A stretch of 64,000 nt of DNA from Thermoprotei archaeon (GTDB lineage: Archaea > Thermoproteota > Thermoprotei > Gearchaeales > WAQG01): the NCBI GenBank assembly GCA_038881895.1, contig JAVZOV010000003.1, forward strand, positions 192,492 to 256,491. The letters are read 5' to 3'. Positions 1 to 64,000 of the stretch are shown one piece after another. Positions within the stretch are counted from its first letter, which is position 1. The number at the start of each line of letters is the position of its first letter. The translations under genes were made by a program, and so were the position numbers. Under the pieces are notes generated by a model. That model searched no databases and had not been told where the DNA came from. It worked only from the letters and a program-made list of their open reading frames with translations.

Positions 1-51
1 CCCGCTCAAGGAGATGGTGGAATTGGATGAATATAAACTTAACGGCGATTC

Positions 52-300
52 ATCTCCACGACCGAAGTCGGAAGCCTTCTCGCCGAAAGAGTGGGTAAAG
101 TCAGATATTTTCAGCGTCCGCCTGAGATTTCACACATTCAGCTCATTTACTGGTTTTGGAAAGCTTACAACTCCTTCATTTCACCCTGCGTACGCAATGC
201 ATTCAAGTCTTTATTATAGATCGTCCTTGGAAAATCCCTCATTTTTCTAAGGTTTTGCATGTTTAGATTTTGCTCGCTTCATCTCAGGACTAAATAGGTT
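52..300 (-). mobile_element. Internally deleted TnpB-type element (PATE-like relic)
   Basis: Read on the minus strand, bases 300-270 resemble the left end of the TnpB element at 32.1 kb (CGATTCATCCCAGAACTGAAG), and bases 88-52 resemble its right end (TTCTCCACGGCTGAAGCCGG with a paired stem). No tnpB remains between them. The right end of such elements normally forms the 3' part of the guide (omega/re) RNA. The flanking bases 301-557 are AT-rich and show no gene. An open frame of 78 codons across this stretch on the plus strand is an accident of the relic. Confidence 0.5.
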
Positions 301-566
301 TTCTAAGCATTTATCTTCATAAGATAAAGATATTACATAAAGTTTATAAAGATTCGGTTATTAATAGTAACGAAATGATGTTACCTGTGCACTTAATGTA
401 CATATTCATATTTATATTACTTATGTTACATAATTATCTAATCATTTTTTGTTTTGAAAATATCTAGCAGTAAAAAGATAATACAAACATAATTATTTAC
501 TAATAGATATAAGCTAATATAGGAAACATTTATTTAGCAGTTCTTTGCAATATATATTTGGTGGAT

Positions 567-1613
567 ATGGTAGAGGCACGTAAAGTCCAAAAATTGGGGC
601 AAACATCTCTGGTAGTCACACTGCCTAAAAAATGGGTGAATAACGTTAAATTAAAACAGGGTGATCTAGTGTTCTTAACACCTGAATCTGATGGATCCAT
701 AAAATTAATGCCCAAGAAATTAGCTAAAAGTGAAGTAGAAGAGATTACTTACATAATTAATGCTGACATGTGCACAGAACCTCGTATGCTTGAGAGAGTA
801 ATCACTGCGTGCTATCTTTTAGGTTACGATAAGATTGTTGTGAAGACTAATAAGCCGAAGTTAGAACTACAGCATTTGCAGGAGATTAGGAATTCAGTGA
901 ATAGGCATAGTGAGTTGAGTATTTTTGATCAAAAGCCAGATATGGTAGTTATCCAGTGTTTTGTGGATCCAACTAGATTTCCGTTGCAGAGTCTAATGAA
1001 ACGCATGTTTAACTTAGTGAATTCAATGCTAAATTTCGTTTTTCATGCATTTAGTAGCGGAGATTTAAGTCTACTAGAGGAGATTGAATATATTGAGAGG
1101 GAGATCGATAGGCTTTATTGGCTTTCTCTCCGACAACTTTTCCTTGCGCAAAGCAATAGAGAAGCTGCTAAAACAATAGGTATTGAAGAACCACTTCAGA
1201 TACTTGGTAATAGGGCTATAGTAAAAGCGTTAGAAGAAATCGGTGACAGTATAGAAGATGCTTCACTAATAGTTTTAAAAATAAAGGAGAAAGAAAAAAT
1301 CAGTGAGAGAATTAAAGATATGGCAGATTTTATTCAGAAGATTCAAAAAATTTCTGAGGATACACAGAGAGCTCTGTTTGAGCTAGATTTCAAGATAGCA
1401 AATTCAATTATTGAACGCATATCTAGTTTAAAACTTCCTGACGGTTTCGAAATATCCAATATTTCAAGCACTGTAGAATCAATGCTGTTTGCTAAAATTT
1501 ATGAAATTTTAGATCGTTATAATTTGATTTCTGAAATTGTTATTAACAGGTCTTTAGAGCGCCCATCAGAAATTCTTAAAATTGAAAAAGTAGAATCACA
1601 ACAAACAACTTAA
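567..1613 (+). CDS. PhoU-like regulator with AbrB-type DNA-binding N-terminus
   Basis: About 348 residues. Residues 1-45 (ARKVQKLGQTSLVVTLPKKW) form a SpoVT/AbrB swapped-hairpin DNA-binding domain. The rest is helical and fits two PhoU-type three-helix repeats. This fusion is the common archaeal form of phosphate uptake regulator. In-frame TTG (558) and GTG (561) lie just upstream, but ATG at 567 is the better start since it follows GGTGG. No pst transporter lies beside it, so phosphate control is a family inference, not something shown here. It stands alone and faces its downstream neighbour tail to tail. Confidence 0.8.
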   Translation: MVEARKVQKLGQTSLVVTLPKKWVNNVKLKQGDLVFLTPESDGSIKLMPKKLAKSEVEEITYIINADMCTEPRMLERVITACYLLGYDKIVVKTNKPKLELQHLQEIRNSVNRHSELSIFDQKPDMVVIQCFVDPTRFPLQSLMKRMFNLVNSMLNFVFHAFSSGDLSLLEEIEYIEREIDRLYWLSLRQLFLAQSNREAAKTIGIEEPLQILGNRAIVKALEEIGDSIEDASLIVLKIKEKEKISERIKDMADFIQKIQKISEDTQRALFELDFKIANSIIERISSLKLPDGFEISNISSTVESMLFAKIYEILDRYNLISEIVINRSLERPSEILKIEKVESQQTT

Positions 1614-1619
1614 ATTTTT

Positions 1620-1943
1620 TTAATGAACCTTTGTTCCTGGTGGCGGGTCTCTTTCTACAGTTACTAAATAAACTTTTCCTTTTTCATCCTCCGCAGCAAG
1701 TATCATGCCTTGGCTTATAAGACCATGTATAGTTTTAGGTTGTAGATTATAAACGAAGACGAATTTACGGCCTATGAGCTCTTGTGGTGAATATTGATCT
1801 GCGATACCTGATATTATTTGTCTTATTTCAGAACCAAAATCAACTGATAATTTCAACAATTTTCGTGTTCCTACTATTGGCTCAGCTGCTTTGATTAATC
1901 CTACACGCAAATCAATTTTACTGAAATCATCTATTGTTATCAT
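1620..1943 (-). CDS. Stand-alone tRNA-binding domain protein (MetRS beta / EMAPII-like)
   Basis: A 107-residue OB-fold protein. The N-terminal part (IDDFSKIDLRVGLIKAAEPI) and the central VYNLQPKTIHGLISQGMILA match the tRNA-binding domain found at the C-terminus of many methionyl-tRNA synthetases and in CsaA/Arc1p. In several archaea it is encoded separately and joins MetRS in trans. A longer frame starts seven codons upstream, but AGGAGGT lies nine bases before the internal ATG at 1943-1941, which fixes that start. Its 3' end nearly meets the PhoU-like gene (convergent). Confidence 0.85.
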   Translation of the reverse strand: MITIDDFSKIDLRVGLIKAAEPIVGTRKLLKLSVDFGSEIRQIISGIADQYSPQELIGRKFVFVYNLQPKTIHGLISQGMILAAEDEKGKVYLVTVERDPPPGTKVH

Positions 1944-2279
1944 TCTATCATACCTCCTGTTCACAAATAATATAATACATATATAAGTATTTACTCGTGA
2001 TAAAAGGATTGCAGGCTTTTACCTTTTAAAGAAGAGAAGCCAGTTTGAACGAATTCATAATCTGAAGAGTAAAAAAGAGATTATATTAATCTTTTATGTT
2101 CTCATTGTTTATCGTATTTTTTGTATTATTTTAATGAAAATGCATGATTATTTCATGTTATTTTTCTCATATAAATAATATAATATATAAATATTTTAAA
2201 TATTTTACTTAACTATTTAGATAATTCTATTTATCTAAATAGATAAGTTTATTTTCTTCTTAGATTATTACTATATTTG
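1944..2279. other. AT-rich intergenic region
   Basis: Divergent promoter region for the tRNA-binding protein (left) and malic enzyme (right). Very AT-rich. I see a short direct repeat of ATTTAGATAA/ATCTAAATAG near 2215-2245 but no gene or RNA. Confidence 0.5.
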
Positions 2280-3626
2280 ATGTCCATGTCACAACAAAAG
2301 GAGAGAACTGAAGAACTGTACAAGCTAGCTGTTGAATATTCTAAGTTTTATGGTGGAAAAATAACAGTTGTTCCCCATGTTCCTGTACGTAGTCTTGATG
2401 ATTTCTCGATTTGGTATACGCCTGGTGTTGCTGCTGTTTCACGGGCAATAGCTAAGGATCCTAATCTATCTTTCGAATTGACCAGTCGTTGGAATACTAT
2501 TGCTATCGTGACTGATGGAACTAGGGTATTGGGGTTAGGGAATGTGGGACCTGAAGCTGCTATGCCTGTTATGGAGGGTAAAGCGCTCATATTTAAATAT
2601 CTTGGTGGTGTGAATGCTGTGCCTATCACTCTTGGCACTAGAGATCAACAAGAGTTCTTCAATACTGTTAAAATTTTGGAGCCAGCTTTTGGTGGGTTTA
2701 ATTTAGAGGACATAGAGTCACCGAAATGTTTCTTTTTACTTGATAATTTAAGGAAAACTCTTAAGGTTCCTGTATGGCATGATGATCAACAAGGCACGGC
2801 TGGAGCTACTCTTGCTGGTCTTCTTAATGCATTAAAACTTACTGGGCGTAAGATTAAGGATACGAGGGTTGTATTTTTTGGTGCTGGAGCATCTAATATA
2901 GCTACAGCAAGAGTCCTCATAACTGCAGGTTTTGATCCTGGCAATTTAATACTTATTGACACTAAAGGTATTTTGCATCCAGAGCGCGAGGATATTGATG
3001 AACTTATGTTACACAATCCATGGAAATATGAGTTTGCCATAAAAACTAATAAAGATAGAGTTAAAGGAGGACTTAGAGAGGCTCTTAAGAGTGCTGATGT
3101 ATTAGTAGCTGCTTCTAAACCTGGTCCTGGAACATTTCCGAAGGAATACATAAAGGAAATGAATAAGGATCCAGTGGTGTTTGTTTTAGCGAACCCTGTT
3201 CCAGAGATTTGGCCTTGGGAAGCTAAAGAAATGGGTGCTAAAATTGTTGCTACTGGCAGATCGGATTTTCCAAATCAAGTTAACAATAGTTTAGTTTTTC
3301 CAGCTGTTTTCAGAGGTTCTCTTGATGCACGTGCTATAACTATCACTGATGAAATGATGGTCGCAGCCTCAACCGAGCTGGCTAAATTTGCTGAAGAGAA
3401 GAACATTTCAGAAGATTACATAATACCAACCATGGAGGAATGGGAAGTATATCCCAGGGTAGCAGCAACTGTTGCTCAGAAGGCTGTGGAACAGGGATTA
3501 GCCAGACGTAAAATGTCATGGCAGGAATTCCATGATAGGGCTAGAGAAATAATAGAGGAGAGTCGTCTAGTACTTTTAACATTGGTTAAGAATGGATTAA
3601 TACAAATGCCGCCTGAGGTAAAATAA
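2280..3626 (+). CDS. NAD(P)-dependent malic enzyme (malate oxidoreductase, decarboxylating)
   Basis: About 448 residues. It converts malate to pyruvate and CO2 with NAD(P)+. The N-terminal malic domain carries [13 protein letters not shown] (catalytic Tyr), [18 protein letters not shown] (catalytic Lys) and [15 protein letters not shown] (metal-binding acidic residues). The C-terminal domain has the dinucleotide motif [10 protein letters not shown] and the [13 protein letters not shown] block. Length suits the prokaryotic small-form enzyme without a phosphotransacetylase tail. TTG at 2277 precedes ATG 2280; no clear Shine-Dalgarno is present, so the mRNA may be leaderless, with a TATA-like stretch about 30 bases upstream. 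It may connect the C4 pool made by the mutase and SDH genes of this window to pyruvate (inference). Confidence 0.93.
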
Positions 3627-3661
3627 ATAGTAGTGTTGAATAGATAAATGTGGTGGGAATT

Positions 3662-4141
3662 ATGCGAGTAGAAAAGAAGGTAACGTTTAGAGAGGGACGA
3701 GAAGACGATATTGAAGCAATTGTTGATCTAGTTGTCAGACTTAAAAGGTTGAATGAAGAATTTGACGCATTACTTAAGGTTCGCGATGATGTACGTGAAC
3801 GAACAAAAGCTTACGTTACCAATGCTATAAAAGATAAGAATAGTTTGGTATTGGTTGCTGAATATGGCAATAAAATCATAGGTTTACTAAAAGCTGATAT
3901 AAAGGAACGCTTATTTAATGATCCCAGCGTAGAAGGCTATATAATAGAATTTTATATAATGCCGGAATACAGAAAACAAGGTCTTGGAACAGAATTATTA
4001 CAATTGGCAATAGAAAAGTTGAGACAACGCGGAGCTCAAATAATTGCTGCAGAGTTTCCATCACAAAATAAAATTGCCGTAGAATTCTATACAAAGCAAG
4101 GTTTTAGGCCAATAATTAATGTGTATGCAAAGCAAGTTTAA
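3662..4141 (+). CDS. GNAT-family N-acetyltransferase
   Basis: About 159 residues with the GNAT fold. The acetyl-CoA pyrophosphate-binding signature is PEYRKQGLGTELLQLAI (Q/R-x-x-G-x-G/A), and the terminal FYTKQGFRP strand-turn is typical. The substrate is unknown. GTG codons lie upstream in frame, but GGTGGG five bases before ATG 3662 supports this start. It follows the malic enzyme gene by 35 bases and could be cotranscribed. Confidence 0.8.
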   Translation: MRVEKKVTFREGREDDIEAIVDLVVRLKRLNEEFDALLKVRDDVRERTKAYVTNAIKDKNSLVLVAEYGNKIIGLLKADIKERLFNDPSVEGYIIEFYIMPEYRKQGLGTELLQLAIEKLRQRGAQIIAAEFPSQNKIAVEFYTKQGFRPIINVYAKQV

Positions 4142-4194
4142 TTATCCTTATATTTTTTATACACTATTTATGAGAAGTTTGATGGGAATCTTAA

Positions 4195-4764
4195 TTAAAA
4201 ATTATTAAATGTCAGTTTCTTTTTTGTTTTCGGTTTATTTACCTTAAACACGATTCTTTCAAAACCATCAACTCTTTCGCCTTTATGCCCACTTATTATC
4301 AGTATGTTATTACTTAGAATATCAGTGTTATATTCTGGTTCAACTTTAACGATTTTCATGTTAGGGGGAAACATCCAGTAAACAGAGTAATCATACTCTA
4401 ATGTTTCAGGCTCATAATGATTCTCGAAAGTGTTTATACCATATTTTAACGTCCCCTTAAAATTTATTATAAAAGTTATTACTGGTTTTTCAGGATCACC
4501 CCTGTGTTCAAGGTTTATAGCAACAACCACTGGTTGGGCTTGAATACCGTTGATTAAAACCTCTTCCTCGTTTAAAAAATCTTGCATGTTATTAACCAAC
4601 ATTTGCATCTCATCTTCATACTTGTCCTCGTTCTCTAAAATACTAAGATAATAATGCTCTGGATCATAATAATCAAATACTATAATTTGTATAAACAAAC
4701 CATCATTATTTACAATGAAGAAACCTTGACCATATATGGGTGTTATATTTTTGAGATTCTTCAT
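4195..4764 (-). CDS. Hypothetical protein, acidic, soluble
   Basis: A 189-residue protein that I do not recognise. It has no signal peptide or membrane segment, is rich in Asp/Glu/Asn and aromatic residues, and alternates short hydrophobic stretches in a pattern suggestive of a mostly beta fold (for example VITFIINFKGTLKYGI). The C-terminus is basic (KVNKPKTKKKLTF). Codon use resembles its neighbours. Single gene, convergent with the acetyltransferase. Confidence 0.6.
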   Translation of the reverse strand: MKNLKNITPIYGQGFFIVNNDGLFIQIIVFDYYDPEHYYLSILENEDKYEDEMQMLVNNMQDFLNEEEVLINGIQAQPVVVAINLEHRGDPEKPVITFIINFKGTLKYGINTFENHYEPETLEYDYSVYWMFPPNMKIVKVEPEYNTDILSNNILIISGHKGERVDGFERIVFKVNKPKTKKKLTFNNF

Positions 4765-4854
4765 TAAATTGCCACCAATTACCTCAATACACAGAAACTT
4801 AAAAATTTAGTACTACCTGAAAAAGATATAGTAAGTATTACACTTCAGGTTCTA

Positions 4855-4975
4855 TTTCAGTGTTCTTAAGTAAAGGTGAGCTTTCCTAGAAAATTTAACA
4901 TATGAGAAAATCGCATCCTAGAGTTCTCTGTTTGATTTTGGAGTATTCTATGGTTAGGTCTTTTTATTCCATAAG
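4855..4975 (-). mobile_element. Decayed tnpB 5'-end fragment (IS607-type)
   Basis: Plus-strand bases 4862-4960 align by eye with the N-terminal part of the IS607-type tnpB copies at 22.45-22.56 and 58.0-58.1 kb: AGGTGAGCTTTCCTAGAAAA against AGGTGAGCCTTCTTGGAAAT, then TTTAACATATGAGAA against TTTAACGTGTGAGAA, then TTTTGGAGTATTC against TTTGAAGTATTC. Several stops and indels make it non-coding. The remainder of 4765-5204 is AT-rich and shows no gene. Confidence 0.5.
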
Positions 4976-5204
4976 TAGATGCACCGTATGCTATTAATGA
5001 TGGAATTAGTAATATCGAACTAAAATAAAAATTGGTTAGCAGTTAAATAGAATATATTAATTAGATCCGATAATATCATAAACTAACATAATTATGTTTA
5101 ACGATATAATATCGCTTCCTTTAATTTAATGCTTTTGCTTTTGTCATAGCTTAACTATATTTATTTTGAGTTGTGTATAAATTTATGACTCAGAACTACG
5201 TCTT

Positions 5205-5501
5205 CTATTCGGATGTTTCTAAGGATTTTTTAGCGTACAATGAAACAACAAAAGATAAGATCAAAGAAATTACAACCATTAGTAATATTCTAAGAGTGTT
5301 ACCGAAGGTGGATGTTGCCGTTAAAATAGCTGCAGTTTCTGGTGCAGCAGTTGTAGATGCTATTGGTGTAAAAGTGTTTTTTGATGATTCAAATGTGGGA
5401 GATATATTTTGCATGCTGCTAAACAATAAAGGTGCTAATGATACTATGATGCCTAGGAACACTCCTATTACTATGGATATGATGAGTCTAGTCATCATCA
5501 C
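5205..5501 (-). CDS. Small membrane-anchored protein of unknown function
   Basis: 98 residues with two hydrophobic segments (about residues 4-27 and 70-90) separated by a Ser/Thr/Ala-rich loop (TPIASTTAAPETAAILTATS). I do not recognise a family. It lies 56 bases downstream of the split winged-helix membrane protein gene on the same strand, so it is probably the second gene of that operon. An overlapping plus-strand frame (5173-5541) is less convincing because it lacks this clean membrane pattern. Confidence 0.45.
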   Translation of the reverse strand: MMMTRLIISIVIGVFLGIIVSLAPLLFSSMQNISPTFESSKNTFTPIASTTAAPETAAILTATSTFGNTLRILLMVVISLILSFVVSLYAKKSLETSE

Positions 5502-5931
5502 TTGTATAATATTTCTGAATTCTTATATTTCTATGTTTTAGAACATGTTTTTAAGTATTATAGTGGTTTATTACGAAGTAATTTGATAGTCTCAAACCAA
5601 AATATTATAACACTACTTATTCCAAATATTATGGCCATAATGTTATGCGCGTCTCCTGTTTGTGGATATAGCATTAAATACATTATGATCATTGTTGAAA
5701 ACCATATTGAATAGAAAAGGAAACGTGGGACTAAAAATCTACCTATCCTAGTGAAAAACCTAAGTGTTCCAATTTTTACTTCTTGGACTAATTCGTATTC
5801 TCCGTGTTCAGTTTTTCTGACCAATCTCAATTCTTCGAGTTTGCTTAGGTGATATGCTGCTATGCTGGGGCTTGAAAATTTTAATGCTCGCTGTAGCTCC
5901 CTAACACGTATGGTTTTTGAGTTTGAAAAAA

Positions 5932-7131
5932 CTAGATACCAATAAACGAGTAACGTTTTACCGTTGTGGGATTCATAGACTTTCGTCCCTTCCCTCTCAC
6001 CTCGATTATTTGAGGCTCATAGAGGGCTTTCTGGGGCAGCGGGGCTCCCCTCATCCTGAGCATGTTTAAGCACGCGGTCACGTCTCTATCGCTTTCGTAA
6101 CCGCACTCACATTTCACGAGCCTATGCCCATTCGGCGCTAGTCTACCGCCACACATCGGGCATAGGCTTGAAGTGTTTTTAGGGTTGACGTATACGACTG
6201 GCAGCCGTTCAAGCTTAGCTTTGTACTCGATGTAGGATTGCAGCCTCCTGAAGTTCCATGAGTGCAATCTGCGGTTGAGGTTCCTAGAGCAGTTAATTCT
6301 TTTTCTAATTCCTTTGAGGTCCTCCATTATTACACCAACTTTATGTCGCTTGGCAAAGTCCACAATCTTTCTAGATATTTTGTGACATTCATCTTTAGCC
6401 TTGCGCTTCCTCCTACCGGAATACTTCTTAAGCAGTTCCTCAGCAGTCTTGGGCTTAAACTTCTTCAACCTTTGGATTCTTCTGATGATATTGAAGTAGG
6501 TCGTGTGGATCGTCCTCAAGTTGCTTTCAACCCTCATGACGTGTGGGTTCGTGCTTACTCCAGTGACGTTTGACTCGTTAACATCTATTGCTATCCAGTC
6601 GCTTGGATTGGACAGGTCTACGTCCTTCTTGAACGGTACGATTATCTTCGTCTCGTTTATGGTGATTTCGCCGGTCCTTAACTTCCCCTCTTTCCAAGCG
6701 TCTATGAACTTCTCTTGGTATTCACCGTACTTCAAATCTATGAAGAGAAATCTTCTGGGCTTAACGGATATTCTGATCCTATCGCCGTAGAACTTGTACA
6801 GTTGCGGGTCGAGTTGCATGAAGAGCTTTCTAGCCTCAGGTCTATCACCTTTAGCTAATCCCTTGCGCTTAAGCCTCATGAAGCTTTTGAGCATGGCTAA
6901 GGCTATTTTACATGCTGAATGGCAAAAATGTGTAGAGTAATCCCACCTCCCCTTCCACTCTTCGTAAACGCTCTTCCTAAGTTTAGCGTAAGAAGTTATC
7001 CTCCTCTCAACGGCAAAGCCTATGCAGAAGTTCACCATATCTCTGAAGTCCTCTAGGAGCCTTCTAACTTCATCGTTCGCCTCATAGGCAAATGGAACGC
7101 TGAGGACTATTTCCACAAACAGAGTATACAC
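5932..7131 (-). CDS. tnpB: TnpB RNA-guided nuclease (IS605/IS607-associated)
   Basis: 399 residues. RuvC-I Asp is in WIAIDVNESNVTG, RuvC-II Glu in VGVIMEDLKGIRK, RuvC-III Asp in CGYESDRDVTACLNML. The zinc finger is CPMCGG...CECG. All catalytic residues are present, so it should be an active omega-RNA-guided DNA endonuclease. The GTG start overlaps the promoter-like left end of the element. The last residues (VKRYSFIGI) are read from host DNA past the element's right end. No tnpA accompanies it, so movement would need a transposase in trans. Confidence 0.88.
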   Translation of the reverse strand: MYTLFVEIVLSVPFAYEANDEVRRLLEDFRDMVNFCIGFAVERRITSYAKLRKSVYEEWKGRWDYSTHFCHSACKIALAMLKSFMRLKRKGLAKGDRPEARKLFMQLDPQLYKFYGDRIRISVKPRRFLFIDLKYGEYQEKFIDAWKEGKLRTGEITINETKIIVPFKKDVDLSNPSDWIAIDVNESNVTGVSTNPHVMRVESNLRTIHTTYFNIIRRIQRLKKFKPKTAEELLKKYSGRRKRKAKDECHKISRKIVDFAKRHKVGVIMEDLKGIRKRINCSRNLNRRLHSWNFRRLQSYIEYKAKLERLPVVYVNPKNTSSLCPMCGGRLAPNGHRLVKCECGYESDRDVTACLNMLRMRGAPLPQKALYEPQIIEVRGKGRKSMNPTTVKRYSFIGI

Positions 7132-7170
7132 TAAACGTCTATAAAAATCTATCTATTTAGAAACAGTTGC
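5940..7170 (-). mobile_element. TnpB-only insertion element
   Basis: Insertion sequence holding one tnpB gene and no recognisable transposase. Left end (minus strand) reads CAACTGTTTCTAAATAGATA and then a TATA-like ATTTTTATAGACG; right end reads GGGACGAAAGTCTATGAATC. The same two ends recur in a deleted copy at 41.94-42.14 kb. Host reading frame resumes on both sides, so the borders lie within a few bases of those given. Confidence 0.7.
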
Positions 7171-7215
7171 CTTGCCCTTTAACCTGGATTCTATCAACGA
7201 TAAATCATCAGACAT

Positions 7216-7512
7216 TGCTAATATTAGGCTGCAGTTTTCAAATATAAAGGTTAAGGGGATAAAGCCATTCTGGTTCAGCATAAACTTTCGTTATGCAAGC
7301 CTACCTTCCTCATTTCATGGGAAGGTTTTCGAGGTGAACGGTAACACCTAAAGAAAAGAATTCTATCGCGAAATAGCTGTCTCAGGGATTAACAGTTGAA
7401 TGCATAAAAAGAGATTCGTTTGGGCCTAATTGTGTTACTAATCTATAAATTTGATTTTCAGTTTTATTATTTTGTTTAATAATCATAAACTGTCATATTT
7501 TGGTTAGATATA
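7216..7512. other. Intergenic region, possible gene remnant
   Basis: No complete gene. On the plus strand bases 7242-7350 stay open and encode a plausible stretch (KVKGIKPFWFSINFRY) without a start or recognised family; it may be a decayed gene fragment. The rest is AT-rich. It contains the promoter of the split winged-helix gene (TATA-like element near 7250 on the minus strand). Confidence 0.3.
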
Positions 7513-10128
7513 TTAGTTAATAGTGTTGTTATGTTTTGATTTATGCTTAGGTGTTAATGTTATGATTAGTGCTACTAGGATTACTATGTCTCTTAGTGCT
7601 GATAGTATTGTTGGTATGGCTGTCCTGTCTAATGGGCTTTCTGGTGTTATTTTGAAAAATGCTTGACTCCATTCTTTGTAATTGAACCATGTTATCATTA
7701 CTAATGCGTTAAGTAGATCTGTCAAAATTATGAAGAGTGGGGTTATGTTTTGCGTTAAAATCATGTAAGGTAGTAGTTGTAGTGTTGTTTGTGGTGTGTA
7801 TATGTAGCTTAATGAAAGAACTAATGCCATGCTTTTCCATGATAGGTCAAAAATTTTATGGTTCAATGTTGTGTATGTTTTTGATCTATAATTAAGGAAG
7901 AGCAGTGTTAATGATGTTATGATTAATGTGATTGAGATGTATTTTATGATGTCTGAATTATTAAAAAGTTCTATAAAAAATGTACCTGTTACAGTGTTCC
8001 ATGCTATATTTAATGTGTTTGTAATCCATAGGTTCGTGTTAATAAGTATAAATGGTAGATTTAGAATAATAATTGTAAGTAGTATCGTAAATGCGTATTT
8101 TATCATTGATTTTTTGTCTGAAGTTGTTATTATTGCTAGTGCTGGTATTATTGAGAATGAGCTTATGTTAAATGCTAACCCAAAAAGTATTGCGCTGTTT
8201 AATAATCTATTATTCATGAAGTATCGTAAAGCCCTTATTGATAGTGCTACGGCAATGATTTCCCAGTTATAAATTGAGTATATAATCATAGTTAATGATC
8301 CTGCTAATAACAAAGTTCTCCACCAAGGTATGCTCAACTTTTCTGTGATCCAGTACAGATCTTTAAAGAGATAGTATACTGCTATGTAGATTAACAATGT
8401 ATTAATGATGTAAAAGCTAAGAACTGGGTTTGGGTCAAAGCTTGATAGCGCGTATGTTATGTATATTATAATACTTGTAAGAAGTGGTTGGGATATGGAA
8501 TAATTAATATACGGTATCTTATTATTTAACATGCTTTGCGCTATTGAGACTATGTCACTATAGAGGTTAAATGGTGTGAGATTTAAATTACTTGGTAAGT
8601 GTATTATAAAACTAAACGTTGTTATCATTATAGCAAAAAGTATTACGTATTCTTCCTCTACTTTTTCTGCTAATGCTTTATGTATCTTAAGTTCTAGCGG
8701 TAGTTGTATTTCTCCTTTTAAAAGTTTTATTATGATGTTTTGGTGCCATTTTAGAATTTCTGATATTCTAAATGTGTATGTTAGTTCTATGAGCGTGACT
8801 AGTAATGAACCTAAAATCACATACGCTATTGGAGAAATCATAACGGCGTAAAAACTGTAAAGTGTATGATTTCCTAGTATGTATACCGTAATGTACCCTA
8901 ATAATGGAAAGATAAACCAAAATGCTGGTATTATCAAATTTTTATTATTAACTTTAGATTCTATGAATGGTGCTAAAAGTATTAGAATTAAAGCTGTGAT
9001 GTATACTCCACTATTTAGTGTAGCGCCCATTGTTGGTTCAAAATGAAGATAAAACGGGTTTTCGTTAATCAACCATCCCCATGGTGTTGATGTAGGTGGT
9101 CCATTAGGTGGTCTCGATGATAAATGCCATGAAATTGCACCATAAACGCTCGAATTTAGCCATTGTTGTAACCCTAAATACCATATTATTGGTAAATTCA
9201 TAATAAACCAGAGGAATAACGGTATGTATAATGAAACAAAAAGAGAATCTCGTATCATCTTTCCCTTTAATCTCATGGCAATGTATAAGGCTGGTATTAG
9301 AAATATGCCGCTCATCTTTATTGCTATAGCAAGTCCTACCATGATCGATGAAAGAATATAACGATTATTTATTGCAAAATATAATGATAGTATTGAGAAG
9401 AATGCTAACCCAATGTCAAGCAGTGCGACTGCTGTCATATTAATCATTATTGCGTCAAAGAGCGGTGCTATAAGCGTTAGTATTATTGCTAATATTTTAG
9501 CTATAGGATTCACTAACATTTTCGTGAGTTGTAAGACTATAAGAAATGCAATCACTATTGAACTAACACCCATTATAAGACTTGGGATCCTCCAACTTAA
9601 TGGATTATCTCCTAAAGTTATCATCGATGCTCCTAATAAATATTTAAAAAGTGGTGGATGCTCATAATTCATATAATTTTCAATATTCGAAACATCTGGA
9701 TATGGATAACCTCCCTGAATAAAAACTACACCAGATAATGATGAAAACTCGTTTATGCTTACATTTCCAGGTATTTTTATACCTATTCCCGGAAATTGTG
9801 TATAAATTTTAGTTATATTGCCATGTAGTGTACTGGCTATGTTTTGAACAGGTATCTCATTTTTTTGCTCTTCTGACATATTAGAGAAGATAATAGTGTA
9901 ATAGGCATATCCTTGCGCATCTACATATTTGGGTTGTAATCCAAAGATTGTACGAAGAATATTTCTCGCAGAATTCACATACCAGACTTCATCGCTTACA
10001 TACTCTCTCATATTATTATTAGAGACAAGTTCGTATGTTCGATAAGCATAAATTGTTATTAATAACAAAAAAATTATTACAATTATATATCGATTATATC
10101 TGGATAATAATTGCATTCCAGTTCTCAT
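7513..10128 (-). CDS. GT-C superfamily membrane glycosyltransferase (PMT/GT39-like)
   Basis: 871 residues with a dozen or more membrane helices. Near the N-terminus is an extracytoplasmic acidic motif (YVSDEVWYVNSARN) and then NYEHPPLFKYLLGASM, typical of dolichyl-phosphate-mannose-dependent GT39/GT83-type enzymes whose first loop carries catalytic acids. The second half is a further run of hydrophobic helices with a central soluble insert (about residues 460-500), so it may be two membrane units. Likely role is transfer of a sugar from a polyprenyl-phosphate donor to protein or lipid on the outer face. Very AT-rich. No glycosylation genes adjoin it; an RNA-like structure lies about 120 bases upstream. 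Confidence 0.65.
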   Translation of the reverse strand: MRTGMQLLSRYNRYIIVIIFLLLITIYAYRTYELVSNNNMREYVSDEVWYVNSARNILRTIFGLQPKYVDAQGYAYYTIIFSNMSEEQKNEIPVQNIASTLHGNITKIYTQFPGIGIKIPGNVSINEFSSLSGVVFIQGGYPYPDVSNIENYMNYEHPPLFKYLLGASMITLGDNPLSWRIPSLIMGVSSIVIAFLIVLQLTKMLVNPIAKILAIILTLIAPLFDAIMINMTAVALLDIGLAFFSILSLYFAINNRYILSSIMVGLAIAIKMSGIFLIPALYIAMRLKGKMIRDSLFVSLYIPLFLWFIMNLPIIWYLGLQQWLNSSVYGAISWHLSSRPPNGPPTSTPWGWLINENPFYLHFEPTMGATLNSGVYITALILILLAPFIESKVNNKNLIIPAFWFIFPLLGYITVYILGNHTLYSFYAVMISPIAYVILGSLLVTLIELTYTFRISEILKWHQNIIIKLLKGEIQLPLELKIHKALAEKVEEEYVILFAIMITTFSFIIHLPSNLNLTPFNLYSDIVSIAQSMLNNKIPYINYSISQPLLTSIIIYITYALSSFDPNPVLSFYIINTLLIYIAVYYLFKDLYWITEKLSIPWWRTLLLAGSLTMIIYSIYNWEIIAVALSIRALRYFMNNRLLNSAILFGLAFNISSFSIIPALAIITTSDKKSMIKYAFTILLTIIILNLPFILINTNLWITNTLNIAWNTVTGTFFIELFNNSDIIKYISITLIITSLTLLFLNYRSKTYTTLNHKIFDLSWKSMALVLSLSYIYTPQTTLQLLPYMILTQNITPLFIILTDLLNALVMITWFNYKEWSQAFFKITPESPLDRTAIPTILSALRDIVILVALIITLTPKHKSKHNNTIN

Positions 10129-10247
10129 GAATACATGTTATACGCGCCTAAATATTAATCTAAAGATTGGAACACTTATACTTTAAACTTAGAAACTTTA
10201 AAGAGAACTCTTGAGAGAATATGTTATCATATTTCATATAGTGATGA

Positions 10248-10332
10248 ACCGTTGTCGGATAGTTAACATTTTATTACTATCCGTTCCACCTCAGCTTTAA
10301 AGACTTCATAGGTGGCTTTCGCCGCCAACGGT
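10248..10332 (-). ncRNA. Candidate structured RNA, multibranch fold
   Basis: On the minus strand an outer 7-bp stem ACCGTTG/CAACGGT (10332-10326 with 10254-10248) encloses a GGCGGC-GAAA-GCCACC hairpin with a GNRA-type tetraloop and a perfect 8-bp stem CGGATAGT/ACTATCCG. A competing CCACCT/AGGTGG pairing is possible. The GAAA loop favours the minus strand. It lies between the ABC permease gene and the glycosyltransferase gene, 120 bases upstream of the latter. I do not recognise an RNA family; a small mobile element or leader RNA are alternatives. Confidence 0.35.
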
Positions 10333-10390
10333 AAAGAAAGAAAATGTGTGAGACATCATCTTTGAATGCTGGAACTGCTTTTTTGGAGGT

Positions 10391-11287
10391 TTATTCTCGT
10401 GTGTATGGTTTACCGAGTGCTGCTGGTGGTTTAGCTTTTCCAGCATATCCAGCCGCTACCAATAATGTTGCAATGTAAGGAAGCATACCAAGAAATTGAT
10501 CCGGTATTATTCCACTAGGTATTGAGAGTGAAAAAGCATAAAGAAAGCCGAATATGACACCACCAACTATAAGTCTTAGTGGGTTCCAATTAGAGAATAC
10601 TACTAATGCAAGCGCTATGAATCCTCTACCACCAGATATATCCCGTGTGTATTGGTTTAGCCAATCTATTCCCATAAATATTCCTCCCATGGTTGCTAAT
10701 GTTGCACCTATGATTGTTGCGATCGTTCTTACTTTGTATATGTTTATACCTGCTGATTCTGCAACTTCAGGGTTTTCTCCTACCGCTTTAACTCTTAAAC
10801 CAATTGATGTATACTTGAAAATATACCATGTTATTATGCTAAGTAATATTGTCAGGGGAATTAATGGACTTACACCCCATAATTTTGGCATCATCGATGA
10901 TGATGGTAGGTATGGGCTATTAGCAAATGTGCCCCATGTGAAGTAAAGCACTATTACACCAAACCCGTAAGCAAAGAGATTTAGCCCGATACCTGTTACA
11001 ATTTGATCACCTTTTAAGTAGATAACTATTATTGCATATACTATACCTGATAGTATACCAGTTAATATTCCTGCTAACAGTGCAATTACAACACTACTTG
11101 AGAGTATTCCAAAAAACACTGAAGAGAGTGCACCTAATATTATTAATCCTTCAAGACCTATATTAACGATTCCTGAGCGTTCTGCTATTATTTCACCTAA
11201 TGCTGCTATTGTTATTGGTACCATGAATTTAAGCATGTTTAAGTAAAAAACTGATGAGAAGAATATTGACGTAATGTCTACTGGCAT
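10391..11287 (-). CDS. Nucleoside ABC transporter permease (BMP-type, second permease)
   Basis: 298 residues, about eight to nine membrane helices, branched-chain permease (BPD_transp_2) family. The N-terminal ALGEIIAERSGIVNIGLEGL motif is the family's hallmark. Last gene of the four-gene operon; preceded by GGAGGAGATAAATA before its ATG and three bases after the first permease. It pairs with the other permease to form the membrane channel for nucleosides or purine-type substrates. Confidence 0.88.
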   Translation of the reverse strand: MPVDITSIFFSSVFYLNMLKFMVPITIAALGEIIAERSGIVNIGLEGLIILGALSSVFFGILSSSVVIALLAGILTGILSGIVYAIIVIYLKGDQIVTGIGLNLFAYGFGVIVLYFTWGTFANSPYLPSSSMMPKLWGVSPLIPLTILLSIITWYIFKYTSIGLRVKAVGENPEVAESAGINIYKVRTIATIIGATLATMGGIFMGIDWLNQYTRDISGGRGFIALALVVFSNWNPLRLIVGGVIFGFLYAFSLSIPSGIIPDQFLGMLPYIATLLVAAGYAGKAKPPAALGKPYTRE

Positions 11288-11290
11288 TAT

Positions 11291-12391
11291 TTATCTCCTC
11301 CATTTTTTGATTAAACTTATCATGGATGGTATTGCAGAGAACATTATTATAGCACCTTGCACTGCTATGCCTAATTCTAATGGAACTCCAGTTTTCCCTC
11401 CTACAGATGTGATAGCTTGCACATTTACAATTCCTGATTTTAGCATAGCAAAAAACAATGATGATAATATTATTCCTATTGGGTGATTCCTGCCTATTAA
11501 TGATACAGCAATTCCGTCAAACCCTAAATTTTTAACTACATTAAGACCAGTGTCAATGTTACCAAATCGTCCTAGTACTTCTAATGAACCAGCTAAACCG
11601 GCAGTGCCGCCGCTTAAAAACATAGCAATTATTATTGTTCTCTTCACATTTATACCACCATATTCGCTTGCTGAGGGGTTTATTCCTACTGTTCTTATAT
11701 TATATCCAATAATAGTTCTCCAAAGTATTATGTAGAATAATATTGCAACTAATAAAGAAATAAAAAATGTGTATGATAATGTTGTACCAGCAAATAATGG
11801 TAGTATTTTGGCAGAGTCGCTAATCGTTGGGGTTTCGTATGGCCTTGATGGGTTATAGAAATAATAAGTTGTAAGATAATTTACTAAATAGAATGCAACC
11901 CAATTTAGCATGATTGTAGAGATGACTTCGTTGACACCTCGCGAAATTCGCAACCATCCTGAAATTACTCCATAAAAACCACCTGATAACACTGAAGCAG
12001 AAATTATTATAATAGGATGAAGTATTATAGGAAATCTTAAATAATAACCTGCAAGAACTGTTATAAACGCTCCTAAATACATTTGACCTTCAGCACCTAT
12101 ATTGAAAAGCGATGCTCGTGCAGCAATTGCAAACGATAATCCTGTGAGAATAAGTGGCGTCATATAACTAAGAGTGTTTAGCGTTGAGCCAGTAGTTCCA
12201 AATGCACCTACGAACATGCCTTCATAAAATAATAACGGGCTGAAACCTGCGAAGTAAATTATTATACCACCGACAAGAAATCCAGCCAATAATGATATTA
12301 GAGATTCAAATAATAATTGTAAATAAGAACGACTTTCAGGAAATCGTTTAGTTATAACGTTTAAGACTGATATGATGCTCGTTTGTTTCAT
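11291..12391 (-). CDS. Nucleoside ABC transporter permease (BMP-type, first permease)
   Basis: 366 residues. N-terminal helix, then ARASLFNIGAEGQMYLGAF, the characteristic loop of NupP/YufP-type permeases, plus SRGVNEVISTIMLNW. About nine to ten membrane helices. Its ATG overlaps the stop of the ATPase gene (ATGA), so translation is coupled. Partner of the smaller permease at 10391-11287. Confidence 0.88.
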   Translation of the reverse strand: MKQTSIISVLNVITKRFPESRSYLQLLFESLISLLAGFLVGGIIIYFAGFSPLLFYEGMFVGAFGTTGSTLNTLSYMTPLILTGLSFAIAARASLFNIGAEGQMYLGAFITVLAGYYLRFPIILHPIIIISASVLSGGFYGVISGWLRISRGVNEVISTIMLNWVAFYLVNYLTTYYFYNPSRPYETPTISDSAKILPLFAGTTLSYTFFISLLVAILFYIILWRTIIGYNIRTVGINPSASEYGGINVKRTIIIAMFLSGGTAGLAGSLEVLGRFGNIDTGLNVVKNLGFDGIAVSLIGRNHPIGIILSSLFFAMLKSGIVNVQAITSVGGKTGVPLELGIAVQGAIIMFSAIPSMISLIKKWRR

Positions 12392-13908
12392 CTCTTAATC
12401 CCACCCATTAGAAGTCCTAACTTTTCTTCAGTTATTTCATTCGGATTAACTATATCTAAAAATTGCCCATTATACATTATAGCCATTCGATCGCTTAAAG
12501 ATAAGACTTCATCTAAATCGGCGGACACTAATAAAATAGCTTTTCCTTGATTTCTCATTTCAATAAGGAGATTTCTTATATATTCTGTAGCAGCTATGTC
12601 AAGTCCTCGTGTAGGTTGAGAGGCAATGATCACAGAAGGATTCTTCATAAGTTCACGACCAACTATTAATTTTTGTTGCATACCACCACTCAAATGTTTT
12701 GCTAAAATTTTTAGATTTGATACATCAATGTTAAATTCTTCAGCTATTTTCTTAGCCCACTTATTAATTTGCTGAGCTTGCAGTAAACCAAATTTATTTG
12801 AAAATTTAGCCTGCAATCCTAGAATAGAATTCTCATTAAACGGTAAATCAAGAATGAGCCCTCTCTTATGTCTATCCTCAGGTATATGTGCTAATCCCAT
12901 CTCATAAAGTTTTGTGGGATGATATCCTGTTATTTTTTCTCCCTTTAAATATATATCACCCTTTAAAGAACTTCTAAGTCCTGTTATTGCCTCTACTAGC
13001 TCACTTTGACCATTACCTTCTATTCCTGCTATACCAAAAATTTCACCACTGTTAATTGTGAAAGAAACACCTTTTACCATTATTTCGCCCTGATCATTAC
13101 TAACGTAAAGATCTTCAACCTTGAGTACAGGTTCCATGTTATTACTAACTCTTTTATTGCTGGGCCTTAAAATTTCATGACCAACCATCATAATTGCTAA
13201 CTTCTCAGCAGTAATATTATTTGTCTCTACAACACCGACAACGCGTCCCTTACGCAGTACTGTTATCCTATCAGTAATTTCTAATGCCTCTTTTAATTTA
13301 TGGGAAATAAATATTATTGTTTTCCCTTGAGCTTTTAATTGTCTAAGAAATTTAAATAACTCACGAGTTTCTAGAGGAGTTAGAACTGAAGTGGGTTCAT
13401 CTAAAATTATTATGTCAACGCCTCTATACAATAATTTTAATATTTCAATTCGTTGTCTGACACCTATTGGCAAAGATTCTACTATAGCATCAAGATCAAC
13501 TTTAAGTCCTGTATTAATCATTAAATCCTCAAGTTTAGTATATACATCTTTACGATCAAGAACAATACCACTTTTAATTGGTTCATAACCTAATATTATA
13601 TTATCAAGAGCTGTAAAGGTTGGTATAAGCATGAAATGTTGATGAACCATACCAATACCTTCTCTCATAGCATCCCTAGGAGAATTAAAGCGTATCAACT
13701 TATTCCTAATGTAAATAGTTCCTTGTGTAGGTGCTATTTTTCCAAATAGTATGTTCATTAATGTAGTTTTTCCAGCACCATTTTCACCTAGAAGACCGTG
13801 AATCTCACCATGACGAACACTAAAATCAACACCTCTGAGAGCAATAACTCCACCAGAATAAATCTTTACAATATTTTTCATTTCAATAATATTATCATAT
13901 TTTGACAT
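12388..13908 (-). CDS. Nucleoside ABC transporter ATPase, tandem ABC domains
   Basis: About 506 residues with two ABC cassettes, as in RbsA/NupO. First cassette: Walker A LLGENGAGKTTLMN, Walker B VDIIILDEPTSVLT. Second cassette: Walker-A-like GIAGIEGNGQSELVEAI (degenerate, lacking GKS/T, as usual in this family), signature LSGGMQQK, and SQPTRGLDIAA. A GTG start lies three codons upstream but GTGAT precedes the internal ATG at 13908. Energises import for the two permeases downstream. Confidence 0.9.
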   Translation of the reverse strand: MSKYDNIIEMKNIVKIYSGGVIALRGVDFSVRHGEIHGLLGENGAGKTTLMNILFGKIAPTQGTIYIRNKLIRFNSPRDAMREGIGMVHQHFMLIPTFTALDNIILGYEPIKSGIVLDRKDVYTKLEDLMINTGLKVDLDAIVESLPIGVRQRIEILKLLYRGVDIIILDEPTSVLTPLETRELFKFLRQLKAQGKTIIFISHKLKEALEITDRITVLRKGRVVGVVETNNITAEKLAIMMVGHEILRPSNKRVSNNMEPVLKVEDLYVSNDQGEIMVKGVSFTINSGEIFGIAGIEGNGQSELVEAITGLRSSLKGDIYLKGEKITGYHPTKLYEMGLAHIPEDRHKRGLILDLPFNENSILGLQAKFSNKFGLLQAQQINKWAKKIAEEFNIDVSNLKILAKHLSGGMQQKLIVGRELMKNPSVIIASQPTRGLDIAATEYIRNLLIEMRNQGKAILLVSADLDEVLSLSDRMAIMYNGQFLDIVNPNEITEEKLGLLMGGIKR

Positions 13909-13941
13909 TTTTATCACAAAAAATAAAAAGGATATTTTAAA

Positions 13942-15159
13942 TTAACCTGTCGCTCCATAACGAATCCTAATTGCTTGTATTTCATCATGTGTTGTTGGAA
14001 GAGGTATGTTTATCTGACCAGATTTAATTTTAGCCTCTAACTCACTAATTGTTTGCCACACTGTAGAATTTATTGATTTTCTCATCATGTCATATTTTGC
14101 AATGATATTTTCTGGTGTATCAGGTAAGCTTGCACCTAGCTCTTTAGCAATATCTATGAACTGTACTAGATCATTTCTATCGCTCATTTTTACACCTCCT
14201 TCTTTAAGACCTAAAAATTGTATTCCCCCAGTAAAGTTACCATAAACTGAATCTCTTATTGCATAATAAACACCATTATCAACTCTCTTCATCATACTAG
14301 CAATTACGAAACCTGGATGTATCCAATCCTGATCAGCATCAACACCAATGCCAAAAGGTGGGCCAATTTGCTTTCCATAACGAACACCATAATCATACAC
14401 AGCATCCAGCATACCTTTACCAGTAAGACCCGCGACATTATATACAACATCAACACCTTGTGCTAAAAATCCTTCTGTTACAGTTTTTCCAACATCCGCA
14501 CTTGTGAACGTATTAGTATACTTGTAAAGAATTGTAATTTTTTTATGAGTAAGATTAGCAGCATAATTTATACCCCAATAATAGCCAGCTTCAAACCTCC
14601 AAAGCACGGGTATTTCAATACCTAACACAACACCCACTTTATTAGTTTGCGTTATTAATCCTGCTAATGCCCCAACTAAAGCTGAACCCTCATTTTCTTT
14701 AAACAAAATGGACCTTACATTAGGCTTATTCACAACTGAATCTATTATAGCAAACTTTTGATTTGGAAACTCCGAAGCTGTTTGGTTAAGAGCATCAGTC
14801 ATTAAAAACCCTATACATATTATTAATGCATAATCACCAGAGCTTGCAAGCAGTCTCAAATTGGGCACATAATCTGCTTGAGACCTAGATTGTAAATAAG
14901 TGATACTTACATTAAAATCGCGTTTAGCTCTTTCAGCACCAAGCCATGCCATATCATTAAAACTTAAATCGCCTCTACCACCTATATCAAAAATAACACC
15001 AATTTTTATCTGTTTTTTCGTAGTAGTTGTGGTTGTAGTTGGTGTAGTAGTTGTAGGGGGTGAAAGCAATTGTGCTCCATAAATCGCAGCAACAACAGCT
15101 ATTATTACTATTACAACAATAATTGTGCCTGTCATTTTAGAAATTGCAACATTTCTCAT
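13942..15159 (-). CDS. BMP-family nucleoside-binding lipoprotein-like protein
   Basis: 405 residues. N-terminal membrane anchor (about residues 9-31), then a Thr-rich linker (PPTTTTPTTTTTTTKK) as in archaeal cell-surface binding proteins, then a Bmp/PnrA periplasmic-binding fold (KIGVIFDIGGRGDLSFNDMA, GAERAKRDF, LKENEGSALVGALAG-like stretch). No lipobox Cys is obvious; the N-terminal helix probably anchors it. First gene of the operon, followed by ATPase and two permeases. Ligand is probably a purine or pyrimidine nucleoside by family; this is inference. Confidence 0.9.
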   Translation of the reverse strand: MRNVAISKMTGTIIVVIVIIAVVAAIYGAQLLSPPTTTTPTTTTTTTKKQIKIGVIFDIGGRGDLSFNDMAWLGAERAKRDFNVSITYLQSRSQADYVPNLRLLASSGDYALIICIGFLMTDALNQTASEFPNQKFAIIDSVVNKPNVRSILFKENEGSALVGALAGLITQTNKVGVVLGIEIPVLWRFEAGYYWGINYAANLTHKKITILYKYTNTFTSADVGKTVTEGFLAQGVDVVYNVAGLTGKGMLDAVYDYGVRYGKQIGPPFGIGVDADQDWIHPGFVIASMMKRVDNGVYYAIRDSVYGNFTGGIQFLGLKEGGVKMSDRNDLVQFIDIAKELGASLPDTPENIIAKYDMMRKSINSTVWQTISELEAKIKSGQINIPLPTTHDEIQAIRIRYGATG

Positions 15160-15294
15160 CGCTGCTCAACTACTCTATAAAATTAAACGGTAATAAAGCT
15201 TTCTTTTATAATGATTATCAAGGTTAAATATCCCTTATTATCATAGCTCTCTAAAAAAAGATTTATACAGTACGCTTTTTTATTAGTTTATAGT

Positions 15295-15425
15295 GCCGGG
15301 GTCGCCTAGAGGAAAATTACCGGGAAGCCTGGCCAGGGCGCCGGACTCATAATGTTATGAGAGGGGTACGGCGTCCACCATGAGAGATCCGGTCTCCCCG
15401 AGTTCAAATCTCGGCCCCGGCACCA
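15295..15425 (+). tRNA. tRNA-Met (CAU) with two introns
   Basis: Acceptor stem GCCGGGG/CCCCGGC, discriminator A, encoded CCA. T arm CCGAG-TTCAAAT-CTCGG. Anticodon loop CTCATAA gives CAU. Canonical intron at 37/38, 35 bases (15352-15386): central helix CTCA/TGAG flanked by bulges TAA and AGA. A second, 18-base intron (15310-15327) interrupts the D loop; removal gives the D arm GCCT-AG-CCTGGCCA-GGGC, with bulges AGA and AGC and a short CCT/GGG helix. Whether it is initiator, elongator or tRNA-Ile2 cannot be decided by eye. Confidence 0.9.
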
Positions 15426-15549
15426 CTAAAATGAATAATAGCGTTAACTTCAACATGCCATATGTTTTTAGAAATTCTATTCTTGTGAACAGGATGAATT
15501 TGCGTATAAAAATATATGATGGAATGTTTTTATAGTGAGGTGAACTGAT

Positions 15550-16788
15550 GTGGGATTTCGTGATTTAGGTAAAGGGATGCTCATGGTGTTTATCTTTTTA
15601 TCGCTAACTTCACTTTTTGCTGATATGACTTATGAGGGTGCTAGGTCGATTTTTGGTTCGTATATGGAGGTTCTTGGCGCTACAGCGCTGTTTGCTAGTC
15701 TGGCTAGTGTTGGTGAGTTTTTGGGATATATTATGAGGTTTGTTAGCGGTGTTCTTGCTGGTTATCTTAAATCAAGTAAAAGCTATTGGGGATTAACCTT
15801 TGCAGGTTATATATTGAACTTGGTTGCTGTTCCATTGTTGGCTTTTTCTGGTCAGTGGCAAATAGCAGTGATTCTTATTTTTCTCGAAAGAATGGGTAAA
15901 GGGTTGAGGACGCCAAGTAGGGACGTTATATTAGCTGAGGTGACTGAGAAAATTGGTAAAGGCAAAGCTTTTGGCCTTCATGAAGCTTTGGATCAAGCTG
16001 GAGCGGTATTAGGTCCTCTTATTGTTTCTGCATCACTTTTTGTGACTGGTTCAAGTTATCTTGTTGCGTTCTTATTGTTAGCCTTTCCTGCTGGTGCTTC
16101 TATTATTTTTCTTTTCAATGCTTATATGAAATATCCGAGTATAAAGGCTGCAGAGAAGGCAGTTCCAGTTTTTGAAAGTAGATCTGCTCTTAATGATGTT
16201 TTTTGGTTATATACAATATCTATGTCGTTTGTTGCTCTTGGATTTATGCACTGGATTAATGTCTCGTATTATTTTAAAGCGGAGGGTGTTATTCCAGATT
16301 ATATGATTGCTGTAATGTATCTTATTGCAATGCTTGTTGATGGTCTTTTGGCTTTTCCGATAGGGTTGATTTATGATAAGTTTGGGATTGTTTCTCTTCT
16401 TTTAACACCATTGTTTTCAGTTTTAGTTGTTCCATTAATTCTCATGAATACTTTTGTTTCGGCCTTGTTTTCTAGTATCTTCTGGGGTACTGTTATGGGT
16501 ATTTATGAGAGTACTGCGAGAGCTGCTATTGCTGATATTGTACCACAAGAAGGAAGAGCTTATGGTTATGGCATATTCGGTGCATTTTACGGTGTGGCAT
16601 GGATGCTCGGGTCGATAATCTACGGGTATCTTTATGAGAGTTTTATTCAGTACATGACCTTGTTTGCAATAATTATTGAATTGCTGGCATTTATTATTTT
16701 AATAATTACAGTAAAAAGATTTAAGGAATCAAAGAGTAAACAGAATTATGCCTTAAAAAACAGTTTCAAAATAGATGGAGTTAAATAG
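15550..16788 (+). CDS. MFS transporter
   Basis: 412 residues, about twelve membrane helices. The loop motif FLERMGKGLRTPSRDVILAEVTE between helices 4 and 5 is the variant seen in a widespread archaeal/bacterial MFS group of unknown substrate. GTG start at 15550 follows AGGTGA by seven bases. The last dozen codons (ALKNSFKIDGVK, stop TAG) are read from the left end of the mini-transposon that starts near 16752, so the original C-terminus has been replaced. Confidence 0.85.
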   Translation: MGFRDLGKGMLMVFIFLSLTSLFADMTYEGARSIFGSYMEVLGATALFASLASVGEFLGYIMRFVSGVLAGYLKSSKSYWGLTFAGYILNLVAVPLLAFSGQWQIAVILIFLERMGKGLRTPSRDVILAEVTEKIGKGKAFGLHEALDQAGAVLGPLIVSASLFVTGSSYLVAFLLLAFPAGASIIFLFNAYMKYPSIKAAEKAVPVFESRSALNDVFWLYTISMSFVALGFMHWINVSYYFKAEGVIPDYMIAVMYLIAMLVDGLLAFPIGLIYDKFGIVSLLLTPLFSVLVVPLILMNTFVSALFSSIFWGTVMGIYESTARAAIADIVPQEGRAYGYGIFGAFYGVAWMLGSIIYGYLYESFIQYMTLFAIIIELLAFIILIITVKRFKESKSKQNYALKNSFKIDGVK

Positions 16789-17081
16789 ACATAAGTCGTA
16801 ATATTTTCTTGATGGAGAAGCTTTACACTCTCAAAGAGGCAGCGTTTAGCTGTCTTTGTCAGTATTTTCAGAGCAGATAGGTTTAAATATGGTTTGCTCA
16901 TACGTTTTAGTGTCCCCTCTGCTCTGGAAGCATGGCTTCCTATGGGGATGGGTGGGCTGGGGGTTGACCTTCGAATGTGGGGATGTCGGGTTTACCCCGA
17001 AAGCCCTCGATGAGCTAATCGAGAGGGAAGGGTTGAGTAGAGGTGATAAAACACTATGAATCTCTACTTAACTCAGAACCC
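16752..17081 (+). mobile_element. IS607-derived mini-element (copy A)
   Basis: Close relative of the inverted copy at 40865-41202: both begin CTTAAAAAACAGTTTCAAAA and end TCTACTTAACTCAGAACCC. Two tandem left-end motifs are visible (near 16760 and 16860, each a CAG-TTTC-like block followed by TTTAAATA or TTAAATAG). The right portion retains a tnpB tail (CCCTCGATGAGCTAATCGAG, GAGGGAAGGGTTGAGTAG). A 67-codon frame inside it is a fusion of left and right ends and is not a host gene. It lies between the MFS gene and queC and contributes coding sequence to both. Confidence 0.8.
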
Positions 17082-17739
17082 AAGTGAAAGGGTCGCTATT
17101 GTTTTATTTTCTGGAGGGTTAGATTCTACTGTTGCCCTTTGGTGGGCTTTAAAGAAGAATTTTTACGTTATTCCTTTAATGATCGATACAGGTAGTCGGG
17201 TTAAAAGTGAGAAAGAGCACGCTATGATGATATTGAGCACAGCTGGTATTAAAAATTTTATAAATGTTAATTTAGATTTCGTGAAAGATTTGTTTGATCT
17301 CAGTTTGAATGGTATCATTCCTTATAATTTGAATGCTATAAAGTCGCCTGCTTACATACCTGCTAAAAACTTGATTTTTTACTCTATTGCAGTTTATTAT
17401 GCGGAGATATACAATGCAAAGTATATTATCGGTGGTCATAATGCTGATGATAGCGATTTTTTTCCTGACGCCACCCCTGAGTTCTTTCGTTTTTTAAACA
17501 AGATTATCGATATAGGAACGTTTGCCAAGGGTAAGATAAAGATTGTTCAACCGCTGATTAGGTTATCAAAAGCTGATATCGTAAAGCTGGGTGCAAAATT
17601 AGGTGCTCCATTAGACATGACATGGAGTTGTCAAAAGAATGATGATGTTCAATGTGGAGTATGCGGATCGTGTGAGCTCAGAAGGAAAGCATTCAAAGAT
17701 GCAAACATACCAGATTTAACTGAATATAAAATTTATTAA
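17056..17739 (+). CDS. queC: 7-cyano-7-deazaguanine synthase (QueC)
   Basis: 227 residues. It makes preQ0 from 7-carboxy-7-deazaguanine, ATP and ammonia, the precursor of archaeosine in archaeal tRNA. PP-loop motif FSGGLDSTVALWW near residue 20; C-terminal zinc site in SCQKNDDVQCGVCGSC followed by CELRRKAF; GGHNADDSDFFPDATPEF in the middle. The start ATG, the ribosome binding site GAGGTGAT eight bases before it, and the first nine codons (MNLYLTQNP) belong to the right end of the mini-transposon. There is no other start codon between that ATG and the conserved VAIVLFSGG strand, so the native 5' end is gone and the chimera is the only way to translate the gene. Confidence 0.9.
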   Translation: MNLYLTQNPSERVAIVLFSGGLDSTVALWWALKKNFYVIPLMIDTGSRVKSEKEHAMMILSTAGIKNFINVNLDFVKDLFDLSLNGIIPYNLNAIKSPAYIPAKNLIFYSIAVYYAEIYNAKYIIGGHNADDSDFFPDATPEFFRFLNKIIDIGTFAKGKIKIVQPLIRLSKADIVKLGAKLGAPLDMTWSCQKNDDVQCGVCGSCELRRKAFKDANIPDLTEYKIY

Positions 17740-17865
17740 TATTTTATTTCTATATAATAAAAATCATTACGATAAAGAAATATGTCAGGAATTTTTAAGT
17801 AATATTCAGTATTTTTTAGAAACATTTATATCTAAAAAGATTATAATAAAAAAGTGGATCTGATC

Positions 17866-19554
17866 ATGTCTTTGTTCAATGAAGACGCTTTGAATGAAAT
17901 TAAGAAGAGACTAAAAGCGTGGGAGGAGGAAACTATAAAAAATGATCTCATTAAATATCCTGAGCGTCTTCCTGAATTTAAGAATATATCAGGTATATTA
18001 TTAAAGCGGTTTTATACACCAGCTGATATTGAAAATTATGATTATTTTGAGAAATTAGGTTTTCCAGGAGAGTATCCTTTCACGCGGGGAATACATGCAA
18101 CCATGTATCGCGGAAGAATTTGGACTATGAGAATGTTTTCGGGTTATGGTAGTCCAGAATATACTAACGAAAGATTGAAATTCTTATTAAAGCATGGTGA
18201 AACTGGATTAAGCTTAGCTTTTGATTTCCCTACACTTTTAGGTCTTGATGCTGATGATCCGTTATCCCATGGAGAGGTAGGTGTTGTGGGCGTGTCTGTG
18301 AGTTCTTTAAAGGATATGGAGGTTATTTTTGATGGCATTCCCATGGATCAGGTCACCACTAACATGACTATTAACCCACCCGCTCCCATTTTACTTTCAT
18401 TCTATATAGTGACTGCTGAAAAGCAAGGTGTAAAGCCTGATCAAATTGGTGGGACAACTCAAAACGATAACCTTAAAGAGTTCTTTGCGCAAAAAAGCTA
18501 TGTGTTTCCTCCAGAGGCAGGTTTAAAAATTAGCCTTGATGTGATCGAATATAGTGCTAAGTATTTGCCAAAATGGAATCCAATAAGCATAAGCGGCTAT
18601 CATATAAGAGAAGCTGGAGGAACAGCTCTTCAAGAATTAGCATTCACAATTGCTGATGGTATTGAATATGTGCGTGTAGGTATAGAAAGGGGTATGGATG
18701 TTGATGTGTTTGCTCCTAGGTTGAGTTTCTTTTTCGCTGCAGGTACTGACTTGTTTGAGGAGGTTGCTAAGTTCAGGGCGGCGAGAAGAATGTGGGCAAA
18801 AATAATGAAAGAACGATTCAACGCTAAAAAGCCGAGAAGTATGTGGATGAGATTTCATACTCAAACGTCTGGAGTTACACTTACTGCTCAACAACCAGAG
18901 AACAATATTATCAGAGTTGCAATACAAGCCTTAGCCGCTGTTCTTGGGGGAACACAAAGTTTGCACACGAATTCATTTGATGAAGCGTGGGCTTTACCTT
19001 CTGAGAAGGCAGTTAAGATTGCTCTGAGAACGCAACAAGTATTAGCTTATGAATCTGGCTCTGCTGATGTTGTGGATCCTTTAGCAGGTAGTTATTATGT
19101 TGAATGGTTAACGGATAAAATGGAGGAGGAGGCATGGAAAATTATAGATCGTATAGAGAAGATTGGCGGTATGGTAGAGGCTATTAAAAGAGGTATTCCG
19201 CAACGTGAAATAAACGATAGTGCTTATAAATTCCAAAAGGATGTTGAGGAAAAACGAAGAATTATTGTTGGTGTTAATGCTTTTGTTGAGGAGGAAAAGC
19301 TGGAAATACCGTTGCTTAGGTTTAACCAAGAGGAAGTGGAAAAGCATCAGATAGAGAGATTAAGAAAAGTAAAGGAGACAAGGAATAAGGCTTCAGTCGA
19401 GTGGAGTTTACGGGAGTTAAAATCTGCTGCTCAGAGAAATGAGAATGTGATACCGTATATTATTAAAGCTGTTAGAGTTTATGCTACTTTAGGTGAAATT
19501 ATGGGTACATTGAAGGAGGTTTATGGAGAATGGGTAGAAACGCCTCTCTTTTAA
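17866..19554 (+). CDS. Methylmalonyl-CoA mutase large (catalytic) subunit
   Basis: About 562 residues, the TIM-barrel half of adenosylcobalamin-dependent methylmalonyl-CoA mutase; isomerises methylmalonyl-CoA and succinyl-CoA. Visible blocks: [32 protein letters not shown]-like segment, [76 protein letters not shown] at 17854 is in frame but ATG 17866 looks better. A TATA-like ATTTATATC lies near 17824. The cobalamin domain is on a separate gene downstream, as usual in archaea. Confidence 0.95.
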
Positions 19555-19976
19555 GCACTCAAACTGAGTTAGCTCCTAAACGTCGTATTAAAGTATTAGT
19601 TGCTAAGCTGGGTTTAGATGGTCATGATAGGGGCGCTAAGGTAGTTGCTAGAGCATTAAAAGATGCTGGTATGGAGGTTGTATATACTGGAATCAGACAA
19701 ACACCTGAGCAGGTTGTAAATGCAGCAATCCAAGAAGATGTCGATGCTATAGGTATAAGCATATTGAGCGGTGCTCATATGGCATTAATACCAAGGGTTA
19801 TGCAAATGTTAAAAGAGAAGGGAATTGATGATATTTTAGTTACTGTGGGTGGCACGATACCAACTGATGACATAGTAAAGCTAAAAAGTATAGGTGTTGC
19901 TGAAGTTTTTATTCCTGGCACGCCTCTTTCAGAAATTATAGAATTCATTAAGAATAACGTTAAAAGGAAACAATAA
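19530..19976 (+). CDS. Methylmalonyl-CoA mutase small (cobalamin-binding) subunit
   Basis: 148 residues. B12-binding Rossmann-like domain with the DxHxxG motif ([19 protein letters not shown]), [13 protein letters not shown] and [11 protein letters not shown]. Overlaps the large subunit gene by 25 bases; AAGGAGGT nine bases before its ATG sets the start. The short N-terminal tail (about 20 residues) is specific to this copy. Confidence 0.95.
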
Positions 19977-20050
19977 AAATTTTCTTGACTCTGTTTGTTA
20001 ATTTCTAAAAACTTATAAGATCCTAGTTTCTATATGAATATGATGTAATC

Positions 20051-20998
20051 ATGGTAAATAGTCTGATAATGTCCGCTCTTAAGGGCGATCAGAGGTCTAT
20101 AGCTAGAATAATATCTGAAGTTGAATATTTTAATCCCTCTAGTTCTGAAATTTTGCTCGAACTCATGAAAATGAGTGGATATTCTCATGTAATAGGCATC
20201 ACTGGTGCTCCTGGGAGTGGCAAGAGCACTTTAATTGCTAGATTGATAGATGAGTTCAGGAGTAAGGATTTAAAAGTTGCAGTAATTGCTGTTGACCCCT
20301 CCAGTCCTTTTAGTCATGGTGCATTGATGGGTAATAGGATAAGAATGCAGAAGCACGCAACAGATCCAAAGGTGTTCATAAGGAGCTTAGCTACGCGAGG
20401 GTATAGAGGAGGCATCTCCGCTGCTACTTTAGCTTTAGTGGAAGTTTTCGATGGATTGGGTTATGACAAAATTCTTATAGAAACCATTGGTGTTGGGCAA
20501 ACCGATATTGACATAATGCATGCTGCTCATACAATAGTGGTGCTTGTGAATCCAGGCACAGGAGATGAAATACAGGCATTAAAAGCTGGAATAATGGAAA
20601 TTGGTGATATATATGTCATAAGTAAGGCTGATAAGCCAGAAGCCGAGGATGCGTTCAAACAAGTTTTGTTCGGAATAGAGGGTGGTATTCTTGGACAGGA
20701 ATCAGATTGGAAGCCAACAGTGCTTAAAGTATCAGCAATGATGGGCCAAGGCATCAAAGAACTGGCTGATAAGATTGATGAACATTTAGAGTACGCGAAA
20801 AAGAGCAATAGATTCTATCAACAAATAAAGAGTAGAAGATTACAAACTTTAAAATCATCTTTAAGTTGGTTTATTGAAAATAAGTTAGAAGATTCATTAA
20901 AAAGTAATGCTGACCTTAATAATATAATAGAGCAAGTAAAGAGCGGCCAAGAATCTCCTTATAATGCCGTATTAAAAATTGTTAAAAAACTTTTCTAA
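20051..20998 (+). CDS. meaB: Methylmalonyl-CoA mutase-associated GTPase (MeaB/ArgK)
   Basis: 315 residues. G3E-family GTPase that loads and protects the cobalamin of the mutase. P-loop GITGAPGSGKSTLIARLI, DPSSPFSHGALMGNRIRMQ, ETIGVGQTDIDI and the base-recognition SKADKPEAED are all visible. Third gene of the mutase cluster, 75 bases after the small subunit. Methylmalonyl-CoA epimerase is not in this window. Confidence 0.95.
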   Translation: MVNSLIMSALKGDQRSIARIISEVEYFNPSSSEILLELMKMSGYSHVIGITGAPGSGKSTLIARLIDEFRSKDLKVAVIAVDPSSPFSHGALMGNRIRMQKHATDPKVFIRSLATRGYRGGISAATLALVEVFDGLGYDKILIETIGVGQTDIDIMHAAHTIVVLVNPGTGDEIQALKAGIMEIGDIYVISKADKPEAEDAFKQVLFGIEGGILGQESDWKPTVLKVSAMMGQGIKELADKIDEHLEYAKKSNRFYQQIKSRRLQTLKSSLSWFIENKLEDSLKSNADLNNIIEQVKSGQESPYNAVLKIVKKLF

Positions 20999-21026
20999 TT
21001 AATATTACTGTAGAATGATTTAACAT

Positions 21027-21322
21027 TTTATTACAGAAATGCGACAGGAAAGCCTAGAGCTTCAGTTCTGGGATGAATCGTCGATAGGCTTAAATAAATG
21101 CTTAAACAACGTTTTCTTGAGCGGGTCGCTCGCATGCGGCTCGGATGTCCGAAGGCTGGAATAAGGCTCCGAACCGAGAAGGGTGGGGATGGTTCCAGCA
21201 AGCAGGCTATGGACTACATGTCCATGGCAGTGGCTGCCTTGACACAGCCCGGAACTCGGTAGAATGAGTGGAAGCCCCACGACAAACCGAGAATCTCCTG
21301 GCTTCAGCCGTGGAGAGTGTCA
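21027..21322 (+). mobile_element. Non-autonomous TnpB-family element (PATE)
   Basis: Both ends match the intact element at 32081-33257: the first 120 bases (TTTATTACAGAAATGCGACA ... GTTTTCTTGAGCGGGTCGCT) and the last 110 (TACATGTCCATGGCAGTGGC ... CAGCCGTGGAGAGTGTCAA) are nearly identical, but the tnpB body between them is gone. The left end contains a TATA-like CTTAAATAA and a GAGCGGGTCGCTC hairpin. The right part corresponds to the 3' end of tnpB plus the guide-RNA scaffold, so this copy may still be transcribed as an omega-RNA whose guide would be the 21323-onward host sequence. Confidence 0.8.
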
Positions 21323-21326
21323 ATAT

Positions 21327-21407
21327 TCATTCCATCCCAGTTAGAGCTTCATGGATAACCTCCAGAGCGTTAGAGAACACTACATCCGAGGTTCCATAGA
21401 TGTCCAT
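21327..21407 (-). pseudogene. Short orphan coding fragment between two transposons
   Basis: An open stretch of 26 codons on the minus strand encodes DIYGTSDVVFSNALEVIH and EALTGME, then TGA. It reads like the C-terminal helix of a real protein but I cannot name the family. It is trapped between the right ends of the PATE (left) and the IS607-like element (right), so the rest of the gene was probably lost. Low confidence. Confidence 0.25.
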
Positions 21408-22600
21408 TCAGCGCTTATTTAACTCGTCACATAATGGGGTTCTGAGTTGAGTAGGAATGCATAGTGAATTGTTGCTTTTATTCCTACTTAACCCTTCCCT
21501 CTCGATTAATTCGTTGGGGGCTCTCGGGGAGAACCCAATTCCCCGCATCTGAAGGTTCAACACCGCTACAACATCCCTATCCATTGTTAACCCGCATTCT
21601 TCGCACTTCATTATCCTGCCCAGATAGGAAGCCATGCTTCCGGAGCAGGCTGGGCAGGTTTTAGACGAGTTGGCTGGGTTAACGTATTTTGTTGGTAAAT
21701 TAAGCCATTTAAGCTTGTATTCGAGCATGAGTTGGAATGTTCTTGCGTTCCACTTTGAGAGCTTTCTGTTATTTTTCCTTGAGCCGTTGAGGATTCGTCT
21801 CTTTACACCTTTCAGGTTTTCAAGTATTGCTCCGCAGTTCTTCTCCTTGAGCTCCCTCGCAATCTGCGTGGTTAGTTTATGCATGAAGTCTTTAGCCCTA
21901 TTCTTCTCACGCTTAGAGTACTTCTCTAATAGTCTCTTTGAGGTTAGAGGCTTAATCTTAGATAACTTTTGCATCCTCTGCCGCTTTACCTCATAAACTC
22001 TATGAATGTGGTAGAGCTCTCTTAAGTCATAGCGCTTGACCTCGCCACCTATGAACGCCGTCACGTTCGTTAAGTTCACATCGAAGGAAGCCCACTTTTC
22101 TGCCTTCGGCTCAACCCTCTTCTTAACTGTAATTATCAACTCCCTCTCAGTCATAAGTAGCCCACCGACTTTATCAAAGTCTTTGGAATCCACGAACACT
22201 CACTCAAGTCGACCTCAAGATAACGCTTATTCGGTTCAATGCTTACCCTCAGCATGCCATTTCTGAAGCTGAAGAGCGTGCTCTTGATGTAAACGGTTTT
22301 TTTAGTTATCTCAGGAGACTCCTTTGCTTTCCCCCTATTGTAGAGCGTTATCCAGCCCTTAACTAATCCGATGACAGAGTTCATTGCTGAGTCAACGTAA
22401 TGCTTTGAGTATCTCCACTCCCGTAGCAATCCATCCCTAAGCTCTCTCCTATCCTCAGCTTTCAAGTTAAGGTGAGCCTTCTTGGAAATTTTAACGTGTG
22501 AGAAGATTGCGTCTAAAGCCTTCCGCTTAACTTTGAAGTATTCCTCGATTAAATCCTTCGGAGCCTCTACTGGGATCCCGTAGCTTTTAACTGCTTCCAT
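21408..22600 (-). pseudogene. tnpB: tnpB (IS607-type), frameshifted
   Basis: The N-terminal part (22600 to about 22184) and the C-terminal part (about 22199-21408) are in different frames. Compared with the intact copy (AAGTCTCTTGGAATCC) this one reads AAGTCTTTGGAATCC near 22181, a one-base deletion. Otherwise RuvC-I Asp (ASFDVNLTNV), RuvC-II Glu (AILENLKGVK), the CPACSG...CEECG zinc finger and RuvC-III Asp (LTMDRDVVAVLN) are intact. The deletion looks recent. Confidence 0.85.
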
Positions 22601-22824
22601 AGCCTTTCAACTTCGCTCTTTGGATATCTCAGCTTGCCAGTTGGGAGCCTAACAGCTCTAATAATGCCTTTCCTTTGCCACTCCCAGAGCGTTTTAACTG
22701 AGATGTTGAATATCTTTGCAACATCCTTTGGTCTAAGCAGTTCCTCGTAATCTCCAGACGTCATTAAGGATAAAGTAATCAACCTCTATTTAAACCTGTC
22801 CGTCTCGAAACTGCTGACAACGGC
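21437..22824 (-). mobile_element. IS607-like element, degenerate copy
   Basis: Left end (minus strand) GCCGTTGTCAGCAGTTTCGA with TTTAAATAGAGG promoter-like motif; right end CTACTCAACTCAGAACCCC. Contains an HTH-only tnpA-like gene followed by tnpB with a frameshift. About 85-90 percent identical by eye to the copy at 56976-58364. The ends are next to GG/CC, the preferred target of IS607 serine recombinases. Confidence 0.8.
22567..22782 (-). CDS. HTH-only TnpA-like protein of IS607-type element
   Basis: 71 residues. A MerR-type helix-turn-helix (LRPKDVAKIFNISVKTLWEW, then KGIIRAVRLPTGKLRYPKSE) equal to the N-terminal domain of IS607 TnpA, but the serine-recombinase catalytic domain that should follow is absent. 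It ends ATGSQ and overlaps tnpB. It is nearly identical to the 58107-58322 protein, so the truncation predates the spread of both copies. Confidence 0.85.
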   Translation of the reverse strand: MITLSLMTSGDYEELLRPKDVAKIFNISVKTLWEWQRKGIIRAVRLPTGKLRYPKSEVERLWKQLKATGSQ

Positions 22825-22921
22825 ATCGTTCATGAGTGAAAAGAAGCGTAAATTAGAGTTAACTGCATAGAAAGTGTTGCTTAACTCTATATTTAAATGC
22901 TTCTAACGGTTATAATTTCAT

Positions 22922-24202
22922 ATGAAATTACCCAGCTGGATTAAGAAACCAAAATATGAGGACAGTATTGCTACTTTACCAGCGACCATTTGTGATATAC
23001 TTAATGTTAAAGCATTACTAGGTAGGCCCCGTCTGCAACGTAAGTTAGCTAACGTTGATATTGATGATATTAATAAGGTTGTGCTATATGTTGTAGATTC
23101 ATTCGGCTATAATTTGTTTAATAGTATGAAGCTAGAACTTAGGAAATTTGGTTTCCCATCATATCTTTTTAGTCCGCTTTTGTCAGTTTTTCCATCGACC
23201 ACAACAACTGCTGTTACAACACTCATGACAGGTTATACGCCTCAAGAGCATGGATTAATCGGCTATATGTTATTTCTCAAAGAATATGGTGTTATAGTTG
23301 ATATGATCAGATTGTCACCTGTTTATAGTAAAGGTAGCAATGTGTTGATAGATTTTGGATTGGATCCTCAAAAATTTCTTGGCGTGAATACTCTGCATAA
23401 AATTCTTACTAACCAAGGCATTGAGAATTATATATTCATTAAGAAGATTTATAAGGATTCTGGGCTCTCTAAAATACTACATACCAATGGTCAGGTCATT
23501 CCACACCTTTCACTATCTGATCTGTATGTGCAGCTTAGGAAGATGCTTGAAAACAAAAAAGGTGAAGCAGCGTACTTTTACATGTACTGGGATAGTGTAG
23601 ATTCTCTTTCACACCAATATACTGCAATGTCAGAGGAAAATAAGGCAGAAGTGCTCAATGTCTTTTTAATGTTAAAGGAAGAAGTGATCAATAAGCTTGA
23701 TCCTGAAGTAGCTAAAGAAACGTTAATTATCATCGTAGGTGATCATGGTCAAAGTTATGTAAACAAGTCTAACCTTGTTATAACTAACACTCATCAGAGA
23801 TTGCTAGATATGCTCGATCTACCACCGACGGGTGAAACAAGAGTGTCTTATTTATACGTTAAGGATAGTATGGAAGATGATGTAATAGATTACTTTGAAC
23901 GAAAATTTCCCGATCGTTTTTACATAATGCGATCTAAAGATGCTCTGAAAAGAGGATTCTTCGGCATTGGTACTCCTAAAGAAGGTTTAATGGACCGCAT
24001 TGGTGATTTAATAGTTCTACCTAAACCTGGCAGTGGTATAATTCATCTTTATGAACAAAGAGAGCTTGAGTGGGAACGTAGAGGATCTCATGGAGGCTTA
24101 ACATCAGATGAAATGAATGTAACATTAATGATATCAAAATTTTCAGAACTACAGAAAAATTCAAGAAGAAAAACTAATTCCAGTTCTGAGATGAATTACT
24201 AA
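22922..24202 (+). CDS. Alkaline-phosphatase-superfamily phosphodiesterase / nucleotide pyrophosphatase
   Basis: 426 residues. Metal and nucleophile motifs are in order: Asp in YVVDSFGYN, nucleophile Thr region FPSTTTTAVTTLMTGYTPQE, Asp/His in YWDSVDSLSHQY, Asp-His in IIVGDHGQSYV, and a late His in RRGSHGGLTSDEM. No signal peptide. The family hydrolyses phosphodiesters, nucleotide pyrophosphates or acts as phosphoglycerate-mutase-like or PigN-like enzymes; the actual substrate is not visible. Single gene, convergent with S30e. Confidence 0.8.
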   Translation: MKLPSWIKKPKYEDSIATLPATICDILNVKALLGRPRLQRKLANVDIDDINKVVLYVVDSFGYNLFNSMKLELRKFGFPSYLFSPLLSVFPSTTTTAVTTLMTGYTPQEHGLIGYMLFLKEYGVIVDMIRLSPVYSKGSNVLIDFGLDPQKFLGVNTLHKILTNQGIENYIFIKKIYKDSGLSKILHTNGQVIPHLSLSDLYVQLRKMLENKKGEAAYFYMYWDSVDSLSHQYTAMSEENKAEVLNVFLMLKEEVINKLDPEVAKETLIIIVGDHGQSYVNKSNLVITNTHQRLLDMLDLPPTGETRVSYLYVKDSMEDDVIDYFERKFPDRFYIMRSKDALKRGFFGIGTPKEGLMDRIGDLIVLPKPGSGIIHLYEQRELEWERRGSHGGLTSDEMNVTLMISKFSELQKNSRRKTNSSSEMNY

Positions 24203-24233
24203 CTTGAACATAAAATTGTTGTGATGATAAGAA

Positions 24234-24413
24234 TTATGTTTCAGTTTCAGGTACTGTGCTCTCAGCGGTAGCTAATGTAGGATATATAAATCTCTTAAAA
24301 TAACGTACTCTGTTTCTTGTGCGGGGGATTGTTTTACCCTTTGGTTTAGGAGGTATTTTAGGTGTAGCAGATCGAACTTTACCAGCCTTAGTTAGACTTC
24401 CGTGTGAAGGCAA
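24234..24413 (-). CDS. rps30e: 30S ribosomal protein S30e
   Basis: 59 residues. The start is [20 protein letters not shown], then [20 protein letters not shown], which is the S30e pattern almost residue for residue. Start codon is TTG (minus strand), preceded by AGGTGAG, which explains why simple ORF searches can miss it. A Thr/Glu-rich tail follows. S30e is found in Thermoproteota, Korarchaeota, Asgard archaea and eukaryotes, but not in most Euryarchaeota, so it helps place the organism. It stands alone, convergent with the phosphodiesterase gene. Confidence 0.93.
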
Positions 24414-24484
24414 TTATCTCACCTAAGCTCTTAATATCCCACTGATTTATAAAACTGTCTTTCACTAATGCTTGCCAACTTCAT

Positions 24485-24675
24485 CCTACACCACGAGAGT
24501 TTAGGATCTTGGTTTTGAGTAAATTAAGCTTAAGTATGATGTTTTTGAGCAGGCGCTCTCAGACATACTTATACACTCATAGTGGGTTCTGCTTTAACAT
24601 AGTTTAGAACCCAAGGTCCTAAAGATTGATGAAAAAGGAATTTTCTAGCTTTAGATGTGGAGAGTATAATGTAGA
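24485..24675 (+). mobile_element. Decayed PATE-like element
   Basis: Bases 24516-24575 (AAGCTTAAGTATGATGTTTT TGAGCAGGCGCTCTCA) resemble the left end of the 21.0 and 32.1 kb elements, including the GAGC...GCTC hairpin; bases 24650-24674 (GCTTTAGATGTGGAGAGTAT) resemble the right end. About 190 bases, no coding sequence. The rest of 24414-24680 shows nothing else. Confidence 0.5.
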
Positions 24676-24680
24676 AGGTT

Positions 24681-25424
24681 CTATTTTTTATGTATTCTCT
24701 TCAAGAATGACTTTGTTCTTTCGTTTTTTGGGTTATTAATTAATTCTTCTGGTTTTCCTTCTTCTATTATAATACCGTTATCTATGAAAAGTATTCTATC
24801 TGCTACGTCCATTGCAAAATCTAGTTCGTGGGTAACTACTATCATGCTTATGCCTTCTTTTGCTATGCGCTCTAATACTTCAAGTACTTCATCAACAAAT
24901 TCTGGATCTAATGCCGATGTGGGTTCATCTAATAATAACAATTCTGGATCCATTGCTAGTGCTCTTGCTATTGCAACTCTTTGTTGTTGTCCTCCACTGA
25001 GCTCGGCAGGATATGAGTGGGCTTTCATCCTGAGATTAACTAGATCGAGCACTCCTAATGCTTTTTCTTCGGCTCGTTCTTTAGGAATTTTCTTAACGAT
25101 CTCGAGAGGGAGGGTAATATTGCGTAGGACTGTTAGGTGTGGGAAAAGATTGTAATTTTGGAAGACAAAACCAATTTTTTGTCGTATCTTGTTTATATCA
25201 ATAGATTTATCGGTTATTTCTATATTGTTAAAATATATTCTGCCTCGTTTTGGTTTGATTAGCAGTATGAGGGATTTAAGGAGGGTGGATTTCCCAGAAC
25301 CGCTCGGTCCAAGTATTATTAATCTCTCACCTTTATTTACGTGCATATTTATGCCCTTTATAACATCTATTTTGCCATAATTTACCCACAGGTCAATAGT
25401 TTTGAGGATTGTATCTGTCATCAT
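24681..25424 (-). CDS. Polar amino-acid ABC transporter ATPase (GlnQ/HisP-like)
   Basis: About 247 residues. Walker A ILGPSGSGKSTLLKSL, signature LSGGQQQRVAIARALAM, Walker B LLLLDEPTSALD and switch His in VVTHELDFAM. An upstream frame extends 25 codons into the permease gene, but the ATG at 25424 overlaps the permease stop as ATGA and follows GAGGAG, so it is the start. Third gene of the operon after binding protein and permease. Confidence 0.92.
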   Translation of the reverse strand: MMTDTILKTIDLWVNYGKIDVIKGINMHVNKGERLIILGPSGSGKSTLLKSLILLIKPKRGRIYFNNIEITDKSIDINKIRQKIGFVFQNYNLFPHLTVLRNITLPLEIVKKIPKERAEEKALGVLDLVNLRMKAHSYPAELSGGQQQRVAIARALAMDPELLLLDEPTSALDPEFVDEVLEVLERIAKEGISMIVVTHELDFAMDVADRILFIDNGIIIEEGKPEELINNPKNERTKSFLKRIHKK

Positions 25425-26092
25425 AATCTCCTCGGCATATAGCCTGGAATTTTTATTTTTATCTCGATGATTTTCGATATTTTGACTAATGCATAACATA
25501 CTATGAAGTATACTAATGCGACCAGTAAATATACCTCAAATGCTCGGAATGTTGTTGCAACTATATATTCTCCTTTTCGCGTAAGTTCAGCAACTCCTAT
25601 TACAGAGACCAGTGAACTTTCTTTTATCAATGTGACTAATTCATTCATAAGAGCTGGTATTGCATACCTTACTGCCTGAGGTAAGATAACGTACCTATAC
25701 ATGTGAAATGGTTTCATACCTAATGATTGTGAAGAATAATATTGTTCAACTGGTATGGCATTTATTGATCCACGCAAGATCTCAGCTTGGTACGCAGCAC
25801 TATTAAGACCCAATGTAAGTATGCCAGCTGTTATAGGATCGAATTTTATTCCTATGTATGGTAATCCAAAATAAACAAAAAATATTTGTACTAATAATGG
25901 TGTTCCTCTAAGTGCTTCTATGTATGATGTAACAATATTTCCTAAAAATCTTCCACCAAACATTCTTATAGGTGTCATAAATGCGCTTAAAAGAAAACCT
26001 ATTGCGAAACCTATTAAACTTATCTCCAATGTTATAGTTAATCCCGTAAGTAAATATGCAAGAGTACTTTCAATAAATGGGAGATCTACCAT
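25421..26092 (-). CDS. Polar amino-acid ABC transporter permease (HisM/GlnP-like)
   Basis: 223 residues, five to six membrane helices. LTGLTITLEISLIGFAIGF at the N-terminus, SYIEALRGTPLLVQIFFVYF and the EAA-loop SQSLGMKPFHMYRYVILPQA that contacts the ATPase. Likely forms a homodimeric channel. Operon order is binding protein, permease, ATPase. Confidence 0.92.
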   Translation of the reverse strand: MVDLPFIESTLAYLLTGLTITLEISLIGFAIGFLLSAFMTPIRMFGGRFLGNIVTSYIEALRGTPLLVQIFFVYFGLPYIGIKFDPITAGILTLGLNSAAYQAEILRGSINAIPVEQYYSSQSLGMKPFHMYRYVILPQAVRYAIPALMNELVTLIKESSLVSVIGVAELTRKGEYIVATTFRAFEVYLLVALVYFIVCYALVKISKIIEIKIKIPGYMPRRL

Positions 26093-26123
26093 ATTTTCAC
26101 TTCCGCTAAAAAATATTTATTAT

Positions 26124-26951
26124 TTAACTGCTAAAAAGCCATGCGCTAACTTCATTGCTTATTATCTGATCTAATTTACCAGAATCTCTTAACTGTTCTA
26201 AAGCTGTATCAACTGCTAATTTAAAATCTGAAGCTCCTTTAGGCAATGCGATTGCAGTATATTCCATAGTTCCAGGGACTGTTCCCACTACAATCAGGCT
26301 TGGATCTTTTCTTGAGATTGCGTCAGCAGGTAGGTTATTAATTATTATTGCGTCCACGTCTCCTCTTTTTAATGCTAATATCATATCAGGATAAACTAGG
26401 TTGTATGAGATAACAGTCGCTTTTCCAGGCTTTTCAAGGTTATCTTTGGCCCATTCTTCTTGTATACTACCTAATTGCACCCCAACTTTTTTACCATACA
26501 GATCGTTTATTGTCTTTATAGGACTGACTTGCGGAACCATAATCACCGCTACTGCTGTGAGATAAGGAATAGAGAAATCTACAACTTTTTCTCGTGCAGC
26601 AGTTGCAGCCATTCCGGCTATAGCCATGTCAATTTGTCCTCCTTGTATTGCAGCTATTAATTCTGCAAATTTCATGTCTTTGATTTCCAAAGATACGTTT
26701 AAGTATTCTGCTATTCTTTTTGCTATAATAATATCAAAACCTGCATAACTGCCATTTTTAGCGATATATTCGTATGGAGGCCAATCGGCACTAGTACCGA
26801 CAATCAGTTTTCCTCTCTGTTTAATTTGTTCAAGCTTTGAAACTTGTTTTGGCTGTTGTGATACTGTGCTCATTGCATATATGTATGTGCCTATTATGAC
26901 TAATACTAGTAGAACTATTACAGTAAGGATGTTTATTTTTGGTACGTTCAT
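26124..26951 (-). CDS. Extracellular solute-binding protein family 3 (amino acids)
   Basis: 275 residues. N-terminal membrane anchor (about residues 8-28), then KQRGKLIVGTSADWPPYEYI and GFDIIIAKRIAEYL, the family 3 signature, with the ligand-binding Arg/Asp region MAATAAREKVVDFSIPYL. No lipobox; the archaeal protein is probably held by its N-terminal helix. First gene of a three-gene uptake operon. Specific amino acid unknown. Confidence 0.9.
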   Translation of the reverse strand: MNVPKINILTVIVLLVLVIIGTYIYAMSTVSQQPKQVSKLEQIKQRGKLIVGTSADWPPYEYIAKNGSYAGFDIIIAKRIAEYLNVSLEIKDMKFAELIAAIQGGQIDMAIAGMAATAAREKVVDFSIPYLTAVAVIMVPQVSPIKTINDLYGKKVGVQLGSIQEEWAKDNLEKPGKATVISYNLVYPDMILALKRGDVDAIIINNLPADAISRKDPSLIVVGTVPGTMEYTAIALPKGASDFKLAVDTALEQLRDSGKLDQIISNEVSAWLFSS

Positions 26952-27043
26952 GTTAATCGTTTCTATAATTTAAGCATGTCTTTTAAACCTTTAGTTCTTG
27001 ATAGAAAATATAATTAGTATAATGTTCTAAATAAAACATTTAT

Positions 27044-27925
27044 TTATTTTACTGTCCTTGGCGGTGGTTCTGGGATTTTTGGATTAGGTTTATGTTCTTT
27101 AGATATGGGCTTTATTTCTGTTTTGTTTTTAACCTTCTTTATTCCCAGACTTTCTGATATAACTATTCTTTTTAGTAATTGTATTGCTAATGCTGGATCT
27201 ACACCCTTTGGACATACTGCACTGCAGCTGCCTGCAAAATGGCATCTCCATACTCCGTGAGGATTATCGAGTATTAGGATTCTCTCTCCTGCCCCTTGAT
27301 CTCTATTATCAACAGTATACCGGTATGCTTGTGCTAATGCTTGTGGTCCTATAAAGAGATCATCAGTAGCCATGATTGGGCATGCAGCATTGCAAAGTCC
27401 ACACTTTATACAATATGTGAATTGCATGTAAAGTAGATGTTGTTCGGGTGTCTGTAGGTATTCACCTGCTGGGTTTTCTTGTTCCTCGCGATCTTCTCTT
27501 ATTATAAATGGTTTAACACTCTTATGTTTAGTGAAAAAGTTTGTGAAATCTGTTGCTAAATCTCTTATTATTGGATAATTGGGTAATGGCCTAATCTCGA
27601 TTGTATCTGAATTTAATTCAAAAACTTGTGTTTGGCATGCTAATCTAGGAAGTCCATTGATTAACATTCCACAAGAACCGCAGATCCCCATCCTGCAAGA
27701 GTGTCTATATGCGAGTGAGTGATCTATGTTTTCTTTTATATAAAATAATGCATCTAAAACAGTCATTCCCTTATAGGCAGGTACTTTATATTCCTCAAGT
27801 CTTGGTTTTTCATCTTTTTCAGGAATAAATCTGAATATCTTAAATATGATTCCTTTTGTCGCTTGCTTTGTTTCAGTCGCGCTTTCTTCTGGTCTTGTTT
27901 TTATTGCCTCTGACACTGTTGTCAT
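27044..27925 (-). CDS. sdhB: Succinate dehydrogenase iron-sulfur subunit
   Basis: 293 residues. [2Fe-2S] cluster ligands in CRMGICGSCGMLINGLPRLAC; [4Fe-4S] and [3Fe-4S] ligands in CIKCGLCNAACP and CHFAGSCSAVCPKGVDP. The spacing is that of classical SdhB/FrdB, not the Cys-rich SdhE type. An N-terminal tail of 25 residues and a Pro/Lys-rich C-terminal tail are extra. GGAGGTGG precedes the ATG. Last gene of sdhACDB. Confidence 0.95.
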   Translation of the reverse strand: MTTVSEAIKTRPEESATETKQATKGIIFKIFRFIPEKDEKPRLEEYKVPAYKGMTVLDALFYIKENIDHSLAYRHSCRMGICGSCGMLINGLPRLACQTQVFELNSDTIEIRPLPNYPIIRDLATDFTNFFTKHKSVKPFIIREDREEQENPAGEYLQTPEQHLLYMQFTYCIKCGLCNAACPIMATDDLFIGPQALAQAYRYTVDNRDQGAGERILILDNPHGVWRCHFAGSCSAVCPKGVDPALAIQLLKRIVISESLGIKKVKNKTEIKPISKEHKPNPKIPEPPPRTVK

Positions 27926-27928
27926 CTG

Positions 27929-28285
27929 TCATCCACCTCCTACGTTGATATAAAACATGATAGCTGCGTATAATCCGTATAAGTATGTTACTGTGGCTAC
28001 TATTAGAACTCCGAATGTGATTAATGTTTTGTATCTTCCACCTGAAAGTTCTAGGAGCAATGTTCTTGCTCCATAGTTTGCATGATACATTACTATTGTT
28101 AAGAATAGTGAGTAGAACACAATGTAAAGAGGTTGTTTTGCTCTTTCAACAAGGCTACTGTATTCAAGACCTATTTTATAACCTGTTCCTATGATGGATG
28201 AAAATGTTGATATATGTATGAATGCTAATATGATTAGTAATGCGCCTGTTATTAATTGAAGGAACCAGAGTTGTGATTCTTTCAT
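27929..28285 (-). CDS. sdhD: Succinate dehydrogenase membrane anchor subunit (SdhD-like)
   Basis: About 118 residues, three membrane helices. His in IVMYHANYGARTLLLEL is a probable haem ligand. GTG in frame three codons upstream, but GAGGTGAG before ATG at 28285 supports this start. Placed between sdhC and sdhB; with SdhC it makes a two-subunit anchor, consistent with type A succinate:quinone oxidoreductase. Confidence 0.85.
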   Translation of the reverse strand: MKESQLWFLQLITGALLIILAFIHISTFSSIIGTGYKIGLEYSSLVERAKQPLYIVFYSLFLTIVMYHANYGARTLLLELSGGRYKTLITFGVLIVATVTYLYGLYAAIMFYINVGGG

Positions 28286-28290
28286 TTTTC

Positions 28291-28773
28291 TCACCTCAGA
28301 TAGAATAAGTATTCCATTAATGTACCGAGTATTATTATTCCAGCTATTATCATTAATATTATTGCAATAATTCTTTGCGAACTTTTTAGTGATCGTGGTT
28401 TATATGGATATTCAGGTCTTATTGGTTTTCCTATAGTATATCCAAGCTCTGCAAGTATTAATCTAATTCCGTTTGCACCATGTAGTGCTAGCGATGCTAT
28501 TACTATAATTTCCCCAGTATAGTTTATTGGATTTTCAAACGTTGTCATGAGGCCGGTCCATTCAGATCCTCCCCAAAGACGAATACTTGTTACATAAATA
28601 TGCATGTAAAGATATACTACTAATATTACACCGGTCACTCTATGCAATGTATACATCCATCTTTCAAAATTAAATTTAAAAGGAGTGAACCAAGCTTTTA
28701 ATCCTAATTTATATTTCGGAATAACTTTTGGTACTGCTACATTTTTATATGATTTTATATTTTCTTTATCCAT
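28291..28773 (-). CDS. sdhC: Succinate dehydrogenase cytochrome b subunit (SdhC-like)
   Basis: 160 residues, three membrane helices. The quinone-site motif is LHRVTGVILVVYLYMHIYV and the haem-ligand motif is ALHGANGIRLILAEL. Preceded by AGGAGGAG. Together with the SdhD-like subunit it anchors SdhAB in the membrane and passes electrons to quinone. Confidence 0.9.
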   Translation of the reverse strand: MDKENIKSYKNVAVPKVIPKYKLGLKAWFTPFKFNFERWMYTLHRVTGVILVVYLYMHIYVTSIRLWGGSEWTGLMTTFENPINYTGEIIVIASLALHGANGIRLILAELGYTIGKPIRPEYPYKPRSLKSSQRIIAIILMIIAGIIILGTLMEYLFYLR

Positions 28774-28785
28774 TTCTCGCTCCTC

Positions 28786-30552
28786 CTAGTATTTACGTTC
28801 AACTGGTAACCATTTAGTTATCCTGACAGGTATATATGTTAATGCTGGTGGCCCGTCTGATGTTTTTGTTGCTAATGTGTGTTTCAACCAATTAACGTCA
28901 TCTCTTTTTGGATAATCAAGTCTATAATGTGCGCCCCTGGATTCTGTTCTAGCAAACGCGCTATGAAGAACAACCTCTGCCACATCAAGCATGTTCTCGA
29001 GCTCCAGAGCTGAGATTAGATCTGTATTGTAAACCCTGCTTTTATCAGTTACTTCAGCTTTTTTGAAGCGTTCTTTTAACGCTCTGATTTTATTTATACC
29101 ATCAGCCAACTCACTTCCAGTCCTAAATACGTATGCTTTCTGATCCATTATTTGTCGTAGTTCATTCTTTATTTCATAAAGATTCTCATCGCCTCTCTTT
29201 CCTAACATTTTATCGTAGATTCTCGATTCTTCATAAGAAACTAATTCTTGAGACGGTGATGGGTCAGCATTATTTGATGTAAGATAATTAAAAGCCTCCG
29301 CGCCTGCTATTCTCCCATAAGCTATACATGCTGCTGTGGAGTTTGTACCAAGTCTATTAGCTCCGTGTATACTAATACATGCACATTCTCCAGCTCCCCA
29401 TAAGCCTTTAACTGGTGTTCCGTCAGCATACAGTATTCTGGCATCGGTATCACTGTGTATACCACCCATAGTATAGTGAGCTGCAGGTCTTACTGGTATT
29501 GGCTCATCTATAGGATCAATACCAGCAAATTTTATCGCCAGCTCTCTAATAAATGGTAACCTTTCCTTAATTTTTTCTTCACCTAAATGCCTCAAGTCCA
29601 AATGGAGATAATCGAGACCCCTTGGACCTTTAAAACCACGACCTTGCATTATTTCTGTTACCATTGATCTGCTGATTATATCTCTTGGTGCTAATTCCAT
29701 TCTTTCAGGCGCGTAAGCTTTCATAAATCTTTCCCCTTTATTGTTAGTAAGGTAACCACCCTCACCTCTTGCAGCTTCTGAAATTAGTATTCCTGAAGGA
29801 ACTAACCCAGTTGGATGAAATTGTATGAACTCCATATCTTTTAATGGAATGCCTGCTCGGTAGGCCATCGCTAAACCATCACCGGTTACTGTTCTTGAAT
29901 ATGTAGTAAAACCATACAATATACCAGCACCACCAGTTGCTATTATACCTGCACGACCTTTGAAAATATGAAAGTCTCCAGTTTTCATTTCAATAGCTGT
30001 CAACCCTTCAAATCTTTTATCTTCAATTAAAAAAGAAGTCACAAACCATTCATTGTAAAATGTTACATTACCATACTTAAGCAAATTATCATAAAGTACT
30101 TGCATTTCAAAGAAACCTGTTTTATCAGCTGCAAAAACAGCCCTTGGAAATGTATGACCACCAAAAGGCCTCTGATCAATTCTGCCATCCTTTCTCCTAG
30201 ACCATGGTATTCCCATATGATCTAGCATTAGAATTTCTTCTGGCATTGTGTGAACAAATTTTTCCACGGCATCTTGATCAGATAGAAAATCACCACCTTT
30301 AATGGTATCCCATTCATGTAATTCATAACTGTCACCCTCTTCAGGTCTAAGAACAGCAGCAGTACCACCTTCCGCGGCTACTGAATGAGATCGCATTACA
30401 TGAAGCTTTGAAATGACAGCAATATCAAGCTTTCCTTTACTTAACCTTGATGCCTCATATGCAGCCCTTAACCCAGCTAATCCAGAACCAACTATTAACA
30501 AATCATGTGAAATAACTTCTGGCGTTCTAACCACCTTAGTAAATATAAGCAT
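28786..30552 (-). CDS. sdhA: Succinate dehydrogenase flavoprotein subunit
   Basis: 588 residues. FAD-binding [15 protein letters not shown] near the N-terminus; covalent-flavin His in [15 protein letters not shown]; active-site segments [32 protein letters not shown] and [20 protein letters not shown]. First gene of sdhACDB. A TATA-like AAGTATATAG lies about 20 bases before the ATG, so an internal GTG six codons later is a possible alternative start. Confidence 0.95.
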
Positions 30553-30560
30553 CCTAAACT

Positions 30561-31060
30561 ATATACTTTTCTATGACACTCGTTTTTCTATTATTTTTAT
30601 CAATAGAGTACTTACCTATAAACCTCTTTTCCCTGTTAATATGTATTTATTTTATTTATAGATGTTCAATTTTTATTCACAAATACTGTCTCATTCAGTT
30701 AATCAGTGATATGCTTTCACAATGAGAAAGAATGAAAGTGTTATAAGTTTTACGTGGTAGCAATCGATACTCTTCATTGCTGAATTTAAGGAGTTTTCTG
30801 TTGTTTCTGTTTGATGTTTTGTTGTATTGGGTTCTGGGATTTGTTAAACCAGCACCTGCATGAACATATAGCTCGCTTGGAAGCTACTCGTTCAAATTCC
30901 ACAATTTAGACCTATCAACAACTTATACAAGAAACAAAGCCCTAAACTTTCCTATCAAGCACTACATAAAAATATTAACTTGTGATTATGATAGTATTTT
31001 AGTATTAATATTTAATAAATATTTTTTATTCCTTAATTGCTATGAATTTAAGTTATTAAG
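30561..31060. other. Gene-free region with possible tnpB debris
   Basis: No open gene. Bases 30780-30830 weakly resemble an inner tnpB stretch of the IS607-like copies (TTTAAGGAGTTTTCTGTTGT against TTTGAGAGCTTTCTGTTATT), followed by GGGTTCTGGG like the right end. The downstream part holds the nep1 promoter with TATA-like CTATATATCC near 31062. Confidence 0.3.
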
Positions 31061-31092
31061 CCTATATATCCTATTGTGAGAGAGTGATTGTT

Positions 31093-31785
31093 ATGATACA
31101 TTTGGTGCTTGTGGAAGCTCCTCTTGAGTTAATACCTTTAAGTATTGCTATGCATCCTATAATACAGACAATCTCTAAAAAGAGAGGTAAGAAACCAACT
31201 GAAATGTTGCTTGATGTTTCATTGCATTATAAAGCAATGAGAAACATTCCAAAGAAACACAAGAGAGGTAGACCGGATATTGTTCACAGGTTTCTCATAG
31301 AAGCTCTTGGATCTCCTTTTAACAAAATGGGACTATTAAAGACCTACGTTCATACTATAAATGATGATGTTATAGAAATGCGAAGTGACTTAAGAATACC
31401 TCGTAATTATAATAGGTTCATTGGTCTTATGGAACAGTTATTGGTTGATGGCGCTGTACCAAGGGATAAACCATTAATGTGGATTTTTAAAGGAGGCTTA
31501 CGTAAACTTATGGAGAGAATAAATCCTGAGATAGTAATACTTATGCACGAAAAGGGTAATTACATGAGCGTTCTCGAATTGGCTAATAAAATTGTTAGGT
31601 TAAACAATCCAGTAATTTTAATAGGAGGTTTCCCACGTGGCGATTTTGAAAAGGAAATTATGGATTTAGCCAATTTTAAAGTTTCAATATATGATAAACC
31701 TCTTGAAACTAGTATAGTTGCCTCTAGAGTACTTTGTGGTTTAGAGTTAAAAATTGCGTCAGACTTAAAACTAAGAAAGGAATAG
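31093..31785 (+). CDS. nep1: rRNA small subunit pseudouridine methyltransferase Nep1 (EMG1)
   Basis: About 230 residues, SPOUT methyltransferase that N1-methylates a pseudouridine of 16S rRNA and helps assemble the small subunit. The start MIHLVLVEAPLELIPLSIAM, the basic patch IPKKHKRGRPDIVHRFLIEA and the knot region LIGGFPRGDFEKEIM are characteristic. GTG at 31084 is in frame, but the protein family starts at the ATG at 31093. tRNA-His follows 11 bases later. Confidence 0.93.
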   Translation: MIHLVLVEAPLELIPLSIAMHPIIQTISKKRGKKPTEMLLDVSLHYKAMRNIPKKHKRGRPDIVHRFLIEALGSPFNKMGLLKTYVHTINDDVIEMRSDLRIPRNYNRFIGLMEQLLVDGAVPRDKPLMWIFKGGLRKLMERINPEIVILMHEKGNYMSVLELANKIVRLNNPVILIGGFPRGDFEKEIMDLANFKVSIYDKPLETSIVASRVLCGLELKIASDLKLRKE

Positions 31786-31796
31786 CTTACATTGGT

Positions 31797-31873
31797 GGCC
31801 CGGGTTGAGTAGCCTGGTAGCTCGGAGGCCTGTGGAGCCTCTAGCGTCGGTTCAAATCCGGCCCCGGGCCCCA
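31797..31873 (+). tRNA. tRNA-His (GUG)
   Basis: Acceptor GCCCGGG/CCCGGGC with an encoded extra 5' G (G-1 at 31797) opposite discriminator C, the tRNA-His identity pair. D arm GAG/CTC, anticodon arm GAGGC-CTGTGGA-GCCTC giving GUG, T arm GTCGG-TTCAAAT-CCGGC. CCA is encoded. No intron. Confidence 0.95.
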
Positions 31874-31925
31874 TCGATAAAAAATAAATATCAGCATCAG
31901 TTAACTTATCATCCTTATAGGTACT

Positions 31926-32088
31926 ATGTTGGGTGAAGCTTATTACTTATCAATAGATTATTTTATGAACCGTCCTAATCACATAATAATAACAGCTGCC
32001 ATAGTTGGTGTTTTTGCCGCAACAAATAAAAATCTACCAACTTCCATAATACTAGTGAGTGAAATTTTTAGTCTGGTTGCTTTATTAC
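31926..32088 (+). pseudogene. Truncated CLC-type chloride channel fragment
   Basis: About 54 codons before a TnpB element. The segment ITAAIVGVFAATNKNLPTSI then ILVSEIFSLVALL resembles the C-terminal membrane part of CLC channels/antiporters (pattern G-x-x-A...APLT-x-I-x-L-V-x-E). The upstream nine-tenths of such a gene are missing and the downstream part is cut by the element at 32081. No continuation is visible beyond the element's right end. Assignment by pattern only. Confidence 0.35.
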
Positions 32089-33257
32089 AGAAATGCGACA
32101 AGAAAGCCTAGAACTTCAGTTCTGGGATGAATCGTCGATAGGCTTAAATAAGTGCTTAAACAATGTTTTCTTGAGCGAGTCGCTCATGAAGGCTAAGAAA
32201 ACCATTAAGGCAAAGATTCTTGAACTACGCAAAGGCAAGGAAGAGCTTTTGAGGCGTGAATACGAGAATTGGCAACGCTATTTGCATGGAGACAAGTCTG
32301 TTCCACTTTATTCCGCTACAAAGCAACAGGCTGACAGACTTCTAAAGAGGCTTGGAAATGTTAAGCCTAACAAGGAATACCCGCTAATCCTTAGAAGGGA
32401 CGTGTACAGAGCAGACACCAAGCTGACGCCTTATTGGCTCAAGATTCCAATTTATGGGGTTAGAGGCGGAATAAACGTCCCCATAAAGACCCATGAACCA
32501 ATAACTGATGACATGATTTGCAGAGAGGCAAAAATCGTAAAGAAAGGTAATGAGTGGTTCGTCCACATAACTGTTGAAAAAGAAGTCGAGGAGAGAAACC
32601 CTAAATCAGCTCTAGCAGTTGATATGGGGATACGCTGGATAGCCGCAACAGTCAACTCAACCAATCCAAAACCGAAGTTCTATGGGAGGGAGCTTAGGAG
32701 GGTTAAGGGACACTTCTTCTGGCTTAGGAGAACCCTAGCCCTGAAGAAGTCATATAAAGCGATAAAGAAGATTGGGCGTAAAGAGAGAAGGGTTGTTAAC
32801 GATATCCTGCATAAGATTAGCAGAGCCATAGTCAACGAAGCTTTGGCGAACGACTCCATGATAGTTCTTGGAAAACTCAAGGGCATAAGACGAAACGGCA
32901 GAGGTAGAGCTTTCAAAAGAAAGCTCAACAACGGATTCCCATACCATAGGCTAAGCCAATTCATAGAGTATAAGGCGAGATGGCGCGGAATCAAAGTTGT
33001 TAAGATAAGCGAAAGAAACACTTCAAAACTGTGCCATAAATGTGGTCACAGGGGGCTTCGAGTCGGAGGCCTCTTCAAATGCCAAAACTGCGGAATCCAA
33101 TGCAACGCAGACTATAATGGAGCAACGAACATCCTTAAGCGGGCTATGGGCTATACGTCCATGGCAGGGGCTGCTTTGACACAGCCCGAACTCGGTACGA
33201 TGAAGGCTTGAGCCTGAGGAACCGAGAATCTCCCGGCTTCAGCCGTGGAGAATGTCA
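32081..33257 (+). mobile_element. TnpB element, intact parent of the PATE family
   Basis: Left end TTTATTACAGAAATGCGACA with a TATA-like CTTAAATAA at 32142-32150 and a hairpin GAGCGAGTCGCTC; right end CGGCTTCAGCCGTGGAGAAT. It carries only tnpB. Deleted or decayed relatives are at 52-300, 21027-21322, 24485-24675 and 63452-63472. The right end after tnpB contains CCCGGCTTCAGCCG, a foldable scaffold expected at the 3' part of the guide RNA. Confidence 0.8.
32186..33211 (+). CDS. tnpB: TnpB protein with altered RuvC-II motif
   Basis: 341 residues from ATG 32186, which lies about 40 bases after the TATA-like CTTAAATAA; an in-frame ATG at 32093 would add 31 residues read from the element's end sequence. 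RuvC-I Asp is in SALAVDMGIRWIA, zinc finger CHKCGH...CQNCG, RuvC-III Asp in CNADYNGATNIL. The RuvC-II position usually reads V-L-E-D-L-K-G but here it is SMIVLGKLKGIRR, so the catalytic Glu is missing. Either the active site is rearranged, as reported for some TnpB branches, or the protein is nuclease-dead. Confidence 0.85.
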   Translation: MKAKKTIKAKILELRKGKEELLRREYENWQRYLHGDKSVPLYSATKQQADRLLKRLGNVKPNKEYPLILRRDVYRADTKLTPYWLKIPIYGVRGGINVPIKTHEPITDDMICREAKIVKKGNEWFVHITVEKEVEERNPKSALAVDMGIRWIAATVNSTNPKPKFYGRELRRVKGHFFWLRRTLALKKSYKAIKKIGRKERRVVNDILHKISRAIVNEALANDSMIVLGKLKGIRRNGRGRAFKRKLNNGFPYHRLSQFIEYKARWRGIKVVKISERNTSKLCHKCGHRGLRVGGLFKCQNCGIQCNADYNGATNILKRAMGYTSMAGAALTQPELGTMKA

Positions 33258-33395
33258 AAAACAAACTAATGTTATTAAAAACAATCATAGTCAAACTTTC
33301 TTATGTTATCAGGCCTCGACTAGGGATTGAGATGATTATCTGGTCACCATTTTAGTCTTAAACTATAAATATTCGATTGTGCTCGATTATATGTT

Positions 33396-34460
33396 ATGAC
33401 TGAGATAATAGATCTGCTAAGAATATTATCGGAAACGCACGGTCCACCTGGGAGAGAGGAGGAGATCAGAAGGGTAATAACAAATAACGTAAAAAATATT
33501 GTTGATAGTGTAAACATAGATCCGCTTGGGAATGTAATAGCATTAAAGAGAGGAGGAGAATTAAAGGTAATGATTGCTGCTCATATGGATGAAGTGGCAT
33601 TAATAACTTCATTTATAGAGGATAATGGTTTCATAAGGTTTTCACCAATTGGAGGTATTGACCCACGCATTCTACTATCTAAACGAGTCTTAATTCACAC
33701 TAAAAATAAGAAGCTAAATGGTGTAATAGGTGTAAAACCTAGACATTTATTAACTGAAGAAGAATTAAAAAAAGTGCCGCAGATAAATCAAATGTATATA
33801 GATATAGGTGTATCGAGCAAATCTGAGGTTGAAGAGTTAGGTGTCAGGGTTGGTGATCCAATAACTTTTAATGAAACGTTTATGCAGCTTACACAATTTA
33901 GAGTTATGGGTAAGGCGTTAGATGATAGGGCTGGTGTTGCAGTGATTATTAAAGTTCTTGAGATGTTTAAAGATGTGCAATTACCTTACACACTTTATGC
34001 TGTATTCACGACGCAAGAAGAAGTTGGTCTACGTGGTGCAACATCAGTAACATATACTGTAAATCCTGATATTGCACTAGTAGTAGAGACAACGACAGCT
34101 GCAGATACTCCTGAAAATTCTCCATCAGAATATGTTACAATGCTTGGCAAAGGGCCAGCAATAAGGGTTATGGATGCAACCATGATAACTCAGCAAAAGA
34201 TTTTAGATTTCATGATAAACATCGCTAACAGAATAAATGTTCCATATCAGTTACAAGTAGCACCAAAAAGTGGCACTGATGCCGGAACTATCCACATATC
34301 ACACGGCGGCATTCCAACCGGTGTAATATCAATACCTGCAAGATACCTCCACACGCCATCATCAATAATTGATCTCACAGATTTCGAACACACAGTAACA
34401 TTAACAACAGAGATTCTTAAACAAATAAAAAACAAAGAAGAATTTTATTTTAGTATTTAA
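33396..34460 (+). CDS. M42-family aminopeptidase (TET-type)
   Basis: 354 residues. Co-catalytic metal ligands and bases: His/Asp in MIAAHMDEVALI, Asp in KALDDRAGVAV, Glu-Glu in VFTTQEEVGLRG, acidic residue in LVVETTTAADTPE, His in PARYLHTPSSII. GTDAGTIHISHGGIPTG is also conserved. Family members form dodecameric tetrahedral particles that trim peptides. Single gene. Confidence 0.92.
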   Translation: MTEIIDLLRILSETHGPPGREEEIRRVITNNVKNIVDSVNIDPLGNVIALKRGGELKVMIAAHMDEVALITSFIEDNGFIRFSPIGGIDPRILLSKRVLIHTKNKKLNGVIGVKPRHLLTEEELKKVPQINQMYIDIGVSSKSEVEELGVRVGDPITFNETFMQLTQFRVMGKALDDRAGVAVIIKVLEMFKDVQLPYTLYAVFTTQEEVGLRGATSVTYTVNPDIALVVETTTAADTPENSPSEYVTMLGKGPAIRVMDATMITQQKILDFMINIANRINVPYQLQVAPKSGTDAGTIHISHGGIPTGVISIPARYLHTPSSIIDLTDFEHTVTLTTEILKQIKNKEEFYFSI

Positions 34461-34761
34461 CTAAATTTTTAAATTTTGAGTATGCCATTCCGTTTAACTA
34501 AAACTCAGACTGTGGAAAAATATGCAATGCGGATTTAGAAAATTCTCAAGAAAATGAGATAGAATCAAAGAAAATTAACCTCTACTCTTATCTTAGATGA
34601 ATGAGATCATCTTTTAAAAGAGGGATTTTTAACAAGTTTAATATGACTTTAATGTTATAATAATTGATGCTATTAAAATAAGAGACCCACTGAATATTGT
34701 ATAATGTAGTGAATTGTTCCTTTATATAGATTGTTGCTCAGAAAGTTTAAGAGCTTTGCTG

Positions 34762-34995
34762 AGATAAATGGGCAAAGTTTAAACATGATGTTAACTCACT
34801 AAATTTGGAATGTTCCCGATGTGGATGGAATAACATCTGAACTAGAGCGAAAACATAGCTCGTAAGATGGTGAGTCCTATGGGATGGTGAAGTTGTGAGC
34901 ACCTCAAACCAGGTGACTGGGAGTGCAAAAGCTCCGGGCGAACGCTGGGAACTCCTAACTTTAGTTGAGTCGTGGAGTAGCTCACATGATGGTAA
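34762..34995 (+). mobile_element. tnpB 3' remnant of a separate TnpB lineage
   Basis: Bases 34793-34840 encode VNSLNLECSRCGWNNI then a stop, the start of the tnpB zinc finger. After it come ACCTCAAACCAGGTGACTGG and CTTTAGTTGAGTCGTGGAGTAGCTCAC, typical of the right-end structure of archaeal IS200/605 tnpB elements. The rest of tnpB is lost. Different sequence from the other elements here. The remaining bases of 34461-35043 are AT-rich without a gene. Confidence 0.55.
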
Positions 34996-35043
34996 TGAGG
35001 CGAAAAATTTATCATAGTCTTTTTACTAGTTAGGGATGCTGGG

Positions 35044-35179
35044 CCCGGGGTAGCTAAGCCTGGTATAGCTTCCGGCTGTAGGTATCAGCCACCTAGACAA
35101 CTGGGGTCGCGAGCCTGAGAATGAGTCTAGGTCAGCAGGTACCGGAAGGCCGTGGGTTCAAATCCCACCCCCGGGACCA
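35044..35179 (+). tRNA. tRNA-Tyr (GUA) with a 59-base intron
   Basis: Acceptor CCCGGGG/CCCCGGG with C1-G72, the archaeal tRNA-Tyr identity pair, discriminator A and encoded CCA. D arm GCTA...TAGC, anticodon loop CTGTAG|A giving GUA, T arm GTGGG-TTCAAAT-CCCAC. The intron occupies 35082-35140 at position 37/38; BHB central helix CTGT/GCAG with bulges AGG and GTA. Inside the intron ACCTAGA pairs with TCTAGGT. Confidence 0.93.
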
Positions 35180-35272
35180 GTCTTCTTGTGATTGTGATTA
35201 TTCAAAGGAAATGTGATTACGACGTTATCACAATAATCATGGATTGCTCTGATGTATTATAATGTTATTTTT

Positions 35273-35297
35273 TACCCCCTTATTTCCTCTGGAATGT
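35273..35297 (-). promoter_or_regulatory. ORB-like sequence
   Basis: On the minus strand: ATTCCAGAGGAAATAAGGGG followed by GTAAA. It shares the TTCCAG-GGAAA dyad and the following G-run with the two ORB sequences at 40.6-40.9 kb, with one mismatch in the dyad. Single copy; could bind Orc1/Cdc6 or be chance. Confidence 0.4.
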
Positions 35298-35324
35298 GAT
35301 TTTTAAAGTATGTGATTAGTCACA

Positions 35325-35867
35325 TTACTGTTTTTCTAGCAGTTTTTTCTTTATCTCTTCTGGTACTCTATACGTGAAAGGCATTTTTGTTTCATCTCTT
35401 ATTAAGAGACCTTTATCAACCATTCTCTTCATCGTTCTTGCTATATGCTCTCTTGCCATTCCTAACATTTTAGCTATCCCTGTTGCTCCTTCTACACCGT
35501 ATGATGAATCTTGTAATAATAATCTTAGTATTTTCTCCTCCGTTATCGATAATCCTAACAGCTCTCTTTCTTTTTCAACTGCTTTTTCGGATAACATTTC
35601 ATTTAATGATAGATACTTTGATGTATAGTTTTCATACTTTCTTCTTATCCTTTGGTCTTTTGCTGATTGTTGAGTCTTTTGATAAAGTTCTTCCATCATT
35701 TCTCTCATCCGTCTTATTTCAAACCTAATTTTAGTTATGTCATCTTCTATGTACGCTAAACGTTCTTCAAGTATTCTATCTCTTCCCTTCATAGATTCTA
35801 CCAAATCTATTAAAGACTGCAAACGTGCCTCAAGTGAGCTTAATGGTATGTATGCTTTTCGTTCCAT
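35325..35867 (-). CDS. Winged-helix DNA-binding protein with N-terminal coiled coil
   Basis: 180 residues. Residues 8-75 form heptad-like repeats (ARLQSLIDLVESMKGRDRIL, EERLAYIEDDITKIRFEIRR), a likely coiled coil for oligomerisation. Residues 105-175 form a MarR/TrmB-like winged helix (TEEKILRLLLQDSSYGVEGA, GIAKMLGMAREHIARTMKRM). It is surrounded by GTGAT repeats, so autoregulation or another role at these sites is likely. No family name can be given with confidence. Confidence 0.65.
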   Translation of the reverse strand: MERKAYIPLSSLEARLQSLIDLVESMKGRDRILEERLAYIEDDITKIRFEIRRMREMMEELYQKTQQSAKDQRIRRKYENYTSKYLSLNEMLSEKAVEKERELLGLSITEEKILRLLLQDSSYGVEGATGIAKMLGMAREHIARTMKRMVDKGLLIRDETKMPFTYRVPEEIKKKLLEKQ

Positions 35868-36292
35868 TTAACATCTACAATATTATTTGTGACATGTGAT
35901 ATATAAACTCATCTCACAATCACGGTGATTAACTATTTTTATAAAATCATGGATCATATTTTATGATATATCATAAAACAGTTTATGAAAAAAATAAAAA
36001 ACATAGGATATATAGCCAGAAATATGCAAAAATATCTAATGATATGTGTGAGATTTAATATGATAAACAATTCTTTTTTAAAGATGAAAATATTACGTGA
36101 TTAAGTCACTGAAAGTCATTTTATGATTCGTGATTTCAATGTAAAATACTTGCTTATTTTTCAGTGATTTTTCTTTATTATGATAATTGTGATAAAAGTC
36201 ACGGGCGTGGTGTGATATCTTATTAAAATCATTAGCTGTGACTAAGTTATGCGAAAAAGATCATGTGGTTTTATGGCTTACCATTGTGATTT
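35868..36292. other. Repeat-rich intergenic region upstream of the winged-helix gene
   Basis: 425 bases with no gene. It holds about a dozen of the GTGAT half-sites and, near 35943-35985, overlapping palindromes (ATCATGGATCAT, TTTATGATATATCATAAA). This is the promoter side of the winged-helix gene and the 3' side of the aminotransferase gene. Confidence 0.6.
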
Positions 36293-37654
36293 TTATAATG
36301 TTTTTTCTGTGACTCTTATGTTTTTCTCGATTATTTCAATTGCTTTCTCAGCTAGTTCTCGTGTCATAGTTAATGGTGGTGCTATTCTTAGTGTTGATTT
36401 TCCTGCCGTTATTAATGCAACACCTTGCTTCCAGCTTTGTATAATAATATTTTCAGCTTCCTTAATCCCTGGTTCTTTAGTTTTTTTATCCTTCACTATT
36501 TCTACACCTATCATAAAACCTTTTCCTCTTACATCTCCTACTATTTTACTACTTTCTTCGATTTCTTTAAAATGTTTGTAAATATAATCCCCTACTTTCT
36601 GCACATTTTCAAGGAGGTTATTTTTCTCTATATACTCAATAGTCGATAGTGATGCGACACATGATACAGGATTCCCGCCGAATGTTGATGCGTGAGATCC
36701 CTTCTCCCATGTCATGACATCTTTACTTGCTATCATTGCTCCTAAAGGTAATCCTGAGGCGATGGCTTTTGCTAATGTTATTATGTCAGGTTTAACATTC
36801 CAATGCTCTATTGCAAACCATTTACCGGTTCGTCCAAAACCTGCTTGTATTTCATCATCTATGAATAAGATCCCATATTTTTCAGCTAGTTTTTTTAATT
36901 TTTCAAAATATCCCTGAGGCGGCCAAACATAACCTCCCTCACCCTGCACCGGTTCTACTACTATGCCTGCTACTTCTTCAGGTGGTACATATTTCGAGAG
37001 AACCCATTCTTCAATATAGTCAACGCAATATAGATTACATTCTGGATATTGTAGATGAAATGGGCATCTATAACAATATGGATACGGAACCTGAACTGTT
37101 GCTGGAACGAGTGGCGAAAATCCTTTCCGTTGCACTGGCTTTGATGCCGTCAAACTCATAGCTCCATAAGTTCTTCCATGAAACGATCCTATGAACGAAA
37201 AAAGGTAAGGCCGACCAGTTTTATATCTTGCCAACTTCATTGCTGCTTCTATTGCTTCAGCTCCACTATTCGAAAAATGAACCATTTTCTCTTTACCGTT
37301 TACAGGAACGATTTTTGTTAATTTCTCTGCTAATGTTACGGCCTCTTCATAATAAAAGTCTGTGAGACTATAGTGTAAAAATTTATCAACTTGCCTTTTT
37401 ATTGCTTCAGTAACTTCTTTTGGACGTCCAACATTAAGTACTACTAATCCAGAATTAAAATCTATATACTCATTACCATCAACATCGACCACTACATTTT
37501 CTTTAACTTCCTTTACAACCAAAGGATAGAAGCGAACATAAGAACGTGAAATAACTTTACTATCACGTTCAATTATTTTTTGAGCATTTGGGCCTGGTGG
37601 TGGAACGACAATTTTAGGTAAATCGTGAGGTTTATTGATAGACTCTTCACCCAT
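36293..37654 (-). CDS. Class III aminotransferase (GABA/ornithine aminotransferase or racemase-like)
   Basis: About 453 residues, PLP enzyme of the acetylornithine/4-aminobutyrate aminotransferase family. PLP-binding region SNSGAEAIEAAMKLAR; FIGSFHGRTYGAMSLTASK; Asp in LFIDDEIQAGFGRTGKWFA; Schiff-base Lys in IITLAKAIASGLPLGAM. Cys-rich insert CYRCPFHLQYPECNLYC is shared with archaeal relatives. Pyrococcus paralogues of this type include ornithine aminotransferase and amino-acid racemases, so activity is open. GGTGG six bases before ATG at 37654 picks the start; a longer frame begins nine codons upstream. Confidence 0.9.
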   Translation of the reverse strand: MGEESINKPHDLPKIVVPPPGPNAQKIIERDSKVISRSYVRFYPLVVKEVKENVVVDVDGNEYIDFNSGLVVLNVGRPKEVTEAIKRQVDKFLHYSLTDFYYEEAVTLAEKLTKIVPVNGKEKMVHFSNSGAEAIEAAMKLARYKTGRPYLFSFIGSFHGRTYGAMSLTASKPVQRKGFSPLVPATVQVPYPYCYRCPFHLQYPECNLYCVDYIEEWVLSKYVPPEEVAGIVVEPVQGEGGYVWPPQGYFEKLKKLAEKYGILFIDDEIQAGFGRTGKWFAIEHWNVKPDIITLAKAIASGLPLGAMIASKDVMTWEKGSHASTFGGNPVSCVASLSTIEYIEKNNLLENVQKVGDYIYKHFKEIEESSKIVGDVRGKGFMIGVEIVKDKKTKEPGIKEAENIIIQSWKQGVALITAGKSTLRIAPPLTMTRELAEKAIEIIEKNIRVTEKTL

Positions 37655-37904
37655 AGAATACCACCGAAATATTAAGATCACGCACCTTTATATATATTTC
37701 TAACTTCGTACTATTTTAACAAATTTCTTCATAACTTCGAAATATAACTATCATCAATCAAAAATATAACCACTCGTTTATATAAGAAAATCGTACTCAA
37801 AATTTTCTTTCATAACGCTAACTAGATTTATTTAGAGAATTTAGATAATTTACGGATCATAAAGTTTAATAGTTTTTGCGATAAAAAATATTTTGGTGTA
37901 CAGT

Positions 37905-38396
37905 ATGAGCGTTCAATTAAAAATTGTGAAAATAGTGCCACCAGAGGGTACAAATATTATTATAGGACAAACACACTTTATTAAGACTACTGAAGACATT
38001 TATGAACTTTTCGTTACAATAACACCTCATATAAAGTTTGGATTGGCATTCTGCGAATCATCAGGCCCACGTTTAGTGAGGCGCGAAGGTAATGATCAGG
38101 AGCTTATAGAATTAGCAACGAAGTACGCTTTAGATGTTGGAGCCGGTCATGTATTTGTAATCGTAATTAAAGGTGGTTATCCCATAAATGTATTAAATGC
38201 TCTTAAAAATGTTCAAGAAGTTGTAGGACTTTATTGTGCTACCGCTAACCCGATCGAGGTAATCGTAGCCGAAACAGAACAAGGCAGAGGAGTTTTAGGC
38301 GTCATAGACGGAGGGTCTCCACTAGGTGTTGAGAAAGAAGATGACATTAAGGCAAGACGCGATTTTCTAAGAAAAATAGGATACAAACTTAGATAA
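37905..38396 (+). CDS. Adenosine-specific kinase (DUF355)
   Basis: About 163 residues. The conserved blocks FGLAFCESSGPRLVRREGND, DVGAGHVFVIVIKGGYPINVL and VYCATANP-like GLYCATANPIEVIVAETEQG are those of the archaeal adenosine-specific kinase first solved from Pyrobaculum. Consistent with purine salvage alongside the nucleoside transporter of this window (inference). GGTG before ATG 37905; ORF could begin four codons earlier. Its 3' end overlaps the convergent DUF2070 gene by eight bases. Confidence 0.9.
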   Translation: MSVQLKIVKIVPPEGTNIIIGQTHFIKTTEDIYELFVTITPHIKFGLAFCESSGPRLVRREGNDQELIELATKYALDVGAGHVFVIVIKGGYPINVLNALKNVQEVVGLYCATANPIEVIVAETEQGRGVLGVIDGGSPLGVEKEDDIKARRDFLRKIGYKLR

Positions 38397-40134
38397 CATT
38401 AAATATTACAGTGATGAACGCAGCAATCATGAAAATAATAATAGGATATAATTCACCTTTAGGAACATATTTTTTCGCCATCTCATCTAATTTATAAAGA
38501 TTTTTCCCTAAAATCCTCAAATCTGTTATTGTAACATTAATATCACTTACTAATATTCTCTCCTTAAGATCTGCATTTTTCAGCCTATCCAGTATGATTT
38601 TTATTATTTCCGAAATATTACCATTTTCACCTAGCATGCTATAACCCTTTCCTCCTGGAACCAAAGCTACTACCGAATGTGTATCGCTTGTACACACTTC
38701 CCCATCATAACCTATTTTTAATGTTTCATTTATTATCTGTTCTCTTAATCCAACAATCATATTATTGGAATCAAAAAGCATTATGTAAAATGGTTTTTCA
38801 TTTTTAGGCTCCAAAACCATTATAGCAATACCACCCTCGCCATATCCTTCATGAGGTTTTCCTGGAAACGCTGTCTTTACAAGACTTATTTTTCCCTGTC
38901 TCTTTTCCAATTGTTTAAGCTGCATTAACGCTTTTTCTATTGCTTTTATTGAAGATCTACCGGCAATATCCTTCGAGAGTATTTCTGATCTGTCATTTGA
39001 GAGAGCGTTATGAGCATCTATTATTATTGGTTCCTTTAAACCAAGACTTTGGGAAAGTTTTTTTACTGGGTTTACAATATTTTCTGGTAAATCCTCCATC
39101 GGTAATGGTGATGCAGTCACAGTTATTATTGGAATATCATTAATTAAGAATGCCTTGACTTTTATCTGATCCTCACTAACATCTATAAGCCTTGTTAAGT
39201 ATACTTCATCAGTTTGTGATTGAGAGTTAATTATCGCCGTTTTTATCAATGATATTACTCTTTCCCTATCGTCATTAAGCACTAGATCAGATTCATGATT
39301 TGATGGAACATGGAATGGCATTGCAACAACACTCATCTCATCCCACATTTTTTTCATTATCTCAGAAGGTAAATTCGAACTACCCATATGCATTATAGGA
39401 CCTGGATGTATCGGTATTGATATTAATACCCCAATCGGTTTGCTCTCATTATAAAACACTAACAACCGCGCAATGTAATCTGCGGATGTAGATATGCTAG
39501 AAAACACTTGTTCAAGAGCTGTAGAATCCTTATTTGACCAAAGCCTCAGAAATGCACGAAATAGAGATATTGGACCAAGCCCAAACTTCCTCTTACCACT
39601 AATTTCAATGTACGCCATATAAACAAATCCTACCGCAGTTAAAATAAACGGAAGGAAAAAATCAATCAAAGAATTCTTCAAATTCTTTAATACAACGTCA
39701 TTAAAGTATAACATAGAAGACGATAACGGAAGCAGACACATAATACTCATTAACCCACGTTTAAAACTCTTTGTAATAACAGGTAGAGAATTAAAAACAA
39801 ACGACAATATAGTAGCCGATAATATTGCCCCTAATATTCCAGAAATTATATCTTTTAAAAGAAGATGCAAAAGACCTGCAAAAATTATCATAATATATAT
39901 TCCCAAACCTCTTCTCTTTGTAATATATTGATCTATCCTTCCATAAAGTAATAACACCGCTATACTCATTATGATTATTACATTAACTATCATAAATCCA
40001 ACATTAAAAAAGATCACAGGAATTACTACATACAACAACGATAACACAAATGCCATCATTAGTAACAATCTTAAATTAGGTAATGACCATAACTTAGAAT
40101 AATGAAGTGGAATAGATAAACCATCATCACTCAT
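38389..40134 (-). CDS. DUF2070 family archaeal membrane protein
   Basis: 581 residues. About six N-terminal membrane helices (residues 18-185), a large soluble domain (about 200-545) with HPGPIMHMGSSNLPSEI and DAHNALSNDRSEI motifs, and a C-terminal helix (YPIIIFMIAAFITVIFNVI). Metal-binding-like His/Asp residues suggest an enzyme, but function is unknown. Sec61-beta lies just upstream on the same strand, ten bases away, a pairing common in archaea. Confidence 0.85.
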   Translation of the reverse strand: MSDDGLSIPLHYSKLWSLPNLRLLLMMAFVLSLLYVVIPVIFFNVGFMIVNVIIIMSIAVLLLYGRIDQYITKRRGLGIYIMIIFAGLLHLLLKDIISGILGAILSATILSFVFNSLPVITKSFKRGLMSIMCLLPLSSSMLYFNDVVLKNLKNSLIDFFLPFILTAVGFVYMAYIEISGKRKFGLGPISLFRAFLRLWSNKDSTALEQVFSSISTSADYIARLLVFYNESKPIGVLISIPIHPGPIMHMGSSNLPSEIMKKMWDEMSVVAMPFHVPSNHESDLVLNDDRERVISLIKTAIINSQSQTDEVYLTRLIDVSEDQIKVKAFLINDIPIITVTASPLPMEDLPENIVNPVKKLSQSLGLKEPIIIDAHNALSNDRSEILSKDIAGRSSIKAIEKALMQLKQLEKRQGKISLVKTAFPGKPHEGYGEGGIAIMVLEPKNEKPFYIMLFDSNNMIVGLREQIINETLKIGYDGEVCTSDTHSVVALVPGGKGYSMLGENGNISEIIKIILDRLKNADLKERILVSDINVTITDLRILGKNLYKLDEMAKKYVPKGELYPIIIFMIAAFITVIFNVI

Positions 40135-40143
40135 TATTTCTCA

Positions 40144-40329
40144 CTAAGGAAGTACTCTAGCTTGTGCCAAAAGCACTAATGCCATTATTAATATCGATAT
40201 GAATATCACAATAGGTGGGCTTATCTTTACATTAGAGATATCCTCATCATAAAATCTTATCAGACCTGCCCCTGTTACAGGTGTCGCCTCACGCCTTTTT
40301 CCACCTTTTCTTTTCTCCTTTCTTGACAT
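40144..40329 (-). CDS. secG: Preprotein translocase subunit Sec61-beta (SecG)
   Basis: 61 residues. Basic N-terminus (MSRKEKRKGGKRREATPVTG), then AGLIRFYDEDISNVKISPPI and one C-terminal membrane helix. This is the archaeal Sec61-beta pattern. It is a tail-anchored accessory part of the SecYE channel. Confidence 0.93.
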   Translation of the reverse strand: MSRKEKRKGGKRREATPVTGAGLIRFYDEDISNVKISPPIVIFISILIMALVLLAQARVLP

Positions 40330-40628
40330 CTCACACTTTCTTATGTTTCTCTTCTACTTAAATTTTAATTTTTCATTTTACACTCTTCCACATAAGCTCA
40401 TTCCATTACAAACACTCCCTCACAATTCATCCTATCATAATCCACAAAAGAACATCAAGACATAGCAAAGCTGAAAAACTAATAAAATAATTAACATGAT
40501 ATAATGAATAACACTTGAACAAAACATTTTTCCCTTAGATATTTAGTATGAATTTTTTAGTTATGTTTTTCTATAAAAATAAAAAAATTTAAATTAAATT
40601 GTTAAAAATTATTTTTTAGAAATAAATA

Positions 40629-40867
40629 CTCCCACACCCCTTTATTTCCACTGGAAATAATATAGCATTATCCTGTTATTTTTCTACTAAAATATTTTTT
40701 AGTAAAATACATGAATATCTGTACCATAAAGCATTTAATATTTTAAAGAAATAACAAATGGGGTATTTTATTCTTAAGGAAATATGTTATTCTTAAACAA
40801 AAAGTTAATATCATGAAGAAACAGCATTTTGCTCACTAGTTCCAGTGGAAACAGAGGGGTGTGGGGG
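40629..40867. other. Probable replication origin: inverted ORB pair around AT-rich DNA
   Basis: Plus strand 40840-40866 reads TTCCAGTGGAAACAGAGGGG then TGTGGGG; the reverse complement of 40629-40656 reads TTCCAGTGGAAATAAAGGGG then TGTGGGAG. These agree with the archaeal origin recognition box: a dyad followed by a G-string. They face each other across about 180 bases of DNA with very few G/C, a suitable unwinding element. Genes on the left are mostly leftward (Sec61-beta, DUF2070, aminotransferase) and FAD synthase on the right is rightward. No orc1/cdc6 gene is in the window. The inverted copies also could be read as a MITE with terminal repeats, but the ORB match is specific. Bases 40330-40628 are AT-rich with no gene. 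Confidence 0.7.
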
Positions 40868-41202
40868 TTCTGAGTTAAGTAGAGATTCATAGTGTTTTAT
40901 CACCTCTACTCAACTCTTCCCTCTCGATTAGCTCATCGAGGGCTTTCGGGGTAAACCCGACATCCCCACATCCGAAGGTCAACCCCCAGCCCACCCATCC
41001 CCATAGGAAGTCATGCTTCCAGAGCAGAGGGGACATTAAAACGTATGAGCAACCTCTATTTAAACCTATCTGCTCTGAAAATACTGACAAAGGCAGCTAA
41101 ACGCTGCCTCTTAGCCTCTTTGAGAGTGCAAAGCTTCTCCATCAAGAAGATATTATGGCTTATCTCTATTTAAGTCTATCTATTTTGAAACTGTTTTTTA
41201 AG
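40865..41202 (-). mobile_element. IS607-derived mini-element (copy B)
   Basis: Reverse-complement copy of the element at 16752-17081, from CTTAAAAAACAGTTTCAAAA (minus strand, ending 41202) to TCTACTTAACTCAGAACCC (40865). It abuts the G-run of the right ORB, in keeping with a GG target. The internal 67-codon frame is the same end-to-end fusion seen in copy A. Bases 41203-41402 downstream are AT-rich and carry the promoter of the FAD synthase gene. Confidence 0.8.
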
Positions 41203-41402
41203 TCTTTCTTTATAGCAATTCTCTAACTAAACCGTTATTTAGAGAATGTGTGTTTCCATTATCTTAATTTAAAATTTATTGTTTTATTTTTTGTTTAATA
41301 TTTTCTGGTGAATGTTTTATTTGATTTTCTTAATTATTCTTTGATCTTCAATGTATGCAATTCAATTTATATTTCTGGTGGAATTTTATAGTTTGGGATG
41401 CA

Positions 41403-41861
41403 ATGAAGAGGAAAAAAGTATTAGTGGCTGGTACATTCGATATAATTCATCCTGGTCATTTATATCTTTTTAAGAAAGCTAATGAGTTAGGGGATGTTAT
41501 TGTGATCGTTGCCAGGGATAATTCTGTTAAACGTTTTAAAGGAAGGCCCCCTGTAATACCTGAACAGCAACGATTAGAAGTTGTATCATCAATAAAATAT
41601 GTGAAGAAAGCTATATTGGGTCATGACGATCCAGACATTTTAAAGATTGTTGAAGAAATAAAACCAGATATAATACTTCTTGGTCCTGACCAGAATTTTA
41701 AAGAAGAAGATATAACTAAAGAGTTAGAGAGAAGAGGATTAAGAGTAGAAGTGAGAAGAGCTGAACAATATATAGGATGCTCCTTCTGTAGTACAAGTAA
41801 GATCATTAGAAGAGTAATAGAACTTTATAAAGATAATCAAATCAAAATTCACTATGTTTAA
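41403..41861 (+). CDS. ribL: Archaeal FAD synthase / cytidylyltransferase (RibL-like)
   Basis: About 152 residues. Nucleotidyltransferase motif VAGTFDIIHPGHLYLFKKA (HxGH), KPDIILLGPDQNF and the C-terminal Cys pair in YIGCSFCSTSKIIRRVIELY (ISSTxxI-like CSTSKI) match RibL of Methanocaldococcus, which transfers AMP to FMN. The frame is open 16 codons upstream, but the conserved protein starts at MKRKKVLVAGTF. Confidence 0.85.
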   Translation: MKRKKVLVAGTFDIIHPGHLYLFKKANELGDVIVIVARDNSVKRFKGRPPVIPEQQRLEVVSSIKYVKKAILGHDDPDILKIVEEIKPDIILLGPDQNFKEEDITKELERRGLRVEVRRAEQYIGCSFCSTSKIIRRVIELYKDNQIKIHYV

Positions 41862-41940
41862 TTATAGCTATTAAATAAATCAAGTTCCTAAAATCCTTTG
41901 TTAATTGCTAATATCCTCTCTGCGCTAAAGATGAGGGTTG

Positions 41941-42136
41941 GACAGCAGCTCCCAAATAGATAGATTTTTATAGATGTTTAGTGTATTAAAGAATGCATGA
42001 ACGTGCCCGATATGTGGTGGTAAATTGGCACCGAATGGGCACGTCTAAACATGCTCAGGATGAGGGGAGCCCCGTTGACCCAGAAAGCCCTCTATGAAAT
42101 TGAGAGGGAAGGGACGAAAGTCCATGAATCCCATAA
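41941..42136 (+). mobile_element. Deleted derivative of the 5.9-7.2 kb TnpB element
   Basis: Left end CAAATAGATAGATTTTTATAGATGTTTAGTG equals, over blocks of under 20 bases each, the left end of the element at 7.1 kb. It then jumps into the tnpB tail: CPICGGKLAPNGH, then LNMLRMRGAPLTQKALYE, and ends GGGACGAAAGTCCATGAATC. The tnpB body has been deleted; no complete protein. Confidence 0.75.
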
Positions 42137-42312
42137 CGGTTCTCTTTTTAGGTTGTTCATTGTTTTGTAAATTGCTTTCACTTCTCTCACTTTTGTCATT
42201 GCTGGATGTGAAATACTTATCTTGCTTCTCTTGTCAGCTGTAGATCGCTTAATCTTGAAACCATAGTCTCTAATTAAGAATGAGTATGGGTTGTAACTGA
42301 TGAAAAATGGAT
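42137..42312 (-). pseudogene. Unrecognised coding remnant beside the mini-TnpB element
   Basis: On the minus strand about 55 codons stay open from a TAA near 42325: FFISYNPYSFLIRDYGFKIK, then STADKRSKISISHPAMTKVR, then EVKAIYKTMNNLKREP, running straight into the transposon end at 42136. The composition looks like a genuine protein (basic, alpha/beta) but no start codon is obvious and I cannot name a family. It is probably the surviving piece of a gene broken by the insertion. Confidence 0.3.
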
Positions 42313-42426
42313 AAAAGAATTATGCTATAGAGGAATATATAAAATAGCTATGGATTATCCAGATATAACAATTAGAAAAAGATCTTTAATAAATAATTAT
42401 GTGAAACAGCAAAATACGAAAATAAT

Positions 42427-42504
42427 TTAACTTCCACAACAACTTGAACTTTCAGATTTTGTCTTTTTCTTAGATTTTTGTTTACTTTTTTCTTTACTAC
42501 TCAC
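42427..42504 (-). CDS. Putative microprotein with C-terminal CCGS
   Basis: 25 residues: GTG start (42504-42502) preceded by GGTGAT six bases upstream, then SSKEKSKQKSKKKTKSESSS and CCGS, stop TAA. A highly basic Lys/Ser tract leads to a vicinal Cys pair. Short Lys-rich proteins ending in a Cys-Cys-Gly motif are seen in several archaea and may bind metal, but I cannot assign one. Could also be chance. It lies between the coding remnant and the HD hydrolase gene. Confidence 0.4.
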   Translation of the reverse strand: MSSKEKSKQKSKKKTKSESSSCCGS

Positions 42505-42595
42505 GTTTATCACCAAAAATAAAATGGTTTTTCCTATATATTTTTCCTATGTTGGTATAGTTGAAATGTTAATCTATCCTTCGAGATAAAGAACT

Positions 42596-43237
42596 TCACA
42601 TCTCTCCTTCCCATTCTTTTAAAAATCTTTCGAGATATTGTTCAACAAATTTATGTCTGTCTTCGGCTATTTTCTTCCCTGTTTTTGTGACGATCATATT
42701 TTTAACTCTCAAAACTTTTTCATATATATGATTAATCGATGTTAATGATTTCCCATCATATCTTTCCTTTGGTGAAGTTGATGGATCGTGAATTGGCATA
42801 TTACTCCACCCTCCATGAGTAAAAACTCTTGCTATTCCGATCGCGCCAAGCATATCTAATCTGTCTGCATCTTGTAAGATCTGTGCCTCTATGATTTCAG
42901 GTTTAAGATTGTTTCTATATCTATGCACCATAATACAATACACAACTTTTTCAATTTTTGCTTCTGGAAAACCGACCTCTTTGAGTATCCTTCTTGCAAT
43001 TTTTGCGCCTTCGATAGCATGGTCTTTAATTTTTCCCTCATCCTCCATGGACCTAGCAACATCGTGGAGAAGAGCAGCTGCCTTTACTACATCTAAATCC
43101 ACATTAGAGTCCTCCTCCTTTGCAATTCGAACGGCTAAGTTATACACTCTTTCCACATGAAATCTATCATGATGTGAGTGTTTATAAAATTCTTCACTTC
43201 TTTTTCTTATTTTTTCAAAAAGTTCATCGTTGGACAT
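42596..43237 (-). CDS. HD-domain phosphohydrolase
   Basis: 213 residues. Metal-binding His/Asp set: HSHHDRFHVERVYNLAVRIA, AAALLHDVARSMEDEG (HD), HAIEGAKIARRIL, and the distal Asp in LQDADRLDMLGAIGIAR. Family members hydrolyse (d)NMPs or cyclic nucleotides. GAGGTG precedes the ATG. Single gene. Confidence 0.85.
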   Translation of the reverse strand: MSNDELFEKIRKRSEEFYKHSHHDRFHVERVYNLAVRIAKEEDSNVDLDVVKAAALLHDVARSMEDEGKIKDHAIEGAKIARRILKEVGFPEAKIEKVVYCIMVHRYRNNLKPEIIEAQILQDADRLDMLGAIGIARVFTHGGWSNMPIHDPSTSPKERYDGKSLTSINHIYEKVLRVKNMIVTKTGKKIAEDRHKFVEQYLERFLKEWEGEM

Positions 43238-43465
43238 AAACCTGGCACCTCAGAATAACACTATACTCCATTACCAAATATTTTAACTTACTCATTTATT
43301 TTTTCATTAATTTTCGTTATTTAGTTTTGACTTAAGGAAAACGTAAATTTAGTCCAATCTTTTCATATCTATTCTACTATCAATGTGTAATACCATTTAA
43401 CTAAAAATTCTTTGACTAATTAAGAACATTAAAAGAGCTTTAAAGTGAAAACTCAAAAATTTAGA

Positions 43466-44614
43466 TCAGCTTAAACTTTTTTCGATAATATTTATCTCTT
43501 TTATATGAATATTCTTCTCGGCTAAGTGTTTTAGGACATACTTTGTATACTTCTCATTAAGACCAATTATCTCTGGGGGGACTACACCTTTCTCACTAAT
43601 CATCCCCATTCCAAGAAGTAAAGCAATACCAGTGGCAGTATAAGCAGTAGTTCTAGATAAAGCTGTCAAACCTTTATCTTCATCATAAACATCAACAACC
43701 TCAAATATCTTACTCAAAAGTGAACCATCTTTTACACCGTTCAGAATAATTCTCAAAAGAAGCATATCAGGCTCCTTTATCCTTAAATTCTTATCAAGCA
43801 ATCTTACTAAGAATTTTCTCGGTTCTACTTTAAAATCATCAACGTCTAAAGGATCTCTATCCAACATTCCTAATCTTTTGAGCAAAAGAATTTTTTCAAC
43901 ATGACCTGGGTATCTTAAAGTTTTCTCCCACATCTCAACAACTTTATCACCAAAAGTTTTCACCAATGTGCGTAGACCATCAGTATAAAAAGCCTCAAAT
44001 TCTCCTAAACCTTCAAATCGAACTAACTCAACACCAGTAAGAGGTTCAACATAAGAGAGAACACCATCTTTAACTATTCTTACAGTCCTTGTATACTCCT
44101 CGATTAAATCTTCAGATGACCATGTTATCACATAATCAAGTGGAGGAACAAGCCTCTTAGGTAACCCACCAACAAATATTTTAATAGATCTCACATCATC
44201 AAACTTAGAATAACCGTACCCAACAAGCAAATTACTCAAACCAGGAGCGACACCACAATCAGGTATTATAGTCACACCAGCATCCTTAGCTCTAGAATCA
44301 AGCTGAAAAGGATCCTCAGGCATATAAGAAATATCTACCATATTCACACCAGCATCAACAGCAGCCTCCTCAACCCTAAAACCCAAAGAACCAGGCAAAG
44401 CACCAACAACCAAATCATACCTTCTCATTAACCTAATTAATTCACTCCTATCACGGACATCAATACGAAAACCTTCAACCTTCTCACCACGAAGAATCTT
44501 AACAACCTCGTAATTATAATCACCAACATCAACAACCGAAGTCAAATTAGAAGAAACTAAATCATCAACAATAACAGAACCAACAAGTCCATAACCTAAT
44601 ACGAGCACTTTCAT
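43466..44614 (-). CDS. Saccharopine-dehydrogenase-like protein
   Basis: About 382 residues. N-terminal Rossmann fold VLVLGYGLVGSVIVDDL, then VDISYMPEDPFQLD and PDCGVAPGLSNLLVGYG, which are typical of the saccharopine dehydrogenase / carboxynorspermidine dehydrogenase-like group, with a C-terminal alpha/beta domain. In archaea such proteins may be lysine epsilon- or ornithine-related dehydrogenases; the substrate is unknown here. Start at ATG 44614 because GGTGATG precedes it; upstream GTG/ATG codons exist in frame. Confidence 0.8.
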   Translation of the reverse strand: MKVLVLGYGLVGSVIVDDLVSSNLTSVVDVGDYNYEVVKILRGEKVEGFRIDVRDRSELIRLMRRYDLVVGALPGSLGFRVEEAAVDAGVNMVDISYMPEDPFQLDSRAKDAGVTIIPDCGVAPGLSNLLVGYGYSKFDDVRSIKIFVGGLPKRLVPPLDYVITWSSEDLIEEYTRTVRIVKDGVLSYVEPLTGVELVRFEGLGEFEAFYTDGLRTLVKTFGDKVVEMWEKTLRYPGHVEKILLLKRLGMLDRDPLDVDDFKVEPRKFLVRLLDKNLRIKEPDMLLLRIILNGVKDGSLLSKIFEVVDVYDEDKGLTALSRTTAYTATGIALLLGMGMISEKGVVPPEIIGLNEKYTKYVLKHLAEKNIHIKEINIIEKSLS

Positions 44615-44731
44615 CCACATCACCAACTAACCAACTATTGACAATCGATATAAATTTTAAGATTTAAAGTAAACAAACAATCGACCACTAAAACCTACAA
44701 AATATAAGGAACGTTTAACAAATTATTTTTA

Positions 44732-44810
44732 GGGCCCGTAGTCTAGCATGGATTATGACGCAGGCCTTCGGAGCCTGAGATCCGGGGTTCAAATCCCCGC
44801 GGGCCCGCCA
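44732..44810 (+). tRNA. tRNA-Arg (UCG)
   Basis: Acceptor GGGCCCG/CGGGCCC, discriminator G, encoded CCA. D arm GTC...GAC, anticodon arm CAGGC-CTTCGGA-GCCTG giving UCG, T arm CGGGG-TTCAAAT-CCCCG. No intron. Confidence 0.95.
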
Positions 44811-44893
44811 CACCTGTTAAATTCACATCAACTTTAATATGAAATTAACATTAATGCTCTCATATAATAAATAAACACTCATACGAAACTCGG

Positions 44894-44961
44894 GCACCAA
44901 GTTTTAAAATTTATTTCTTAGGGGTAAGAATTTCTCAAGGACTGTTTCCTTTGACTGGTGC
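44894..44961 (+). ncRNA. Candidate structured RNA, three-way junction
   Basis: GCACCA (44894-44899) pairs with TGGTGC (44956-44961), closing two hairpins: TTCTTA-GGGG-TAAGAA (44915-44930) and TCAAGGA-CTGTT-TCCTTTGA (44935-44954, one bulged T). It lies between tRNA-Arg and the SRP54 gene, 190 bases before the latter. The strand is uncertain. No family recognised. The remaining bases of 44811-45153 are AT-rich and hold the srp54 promoter. Confidence 0.3.
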
Positions 44962-45153
44962 TATTATTATACATTTTAAGTGAGTAGTGCTAGGTGAGAA
45001 TTTAGGTTCTGTAAATTATTGTTTTGGTAGCTATGTTTAAAATTGGTGAGGATCTAACAAAAATATTTTGATTTTGGTAGTGATTGATTAAAGTTATTTT
45101 GTTATCTGCGTTGGATTTATTTGCATGTTTCTGTTATTATATTGGAGATAATC

Positions 45154-46479
45154 GTGGTTCTTAAGGATTTTTCAAAGTCCTTGGTTGAGGCGATAAAACG
45201 TTTTATGGGTAGTTCTGGTGATGAAGTAGCAGTAAGAGAATTTATCAGGGAAATTCAGAGAGCTTTGATTAGGGCTGATGTTAATGTTTCTCAAGTTCTT
45301 GAGCTCAGTAAGAAGATTGAAACTGCATCTAAACGGACTGATATTCCACCAGGTTTTACTAGAAAGGATGCTGTGCTGAAGGCTCTTTATGAAGAATTGG
45401 TTCATCTTTTAGGTGGTGAGCAGGCTTATCGTATACCTATCCAGCCTGGTAAACCGAACATTATAATGATGGTTGGTATTGAGGGTTCTGGTAAGACTAC
45501 TTCAGCAGCTAAATTGGCTAGATATTATAAAATGAAGGGATATAAGGTTGGGCTTATAAGTGCAGATACTTACCGTCCGGCAGCTTTTGATCAGTTAAAG
45601 CAGCTCGGCGATCAGATAGGTGTATCTGTATATGGAGAACCTGGATCTAAAGATCCTGTTGTAATAGCTAGACGTGGTGTTGAAAAGTTTGCTAAGGAAG
45701 GATGTGAGGTAATAATTCTTGATACTGCTGGTCGTCATAAGGAGGAAAAGGGTCTTATAGAAGAGATGAAACAGATTTCTAATGCGATAAGGCCCAATCA
45801 TGTGATATTAGTTATTGATAGTACTATTGGACAGGGTGCTTATCAACAGGCTAAGGCTTTTCATGAAGCAACAAAAATTGGTAGTATTTTTGTATCAAAG
45901 TTAGATGGTGCAGCTAGAGGAGGTGGTGCTTTAAGTGCAGTTGTAGCTACTGGCGCTCCAATCTCTTTCATAGGTACTGGTGAGAAAATCGAGGAAATTG
46001 AGATGTTTGATCCGTCAAGCTTTATTAATAGATTATTGGGTATGGGTGATCTAAAAGCCCTCGCTGAGAAGATGGAAGAAGCAGGTGTTGAGGCAAAAGT
46101 TAAACCCTCTGATATTTTTTCTGGTGAATTTACGTTAAAAGAAATGGTTGAGCAGATCATAGAAGTACGCAAGATGGGGCCACTTAGCAAACTGCTTAGC
46201 ATGATACCAGGCATGGGTTATGGTAGTTTGCCTGATGATGTTCTAGAAAACGCTGAGAAGAATTTAGATAAATGGTCTGCTATAATTAATTCCATGACTA
46301 AAGAGGAGCTAAAAAACCCTCAGATGATAGATAAATCTAGAATGAGACGAATTGCAAGAGGATCAGGAGTATCAACAAAAGATGTGCAGGCATTGGTTGA
46401 ACAGTATTTCATGTTGAAGAAAAGTTTAAAGAAAATTAAAAGAATGGGGTTAACCATTGGCAAAAAATTACCCAGATGA
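45154..46479 (+). CDS. srp54: Signal recognition particle 54 kDa protein
   Basis: 441 residues. N domain (LKDFSKSLVEAIKRFMGSSG), G domain P-loop VGIEGSGKTTSAAKLARYY, ADTYRPAAFDQLKQL, LDTAGRHKEEKGL, SKLDGAARGGGALS, then the Met-rich M domain with LLSMIPGMGYGSLPDDV and the RNA-binding SRMRRIARGSGVSTKDVQAL. GTG at 45154 follows GGAGAT by four bases and matches the normal N-terminus; the frame is open 11 codons upstream. It cooperates with FtsY (61447-62352). Confidence 0.95.
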   Translation: MVLKDFSKSLVEAIKRFMGSSGDEVAVREFIREIQRALIRADVNVSQVLELSKKIETASKRTDIPPGFTRKDAVLKALYEELVHLLGGEQAYRIPIQPGKPNIIMMVGIEGSGKTTSAAKLARYYKMKGYKVGLISADTYRPAAFDQLKQLGDQIGVSVYGEPGSKDPVVIARRGVEKFAKEGCEVIILDTAGRHKEEKGLIEEMKQISNAIRPNHVILVIDSTIGQGAYQQAKAFHEATKIGSIFVSKLDGAARGGGALSAVVATGAPISFIGTGEKIEEIEMFDPSSFINRLLGMGDLKALAEKMEEAGVEAKVKPSDIFSGEFTLKEMVEQIIEVRKMGPLSKLLSMIPGMGYGSLPDDVLENAEKNLDKWSAIINSMTKEELKNPQMIDKSRMRRIARGSGVSTKDVQALVEQYFMLKKSLKKIKRMGLTIGKKLPR

Positions 46480-46488
46480 GGAGACGAT

Positions 46489-47847
46489 ATGACGCAGGAG
46501 CTTTTAGATTTAGTTATTAAGATTTTGATTAATTACCCATTATGTGATAGCTGTTTAGGGCGACTATTTTCAAGGTTGGGTGGTAATATAGGTAATGCTG
46601 AGAGAGGAAGAGCGTTAAAGCGAGTATTATCTATACAATCCCATTTACTTTTACTAAACAGTGATGATAAGGGATTAGAAATATTGAATGCATTGTATAG
46701 ATCTGGGTTTGATGAAGCACTATCAATTTATGAAAAGTTTAACGTGACAGCTAGTGCAGAAAAATGTAGCATCTGTGAAAACTTAATGCTCAAAATACCT
46801 GATATAGCAGAAAGAATTAGTAAAGAAGTAAGTGAATTTGAATTTGATACATTTATGGTCGGGTCTATTATTCCAAAAGAATTTATTGAACGCGAAGATC
46901 AAATAAGGTCCTTGTATAGCCTTACACATGGAGAATCCTTGAAATTAGATTTTAATAGACAGTTAGGGCGAAGTCTTGAATCATCACTAAATAAGATAGT
47001 AAACTTTGATAAACCAGATATAACAATAGTTTATAATGCAATAAATGATACTGTTGAATTATCATTAAGACCTGTATACGTTTATGGAAGGTATTTAAAA
47101 CTCATAAGAGGTATTTCTCAGACGCGTCAGTTTTGTCCTCACTGTGGAGGCAAGGGATGCGAGCATTGTAATTATACTGGATTCTTACCAGGTAGATCTG
47201 TTGAAGATTATCTAGTTCCTCCTATTGTAGAAGCTCATAAAGGAGCTGCTGGTGTATTGCACGCTGGAGGGAGAGAAGATATTGATGTGCGTACTTTAGG
47301 AACAGGGCGCCCATTTGTAGTTGAAGTAAAAAATCCAAGGAAAAGACACGTAAACCTTCATGATTTATATGAAGCAATAGAGAAATATAGTGAAGGTAAA
47401 ATCACTGTCAAGAATCTCTGTTACGTGGATCGTTCTATAGTAAAGAAAATTAATGTATATTCCAGAATTCACGAAAAACGTTATAGAATAGTCATAAGAT
47501 TTCCGAAAACACAAATTAGAGATGATATAATTAATAAAATAAAGAGTTTAGCAGGAATAACAATTAGGCAACGCACACCGAGAAGAGTGCTTTACCGAAG
47601 AGTTGATAAGGAACGTGTAAAACGTATATATAGTATAGAACCACGTCTAATTGATGAGCACACTATTGAACTTAACATTTTATGTCAAGGTGGGTTATAC
47701 GTGAAAGAGTTCGCTACCAGTGATGAGGGTAGGACAAAACCTAGTATAGCAGAAATTGTGGGAGAAATACCTGAAATTGTAGAACTGGATGTAATTGAAA
47801 TAGCACCCTACATTGAAAAACAGCTCGGATTACCCTGTACAGGGTGA
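46489..47847 (+). CDS. pus10: tRNA pseudouridine synthase Pus10
   Basis: 452 residues. N-terminal THUMP-like part with two CxxC pairs (LCDSCLGRLFSRLG and CSICENL), a zinc finger CPHCGGKGCEHC, and the catalytic domain with Asp in HAGGREDIDVRTLGTGRPF. It makes pseudouridine 54/55 in archaeal tRNA T arms. Nine bases after srp54, so probably one transcript. Confidence 0.93.
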   Translation: MTQELLDLVIKILINYPLCDSCLGRLFSRLGGNIGNAERGRALKRVLSIQSHLLLLNSDDKGLEILNALYRSGFDEALSIYEKFNVTASAEKCSICENLMLKIPDIAERISKEVSEFEFDTFMVGSIIPKEFIEREDQIRSLYSLTHGESLKLDFNRQLGRSLESSLNKIVNFDKPDITIVYNAINDTVELSLRPVYVYGRYLKLIRGISQTRQFCPHCGGKGCEHCNYTGFLPGRSVEDYLVPPIVEAHKGAAGVLHAGGREDIDVRTLGTGRPFVVEVKNPRKRHVNLHDLYEAIEKYSEGKITVKNLCYVDRSIVKKINVYSRIHEKRYRIVIRFPKTQIRDDIINKIKSLAGITIRQRTPRRVLYRRVDKERVKRIYSIEPRLIDEHTIELNILCQGGLYVKEFATSDEGRTKPSIAEIVGEIPEIVELDVIEIAPYIEKQLGLPCTG

Positions 47848-47851
47848 TCAG

Positions 47852-48304
47852 ATGGATTTACTTATACGTCGAGCAAAATCATCAGATTTAGATTCCATTT
47901 ATAAAATAGAAGTCATTTCATTCGGATATGAGGCGTTTTCAAAAGGATTTCTTTTAGAAATGCTCTTTAGATTTCCTGAATTTTTTATTGTTGCAGAAAA
48001 GGATAACGAAATAGTAGGCTATTTATCAGCCTCGATAGAAGGTTATTTTAACAAAGTTTGTCATTTGTTAAGTATTGCTGTATTACCGGAATATAGGAAT
48101 AGAGGTATAGGCAGTCTATTATTAAAACACTTAATTGATTTGATAAAGACAAAAGGTATAAGATCGATAATACTTGAGGTAAAAAAGGATAACGAACCAG
48201 CAATAAATGTTTATAAAAAGTTTGGTTTCGAGATAATTGGTTACAGATATCGATATTATCATGACGGCTCCGATGCATTAATAATGAAACTAAATTTAGT
48301 TTAA
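47852..48304 (+). CDS. GNAT acetyltransferase, RimI/Ard1-like
   Basis: About 150 residues. MDLLIRRAKSSDLDSIYKIE start, acetyl-CoA motif LPEYRNRGIGSLLLKHLID, and LEVKKDNEPAINVYKKFGFE, the pattern of protein N-terminal acetyltransferases. GGGTGATC lies immediately before the ATG at 47852; the frame is open upstream into pus10. Third gene of the srp54-pus10 unit. Confidence 0.85.
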   Translation: MDLLIRRAKSSDLDSIYKIEVISFGYEAFSKGFLLEMLFRFPEFFIVAEKDNEIVGYLSASIEGYFNKVCHLLSIAVLPEYRNRGIGSLLLKHLIDLIKTKGIRSIILEVKKDNEPAINVYKKFGFEIIGYRYRYYHDGSDALIMKLNLV

Positions 48305-48321
48305 AGTAACTAATGAAAAGA

Positions 48322-48331
48322 GCTTATATAT
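48322..48331 (+). promoter_or_regulatory. TATA box of moaC
   Basis: GCTTATATAT, about 25 bases before ATG 48348, the distance expected for a leaderless archaeal transcript. No Shine-Dalgarno sequence precedes that ATG. Confidence 0.5.
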
Positions 48332-48347
48332 CCTAGAATGCTTATTA

Positions 48348-48827
48348 ATGATGAGAATCATGTCTGACATCAAAATGGTCGAAATTACTACTAAGCCTGA
48401 TGTTATAAGAAAAGCGACGGCTAGAGGGTTTATCAAGCTAAAATCTTCTACAATTTCATTAATTCGCGAAGGTAAAATTGAAAAAGGTGATGTTTTAACT
48501 ACAGCCAAGATCGCTGCTATTCAAGGTGTTAAGAAGACTTGGGAACTCATTCCTCTATGTCATCCTATACCTATAACAGGTGTAGAAGTTACTACTGACA
48601 TAAATGATGATAGTATAGAGATAACAGTAAGCGTTACCAGTATTGGAAAAACTGGCGTCGAAATGGAGGCGTTAACAGGTGTATCATTAGGTTTGCTAAC
48701 CATATGGGACATGGTTAAAGCATATGAAAAGAATGAACGCGGAGAATATCCGAATACAGCAATTGAAAATATAAGTGTTCTTCATAAAGAGAAAACAACA
48801 CAATCCGATGCAATTTTACATGGTTAA
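48348..48827 (+). CDS. moaC: Cyclic pyranopterin monophosphate synthase (MoaC)
   Basis: 159 residues. Molybdenum/tungsten cofactor synthesis, second step with MoaA. Conserved LIPLCHPIPITGVEV, VTSIGKTGVEMEALTGVSLG and YEKNERG segments. The usual N-terminal MVDV...K stretch appears as IKMVEITTKPDVIRKATARG. Starts at 48348, 48351 or 48360 are all possible; the TATA box spacing favours the first two. Suggests molybdo- or tungstoenzymes in this organism. Confidence 0.92.
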   Translation: MMRIMSDIKMVEITTKPDVIRKATARGFIKLKSSTISLIREGKIEKGDVLTTAKIAAIQGVKKTWELIPLCHPIPITGVEVTTDINDDSIEITVSVTSIGKTGVEMEALTGVSLGLLTIWDMVKAYEKNERGEYPNTAIENISVLHKEKTTQSDAILHG

Positions 48828-48871
48828 AGTTAAAAATATATAAGCTGCTTCAATCTTTAGCTATTGGGCAA

Positions 48872-50485
48872 ATGATGAATATCATAACAATAATGATGGC
48901 CATCGGTCTTTCATGGGCAAGATTAGGGATTGCTCTGATATTATCTGTCTTCATAAGTTTTTGTTTTGGAATATTAGCAGCAGTAAATAAAAAAGCAGAG
49001 CATGTAATAATACCTCTCATAGATGTGTTCCAGTCGATCCCGATACTTGGCTTCTTTCCCATTGCTGTTTTTATATTGGTAATGTATTTTCCAAATTATG
49101 GACTTGAAATGGCTGCTGTTTTTCTCATAATAACAAGTCAGGTATGGAATATGATATTTGCTGTTTATGAATCCTCCAAATCACTACCAACAGAACTCAT
49201 AGAGTTAATGAAAATTTATAATATGAATTGGTTACAACGAATCAGAAGAATTTACATTCCAGCAAGCATACCTAGGCTCATAGCAAATTTCCCTGTTTCA
49301 TGGGCTGTTGGACTTTTCTTTCTTTCATCAAGTGAAATAATAAGCTTAGGTACCACAAACTATCAGTTATTTGGCATAGGCTCTTTAATAGCGCAAATTA
49401 TTACAAGCGGTCAGGTCATTGATCTCTACATAAGTTTTGGTCTATTAATATTGATGCTCGTCTTAACACATAGTTTAATTTTTAACCCTCTTTATAGCTG
49501 GTCTTTAAAATACAAGTACGAGATGACAACTACAACTACACCTGTACAACGGCCATGGTTTATAAGCACCTTTGTTAGAGCAAGCAAACCATTTAGAATC
49601 TTAGTAAGACAAGTAAGAGTGTTCAGAAGACCATTATCTCCAGTGGCAAAACCAATATCAAATGAACAAACGATACCTTTCATTGAACCTGGACAACCTA
49701 AAGTATGGGAAAAGGAAATTAGAATCATTCGGTTAACCATCAAATTAACTGCGTATCTGTTTCTGATGTCACTAATCACCTATCTAGGTATAATTGTATG
49801 GCCAGCACTCATTGGTGCATTACAAGTTTTTACAAATATAAACGAGCTAGTTTACATTCTTTATGGAACTGGTGTTTCAGGAGTCAGAATAATAATCTCG
49901 GTTATTTTTATGCTACCACTCATTGTAGTTGCGGTTTATGTTTCATTGAGTAGAATGTTAAAACAGATTCTATTGCCTATTTTCCAAATATTAGCTTCAA
50001 TACCTGCCCCCCTACTCTTCCCGTTAATAGTTCAATGGTTTGGAGAGCATCAGATTGAGATCGCATCTATAATTATAATAATGTTGGGATCAATGTGGTA
50101 TGTTTTCTATAATACATTTTCTGCGATAGAAGCATTACCTAATGAGCTGAAAGAAGCATGTATATTATCAGGCTTGCGAAGATTCTCGCTTTTTAGAAAA
50201 TTATACCTACCTGCATTAATGCCAGGTCTTATTACAGGCCTTATAACTGCTGTGGGGGGAGCATGGAATGCCCTTATCGTTGCAGAATGGTTATCACTCG
50301 GACCAAAAACTTATTCTGTACATGACGGTATAGGGAAAATTATAGACGAAGCAGCAAACCAAGGTAATCTTAACCTTATGTATGCTGCTTTAATAATGAT
50401 GGTGGTAGTTGTTATTGTTCTTGATAGAACTGTTTGGAGAAAATTATATGATTATGCGACAACGCATTATAGGTATGAGGTGTGA
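48872..50485 (+). CDS. ABC transporter permease, two fused permease domains (NitT/TauT type)
   Basis: 537 residues. Two halves of about six helices each, joined by a cytoplasmic segment (residues about 215-290). Each half has an EAA-like loop: SLPTELIELMKIYNMNWLQR and ALPNELKEACILSGLRRFSL. VGLFFLSSSEIISLG and LIVAEWLSLGPKTYSV are the matching conserved ends. Fused permeases like this appear in archaeal nitrate/sulfonate/taurine-type importers. Four bases before the ATPase gene. No binding protein in the window, so substrate is unknown. Confidence 0.85.
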   Translation: MMNIITIMMAIGLSWARLGIALILSVFISFCFGILAAVNKKAEHVIIPLIDVFQSIPILGFFPIAVFILVMYFPNYGLEMAAVFLIITSQVWNMIFAVYESSKSLPTELIELMKIYNMNWLQRIRRIYIPASIPRLIANFPVSWAVGLFFLSSSEIISLGTTNYQLFGIGSLIAQIITSGQVIDLYISFGLLILMLVLTHSLIFNPLYSWSLKYKYEMTTTTTPVQRPWFISTFVRASKPFRILVRQVRVFRRPLSPVAKPISNEQTIPFIEPGQPKVWEKEIRIIRLTIKLTAYLFLMSLITYLGIIVWPALIGALQVFTNINELVYILYGTGVSGVRIIISVIFMLPLIVVAVYVSLSRMLKQILLPIFQILASIPAPLLFPLIVQWFGEHQIEIASIIIIMLGSMWYVFYNTFSAIEALPNELKEACILSGLRRFSLFRKLYLPALMPGLITGLITAVGGAWNALIVAEWLSLGPKTYSVHDGIGKIIDEAANQGNLNLMYAALIMMVVVVIVLDRTVWRKLYDYATTHYRYEV

Positions 50486-50488
50486 GTC

Positions 50489-51304
50489 ATGACATTATCT
50501 GAAAAACAAACATTATCAATATCTGAGGTAAAAAAGATGGCGACAAAAAATCTTACACCAATTTTATCTGTAAAGAACGTCAGTCATTCATTCGTTACTG
50601 GAGATAAAACATTCCCAGTTATTGATAATGTAAGTTTTGATGTCGTGGAGCACGAATTTGTATCAATAATCGGTCCTAGTGGATGTGGAAAGAGCACATT
50701 ACTTAGAATTATAGCTGGTCTTATAAAACCTACATCAGGCATAGTATTATATAGAGGTAATCCTGTAATAAAACCAACGTATAAAATTACTATGGTATTT
50801 CAGAATTTTGCTCTCCTTCCATGGCTTACAGCATTAGAGAACGTTGAACTTCCATTATTAAACTTAATACCTGATAAACAGGTTAGACGTGAACGAGCAA
50901 GTAAGATGCTAGAGATCGTTGGATTAAGTGGATTTGAAAATGCATATCCTAGGGAACTTAGTGGAGGTATGAAACAGAGAGTGGGGATTGCGCGTGCATT
51001 AGTCTCAGATCCAGAAGTCTTACTTATGGATGAACCGTTTAGTAATCTGGATGCCTTAACTGCAAGTTATTTAAGATCAGAGATTATTAGTATGCTTTTT
51101 AACTCATCGTTATCACTTAAATCTGTTATAATGGTAAGTCATAATGTGGAAGAAGCTGTTGAACTATCAGATAGAGTAATAGTGCTTAGTAAAAGACCAG
51201 CTAAGAACACTGCAGAGGTTGAAATAAACATGCAACGACCGAGAAGTATTAGATTACCGATGTTCACAAGTTATGTAGATAAATTATACGAATTATTAAG
51301 CTAA
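50489..51304 (+). CDS. ABC transporter ATPase (NitT/TauT type)
   Basis: 271 residues. Walker A IIGPSGCGKSTLLRIIAGLI, Q-loop VFQNFALLPWLTALENVELP, signature LSGGMKQRVGIARALVS, Walker B VLLMDEPFSNLDALT, switch His MVSHNVEEAVELSDR. Partner of the fused permease. The first 20 residues are an unusual hydrophilic extension. Confidence 0.9.
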   Translation: MTLSEKQTLSISEVKKMATKNLTPILSVKNVSHSFVTGDKTFPVIDNVSFDVVEHEFVSIIGPSGCGKSTLLRIIAGLIKPTSGIVLYRGNPVIKPTYKITMVFQNFALLPWLTALENVELPLLNLIPDKQVRRERASKMLEIVGLSGFENAYPRELSGGMKQRVGIARALVSDPEVLLMDEPFSNLDALTASYLRSEIISMLFNSSLSLKSVIMVSHNVEEAVELSDRVIVLSKRPAKNTAEVEINMQRPRSIRLPMFTSYVDKLYELLS

Positions 51305-51311
51305 AAATGAT

Positions 51312-51842
51312 TCACACTTTTCGTTTTGATTTCTTGAAAAAATTATTATCACTTGAATAAAGGAATAATCCAATGTATAATCCCCAATCGATTAAAGTTT
51401 GTACCAGCTTATCACGAAAACCAATCTCATTAATCTCACTATAACCTAAACTGGATAAAAGTTCAATAAGTTCTTCAATTTTAAATGATCCTTGCTTATT
51501 GATCAATGAAAGAGCAGATTTAAATGGTTCAAGATTCTTAACTTTATCTCGCAAAATACTACGTCTAGATTGTACAGGGGCTTTTATAAATAATTCGCCA
51601 GATTCAGTAAGAAAGATATCTCCACCATCTATAACTGCAAAACCAAGCATCTCCGCAATCTCTAAAACAGGGATCAAATCATCGACCTCAAGATCAAAAT
51701 ATTCTGCCAACCTATACAAATCTGCATGCCTATTGAACACTACATCAAGAGCTCTTAAAAGGCCAAACACACTTTCTATCTTTATCCCAAGAGGCATAAA
51801 AGGAAATTTAGCGTGCTGTTGTGATTCGTCAGATTTACTCAT
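51312..51842 (-). CDS. AAA-associated (winged-helix) domain protein
   Basis: 176 residues. LYRLAEYFDLEVDDLIPVLE, AEMLGFAVIDGGDIFLTESG and ALSLINKQGSFKIEELIELL match the AAA-associated C-terminal domain (PF09821) that is often fused to NitT/TauT-type ATPases. Here it is a free protein, convergent with the ATPase gene and eight bases from its end. It may act as a regulatory partner of the transporter (inference). Confidence 0.75.
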   Translation of the reverse strand: MSKSDESQQHAKFPFMPLGIKIESVFGLLRALDVVFNRHADLYRLAEYFDLEVDDLIPVLEIAEMLGFAVIDGGDIFLTESGELFIKAPVQSRRSILRDKVKNLEPFKSALSLINKQGSFKIEELIELLSSLGYSEINEIGFRDKLVQTLIDWGLYIGLFLYSSDNNFFKKSKRKV

Positions 51843-51945
51843 TTCACATTATATATTACTGAACATTAAAATAAATGTTTCTTTTACAATTGAAAACACC
51901 ACTTTTCAGAGTTAAGAGAAACAGTAATGATGATATGCACAGAAA

Positions 51946-52018
51946 AGCCCCGGGCGGGGTTTGAACCCGCGACCTGCCGCTTACAAGGCGGCCGCCCTAC
52001 CCGCTAGGCCACCGGGGC
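51946..52018 (-). tRNA. tRNA-Thr (UGU)
   Basis: Minus strand: acceptor GCCCCGG/CCGGGGC, discriminator U, no encoded CCA. D arm GCCT...GGGC, anticodon arm GCCGC-CTTGTAA-GGCGG giving UGU, T arm GCGGG-TTCAAAC-CCCGC. No intron. Confidence 0.93.
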
Positions 52019-52060
52019 ACCACTAAAGAAATTTTCTTCCAAAATAAATTTTTTATTTTA

Positions 52061-52714
52061 TTAGCCAAACGCTCTATCTCCAGCATCACCAAGGCCAGGT
52101 ATTATATAACCATGCTCATTAAGTTCAGGATCTATAACCACAGTAATAATCTCTACCGAAGGGTAACTATCTAGTATCTTCTTAATACCATACTCAGTTG
52201 CTATTACTGAGACAACTATTAACCTTTTAGGTTTTCCAACACTGAGAACTTCAGCTATAACTGATGAAATCGTTGATCCAGTAGCTAACATTGGATCCGC
52301 TACGATAACAATATCCTCAATACTTATTGACGGTATTTTCACATAAAATTTCTGCACCGTTATATTTTCTATACCTGGTCTCTCTTCAATACGTTTTATT
52401 GCTACAATACCTTGTTTTGCATCGGGTAATGCTTTTAATAAACCCTCCACTAAAGGTGTGGCAGCTCTTAAAACGTTAATAATTATTATATGATCAAGAT
52501 CAGGTATTCTATAACCTTTTGCCTTCACCATAAGTGGAGTTTCTACTTCAACCTCTTCAAGTTTCATTGTTTTTATTAACTCATACCCTATCAATCTCCC
52601 TAATTTTACTAATCCCTTTCTGAACCCAATCTGTTTCGTATTCTTATCTCTAAGCTGTGTGAGTATTACTTTCGCCAAAGGATGATCAATGACTTTGACA
52701 TGCTGATTTATCAA
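52061..52714 (-). CDS. upp: Uracil phosphoribosyltransferase
   Basis: 217 residues. PRPP-binding motif [21 protein letters not shown]-terminal [20 protein letters not shown] and uracil-contacting [15 protein letters not shown] at the C-terminus. TTG start after GTAGGTG. Pyrimidine salvage, together with the nucleoside importer. Confidence 0.95.
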
Positions 52715-52768
52715 CTTCTACACCTACATTATATAAGCAGAAACACACTAGATATTTTTTATCTTAAT

Positions 52769-53810
52769 TCAGATTAACCTAAGCTCTGGCCTTCTATCTA
52801 TTATGTCATATACTTCACTACCAGTTCCTATTAAACTTACAGGGACTCCTGTTTGAGCTTCGATTTCTTCAATGAACCTTTTAGCCTCATCAGGTAATTT
52901 GTTATATCTCTGTACTCCTGCAAGCTTTGGATATAGAACATCAAGTTTAGTAATAGCTATCTGAGTTGCACTATTTAACATGACAGCTCTTTTAGCTAGT
53001 TTAAAATTAAAAGGTGCAACCCTACGTAATCTCCCAGTCACAGTACCATACTCAACCAATCCCATTCTTTTAATCTCATCAACACTCAACTCACCCTCTA
53101 AGGGACCAGCTCCCACTCTTGTTAAATATGATTTAAAGACAACTAGCACCTCTGATACCTTTTTAGGCCCCACACCAACATCAGAACAAATAGCTGCTGC
53201 CGTAACATCCTTAGAAGTAACATATGGATACGTACCATGATATACAGATAAAAACGTTCCCTGTGTACTCTCTATAATAACTCTCTCTTTATTATCAATT
53301 GCTTCATTGACCTTACCAGCAACATCCTCAATTAATGATGATAACTCAGGGATATCCTTTGCTAACTTAGCAACTCTTCTCACTCGATCACTTATAGCCG
53401 GACCAGAGCCAGAGCCTGTGGTCTGTACAACATTTCTTAAATGATCATCAGTTTTATCTTGCTTCTTATGATACTCCTCTATTACAGTAGATTGAGCATC
53501 GACCCATATTCGATTACGCACGTTCAACTCATTAATCTCTTTAAACAACACTTGTGTATCAATTGCAACCCCAGCACCAATATACAGACGCGTATTAGGA
53601 TTAACAAATCCTGATGGAACCAAACGCAACTTGTACACTTTACCTTGATAAGTTACCGTGTGACCAGCATTGGGACCAACACCACCACGTACAGCAACGC
53701 CTACCTCATCTCTTAAGGATAAATATGATATGATTTTGCCTTTGGGGGCCTTCTATTCAGGCTTTCCCCTCGTCACCAAACCCTCCTCCAACAACAACGA
53801 TTGCCCCCAA
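52769..53810 (-). CDS. purA: Adenylosuccinate synthetase, interrupted by a 22-base BHB intron
   Basis: Two exons on the minus strand, 53810-53764 and 53741-52769, together 339 codons, the normal archaeal length. Exon 1 starts at TTG after GGGTGAT and encodes GAIVVVGGGFGDEGK; exon 2 continues GKIISYLSLRDEVGVAVRGG, then VGPNAGHTVTYQG. The joint GDEGK|GK is the GTP-binding P-loop-like motif of PurA. Unspliced, the frame meets TGA and TAG inside the insert. Later blocks TTGSGSGPAISDRVRRVAKL, GTFLSVYHGTYPYVTSKD and TVTGRLRRVAPFN are complete. It links IMP and aspartate to AMP synthesis. A TnpB remnant lies upstream of its promoter. Confidence 0.9.
53742..53763 (-). other. 22-base BHB-type intron in purA
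   Basis: Minus strand GAGGGG-AA^A-GCCT-GAATAGA-AGGC-CCCC-AA^A-GGC. GGGG/CCCC is the 4-bp central helix; AAA on each strand are the 3-base bulges; GCCT/AGGC is the inner helix with a 7-base loop. Cutting after the second A of each bulge, the usual site of tRNA-splicing endonuclease, removes 22 bases and gives GAG GGG AAA GGC AAA. There is no clear outer helix, so the motif is of the relaxed type. Confidence 0.8.
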
Positions 53811-53859
53811 TATTATCACCCATTATTATTACGCACAGTCATATATTAAGTTGTCAACA

Positions 53860-54040
53860 GAAAACTTTATACATAACATTTTGTCCTTAATTTTGAAGTA
53901 TTCCTTAATAAAATGAATTGAATATCTCAAAATGACAAACAACATGATAATTAGAGAAATCCCGTCCGGCCACCCGTCGTACATCATTGACAGGTAGTCT
54001 CTGCGATCGAAGGCCTCTTCATCCGGCATTTTTACTATTC
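53860..54040 (-). mobile_element. tnpB remnant upstream of purA
   Basis: Plus strand TTAATTTTGAAGTATTCCTT at 53886-53905 resembles TTAACTTTGAAGTATTCCTC of the IS607-type tnpB copies (start of TnpB, EEYFKVK). A 66-codon minus-strand frame (53829-54029) runs through it; its first third (MPDEEAFDRRDYLSMMYDGW) is G/C-richer than the neighbourhood and may be a piece of another foreign gene. Not counted as a gene. The purA promoter region begins inside it. Confidence 0.4.
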
Positions 54041-54123
54041 ATACGCAATCTTTTAACTTTATCCATGTTATTTACATAAAAATAAAGGACAATCTTATAA
54101 GAAAACTTTTACTAACATGCGTC

Positions 54124-55176
54124 TCACGATTGATTAATAAATTTAATGAATTCTTCATAAGCCATGTGAACATTTTTTGGATGCGGTTGGGGTGGATTTT
54201 TAAAACCATAATCACATATTGGTTTAACAGGACCGGTCAGACCTCTATCTCTCGCTATCTTTAATGCTCTGGTTACATCAAGCAATACATTACCTGCATT
54301 TGGACCATCCTCAGTACGCAATTTTATATCAAGTATTATTGGTGAGCCAAGATAACCGTATCCTTTTACCCATAAGTAACTAATTCTAGTATCACTTAAA
54401 AACGGAACGTAATCTGTCGTTCCGGTGGCAATTTCCGCCTCCTGAGTAATAGCACTGGAGACAGTTTTTGTTTTAATAGTCCTTTTTAATTGTTTCACAT
54501 CCTCATTCATAGTATTCAAAGTTTCCACACTACCACCCGCATCAAGCTGATAACTACTTTCTATAAGAATACCTCTCTCTTCTAAGAAATTAAGAATCTG
54601 CTTATGTAATATAGTTCCTCCAAGCTGACTTAACAAATCATCACCAACAACAGGCAACCCTAAATTCCTGCATCTAGACACAATTTCCTCATCATTAACT
54701 ATATTAGAAGGTGTTGCGTTAACAAAAGCCACATTAGCTTTTAAAGACATTTCAGCATAAAACTTCGATGTTCTATCCAAACCAGCAGGCAATAAATTTA
54801 GAACAATGTCAACTCGATTACTTTTCATAACATCTGCAATATCGACTGGCTTTTCATCAGAATACAATATTACTTTTTTAAGAGTAGAACTAAGTGGTTC
54901 CACAACATGACCCATAAGAACCTCTACACCCAAATTAGGCACATCCGCATATTTTTTGATAGTATTCGGCTCTGAAAATATCGCCTTTGACAAATCCATG
55001 CCAACCTTTCTCTTATCAACATCAAAAGCGGCCACAATTTCAATATCTGAAACCTTATACGGGCCAATCTTCTCATGCCAAAGACCAGTTCCTCCATTCT
55101 TGTAATAATACAAACCCTGCACAAAACTAGAAGCGGCATTACCTACTCCAATCAAACCCACTCTTATTTTACTCAT
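54124..55176 (-). CDS. ino1: myo-inositol-1-phosphate synthase
   Basis: 350 residues. NAD-binding GLIGVGNAASSFVQGLYYYK, VNATPSNIVNDEEIVSRCRN, GDDLLSQLGGTILHKQILNF and the DAGGSVETLNTMNEDVKQLK segment are conserved in the archaeal enzyme. It converts glucose-6-phosphate to 1L-myo-inositol 1-phosphate, the head group precursor of archaeal inositol lipids or di-myo-inositol phosphate solutes. Single gene. Confidence 0.93.
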   Translation of the reverse strand: MSKIRVGLIGVGNAASSFVQGLYYYKNGGTGLWHEKIGPYKVSDIEIVAAFDVDKRKVGMDLSKAIFSEPNTIKKYADVPNLGVEVLMGHVVEPLSSTLKKVILYSDEKPVDIADVMKSNRVDIVLNLLPAGLDRTSKFYAEMSLKANVAFVNATPSNIVNDEEIVSRCRNLGLPVVGDDLLSQLGGTILHKQILNFLEERGILIESSYQLDAGGSVETLNTMNEDVKQLKRTIKTKTVSSAITQEAEIATGTTDYVPFLSDTRISYLWVKGYGYLGSPIILDIKLRTEDGPNAGNVLLDVTRALKIARDRGLTGPVKPICDYGFKNPPQPHPKNVHMAYEEFIKFINQS

Positions 55177-55240
55177 AATTTAGTGTTAAAAATAGAAAGA
55201 AATAAAGTTATTCGTTATCTTATCTACTAATCATATTTTC

Positions 55241-55527
55241 TGCCGTTATCAGTAGTTTTAAATATGTTTATAGGTTGATTGCATATATTTGTATGATGAT
55301 TGAAACCTGTCTCCTCTGCTCAGGAAGCTTAACTTCATATGTGAACAGGTTAATGAAAATGTGAGAAATACGGTTCAATCATGAGATAGAGATGTTATAG
55401 CGCTGCGTTGAATCTTCAGATGTGTGAGTTAGGGTTCTCCCGAAAGGAGCTAGGCTTGATGAAGCTCAAGGACTAAGTATTGATTCCATACATGCCCATA
55501 CTTAGTTCAGAACCAAAAACAGGCTTT
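55241..55527 (+). mobile_element. Decayed IS607-like element
   Basis: Left end GCCGTTATCAGTAGTTTTAA then TATAGGTTGATTGC resembles the IS607-type left end (GCCGTTGTCAGCAGTTTCGA ... AGGTTGATTAC). Further in, TCLLCSGSLTSYVNRLMK and the following codons, with frameshifts, match the TnpB zinc-finger region; the end ACTTAGTTCAGAACC matches the right end. About 290 bases; main tnpB body deleted. Nothing else is seen in 55177-55653 besides the rnp4 promoter. Confidence 0.65.
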
Positions 55528-55653
55528 GGCCTTGGATCTAGTCTTTTTTTCTTTAAAGGATGAATCCCTACTGTTCATGTTATCAACAGGGAATTTAGGC
55601 ATTTTGCGAACATTCAATAAAGAACGCTTTTATATTTTGTTAGAATTATAACA

Positions 55654-55968
55654 ATGGGGCCATTCATGGTACGTCCTATAATAAAGGATCTTGCAAGGCA
55701 AAGAATGTACATACTTTTCAACAGAAGCATGTCTATAGTGAGGACTGATCCAGAACTTGCCAGACGATATGTGAATATTGCATTAGCAATAAGTAGAAAA
55801 TCAGGTGTTCCAATTCCAAGACAGTTCAAAATGAATTATTGTAAGAAATGTCATAGTTTTCTAATGCCTGGTGTCACGTCAAGGGTTAGGTTAAGAGGTA
55901 AAGGTAAAAAAAGACTTGTTATTAAGTGCCTTTCATGCGGAAGGATTTTCAGACATCCAATACGGTAA
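55654..55968 (+). CDS. rnp4: Ribonuclease P protein component 4 (Rpp21/Rpr2)
   Basis: 104 residues. N-terminal helices (KDLARQRMYILFNRSMSIVR, DPELARRYVNIALAISRKSG) and a zinc ribbon: CKKCHSFLMPG...CLSCGRIFRHP. A TATA-like CTTTTATATT lies about 27 bases before ATG 55654, so the mRNA is probably leaderless. Part of the archaeal RNase P holoenzyme with Rnp1-3. Confidence 0.9.
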   Translation: MGPFMVRPIIKDLARQRMYILFNRSMSIVRTDPELARRYVNIALAISRKSGVPIPRQFKMNYCKKCHSFLMPGVTSRVRLRGKGKKRLVIKCLSCGRIFRHPIR

Positions 55969-56985
55969 TTCACGAAGATGATTATTCATTGCTAGTATGT
56001 CCAATTATACATGATGGCCATGTGGCATTTGTTGGTCTATTAATTATTTGAATGCTGTATGCTGGATGAATCTCCGCCCACAAACCGTGATCAGTATCTA
56101 TTACTAAGACTCCAGTTACTTTAACTATATCACCAGGACATACGCCACCACCTATTGGGTCTAACACAGGATGTTGATCAGCTGGAACAACTTCAATATG
56201 CAACATTCCATGTCTAAGTAAATAATTACCTATAGTTAGTACACTCATGTTTTGAGAAATTGGTATTAGATCAAATACAAAATCACCATCCGAAGCATGC
56301 TCTATATAATTACTAACAGTTCCAATAACAGAAACACAAGTATTAACAATACGTAAACGTTCAGGGTCATGGGTCGCAAAGAAAACATTATTCTGACTTG
56401 GACAAAGACTTAAATTATGTTGTGACCATCGGGTTTCAGGATTCCAATTCTCAGGCATAAATGAATAAAATGCTGCCGAAGCATTGTAAAATACTGCTTG
56501 TCCACCTATAATTAGTCCAATAATGCTTAACACAAAAGCTACCTTAGGAAGACTGCTTAGACCATATTTACTCTTTATCCAAAAAAGAAGAACTATTAGA
56601 GATAATATTGACAATAATAGTGTTAACAAGGCAGGAAATGCGTAAAGGGCTAAATAGTATGAAAGAAGCGAAAACAGAGAAGCAAAAGTAGCCACATATC
56701 TATCCCGACTGGACTTTATAGAATAGAATATTACATACACAAACGGTAATAAAAGAACACTGAAGATAGTAAAACCAGTATGTATTCCATCATCTCCATA
56801 GTACAAAATGGCAATTGAAAGAACTATAAGGGATTCAAACGATGAGAGGAATAATGCAGAGGTAAGGTGTCCATAGCGAAGGTTAACATAGGAAGTAAGA
56901 TATGCTAACAGTGGTCTTAAGATTATACTCAAGACAGCAACAATCAAGAATATTGACGAAGTAAATACATAGAATGGGTTCTGGG

Positions 56986-58140
56986 TTAAGTAGGAATATA
57001 TAGTGAATTGTTGCTTTTATTCCTACTTAACCCTTCCCCCTCGATTATTTCATTGGGGGCTCTTTGGGGGAACCCTTCTCCCCGCATCTGAAGGTTCAAC
57101 ACCGCTATGATATCTCTATCCATTGTTAACCCGCACTTTTCGCACTTCATTATCCTGCCCAGATAGGAAGCCATGCCTCCTGAGCAGGCTGGGCAGGTTT
57201 TAGACGAGTTGGCTGGGTTAACGTATTTTACTGGTAGGTTAAGCCATTTCAGCTTGTATTCAAGCATGAACTGAAACGTCCTTGCGTTCCACTTTGAGAG
57301 CTTTCGGTTCACGTCTTTAGACTTGTTGAGGATTCGCCCCTTTATACCTTTCAGGTTTTCAAGTATTGCTCCGCAGTTCTTCTCCTTGAGCTCCCCCGCA
57401 ACCTGTGTGGTTAACTTGTGCATGAAGTCTTTAGCCCTATTCTCCTCACGTTTAGAGTACTTCTCTAATAGTCTCTTTGAGGTTAGAGGCTTAAACTTAG
57501 ATAACTTTTGTATCCTCTGCCGCTTAGTTTCATAGGTTCTGTGAATATGGTAGAGCTCTCTTAAGTCATAGCGCTTGATCTCACCACCTATGAACGCCGT
57601 CACGTTCGTTAAGTTAACATCGAAGGAAGCCCACTCATCAACCTTCGGCTCAACCCTCTTCTTAACCGTTACTATCAACTCACTTTCAGTCATAAGTAGT
57701 CCACCGACTTTATCAAAGTCTCTTGGAATCCACGAACACTTACTCAAGTCAACCTCAAGATACCGCTTACTAGGCTCTACGCTTATCCTCAGTATGCCAT
57801 TTCTGAAGCTGAAGAGCGTGCTTTTAATATATACTGTCCTCTTAGTTATCTTAGGAGGCTCCTTCGCCCTTCTCCTATTGTAGAGCGTTATCCAGCCCTT
57901 AACAAGCCCTATGACAGAGTTTATTGCTGAATCAACGTAATGCTTTGAGTATCTCCATCCCCTCAGCAGTTCATCCCTAAGCCTTTTCCTATTCTCTCTA
58001 TCGAATTCGAGGTGAGCCTTCTCGGAAATTTTAACGTGTGAGAAGATTGTGTCTAAAGCCTTCCGCTTAACTTTGAAGTATTCCTCGATTAAATCCTTCG
58101 GAGCCTCTACTGGGATCCTGTAGCTCTTAATTGCTTCCAT
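56986..58140 (-). CDS. tnpB: TnpB RNA-guided nuclease (IS607-type), intact
   Basis: 384 residues. RuvC-I Asp WASFDVNLTNVTAF, RuvC-II Glu GAILENLKGIKG, zinc finger CPACSGG...CEKCG, RuvC-III Asp LTMDRDIIAVLNLQM. All catalytic residues present. N-terminal EEYFKVKRKALDTIFSHVKI. Its start overlaps the end of the HTH gene by about 34 bases, so the two are translated together. Confidence 0.9.
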   Translation of the reverse strand: MEAIKSYRIPVEAPKDLIEEYFKVKRKALDTIFSHVKISEKAHLEFDRENRKRLRDELLRGWRYSKHYVDSAINSVIGLVKGWITLYNRRRAKEPPKITKRTVYIKSTLFSFRNGILRISVEPSKRYLEVDLSKCSWIPRDFDKVGGLLMTESELIVTVKKRVEPKVDEWASFDVNLTNVTAFIGGEIKRYDLRELYHIHRTYETKRQRIQKLSKFKPLTSKRLLEKYSKREENRAKDFMHKLTTQVAGELKEKNCGAILENLKGIKGRILNKSKDVNRKLSKWNARTFQFMLEYKLKWLNLPVKYVNPANSSKTCPACSGGMASYLGRIMKCEKCGLTMDRDIIAVLNLQMRGEGFPQRAPNEIIEGEGLSRNKSNNSLYIPT

Positions 58141-58322
58141 AATCTCTCAACTTCGCTCTTGGGATATCGGAGCTTGCCAGTTGGGAGCCTAACAGCTCTA
58201 ATAATGCCTTTCCTTTGCCACTCCCAGAGCGTTTTAACTGAGATGTTGAATATCTTTGCAACATCCTTTGGTCTAAGCAGTTCCTCGTAATCTCCAGACG
58301 TCATTAAGGATAAAGTAATCAA
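58107..58322 (-). CDS. HTH-only TnpA-like protein of IS607-type element
   Basis: 71 residues, differing from the 22567-22782 protein by one residue near the C-terminus (Arg for Lys). MerR-like helix-turn-helix and wing (FNISVKTLWEWQRKGIIRAV) are complete; the serine recombinase domain (about 130 residues in normal TnpA) is missing. Its role may be to bind the element's own ends and control tnpB expression. Confidence 0.85.
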   Translation of the reverse strand: MITLSLMTSGDYEELLRPKDVAKIFNISVKTLWEWQRKGIIRAVRLPTGKLRYPKSEVERLWKQLRATGSQ

Positions 58323-58631
58323 CCTCTATTTAAACCTGTCTGTCTCGAAACTGCTGACAACGGCAATAAGCAATACTATAAAGACTATAACTGCAGCAGT
58401 TAATGGCCTGTATATCCAGGATGCTAACAACATTACAACATAAACAAAACCGTATCCGATAAATATTAATGGAGCATTCACCATCGTAGTTACAGCGAAT
58501 CCACTAATTATTACAAAGATTATGTTCGGAAATAATCTTTTGTAATTCATAGAATTCATAATGGATCATGTAACCTATCGCATGATAATTATTTAAGTGC
58601 TTCGATTATTGCATGAAAATATTAGAAGGAA

Positions 58632-58641
58632 ATTTTATATA
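58632..58641 (+). promoter_or_regulatory. TATA box of the S19e operon
   Basis: ATTTTATATA, about 35 bases before the S19e ATG. A purine-rich AAAGAGGAATGAT follows it and may serve as ribosome binding site. Confidence 0.45.
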
Positions 58642-58675
58642 AGAGGGGAATTTATAATTCAAAGAGGAATGATAG

Positions 58676-59146
58676 ATGCCCACAGCTTATGATGTTCCTG
58701 CCAGTGCACTGATAAAGGAACTCTCGGAATACCTAAAGGTAAATGTACCAGAGATAAAACCGCCTACATGGGCTTTATTCGTTAAAACTGGCACGTTTGC
58801 CGAAAGAGTCCCCACACAATCAGATTGGTGGTACACGCGTGCAGCCTCAATCCTTAGACAGGTATACATACGCGGACCAATAAGTGTTAAAACTTTAAGA
58901 ATACTGTATGGCGGTAGAAAAAAGAGAGGCGCTGCGCTTGAACACTATAGACCAGGTAGTGGATCGATAGTAAGAAAGATACTTCAACAATTAGAAAAAG
59001 CAGACCTAATTAGAAAAACTAAGGAAGGGAGAGTTATAACGGAGAAAGGCCAAAGTATTATAGATGCTCTATCAACAAAAATATTGAAACAATTAGCACG
59101 TGAAAACCCTGAGTTCGTGAAATACTTAACCGTTAAATTGAGGTGA
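58676..59146 (+). CDS. rps19e: 30S ribosomal protein S19e
   Basis: 156 residues. AYDVPASALIKELSEYLKVN, PTQSDWWYTRAASILRQVYI, RGPISVKTLRILYGGRKKRG and the winged-helix end RKILQQLEKADLIRKTKEGR are diagnostic. First gene of the conserved operon S19e, PDCD5-like, L39e, L31e, aIF6, L18Ae, prefoldin alpha, ftsY. Confidence 0.96.
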   Translation: MPTAYDVPASALIKELSEYLKVNVPEIKPPTWALFVKTGTFAERVPTQSDWWYTRAASILRQVYIRGPISVKTLRILYGGRKKRGAALEHYRPGSGSIVRKILQQLEKADLIRKTKEGRVITEKGQSIIDALSTKILKQLARENPEFVKYLTVKLR

Positions 59147-59151
59147 TATTC

Positions 59152-59496
59152 TTGGATCTGTCATCTGATGAGTCTGAAATCGAAGAGATTAAGAGGAGAA
59201 AATTAGCAGAACTTCAGCGCAGACAAGCAGAGCTAGCAAGAATCCAAGAAGAGAAAGAACGTGAATTATTAGAGGCACGAAGGCAACAAATATTACGCAG
59301 TGTTCTTACACCAGAGGCAAGAGCAAGGCTAGAGGCAGTGAAGATGATTAAACCAGAACTTGTCATAGCGGTCGAAGATCAGATCATACAGCTTGCTCTT
59401 TCTGGTAGGATAAATTCTCCCTTAACAGAAGAACAGATCAAAGCACTCCTACGTGCTTTCCAATCAGAACGAGAGACTAGAATCATTAGGAGGTAA
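59152..59496 (+). CDS. PDCD5/TFAR19-family DNA-binding protein
   Basis: About 114 residues. Charged N-terminal helix (IEEIKRRKLAELQRRQAELA), then RSVLTPEARARLEAVKMIKP and the three-helix bundle ending GRINSPLTEEQIKALLRAF. TTG at 59152 follows AGGTGAT, which includes the stop of S19e; a GTG at 59143 is the alternative. Function in archaea unclear. Confidence 0.9.
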   Translation: MDLSSDESEIEEIKRRKLAELQRRQAELARIQEEKERELLEARRQQILRSVLTPEARARLEAVKMIKPELVIAVEDQIIQLALSGRINSPLTEEQIKALLRAFQSERETRIIRR

Positions 59497-59501
59497 AAAA
59501 A

Positions 59502-59666
59502 ATGGGCAGTATAAAAACACTTGGTATGAAAAAGAAACTTGCAAGAGCTGCTAAACTAGCTGATGCTGTACCAATATGGGTCTATGCAAAAACAAGAATT
59601 GGTGGAAAAGTGTTTAGGCAACACGCAAAACGACGTTATTGGCGCAGATCTAAAATTAAATTATAA
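59502..59666 (+). CDS. rpl39e: 50S ribosomal protein L39e
   Basis: 54 residues, starting MGSIKTLGMKKKLARAAKLA and ending RQHAKRRYWRRSKIKL, the small basic helical protein that lines the peptide exit tunnel. AGGAGGT lies six bases before the ATG. Five bases after the PDCD5-like gene and three before L31e. Confidence 0.96.
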   Translation: MGSIKTLGMKKKLARAAKLADAVPIWVYAKTRIGGKVFRQHAKRRYWRRSKIKL

Positions 59667-59669
59667 GAG

Positions 59670-60128
59670 GTGATAATAACGTCACAAGAAAATAAAGAGA
59701 AAATAGAAGAAAAACAAACCAATACAACAGAATCCTCAGAACCTATAAAGCAAGTCAGTGAGACGAAGGAAGAAGAGAAAAAAGAAAGTGAAGAAAAGCC
59801 TAAAGACGAATTAAGAAAGAAATTAAAAGATCATTTCAGAGGGATAGAAGATGAAACGAAGATAAACATTAGAGAAGAACGTTTGTACAATATTCCATTA
59901 CGTGTAGTTTATAATGTGCAAAAAACGATCAGAGCAGAAAGAGCTATTAGAGAACTAATACATTTTGTAAAACGACATACAAAAACTGAACATGTCTATA
60001 TCAGTGAAAAAGTAAACGAAACCATATGGAAATATAGCATGGAGAAACCTCCAAGACATATAAGAGTTTTAGTTGTCATGACAGAGGAAGATGGTGAGAA
60101 AATCTCAAGGGTGCTCCCCGCCGAATAG
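59670..60128 (+). CDS. rpl31e: 50S ribosomal protein L31e with acidic N-terminal extension
   Basis: 152 residues. The conserved L31e domain begins near residue 68 (REERLYNIPLRVVYNVQKTI) and ends HIRVLVVMTEEDG. Before it lies about 65 residues rich in Lys and Glu (EEKKESEEKPKDELRKKLKD), much longer than usual. The only standard in-frame start upstream of the domain is GTG 59670, which overlaps its own GAGGTGAT; an ATA start a few codons later cannot be excluded. Confidence 0.93.
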   Translation: MIITSQENKEKIEEKQTNTTESSEPIKQVSETKEEEKKESEEKPKDELRKKLKDHFRGIEDETKINIREERLYNIPLRVVYNVQKTIRAERAIRELIHFVKRHTKTEHVYISEKVNETIWKYSMEKPPRHIRVLVVMTEEDGEKISRVLPAE

Positions 60129-60159
60129 GTGGGTGAGTTTCTTGGGTGGTGTTGTTAAA

Positions 60160-60822
60160 ATGGGTTTCCGCAGTATCGATAATTTAGGAGTATACTGTTT
60201 TTCTAATGATCACTATACGTTAATATCAAACGATGTACCAGAAAAAGTAGTGAAAATCGTACATAACACCTTAGAAACTAAGGTTATAAGAATGACAGTG
60301 ACTGGAACCACGCTTATAGGAGTTATGATCGCAGGTAATAATAATGGCTTATTAGTTCCCTATACGATCGAAGAACAAGAACTGACACTCCTGAGAGAGC
60401 TTTTTCCACGAGTAGAGATCCTTCCAACAAAAATGACAGCATTAGGCAATATAATATTAGCTAACGATTATGGTGCATTAGCACATCCTAAGCTGGAGTC
60501 TAAATCCATAGAAATCGCTGAAAAAGTGCTTGGTGTAAAAATTACCAAAAAAACCATCGCGGGTGTGCCGACTGTAGGTATAATGGGTGCCGTTAACAAT
60601 AAAGGAATGATTGTGAATCCTAATACTAGCGAAGAAGAGATTAAGTTATTAAAGGAGATATTTGGAGTACCTATTGAGAGGGGAACCGTGAATAGAGGAA
60701 ATGGTTATGTTAGGTTAGGAATAATCGCTAACTCACATGGAGTAATCGTAGGTAATTCTACAACAGGTTTTGAACTAGCGACAATTGAACGCGCATTAGG
60801 TTTTGTTACTAGAGGTAATTAA
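60160..60822 (+). CDS. eif6: Translation initiation factor aIF6
   Basis: About 220 residues. Five-fold repeated alpha/beta propeller-like fold: each repeat has the pattern of GVYCFSNDHYTLIS, LLVPYTIEEQELTLLRELFP, ALAHPKLESKSIEIAEKVLG, GMIVNPNTSEEEIKLLKEIF and GVIVGNSTTGFELATIERAL. It keeps the ribosomal subunits apart by binding the large subunit. GGTGGTG precedes ATG 60160; the frame is open back to 60091 into L31e. Confidence 0.95.
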   Translation: MGFRSIDNLGVYCFSNDHYTLISNDVPEKVVKIVHNTLETKVIRMTVTGTTLIGVMIAGNNNGLLVPYTIEEQELTLLRELFPRVEILPTKMTALGNIILANDYGALAHPKLESKSIEIAEKVLGVKITKKTIAGVPTVGIMGAVNNKGMIVNPNTSEEEIKLLKEIFGVPIERGTVNRGNGYVRLGIIANSHGVIVGNSTTGFELATIERALGFVTRGN

Positions 60823-60824
60823 AA

Positions 60825-61025
60825 ATGTCAGAAATCAAATTATACACAATCAAGGGACGTATCGCAAAGAATGCTCACAAGTATTATGTATTCACTAAAA
60901 AAATACGTGCGCTAAACAAGAATGATGCACTAGAAAAACTTTATTCAGTATTTGGGGGCACTTATAGTGTCAAAAGAAAAAATATAAAGATTGAAGAGAT
61001 AATCGAAGAAAACGGTGAAGAATAA
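60825..61025 (+). CDS. rpl18a: 50S ribosomal protein L18Ae/LX
   Basis: 66 residues: EIKLYTIKGRIAKNAHKYYV then VRAL-like KKIRALNKNDALEKLYSVFG and KRKNIKIEEI. Archaeal LX pattern. Its stop overlaps the start of prefoldin alpha (TAATGA). Confidence 0.93.
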   Translation: MSEIKLYTIKGRIAKNAHKYYVFTKKIRALNKNDALEKLYSVFGGTYSVKRKNIKIEEIIEENGEE

Positions 61026-61429
61026 TGAGCTCTGAACTTGAACGCAGTGCTGTTGAATACGAGTTCTATACTGGCCTTATAAATGAATACACACAGCAAC
61101 TACAAACGCTCAACAACGTTTATACAAGTCTTTCTCTTACTATATCAAGCCTTGAAGGACTAAAAAAATCTAAAGACAACGTCGAGGGCTTTACCTCACT
61201 AGGAAGCGGCGCTTACGTAAAAGTAGTAGTACAATCAGTAACCAACGTTATAATAGGTATTGGTGCGGGAGTTTTCGTAGAAAAAAACATTGATGAAGCT
61301 ATAAACATACTTAATAAAAGACTCGAAATAATAAAATCAAACATAGAACAATTACAGAAGCTTATAGAAGAATTATACGTACGTATAGCTCAATTAGAAC
61401 GCAGAATAGCAGAACTAAGCCGACGATAA
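61025..61429 (+). CDS. pfdA: Prefoldin alpha subunit
   Basis: 134 residues. Two long helices (about 1-50 and 85-134) predicted to form a coiled coil around a beta hairpin (FTSLGSGAYVKVVVQSVTNV, IGIGAGVFVEKNIDEAINIL), as in the hexameric chaperone. It hands unfolded proteins to the thermosome. Overlaps L18Ae by one base. Confidence 0.93.
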   Translation: MSSELERSAVEYEFYTGLINEYTQQLQTLNNVYTSLSLTISSLEGLKKSKDNVEGFTSLGSGAYVKVVVQSVTNVIIGIGAGVFVEKNIDEAINILNKRLEIIKSNIEQLQKLIEELYVRIAQLERRIAELSRR

Positions 61430-61446
61430 TATTTAGGCTGGTCAAT

Positions 61447-62352
61447 GTGTTTGAAGGCATCAAAAAAACTTTTAAAAAATTCACTGATACAATATCAACC
61501 AAAACAATAACCGAAAAAGAACTAGAGAATTATCTTTGGGAATTACAGATTGAATTGGCATCAAACAATGTAGCACTAGCAGTTGCTGAAGAAATCACAG
61601 AAAATATAAAAAAACAATTAACAGGAACAAAGATCCAACGCTTCAGTAACATAGAAAACTTAATCTACAACACTGCAAAAACTGTTATATTAAACATTTT
61701 TAATCAAGCAGGCAACTATAACCTAATAGAATCCATCAAAAAAGAGTATTCTAGCAAAACACCATTCACCATATTATTCGTAGGAGTAAACGGAGGCGGA
61801 AAAACAACAACAATAGCAAAAATAGCACATCTCTTAAAAAAACATGATTATAAAAGCGTTGTTGCATGTGCAGACACATTCAGAGCAGGCGCAATAGAGC
61901 AAATGGAACGTCATGCATTAGCTGTAGGTGCAGTAATAATAAAACACAAATACGGCTCATCACCAGCTGCAGTAGCATACGATGCAGTAGAATATGCCAA
62001 AGCACACTTCATACCAGTAGTACTAATAGATACAGCTGGAAGAATGCAAACCGATAAAGATTTATTAGAAGAGATGAAGAAGATACACAGAGTAGTGAAA
62101 CCAAACGCTACAATATTCGTTGGAGACGCATTAGCCGGAAATGATGCATTAGATCAAGCATTAAAATTTAATAACTACGTACCACTAACCGGATCCATAC
62201 TGACAAAAATAGATGCTGATGAAAAAGGTGGAACAACAGTATCAATAGTTTATGCAACAAAAAAACCATTACTGTACCTTGGAATTGGACAAAAATATGA
62301 TGACCTGATAGATTTTAAACCTGAATGGTTAATAGAACGATTTTTTAAGTAA
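61447..62352 (+). CDS. ftsY: Signal recognition particle receptor FtsY
   Basis: 301 residues. N domain (about 1-95), then G domain P-loop VGVNGGGKTTTIAKIAHLL, CADTFRAGAIEQMERHALAV, LIDTAGRMQTDKDLLEEMKK, TKIDADEKGGTTVSI. GTG start. Receptor for SRP54-ribosome complexes at the membrane. Last gene of the operon. Confidence 0.95.
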   Translation: MFEGIKKTFKKFTDTISTKTITEKELENYLWELQIELASNNVALAVAEEITENIKKQLTGTKIQRFSNIENLIYNTAKTVILNIFNQAGNYNLIESIKKEYSSKTPFTILFVGVNGGGKTTTIAKIAHLLKKHDYKSVVACADTFRAGAIEQMERHALAVGAVIIKHKYGSSPAAVAYDAVEYAKAHFIPVVLIDTAGRMQTDKDLLEEMKKIHRVVKPNATIFVGDALAGNDALDQALKFNNYVPLTGSILTKIDADEKGGTTVSIVYATKKPLLYLGIGQKYDDLIDFKPEWLIERFFK

Positions 62353-62498
62353 CGTTAATTTTATCATAACAATGAATACCAAGATCAATAAAACAATGAT
62401 CGAACCAACATATAAGAAAAATGAAACTTAGACGCACTTTCATTACATTCAGCGATGCGTTTATGAATAACTAGTATCTTTTAATATTTGGTGTTTAT

Positions 62499-63434
62499 AT
62501 GTTGTCACTTAAAGGCAGAGATTTTTTAACTATGATGGAATTAAACCCCGAAGAACTTTTAAATCTAATAGATTTCTCAATAAAAATAAAGGAAATGAGC
62601 AAAAAAGGTTTAATTAACTATAATTTATTAAACGGCAAGACAATAGCACTCATATTCCAAAAACCATCAACACGAACACGCGTATCATTCGAAGTAGCAA
62701 TAAACCAACTCGGTGGAAAAGCAATTTATCTTGGCTGGAATGAACTTCAGCTTTCACGAGGCGAAAGCATAATGGATACAGCAAAAGTATTAAGCAGATA
62801 TGTCGATGCTATAGTCGCTAGAGTATACAAACATCAAGACCTAATAGAAATGGCTGAACATTCTGAAAAACCAGTAATAAACGCACTTAGTGATCTTCAT
62901 CATCCATGTCAAGCATTAGCAGATCTAATGACAATAAAAGAACATTTTGGTAAAATAAAAGGCCTCAAACTAGCATTCGTTGGTGATGGGAATAATAATG
63001 TAACCCACAGTTTATTGATAGCATCATCAATGACAGGCATGCACATCTCAATCGCATCACCAAAAGGTTACGAACCAGACCCAGAAATAATCAAAAAAGC
63101 AAACAACCATGCATCAATAAGCGGATCTAAAATATTGATAAGCAATGACCCATCAGAAGCCGTGAATGAAGCAGACATAGTTTATACTGATGTTTTTGTT
63201 TCCATGGGAAAAGAGAACGAACGAGAACAAAGACTAAAAACATTCAGAGACTTCCAAGTTAATGATAAACTTTTTAGTAAGGCAAACAATAATGCAATCT
63301 TTATGCATTGCGGACCCTGGCACGTAGGAGAAGAAGTCACCGCCAGCGTAGTCTATGGTCCCAAAAGTGTAGTCTATGATCAAGCAGAAAATCGATTACA
63401 CACAGAAAAAGCATTACTATCACTATTATTATAA
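62499..63434 (+). CDS. argF: Ornithine carbamoyltransferase-family protein
   Basis: 311 residues. Carbamoyl-phosphate motif FQKPSTRTRVSFEVA, HHPCQALADLMTI, and the ornithine-type DVFVSMGKENE are all present. The usual HCLP motif, however, reads FMHCGPWHVGEEVTASVVYG. In ornithine transcarbamoylases the Cys-Leu pair contacts ornithine, so the Leu to Gly and following Trp changes might alter the substrate or loop shape. Overall length and order of motifs fit OTC best. Arginine synthesis or catabolism; no other arg genes adjoin it. Confidence 0.85.
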   Translation: MLSLKGRDFLTMMELNPEELLNLIDFSIKIKEMSKKGLINYNLLNGKTIALIFQKPSTRTRVSFEVAINQLGGKAIYLGWNELQLSRGESIMDTAKVLSRYVDAIVARVYKHQDLIEMAEHSEKPVINALSDLHHPCQALADLMTIKEHFGKIKGLKLAFVGDGNNNVTHSLLIASSMTGMHISIASPKGYEPDPEIIKKANNHASISGSKILISNDPSEAVNEADIVYTDVFVSMGKENEREQRLKTFRDFQVNDKLFSKANNNAIFMHCGPWHVGEEVTASVVYGPKSVVYDQAENRLHTEKALLSLLL

Positions 63435-63451
63435 CACAACCTATAAAGTTT

Positions 63452-63472
63452 TAGCCGCGGAGAGTGTCAAAA
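63452..63472 (+). mobile_element. Solo right end of a PATE-type element
   Basis: TTTTAGCCGCGGAGAGTGTC resembles the right end of the elements at 21.3 and 33.2 kb (CTTCAGCCGTGGAGAGTGTC). No left end or tnpB nearby. The remainder of 63473-63818 is AT-rich with no gene. Confidence 0.45.
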
Positions 63473-63818
63473 TTAAGAATCTCTTTTTCAAAAACAAATA
63501 GGCCAAAAAATATTAAGTTTTAATCATTTATCTTATAAATTTAATATAGAAATACTTGATCACAGAATCACAGTTAGCATATTATGCATTAATGTTAGAT
63601 CATAATCCCGCAAACTATATGGAAGAATATAAAATGTTATGAAGCGAGTTCGTGCTTTGAGAAACTTAAATACTACCAGATCATTTTTTGAAAAGATTTT
63701 TCATAAAATGTTTTTGATATCATACTAGAAGAATGAATTATTAATGGTTTTTGCACGTCCTTTCTTGACTAAGGTTGTGATGTATTAGAATTAATTTTAT
63801 TACCCAAAACAATAACTA

Positions 63819-64000
63819 TTATTTTATTATTATCTCAATCCCGAAGTTTTTTGCTGTTTGTAGTGCTTCTTCTTCGGCGTATGGTGTTATAACTAGTTTT
63901 CTATAAGGTTTTTTTCCTGTTATTTTTTCATAAAATTCGGTCTTTCTCTTGAATAATATTACGTCTGATATTCTGATGTATGATTTTATTTCAATTAAAA
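63819..64000 (-). CDS. DUF3782/PD-(D/E)XK-like protein, C-terminal part (partial)
   Basis: The last 60 codons of a gene that runs off the window. LIEIKSYIRISDVILFKRKT, EFYEKITGKKPYRKLVITPY and AEEEALQTAKNFGIEI, stop TAA at 63819. The E-I/V-K-S core is the nuclease-like signature of archaeal DUF3782 proteins (PD-(D/E)XK fold). The rest, including start, lies beyond base 64000. Confidence 0.6.
   Translation of the reverse strand, partial: LIEIKSYIRISDVILFKRKTEFYEKITGKKPYRKLVITPYAEEEALQTAKNFGIEIIIK

Follow-up and report, generated by a model that had tools for sequence, protein, structure and literature searches.

A small transposon lies between a gene for an MFS transporter and queC in the genome of a Thermoprotei archaeon, where it supplies the end of the first gene and the start of the second. 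Both this gene arrangement and the family relationship of the element (copy A) are directly visible in the DNA. In the reading that we consider probable, an IS607-type mini-element split an overlap between MFS and queC, leaving MFS with a new stop and queC with a new start and its own Shine-Dalgarno (SD) sequence. Mobilised in trans by a serine transposase (TnpA), the non-autonomous element would have recombined into a CC dinucleotide within an 11-nt MFS/queC overlap (ATG-CC-AAG-TGA) and split it without duplication or loss. MFS would then read 11 element codons to a TAG, and queC would have lost an overlapping, SD-less start and taken an ATG in the right-end hairpin that is preceded by an 8-nt SD. 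Ribosomes may initiate at this start directly, or may re-initiate there after reading a tnpB-remnant frame that ends in ATGA. The capture would be opportunistic and would not serve to drive neighbouring genes; taken together, the arrangement has the appearance of a tidy chance event involving a familiar type of element, not of an inbuilt switch. The DNA analysed (the window) comprises 64,000 nucleotides (C3:192492-256491) of a 1.75 Mb genome in seven contigs.

Table 1 Features of the element and its surroundings, in window coordinates.
Feature	Position	Strand	Basis
Gene for MFS transporter, ending inside the element with 11 codons (LKNSFKIDGVK) and TAG	15550..16788	+	ORF; PF07690 1e-25
Left-flank ATGCC: putative ancestral queC ATG and CC crossover core	16748..16752	+	flank join, GCC rule
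Copy A, non-autonomous IS607-type element	16753..17081	+	repeat comparison, family copies, junction analysis
Copy A left end, common to autonomous IS607 element	16753..16841	+	94% to C1:302040-302125
TTTAAATA, candidate archaeal TATA box	16882..16889	+	conserved in family copies
tnpB 3' tail and right end, fold resembling TnpB guide-RNA scaffold	16960..17081	+	sequence match, consensus fold
Hairpin with SD in stem, ATG in loop region	17030..17074	+	-20.5 kcal/mol, z -5.4
GAGGTGAT, 8-nt SD match	17040..17047	+	0.1% of random 17-mers reach 8 nt
queC (227 aa), with MNLYLTQN and two bases of a Pro codon supplied by the element	17056..17739	+	ORF; PF06508 1.2e-49
Copy B of the element	40865..41202	-	97% and 92% identity to copy A in two blocks

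The mini-transposon recognised in the preliminary description was borne out as an IS607-type non-autonomous derivative. Copy A (~330 bp, with the CC at 16751-16752 as the shared crossover core on its left) is a composite of two related left ends and a tnpB tail, in which no gene is complete. Over the first ~89 bp it matches an autonomous element at its left end, which there runs into an intact 202-aa TnpA beginning MEKLYTLKEA; these ten codons are present in copy A as well (ATG at 16812), ahead of the point where similarity is lost. The other parts resemble a second group, made up of TnpB elements in which TnpA is reduced to a 71-aa HTH piece: the middle carries their left-end promoter region (..AGGTTTAAATA), and the last ~120 bp correspond to their tnpB tail and right end (~75% identity). 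Copy A is classed as non-autonomous because only about the first ten tnpA codons are left. Its termini, TTAAAAAACAG.. and ..CTCAGAACCC, do not form inverted repeats, and for this reason "mini-IS607 derivative" is a more exact term than MITE in the strict sense. TTTAAATA also occurs in other copies and upstream of the HTH gene of TnpB elements, and this consensus match at a conserved place is a promoter candidate. Read inward, both ends of copy A present stops in all three frames within ~36 nt, so that insertions at the 3' ends of genes would be tolerable.

Genome-wide, six near-full copies (327-338 bp, 93-100% identity to copy A; 93-96% for those other than copy A) all reach the right terminus, and there are partial copies too, several of them at contig ends. 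The IS607 transposase model NF033518 matches 44 times in the genome, nine times above cut-off, and serine-recombinase TnpA proteins with an N-terminal HTH are present; one TnpA above cut-off follows the left end that matches that of copy A. TnpB matches number 80. As read from joined flanks, an OsmC-like frame ends 11 codons beyond the insertion point of the copy in L002, and an ESCRT-III/Snf7-like frame four codons beyond that of the copy in L006 (both labels assigned by eye). In the hybrid copy at L012:1-219 the body of the mini-element is joined to a right end of TnpB type, suggesting that the element groups have recombined.

The left flank ends in GCC at 32 of 33 left junctions, comprising 23/23 TnpB elements and 9/10 sites with a copy A-type left end (including the autonomous relative, one rearranged copy and two sites at contig ends); the exception is copy B, with GAC. 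The left-end search pattern did not contain these flank bases. Insertion at a GG/CC dinucleotide was therefore found here, and PMC6188088 and PMC10711439 describe IS607 elements as inserting at GG without target duplication. The junction rule was examined in one test case, a TnpB element (~C1:349541-350915; L106) nested in an IS607 tnpA. When its flanks were joined after GCC and CCC, the product was gapless at the junction against the uninterrupted tnpA entries L065, L099 and L063 (the last two being the same place) and the frame was continuous, so a simple join without target-site duplication restores the empty site in this nested case. For copy A, we infer that the same simple join without target duplication applies. 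Copy A thus resembles the IS607 family (serine TnpA, TnpB accessory) in its GG/CC target dinucleotide without duplication, in a left end shared with an intact genomic IS607 tnpA and in its retained tnpB tail and right end, and differs from it in being composite and without a complete gene, with movement necessarily in trans.

At the left junction the MFS frame passes through GCC into the element and reads LKNSFKIDGVK, then TAG; the stop is element-borne as first described, with 11 codons before it and not a dozen. At the right junction, queC does take its ATG from the element, and with it come another seven codons and two bases of a Pro codon, 26 nt in all, not the nine codons counted earlier. 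The N-terminus of QueC today reads MNLYLTQNP-SERVAIV, and a product made from the 17056 ATG is predicted to carry N-terminal MNLYLTQNPSER. The MFS tail and these QueC residues are attributed to the element because they recur in copies elsewhere. From the in-frame TAA (17047-17049) to the SGGLDS PP-loop motif, 17056 is the sole ATG, GTG or TTG; the earlier statement that queC has no other start accordingly holds for the present gene but probably not for the time before insertion, when the ATG at 16748-16750 would have served, judging from the joined flanks. GAGGTGAT stands 8 nt from the queC ATG, and an 8-nt match to the SD consensus is found at the first start of 2/40 long ORFs in the window. 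QueC would probably be translated from the new start. Eleven MFS loci were examined and six left out (L048, L049, L053, L054, L055 and L057), in which another, longer ORF had been taken instead, as judged by eye from the C-termini; a tail like LKNSFKIDGVK occurs in none of the other five, whose proteins end shortly after the last membrane segment.

The empty site of copy A was reconstructed from the target rule. Joining the flanks by the GCC rule connects AATTATGCC to AAGTGAAAGG (more fully, AATTATGCC to AAGTGAAAGGGTCGC), with the restored junction reading AATTATGCCAAGTGAAAGG. In the joined sequence MFS ends in ..KQNYAK and a stop, and queC starts MPSERVAIV (MPSERVAIVLFSGG) from the ATG that is still present on the left flank, the two overlapping by 11 nt. 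The join was not chosen to give both an MFS stop and an in-frame queC start, yet it yields both. These features depend on a rule checked in a sibling insertion and suggest that queC possessed its own start, overlapping MFS, before the insertion. The SD match is 3 nt at this reconstructed start versus 8 nt at the new one, and the insertion would thus have swapped a coupled start for a free-standing one. Matches to QueC at 1e-30 were present in 19/61 genomes (that of the window included), the best other one at 42% identity. When genome contigs were searched with the single protein, none of the 92 pattern matches was a relative; with an 8-sequence QueC alignment 104 relatives were obtained, the best 80 of which are 31-42% identical. 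The MFS neighbour was absent from the 25 and 80 QueC loci examined, except the window's own. Among these relatives, the best being 39-42% identical and thus too distant to show the empty site directly, no element-free MFS-queC junction already bearing the residues in question was found.

The right end had also been proposed to be a portable translation-initiation module, which would make it an evolved device for expressing downstream genes. All nine right ends of the copy A type are identical over their last ~45 nt and carry the SD-ATG, copy B included, in agreement with the arrangement noted previously for that copy, and a candidate promoter lies upstream, as such a module might have. However, only one of the nine reads into a gene: the ATG opens 227 (queC), 9, 9, 38, 13, 29, 30, 33 and 22 codons, the same 26 nt yielding 9-38 codons in the other eight. 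Such a 5' fusion would arise at 17/790 GCC sites in the window (counting mechanical ORFs of at least 100 codons rather than verified genes; sites at most 1,500 bases from the strand end skipped), corresponding to at least one such fusion by chance in ~18% of nine-copy sets. In addition, an ATG at -26 is kept in 15/21 of the TnpB-type ends listed, GAGGTGAT in 0/21, the SD is sequestered in a stable hairpin, and the identity of the ends is explained by recombination and guide-RNA constraint. The proposed module is weak on these counts, and we consider it very improbable. The SD-ATG seems instead to be incidental to a right end of the guide-RNA type, which has been captured on one occasion, and family right ends would carry it because of their tnpB-tail/guide-RNA-end sequence. 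The right-end census (40 rows) used a pattern that demanded CTC-, TTC- or CCC-AGAACCC, so that the finish of all listed ends in CAGAACCC is built into the search; six TnpB-type ends with TCCAGAACCC were missed by it and were included in the right-end alignment set, which omits L003:1978 and L090:3490. In L018, an ATG located 45 nt within the right end opens a frame of 167 codons; this possible second 5' fusion has no Pfam match and was not counted.

The right-end hairpin has 15 outer pairs and was matched in stability at 37 °C by 0/200 shuffles. Across 45 ends, stem pairing is kept between element groups by substitutions that include G-C/A-T, T-A/C-G and G-C/T-A; the covariation claim rests on these family-level counts, in which helices were matched by script with a bias towards pairing (L097:2018-2071, not a right end, was left out). 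RNAalifold on 30 right ends (L004, L081 and eight IS607-type ends excluded) gave just one pair with changes on both sides; its consensus structure further includes a second hairpin and a closing stem formed by GGGTTY and the terminal GAACCC. A conserved RNA structure thus abuts the right end, with the caveat that it overlaps the coding sequence of the tnpB tail. TnpB omegaRNA/reRNA is described in PMC10711439 and PMC12558985 as a structured RNA in which the 3' region of tnpB is combined with the right end, the guide being taken from the right flank. The fold of copy A looks like that expected of a TnpB right-end RNA whose guide would begin in queC, and an RNA is presumably made from this end. 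A TnpB guide-RNA end that can be read as a host-protein N-terminus means that guide-RNA and mRNA-leader roles can collide. It is very unlikely that a TnpB guide-RNA scaffold forms the beginning of the queC messenger, with TnpB binding or trimming controlling QueC and the guide marking the empty allele; if true, a guide within the queC coding sequence would direct cutting of the empty allele, and the element would be kept in the gene. At L081:2612-2665 and L064:275-328 the stem of the right-end hairpin is retained, with the loop in the opposite orientation to that of sibling copies.

The hairpin is predicted to remain folded up to ~85 °C, and most of the SD to be base-paired (unpaired probability averaging 0.21 at 37 °C and 0.33 at 75 °C), so direct initiation may be poor and re-initiation becomes a real alternative. 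Ribosomes translating the 67-codon tnpB-remnant frame (16856-17059) would open the hairpin, which would otherwise hide the SD, and restart at the ATGA (17056-17059) in which the queC ATG overlaps the remnant stop, much as queC would have overlapped its upstream gene in the presumed ancestor. Single-base indels within the span of this frame in some sibling copies, where it is not clearly maintained, and the want of a confirmed start codon downstream of the candidate promoter speak against this route, which we regard as possible but doubtful; it is a variant of, and compatible with, capture by a mini-element that split the overlap.

The fused gene encodes a QueC (preQ0 synthase) by its profile, PP-loop and four-Cys site (PF06508, 169 bits, cut-off 22), with a TIGR00364 score of 139.9 bits that lies under the cut-off of 150.3. 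A second QueC (C1:490246-490893, 165 bits) is encoded in the genome, which has one TGT, and expression of the fused queC therefore cannot be argued as necessary. The insertion might then have disabled or weakened queC, leaving a lucky open frame in a recent, silent copy whose hairpin blocks initiation while the second queC carries the pathway. The SD held in a stable stem would fit, as would the identity of the other near-full copies to copy A, by which the insertion may be young. Against this, the frame is intact, all 39 columns invariant in the 8-sequence alignment (in which the fused QueC is itself one row) are retained, the SD is among the best of the window, and the two QueCs are just 30% identical, so their roles may differ. 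Silencing is accordingly unlikely, and a split overlap with a working new start remains the preferred reading. The second QueC directly follows, and overlaps, a QueT-like membrane protein (L190:753-1942).

Mini-elements that supply stops and C-terminal residues, and in-frame mini-elements, are already known. In Coxiella burnetii, QMITE1/QMITE2 give host genes last codons and a stop, up to 16 residues (PMC5896051); the functional annotated genes affected there are all reported to have the insertion at the 3' end, and no gene of known function to have a changed 5' end. Copy A is like them in supplying a stop and C-terminal residues, and differs in serving both gene ends. Rickettsia palindromic elements are mini-elements turned into in-frame protein-coding sequence (PMC10969869); they are described as lying within genes, whereas copy A forms a new stop and a new start for two genes. 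Compared with the omegaRNA/reRNA ends described in the literature, that of copy A would also encode a host-protein start. A search of the open-licence literature, which is not proof of absence, turned up no account of a gene that takes its start from an IS607-type mini-element; as far as searched, one insertion that ends one gene and starts the next inside a former overlap, with a guide-RNA-type N-terminus, is new. It offers a base-exact natural case in which a single small-transposon insertion gives an upstream stop and a downstream start with its own SD, apparently uncoupling two genes and suggesting that overlapping genes are separable in one step.

Upstream of MFS, a tRNA-like, apparently intron-containing sequence was seen by eye at 15299-15425; it was not reported by ARAGORN or Rfam, the Rfam scan of the window giving tRNAs only. 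The window also holds two TnpB elements, at 21408-22830 (-) and 56986-58365 (-), in which the serine transposase is cut down to a 71-aa HTH, and more than 20 similar HTH-stub elements occur in the genome, the stub being kept though the catalytic part is lost.

Follow-up and report, generated by a model that had tools for sequence, protein, structure and literature searches.

A GTGAY half-site array around a coiled-coil winged-helix gene at a putative ancestral origin position in a Geoarchaeota-like archaeon

Introduction

What purpose would a dense array of short repeats serve around a single winged-helix (wHTH) gene on an archaeal chromosome? Archaeal origins are regarded as mosaics of replicator-initiator pairs; few such pairs without Orc1 have been described (WhiP/oriC3), and the centromeres of most archaea have yet to be identified. 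Here, we report the analysis of such an array in a 64,000-nucleotide stretch (the window; contig C3, positions 192492-256491) of the genome of a Thermoprotei archaeon (1.75 Mb in 7 contigs). A preliminary description, made from the letters alone, had offered strong autoregulation, the home locus of a global regulator, a partition-type site, or a secondary origin with its own initiator as possible explanations. For comparison, we used the sole same-family genome (G001; WAQG01000002, 86% complete), two genomes of the same order in another family (G002 and G003), and two more distant genomes of the same class (G005 and G008). The window is Geoarchaeota-like, because the only same-family genome is a Candidatus Geoarchaeota MAG.

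Results

Half-sites of the form GTGAT or GTGAC (GTGAY, both strands counted) number 20 on the flanks of the wHTH gene (35325-35867, minus strand), with 7 in the left flank (35180-35324, 145 bp), 13 in the right flank (35868-36292, 425 bp), and none in the gene body. Dinucleotide shuffles gave expected counts of 0.93 (left) and 1.70 (right), and the observed count was matched by 0 of 2000 shuffles for each flank separately, so the dense array reported in the preliminary description is borne out. The background, taken from a 464-kb sample of the genome and from genome-wide pattern searches, was 2.7 sites per kb in the window and 2.9 per kb across the 464 kb. Same-strand triples (gaps of ≤30) occur 22 times genome-wide, 6 of them inside the 1.1 kb of the array; clusters of 4 sites per 100 bp have 11 starts in the array versus 5 in the remaining ~400 kb of the sample, and the 3 of those 5 that were inspected all lie within open reading frames (ORFs). 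The richest 450-bp window outside the array in the 464-kb sample holds 8 sites, apparently within a protease-coding stretch. Of the clusters inspected elsewhere in the sample, four fall within ORFs; by a reading of its sequence, the fifth (L036, 19380-19950) seems to encode a serine protease that runs off the sequence end. The excess over other intergenic DNA, on which the preliminary description had staked its claim, holds in that no second intergenic array equal to this one was found in the 464 kb sampled. This absence, together with the near absence of TGTGA-N-TCACA pairs in 400 kb of the sample, gives no support to the home locus of a global regulator.

The base after GTGA in 22 array cores is T in 15, C in 5, G in 2, and A in none, unlike the background, where A is as frequent as T. 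A T precedes 15 of the 22 cores, the second position after the core is A or T in all 22, and the half-site is best written tGTGAYTW. Inverted GTGA-TCAC pairs have spacers of 4, 5, 6, 11, and 14.

Three groups of sites can be told apart (35188-35324, 35889-35929, and 36097-36290), in a map that begins with an intron-containing tRNA gene (35044-35176, plus strand; Rfam RF00005, 54.5 bits), probably for tyrosine by a reading of its loop, which borders the array. The left cluster (7 sites, with the count and shuffles given above) stands where this tRNA gene (plus) and the wHTH gene (minus) converge with their 3′ ends, with no gene start nearby, and therefore regulates no promoter; within it, an origin recognition box (ORB), TTCCAGAGGAAATAAGGGGGT (35274-35294, minus strand), directly abuts a TGTGAT half-site at 35295. 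The promoter-proximal group of 4 sites is set around a TATA-box-like sequence of the wHTH gene (TTTATATA; 35900-35907, minus strand), with the sites at 35889 and 35896 downstream, on the side between box and start codon, and those at 35919 and 35925 upstream. It is followed by a GTGAY-free gap of 167 bp and 81% AT (35930-36096), which is a candidate unwinding element, and by the distal group of 9 sites, 230-420 bp upstream of the wHTH gene and reaching the end of a class-III aminotransferase gene (36293-37681, minus strand; NF004426 equivalog). This gene serves as the syntenic anchor of the origin, and beyond it, domain searches and synteny identified an adenosine-specific kinase gene (37893-38396, plus strand) and a DUF2070 membrane protein gene (38389-40134, minus strand) as conserved neighbors. 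The window also contains an intact TnpB (IS605 OrfB) gene at 32093-33211 and, at 34780-35000 and 41980-42150, short stretches that resemble remnants of the TnpB C-terminal region.

ORBs were sought in the whole 1.75-Mb genome with the pattern TTCCANNGGAAANNAAGGGGG (≤3 mismatches allowed). Only three matches, with a dyad plus G-run at 1-2 mismatches each, were obtained, all within 5.6 kb of the window, a proximity that cannot reasonably be due to chance. The reversed pattern, used as a control, gave 1 chance match genome-wide, so a lone ORB at 2 mismatches is not proof; the ORB-like sequence noted earlier in the array is nonetheless genuine by consensus and one of the three. The other two, TTCCAGTGGAAATAAAGGGGT (40636-40656, minus strand) and TTCCAGTGGAAACAGAGGGGT (40840-40860, plus strand), form an inverted pair around 183 bp of 78% AT (40657-40839), which is a candidate for the unwinding element in an Orc1-type origin of the ordinary kind; the array has one ORB only, and the 1-kb region around the pair has 1 GTGAY site. 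From its sequence, the region at 40636-40860, between the Sec61-beta gene and a cytidylyltransferase-like gene, is probably an Orc1-type origin whose position is not shared with relatives. A G+C-rich noncoding stretch with hairpin-like repeats (40880-41130), without an Rfam match at the gathering threshold, adjoins the pair.

No intact orc1/cdc6 gene lies near the array; intact copies are on contigs C1 and C2, and a broken copy is on C3, about 80 kb past the ORB pair. The broken copy (G000:C3:313166-313696; L007) has two in-frame stops and stands near what seem to be restriction-enzyme genes, and the intact copy in G000:C1:50000-55000 (L212) adjoins apparent replication factor C genes, with no ORB found there by the pattern. 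GC skew has only a broad extremum at the locus, with a sign opposite to the bacterial rule.

Both G002 and G003 carry an inverted ORB pair beyond the end of the orthologous aminotransferase gene, at distances of 28-29 and 102-127 bp, and that gene has the adenosine kinase and DUF2070 genes next to it as in the window; in G005 and G008, the ORBs are on the same side of DUF2070, so that the position is conserved in relatives. Since the ORB pair of G002 and G003 stands beside the same aminotransferase gene, we place the array and its single ORB at the inherited origin position. On this synteny, the array would stand where the ancestral origin stood, and it would be the ORB pair (40.6-40.9 kb, beyond Sec61-beta) that is displaced. 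In G001, the corresponding interval upstream of Sec61-beta is too small for an ORB pair, and the 232 bp between the aminotransferase gene and the contig end (7935) hold 8 GTGAY sites (0 of 2000 shuffles; G+C content of the contig, 52%). The array thus has a counterpart in the same family, conservation in relatives having been a point raised in the preliminary description. A comparable excess after the aminotransferase gene was found at none of about 35 other loci examined, and the array is therefore a family-level feature.

A different winged-helix protein of ~130 amino acids is conserved beside ORBs in three families of the class (L092:10544-10954, L093:10626-11030, and L094:8525-8917) and occurs also in G011 and G036; it is possibly a general origin-associated factor. 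This small protein (A2) was considered as a homologue of the 180-amino-acid protein of the array and rejected, as it is absent from the window's whole order.

The 180-amino-acid protein has a predicted N-terminal coiled coil (AlphaFold; helices 9-67 and 72-104) and a C-terminal winged helix. Residues 104-167 match Pfam TrmB above the cutoff (3.1e-6; 27.4 bits versus 25.6) and HTH_Crp_2 just below it (1e-5; 25.8 bits versus 27), NCBIfam returned weak matches to archaeal Sta1 and Lrs14, and the TrmB-type domain is C-terminal, its usual place being N-terminal. No cyclic-nucleotide-binding domain was found at the N terminus by Pfam, where the coiled coil is predicted instead. Escherichia coli CRP recognizes the half-site TGTGA. 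Aligned with CRP, the recognition helix AREHIAR is identical at RE and R, thereby keeping the Arg-Glu-x-x-x-Arg triad (score reached by 0 of 1000 shuffles), a likeness confined to this one helix, TrmB being the best Pfam match of the protein. In CRP, Arg180, Glu181, and Arg185 make the base-specific contacts (PMC12531629), and the 180-amino-acid protein is predicted to read TGTGAY half-sites through its CRP-like helix.

With a pLDDT of 63, the AlphaFold model of the whole protein was poor, and the coiled coils that it matched in the PDB are meaningless. A model of the C-terminal 81 residues (pLDDT, 82.5) gave no significant match with Foldseek and VIA-align, because its HTH helices were merged; AspA was among the weak Foldseek matches (E, 0.7-1.7), on a par with MarR and RosR, and the absence of the CRP family from the matches listed decides nothing with such a model. 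The wHTH gene is single copy in its own genome. Close homologues were sought first in 60 and later in 81 genomes of the class, with only weak partial wHTH or coiled-coil matches; none was found in GTDB contigs, viral contigs, plasmids, phages, or PDB sequences, and scans of Pfam, NCBIfam, and PDB returned no WhiP-type family. None was found in G001 either, a genome 86% complete in which the contig ends inside the array.

Discussion

We tentatively favor an origin-embedded GTGAY array that is bound by its own dedicated wHTH protein with a CRP-like helix and that helps to open or control a chromosomal origin. The protein would dimerize or form higher oligomers by means of its coiled coil and would bind TGTGAY half-sites with its Arg-Glu-x-x-x-Arg helix. 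Variably spaced and oriented half-sites on either side of the 81% AT segment, beside the ORB, would then let a large nucleoprotein complex form, which together with Orc1 may open or control the origin, much as proposed for WhiP at Sulfolobus oriC3. The same complex would repress the wHTH gene's own promoter, self-repression being a by-product. In favor are the significance and uniqueness of the array, the ORB trio, the synteny of relatives, the G001 counterpart, the CRP-like helix, the AT-rich gap, and a left cluster with no promoter to regulate. Against it, the complete ORB pair 5 kb off could be the working origin without the array, no homologue was found in G001, no intact orc1/cdc6 gene is near, and GC skew has only a broad extremum; the CRP likeness of a single helix and the chance match of the reversed ORB pattern weigh on the same side. 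Given that nearby complete pair, the array itself may not be the replication start site; a role at the origin is probably one of control or initiation.

Ordinary autoregulation, with the sites as operators of the wHTH promoter and the old-origin position incidental, may account for part of the array. It had been among the explanations first offered, and it is likely in part, because GTGAY sites adjoin the TATA box of the gene: 35889 and 35896 stand between box and start codon, the usual place of a repressor, the others of that group are just upstream, and no other target array was found in the sample. As the whole explanation, we judge it unlikely. Regulation alone is disfavored because the sites reach into a promoterless region, the 7 between the converging tRNA and wHTH genes being left unexplained, and because they recur next to the aminotransferase gene of G001, a genome that yielded no homologue; moreover, 9 sites lie 230-420 bp upstream of the start, and 20 are far more than an operator. 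Capture of a replicator-initiator pair (iterons with a plasmid or virus wHTH Rep protein, integrated at the tRNA gene or origin and now an idle or accessory origin) would fit an orphan gene with a repeat array, and extra archaeal origins, oriC3-whiP among them, have been proposed to stem from captured extrachromosomal elements (PMC4010727). We consider it quite improbable, as no homologue was found in plasmids, phages, or viral contigs, and the presence of the array in a second genus implies long retention. Duplication of the tRNA end was sought as a sign of integration and rejected, since a comparison by exact 16-mers found the tRNA 3′ end only once in the window.

A partition-type site, also named in the preliminary description, would here be an origin-proximal parS-like centromere, whose half-sites the wHTH protein would bind and bridge while an unlinked ParA-type ATPase moved the complex, as with AspA on pNOB8. 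So many half-sites, mixed in orientation and spacing across about 1.1 kb, are better suited to a protein that spreads or bridges than to the exact loading of a helicase, and the site is origin proximal. Archaea offer a precedent in AspA, a wHTH centromere protein whose spreading covers 200 bp (PMC5120986) and which is one of the weak Foldseek matches. Those matches, however, are not significant and include MarR and RosR at an equal level, and no ParA, ParB, or SegA gene is among the genes flanking the array. AspA is likewise an archaeal wHTH protein with a repeated or spread site near its own gene, but its nucleation site is a single 23-bp palindrome, and its gene stands together with those of ParB and ParA. 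SegB is ribbon-helix-helix-like. Its centromere sites resemble the array in being multiple and near both their own locus and origins, and differ in being dispersed and mostly intragenic and in their motif, TCTAGASTCTAGA (PMC12284271); partition of the SegB type was rejected by sequence, the motif here being GTGAY. Overall, a centromere seems to us rather doubtful.

If the array serves the origin, one close likeness is WhiP/oriC3 of Sulfolobales, also a wHTH gene beside a chromosomal origin (here 35325-35867, at the putative ancestral origin position) with proposed origin-specific binding. The locus here differs in its ORB, its 180-amino-acid protein of a coiled coil and one wHTH domain, and its dense GTGAY array; for oriC3, one account reports no classic ORBs (PMC4010727), and another describes ORB-like nORBs (PMC3718332). 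Orc1/Cdc6-ORB origins of the oriC1 type share the ORB consensus, the inverted pair around an AT-rich segment (40636-40860), and the position conserved in relatives; the locus here differs from them in having no orc1 gene alongside and, at the ancestral place, one ORB plus the array. The residues R-E-x-x-x-R of the recognition helix and the half-site TGTGA recur in E. coli CRP of the CRP/FNR family, but a coiled coil replaces the cyclic-nucleotide domain, and many variably spaced half-sites stand in place of CRP's one N6 palindrome.

As a history of the locus, it is possible, if less than probable, that an ORB-based origin at the ancestral site was overgrown in this family, the new replicator or centromere consisting of CRP-type TGTGAY half-sites and a dedicated coiled-coil wHTH protein, whose CRP-like reading head would have been enlisted to replicate or segregate the chromosome. 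The origin link put forward in the preliminary description has gained from a genuine ORB and from the ORB pair of relatives beside the same aminotransferase gene, and it is firmer than the sequence alone had shown; its qualifier "secondary" is not needed for an array at what appears to be the ancestral origin position. A role as initiator or in partition is a proposal. The array and gene suggest a lineage-specific device for origin control or segregation. In a lineage without genetics, the locus offers a compact, testable pair of protein and array at a conserved origin position, the CRP-like helix gives a specific residue-to-base prediction, and the whole is a place to study how origins change hands in evolution.

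Follow-up and report, generated by a model that had tools for sequence, protein, structure and literature searches.

Archaeal origins usually, not universally, have an initiator gene beside them, which we take as a companion and not as a defining feature of an origin. In Sulfolobus, both origin recognition boxes (ORBs) flanking the A+T-rich region of oriC1 are needed and direct MCM there, and in S. islandicus the corresponding ORB3-DUE-ORB2 core, a region of 130 bp, is essential (PMC12141716). A common archaeal ORB motif is available from Ori-Finder 2 (PMC4164010). In Thermoproteus tenax a large distance separates the single conserved ORB from the single cdc6 gene (PMC3189178); the skew minimum, the ORB and cdc6 each pointed to a different place, leaving the origin uncertain. 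In the halophilic euryarchaeon Haloferax volcanii, the mapped origin Ori3 lies where the cumulative GC skew of third codon positions and of non-coding DNA peaks locally (PMC12999951).

We analysed a window of 64,000 nucleotides (192,492-256,491 of contig C3, which is 400,180 bp long) from an archaeal genome of 1.75 Mb in seven contigs. As in Sulfolobus oriC1, two inverted ORBs in the window flank an A+T-rich region, and the genome encodes an Orc1-1 orthologue. Whereas oriC1 lies directly upstream of cdc6-1, orc1-1 is here on another contig; the spacer measures 179 bp, compared with 130 bp for the ORB3-DUE-ORB2 region of S. islandicus, and contains no match to the Sulfolobus ucm motif. In contrast to T. 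tenax, the ORBs and a skew switch agree, and the polarity of that switch is reversed as at H. volcanii Ori3, a likeness in skew. We consider it highly likely that the pair constitutes a chromosomal origin of the archaeal oriC1 type, dependent on Orc1-1 and predicted to fire. This reading follows from the match to the ORB motif, the uniqueness of the pair, the almost wholly archaeal titles among the matches listed elsewhere, the conservation of the pair and its neighbours, the skew switch and the Orc1-1 orthologue, as well as from an anatomy that equals the ORB3-DUE-ORB2 core essential in S. islandicus (PMC12141716). Counted against it are the reversed polarity, the limits of the gene permutation, a block-permutation p-value of 0.03 and the lack of an adjacent orc1 gene.

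Architecture and uniqueness of the paired boxes

We found that inverted arms of 32 nt at positions 40628-40659 and 40837-40868 are 88% complementary, with 177 nt between them, in agreement with the original prediction of paired inverted boxes. Each arm contains TTCCAGTGGAAAnnnAGGGGTGTGGG, whose core occupies 40637-40656 of the minus strand in the left arm and 40840-40859 of the plus strand in the right, and the G-runs extend outwards as far as 40629 and 40867, respectively. Because the left box is on the minus strand and the right box on the plus strand, the dyads are on the inner sides and the G-strings on the outer sides; the two boxes had been described as pointing toward each other, which is true of their dyads, but the boxes themselves diverge. 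The assignment of the dyad and G-string to the ORB class is borne out by the published motif, which the left and right boxes match with zero and one mismatches and a third site at 35.27 kb with two (Table 1). The spacer, previously called nearly pure A/T, measures 78% A+T, so this description was too strong; its G+C content of 21.8%, versus 37.5% for contig C3, is within the lowest 0.5% among all windows of 179 bp, but merely within the lowest 3% among non-coding ones. It carries an imperfect 19-bp tandem repeat at 40764-40801. Comparison of the origin region with Rfam gave no match, even with the threshold relaxed, and the Sulfolobus ucm motif ATTATACAAAC, taken from published oligonucleotides, was not found with up to two mismatches across 38,388-41,289, spacer included.

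Table 1. Positions of the predicted origin elements and neighbouring features in the window
Feature	Position	Strand	Details
Left ORB, TTCCAGTGGAAATAAAGGGGTGTGGGAG	40629..40656	-	Dyad on inner side, G-string outer; 36.6 bits; exact match to Ori-Finder 2 motif
Right ORB, TTCCAGTGGAAACAGAGGGGTGTGGGGG	40840..40867	+	Dyad inner, G-string outer; 35.3 bits; one mismatch to common motif
A+T-rich spacer, candidate duplex unwinding element	40660..40838	.	179 bp, 21.8% G+C; predicted to melt
MITE-like dispersed repeat	40868..41202	+	335 bp; begins right after the G-run of the right ORB; outside the origin
Cytidylyltransferase-like gene	41355..41861	+	Right of the pair
Sec61-beta gene	40144..40329	-	Conserved block; PF03911; ends read from sequence
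DUF2070 membrane protein gene	38389..40134	-	Conserved block
Adenosine-specific kinase gene	37893..38396	+	Block member in G002 and G003
Class-III aminotransferase gene	36293..37681	-	Conserved block
Lone third ORB, TTCCAGAGGAAATAAGGGGGTAAA	35271..35294	-	Aminotransferase side of the block; 24.8 bits; two mismatches

Next, we investigated how specific these boxes are. Across the whole genome, the ORB 25-mer occurs twice at up to three mismatches, both copies being those of the pair, and this is the sole such inverted pair in 1.75 Mb. We then scanned the 400-kb contig C3 with a position matrix derived from 35 relatives' ORBs, to which the window did not contribute, and obtained the scores in Table 1 for the pair and the third site, with everything else below 10 bits; in 100 Markov-1 copies of the window the top score was 22.8 and the mean 8.3. 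When scanning 84,980 prokaryote species with TTCCAGTGGAAACNNAGGGGT, the window's own genome being excluded, at least 80 loci matched, and 78 of the 80 matches listed carry archaeal titles. One of the two others, titled Omnitrophota, encodes an Orc1 that is 54% identical to one from the window's class, so this contig is probably archaeal. Going by the matches listed, the ORB sequence is found nearly exclusively in archaea; an Orc1 homologue is encoded at 26 of these 80 loci, within 1 kb of the box in 20. By the relatives' matrix, divergent pairs within 400 bp occur at 26 of the listed loci, whereas no reversed control locus has a site of 20 bits or more.

Because the right box adjoins a true MITE-like repeat of 335 bp, and because TnpB elements abound in the window, the inverted boxes could be viewed as the ends of a MITE or transposon. 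An inverted-repeat unit of that kind should recur in many near-identical copies. The ORB, however, has just two good genomic copies, no further match to the spacer was found on C3 or in the stretches sampled from other contigs, and the 335-bp repeat begins just outside the right box, the DNA to the left of that boundary being unrelated from copy to copy. Copy number, unrepeated spacer and boundary together refute the boxes as mobile-element ends, a reading to which we attach practically no probability, and the dispersal that the original prediction had named as its refutation is a property of the neighbouring repeat and not of the ORB unit. That repeat has five other near-full-length copies, at 93-98% identity, plus several partial ones; all aligned copies start with TTCTGAG after GGG and are unrelated further left, and the ends of the repeat resemble those of TnpB elements of 1.4 kb, such as the ones at 21440-22825 and 56979-58365. 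Judging from these alignments, the repeat is an insertion at the outer G-run that spared the right box. The target rule may be GGG or GG, as in IS607-type elements. Copies of the repeat lie in loci L386-L392, and some contigs of the assembly end inside copies.

Conservation of the locus in the class and its apparent rearrangement

Upon scanning the genomes of the class with one mismatch allowed, we observed ORB matches in 18 of 44, whereas a reversed control pattern gave hardly any. Genomes with ORB matches belong to several families, and the matches mostly form one cluster per genome, whereas two large families of the class have essentially no matches to the ORB pattern, which is a point against the origin reading and implies that their ORBs, if any, differ. 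A divergent pair is present in 13 of the 15 relative clusters read at length, with a shortest gap per cluster of 68-155 bp, and many of the 15 contain a third ORB; the gaps of the divergent pairs are A+T-enriched relative to their surroundings. A further genome, G003, was looked at separately and has a divergent pair with a gap of 54 bp. Homologues of the aminotransferase, DUF2070 and Sec61-beta genes are found near many relative ORB clusters, and genomes G002, G003, G005, G008, G016 and others share with the window the divergent pair, the A+T-enriched gap and often the same neighbours. In both G002 and G003 the ORB pair is followed by the genes for the aminotransferase, the kinase, DUF2070 and Sec61-beta, in that order, with one ORB overlapping the 3' end of the aminotransferase gene, and in G001, the only genome of the same family, the contig stops 229 bp past the aminotransferase. 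The cytidylyltransferase-like gene was considered as a conserved origin marker and rejected, since it is not kept beside the origins of relatives.

The arrangement around this block differs between genomes. In G002 and G003 the origin is on the 3' side of the aminotransferase gene, whereas in the window the pair is on the 5' side of the Sec61-beta gene and a lone ORB remains on the aminotransferase side, where those two genomes have the whole origin. As the lone ORB stands at the position of the relatives' origin, the locus appears to have been rearranged. The genes that precede Sec61-beta in G002 are absent next to the Sec61-beta gene of the window, and the PcrB-like gene of G002 has its best match on the contig near C3:130 kb. 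We see even chances that the block from aminotransferase through kinase and DUF2070 to Sec61-beta was flipped relative to the origin, or that the origin hopped about 5.4 kb across it, with one ORB left on the old side; the origin may accordingly be split, with a distant third box. A flip would carry one of three ORBs along with the four-gene block, and a flip or a short hop would be the simplest readings of the arrangement.

Several other features lie in the same area. A gene for a small TrmB-like regulator occupies 35325-35867 on the minus strand, between the lone ORB and the aminotransferase gene, and the DNA at 35180-36300 contains many GTGAT/ATCAC words. A tRNA with an apparent intron at 35044-35176 is detected by Rfam and missed by ARAGORN, and its anticodon region reads like tRNA-Tyr; a dispersed-repeat fragment at 34780-35040, with several related copies on C3, adjoins both this tRNA and the lone ORB. 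Upstream of Sec61-beta in G002 (L251:13840-16029, minus strand) is a gene for a protein of 729 aa that resembles the central domain of DP2, the large subunit of DNA polymerase II, weakly and below the cutoff, and no homologue of this protein was found on C3.

The position of the pair between the leftward Sec61-beta gene and the rightward cytidylyltransferase-like gene would also suit an operator, at which a dimeric or Orc1-family regulator on the inverted boxes controls the flanking genes, and an Orc1 paralogue is described as a transcription regulator in Sulfolobus (PMC9738581). We regard this as very improbable: the pairs of relatives sit at other gene borders, for instance overlapping the aminotransferase 3' end, the matches occur in one place per genome and do not form a regulon, and strand asymmetry switches at the locus.

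Strand asymmetry around the pair

Upon examining the disparity curves of contig C3, we observed the cumulative minima at 229,394 for MK and at 236,084 for AT, both within 4 kb of the pair centre at 233,235. The third-codon skew, controlled for strand, switches at 229,479, which is 3.8 kb from the pair (z = −24.5); this value is reached in none of 5000 gene permutations, a procedure that ignores operon-scale correlation, and for the raw MK skew a p-value of 0.03 was obtained by permuting blocks. The polarity at the pair is reversed, the strand leading away being A+C-rich, unlike in G016, where the ORB cluster at 866.5 kb lies near a GC minimum at 868.8 kb and an MK maximum at 867.4 kb, as is usual. 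Neither G002 nor G003 shows significant skew. The original prediction had proposed skew and Z-curve analysis as a check; run on C3, with other contigs sampled, it places the extremes and the switch within about 4 kb of the pair, with the polarity opposite to the usual one. The nearby genes had also been said to run away from the pair, which is a weak tendency: of the genes within 20 kb, 12 of 17 to its left and 11 of 19 to its right do so.

The polarity is of the bacterial terminus type, and this would fit a decayed or dormant origin with genuine ORBs, at which forks now tend to converge while replication starts elsewhere. The lone ORB persisting at the old position and the presence of other switch points in sampled stretches of the genome also speak for such a state, but both boxes are near-perfect and score like the best ORBs of the class, which is unexpected of a relic, and a reversed third-position skew is known at a mapped archaeal origin. 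We therefore hold a decayed origin to be unlikely, though less so than an operator, and favour an active origin. Further third-position skew switches were seen in the sampled stretches at about 350 kb on C3, 230 and 470 kb on C1, and 140 and 350 kb on C2; these may mark other origins or zones of fork convergence, so that more origins in this genome are possible.

Initiator genes and the predicted mode of initiation

We found two intact initiator genes, orc1-1 at C2:234380-235504 and orc1-2 at C1:53872-54975. The Orc1-1 protein is closest to two crystallised proteins, Cdc6-1 of S. solfataricus (2qby_A) and Cdc6 of A. pernix (2v1u_A). The earlier remark that no orc1/cdc6 gene lies beside the pair stands, with the intact copies on other contigs and several class members alike, and the genome search it had recommended returned the pair only, at up to three mismatches, together with the lone ORB at 35271 and these two intact genes. 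The distance from the pair to the nearer end of C3 is 167 kb, which sets the minimum separation from the intact orc1 genes. The DNA beside each of these two genes revealed neither an ORB-like site nor a convincing paired repeat. Where both can be placed in relatives, no orc1 gene is adjacent to the ORB cluster either, and in those with long contigs the distance to the nearest one is about 42-101 kb. A third, partial orc1/cdc6 copy at C3:313166-313696 (L003), about 80 kb from the pair, has two in-frame TAA stops and is a pseudogene.

With respect to the features by which origins of this type are recognised, the locus has ORBs with dyad and G-string, inverted around an A+T-rich region, and an extreme of the disparity curves on C3, albeit with reversed polarity; a cognate Orc1/Cdc6 is encoded in the genome, and no initiator gene is adjacent. 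The motif match, the conservation of the divergent pair in relatives and the skew switch at about 4 kb accordingly uphold the claim of a chromosomal origin, as a prediction. By analogy with Sulfolobus, one Orc1-1 molecule would bind each ORB, and because the ORBs are inverted with their dyads facing the spacer, two MCM helicases would be recruited onto its 179 bp in opposite orientation. MCM loading, melting of the spacer and firing in vivo are expected from the same Sulfolobus work, with bidirectional replication starting in the spacer. The initiator would be supplied in trans by orc1-1 on C2, and not by a neighbouring gene.

Overall, the sequence evidence indicates that this is very probably an origin of a known kind, whose separation from its initiator gene is unusual but not unprecedented. 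With it, a little-studied archaeal class gains a well-supported origin. In several genomes of this class, certain genes recur around the ORB cluster, the initiator gene being elsewhere. The reversed third-position skew is a second archaeal case. The separation from the initiator weakens the common practice of seeking archaeal origins beside orc1/cdc6, and a usable landmark for draft genomes is provided by divergent ORBs close to the genes for the aminotransferase, DUF2070 and Sec61-beta.
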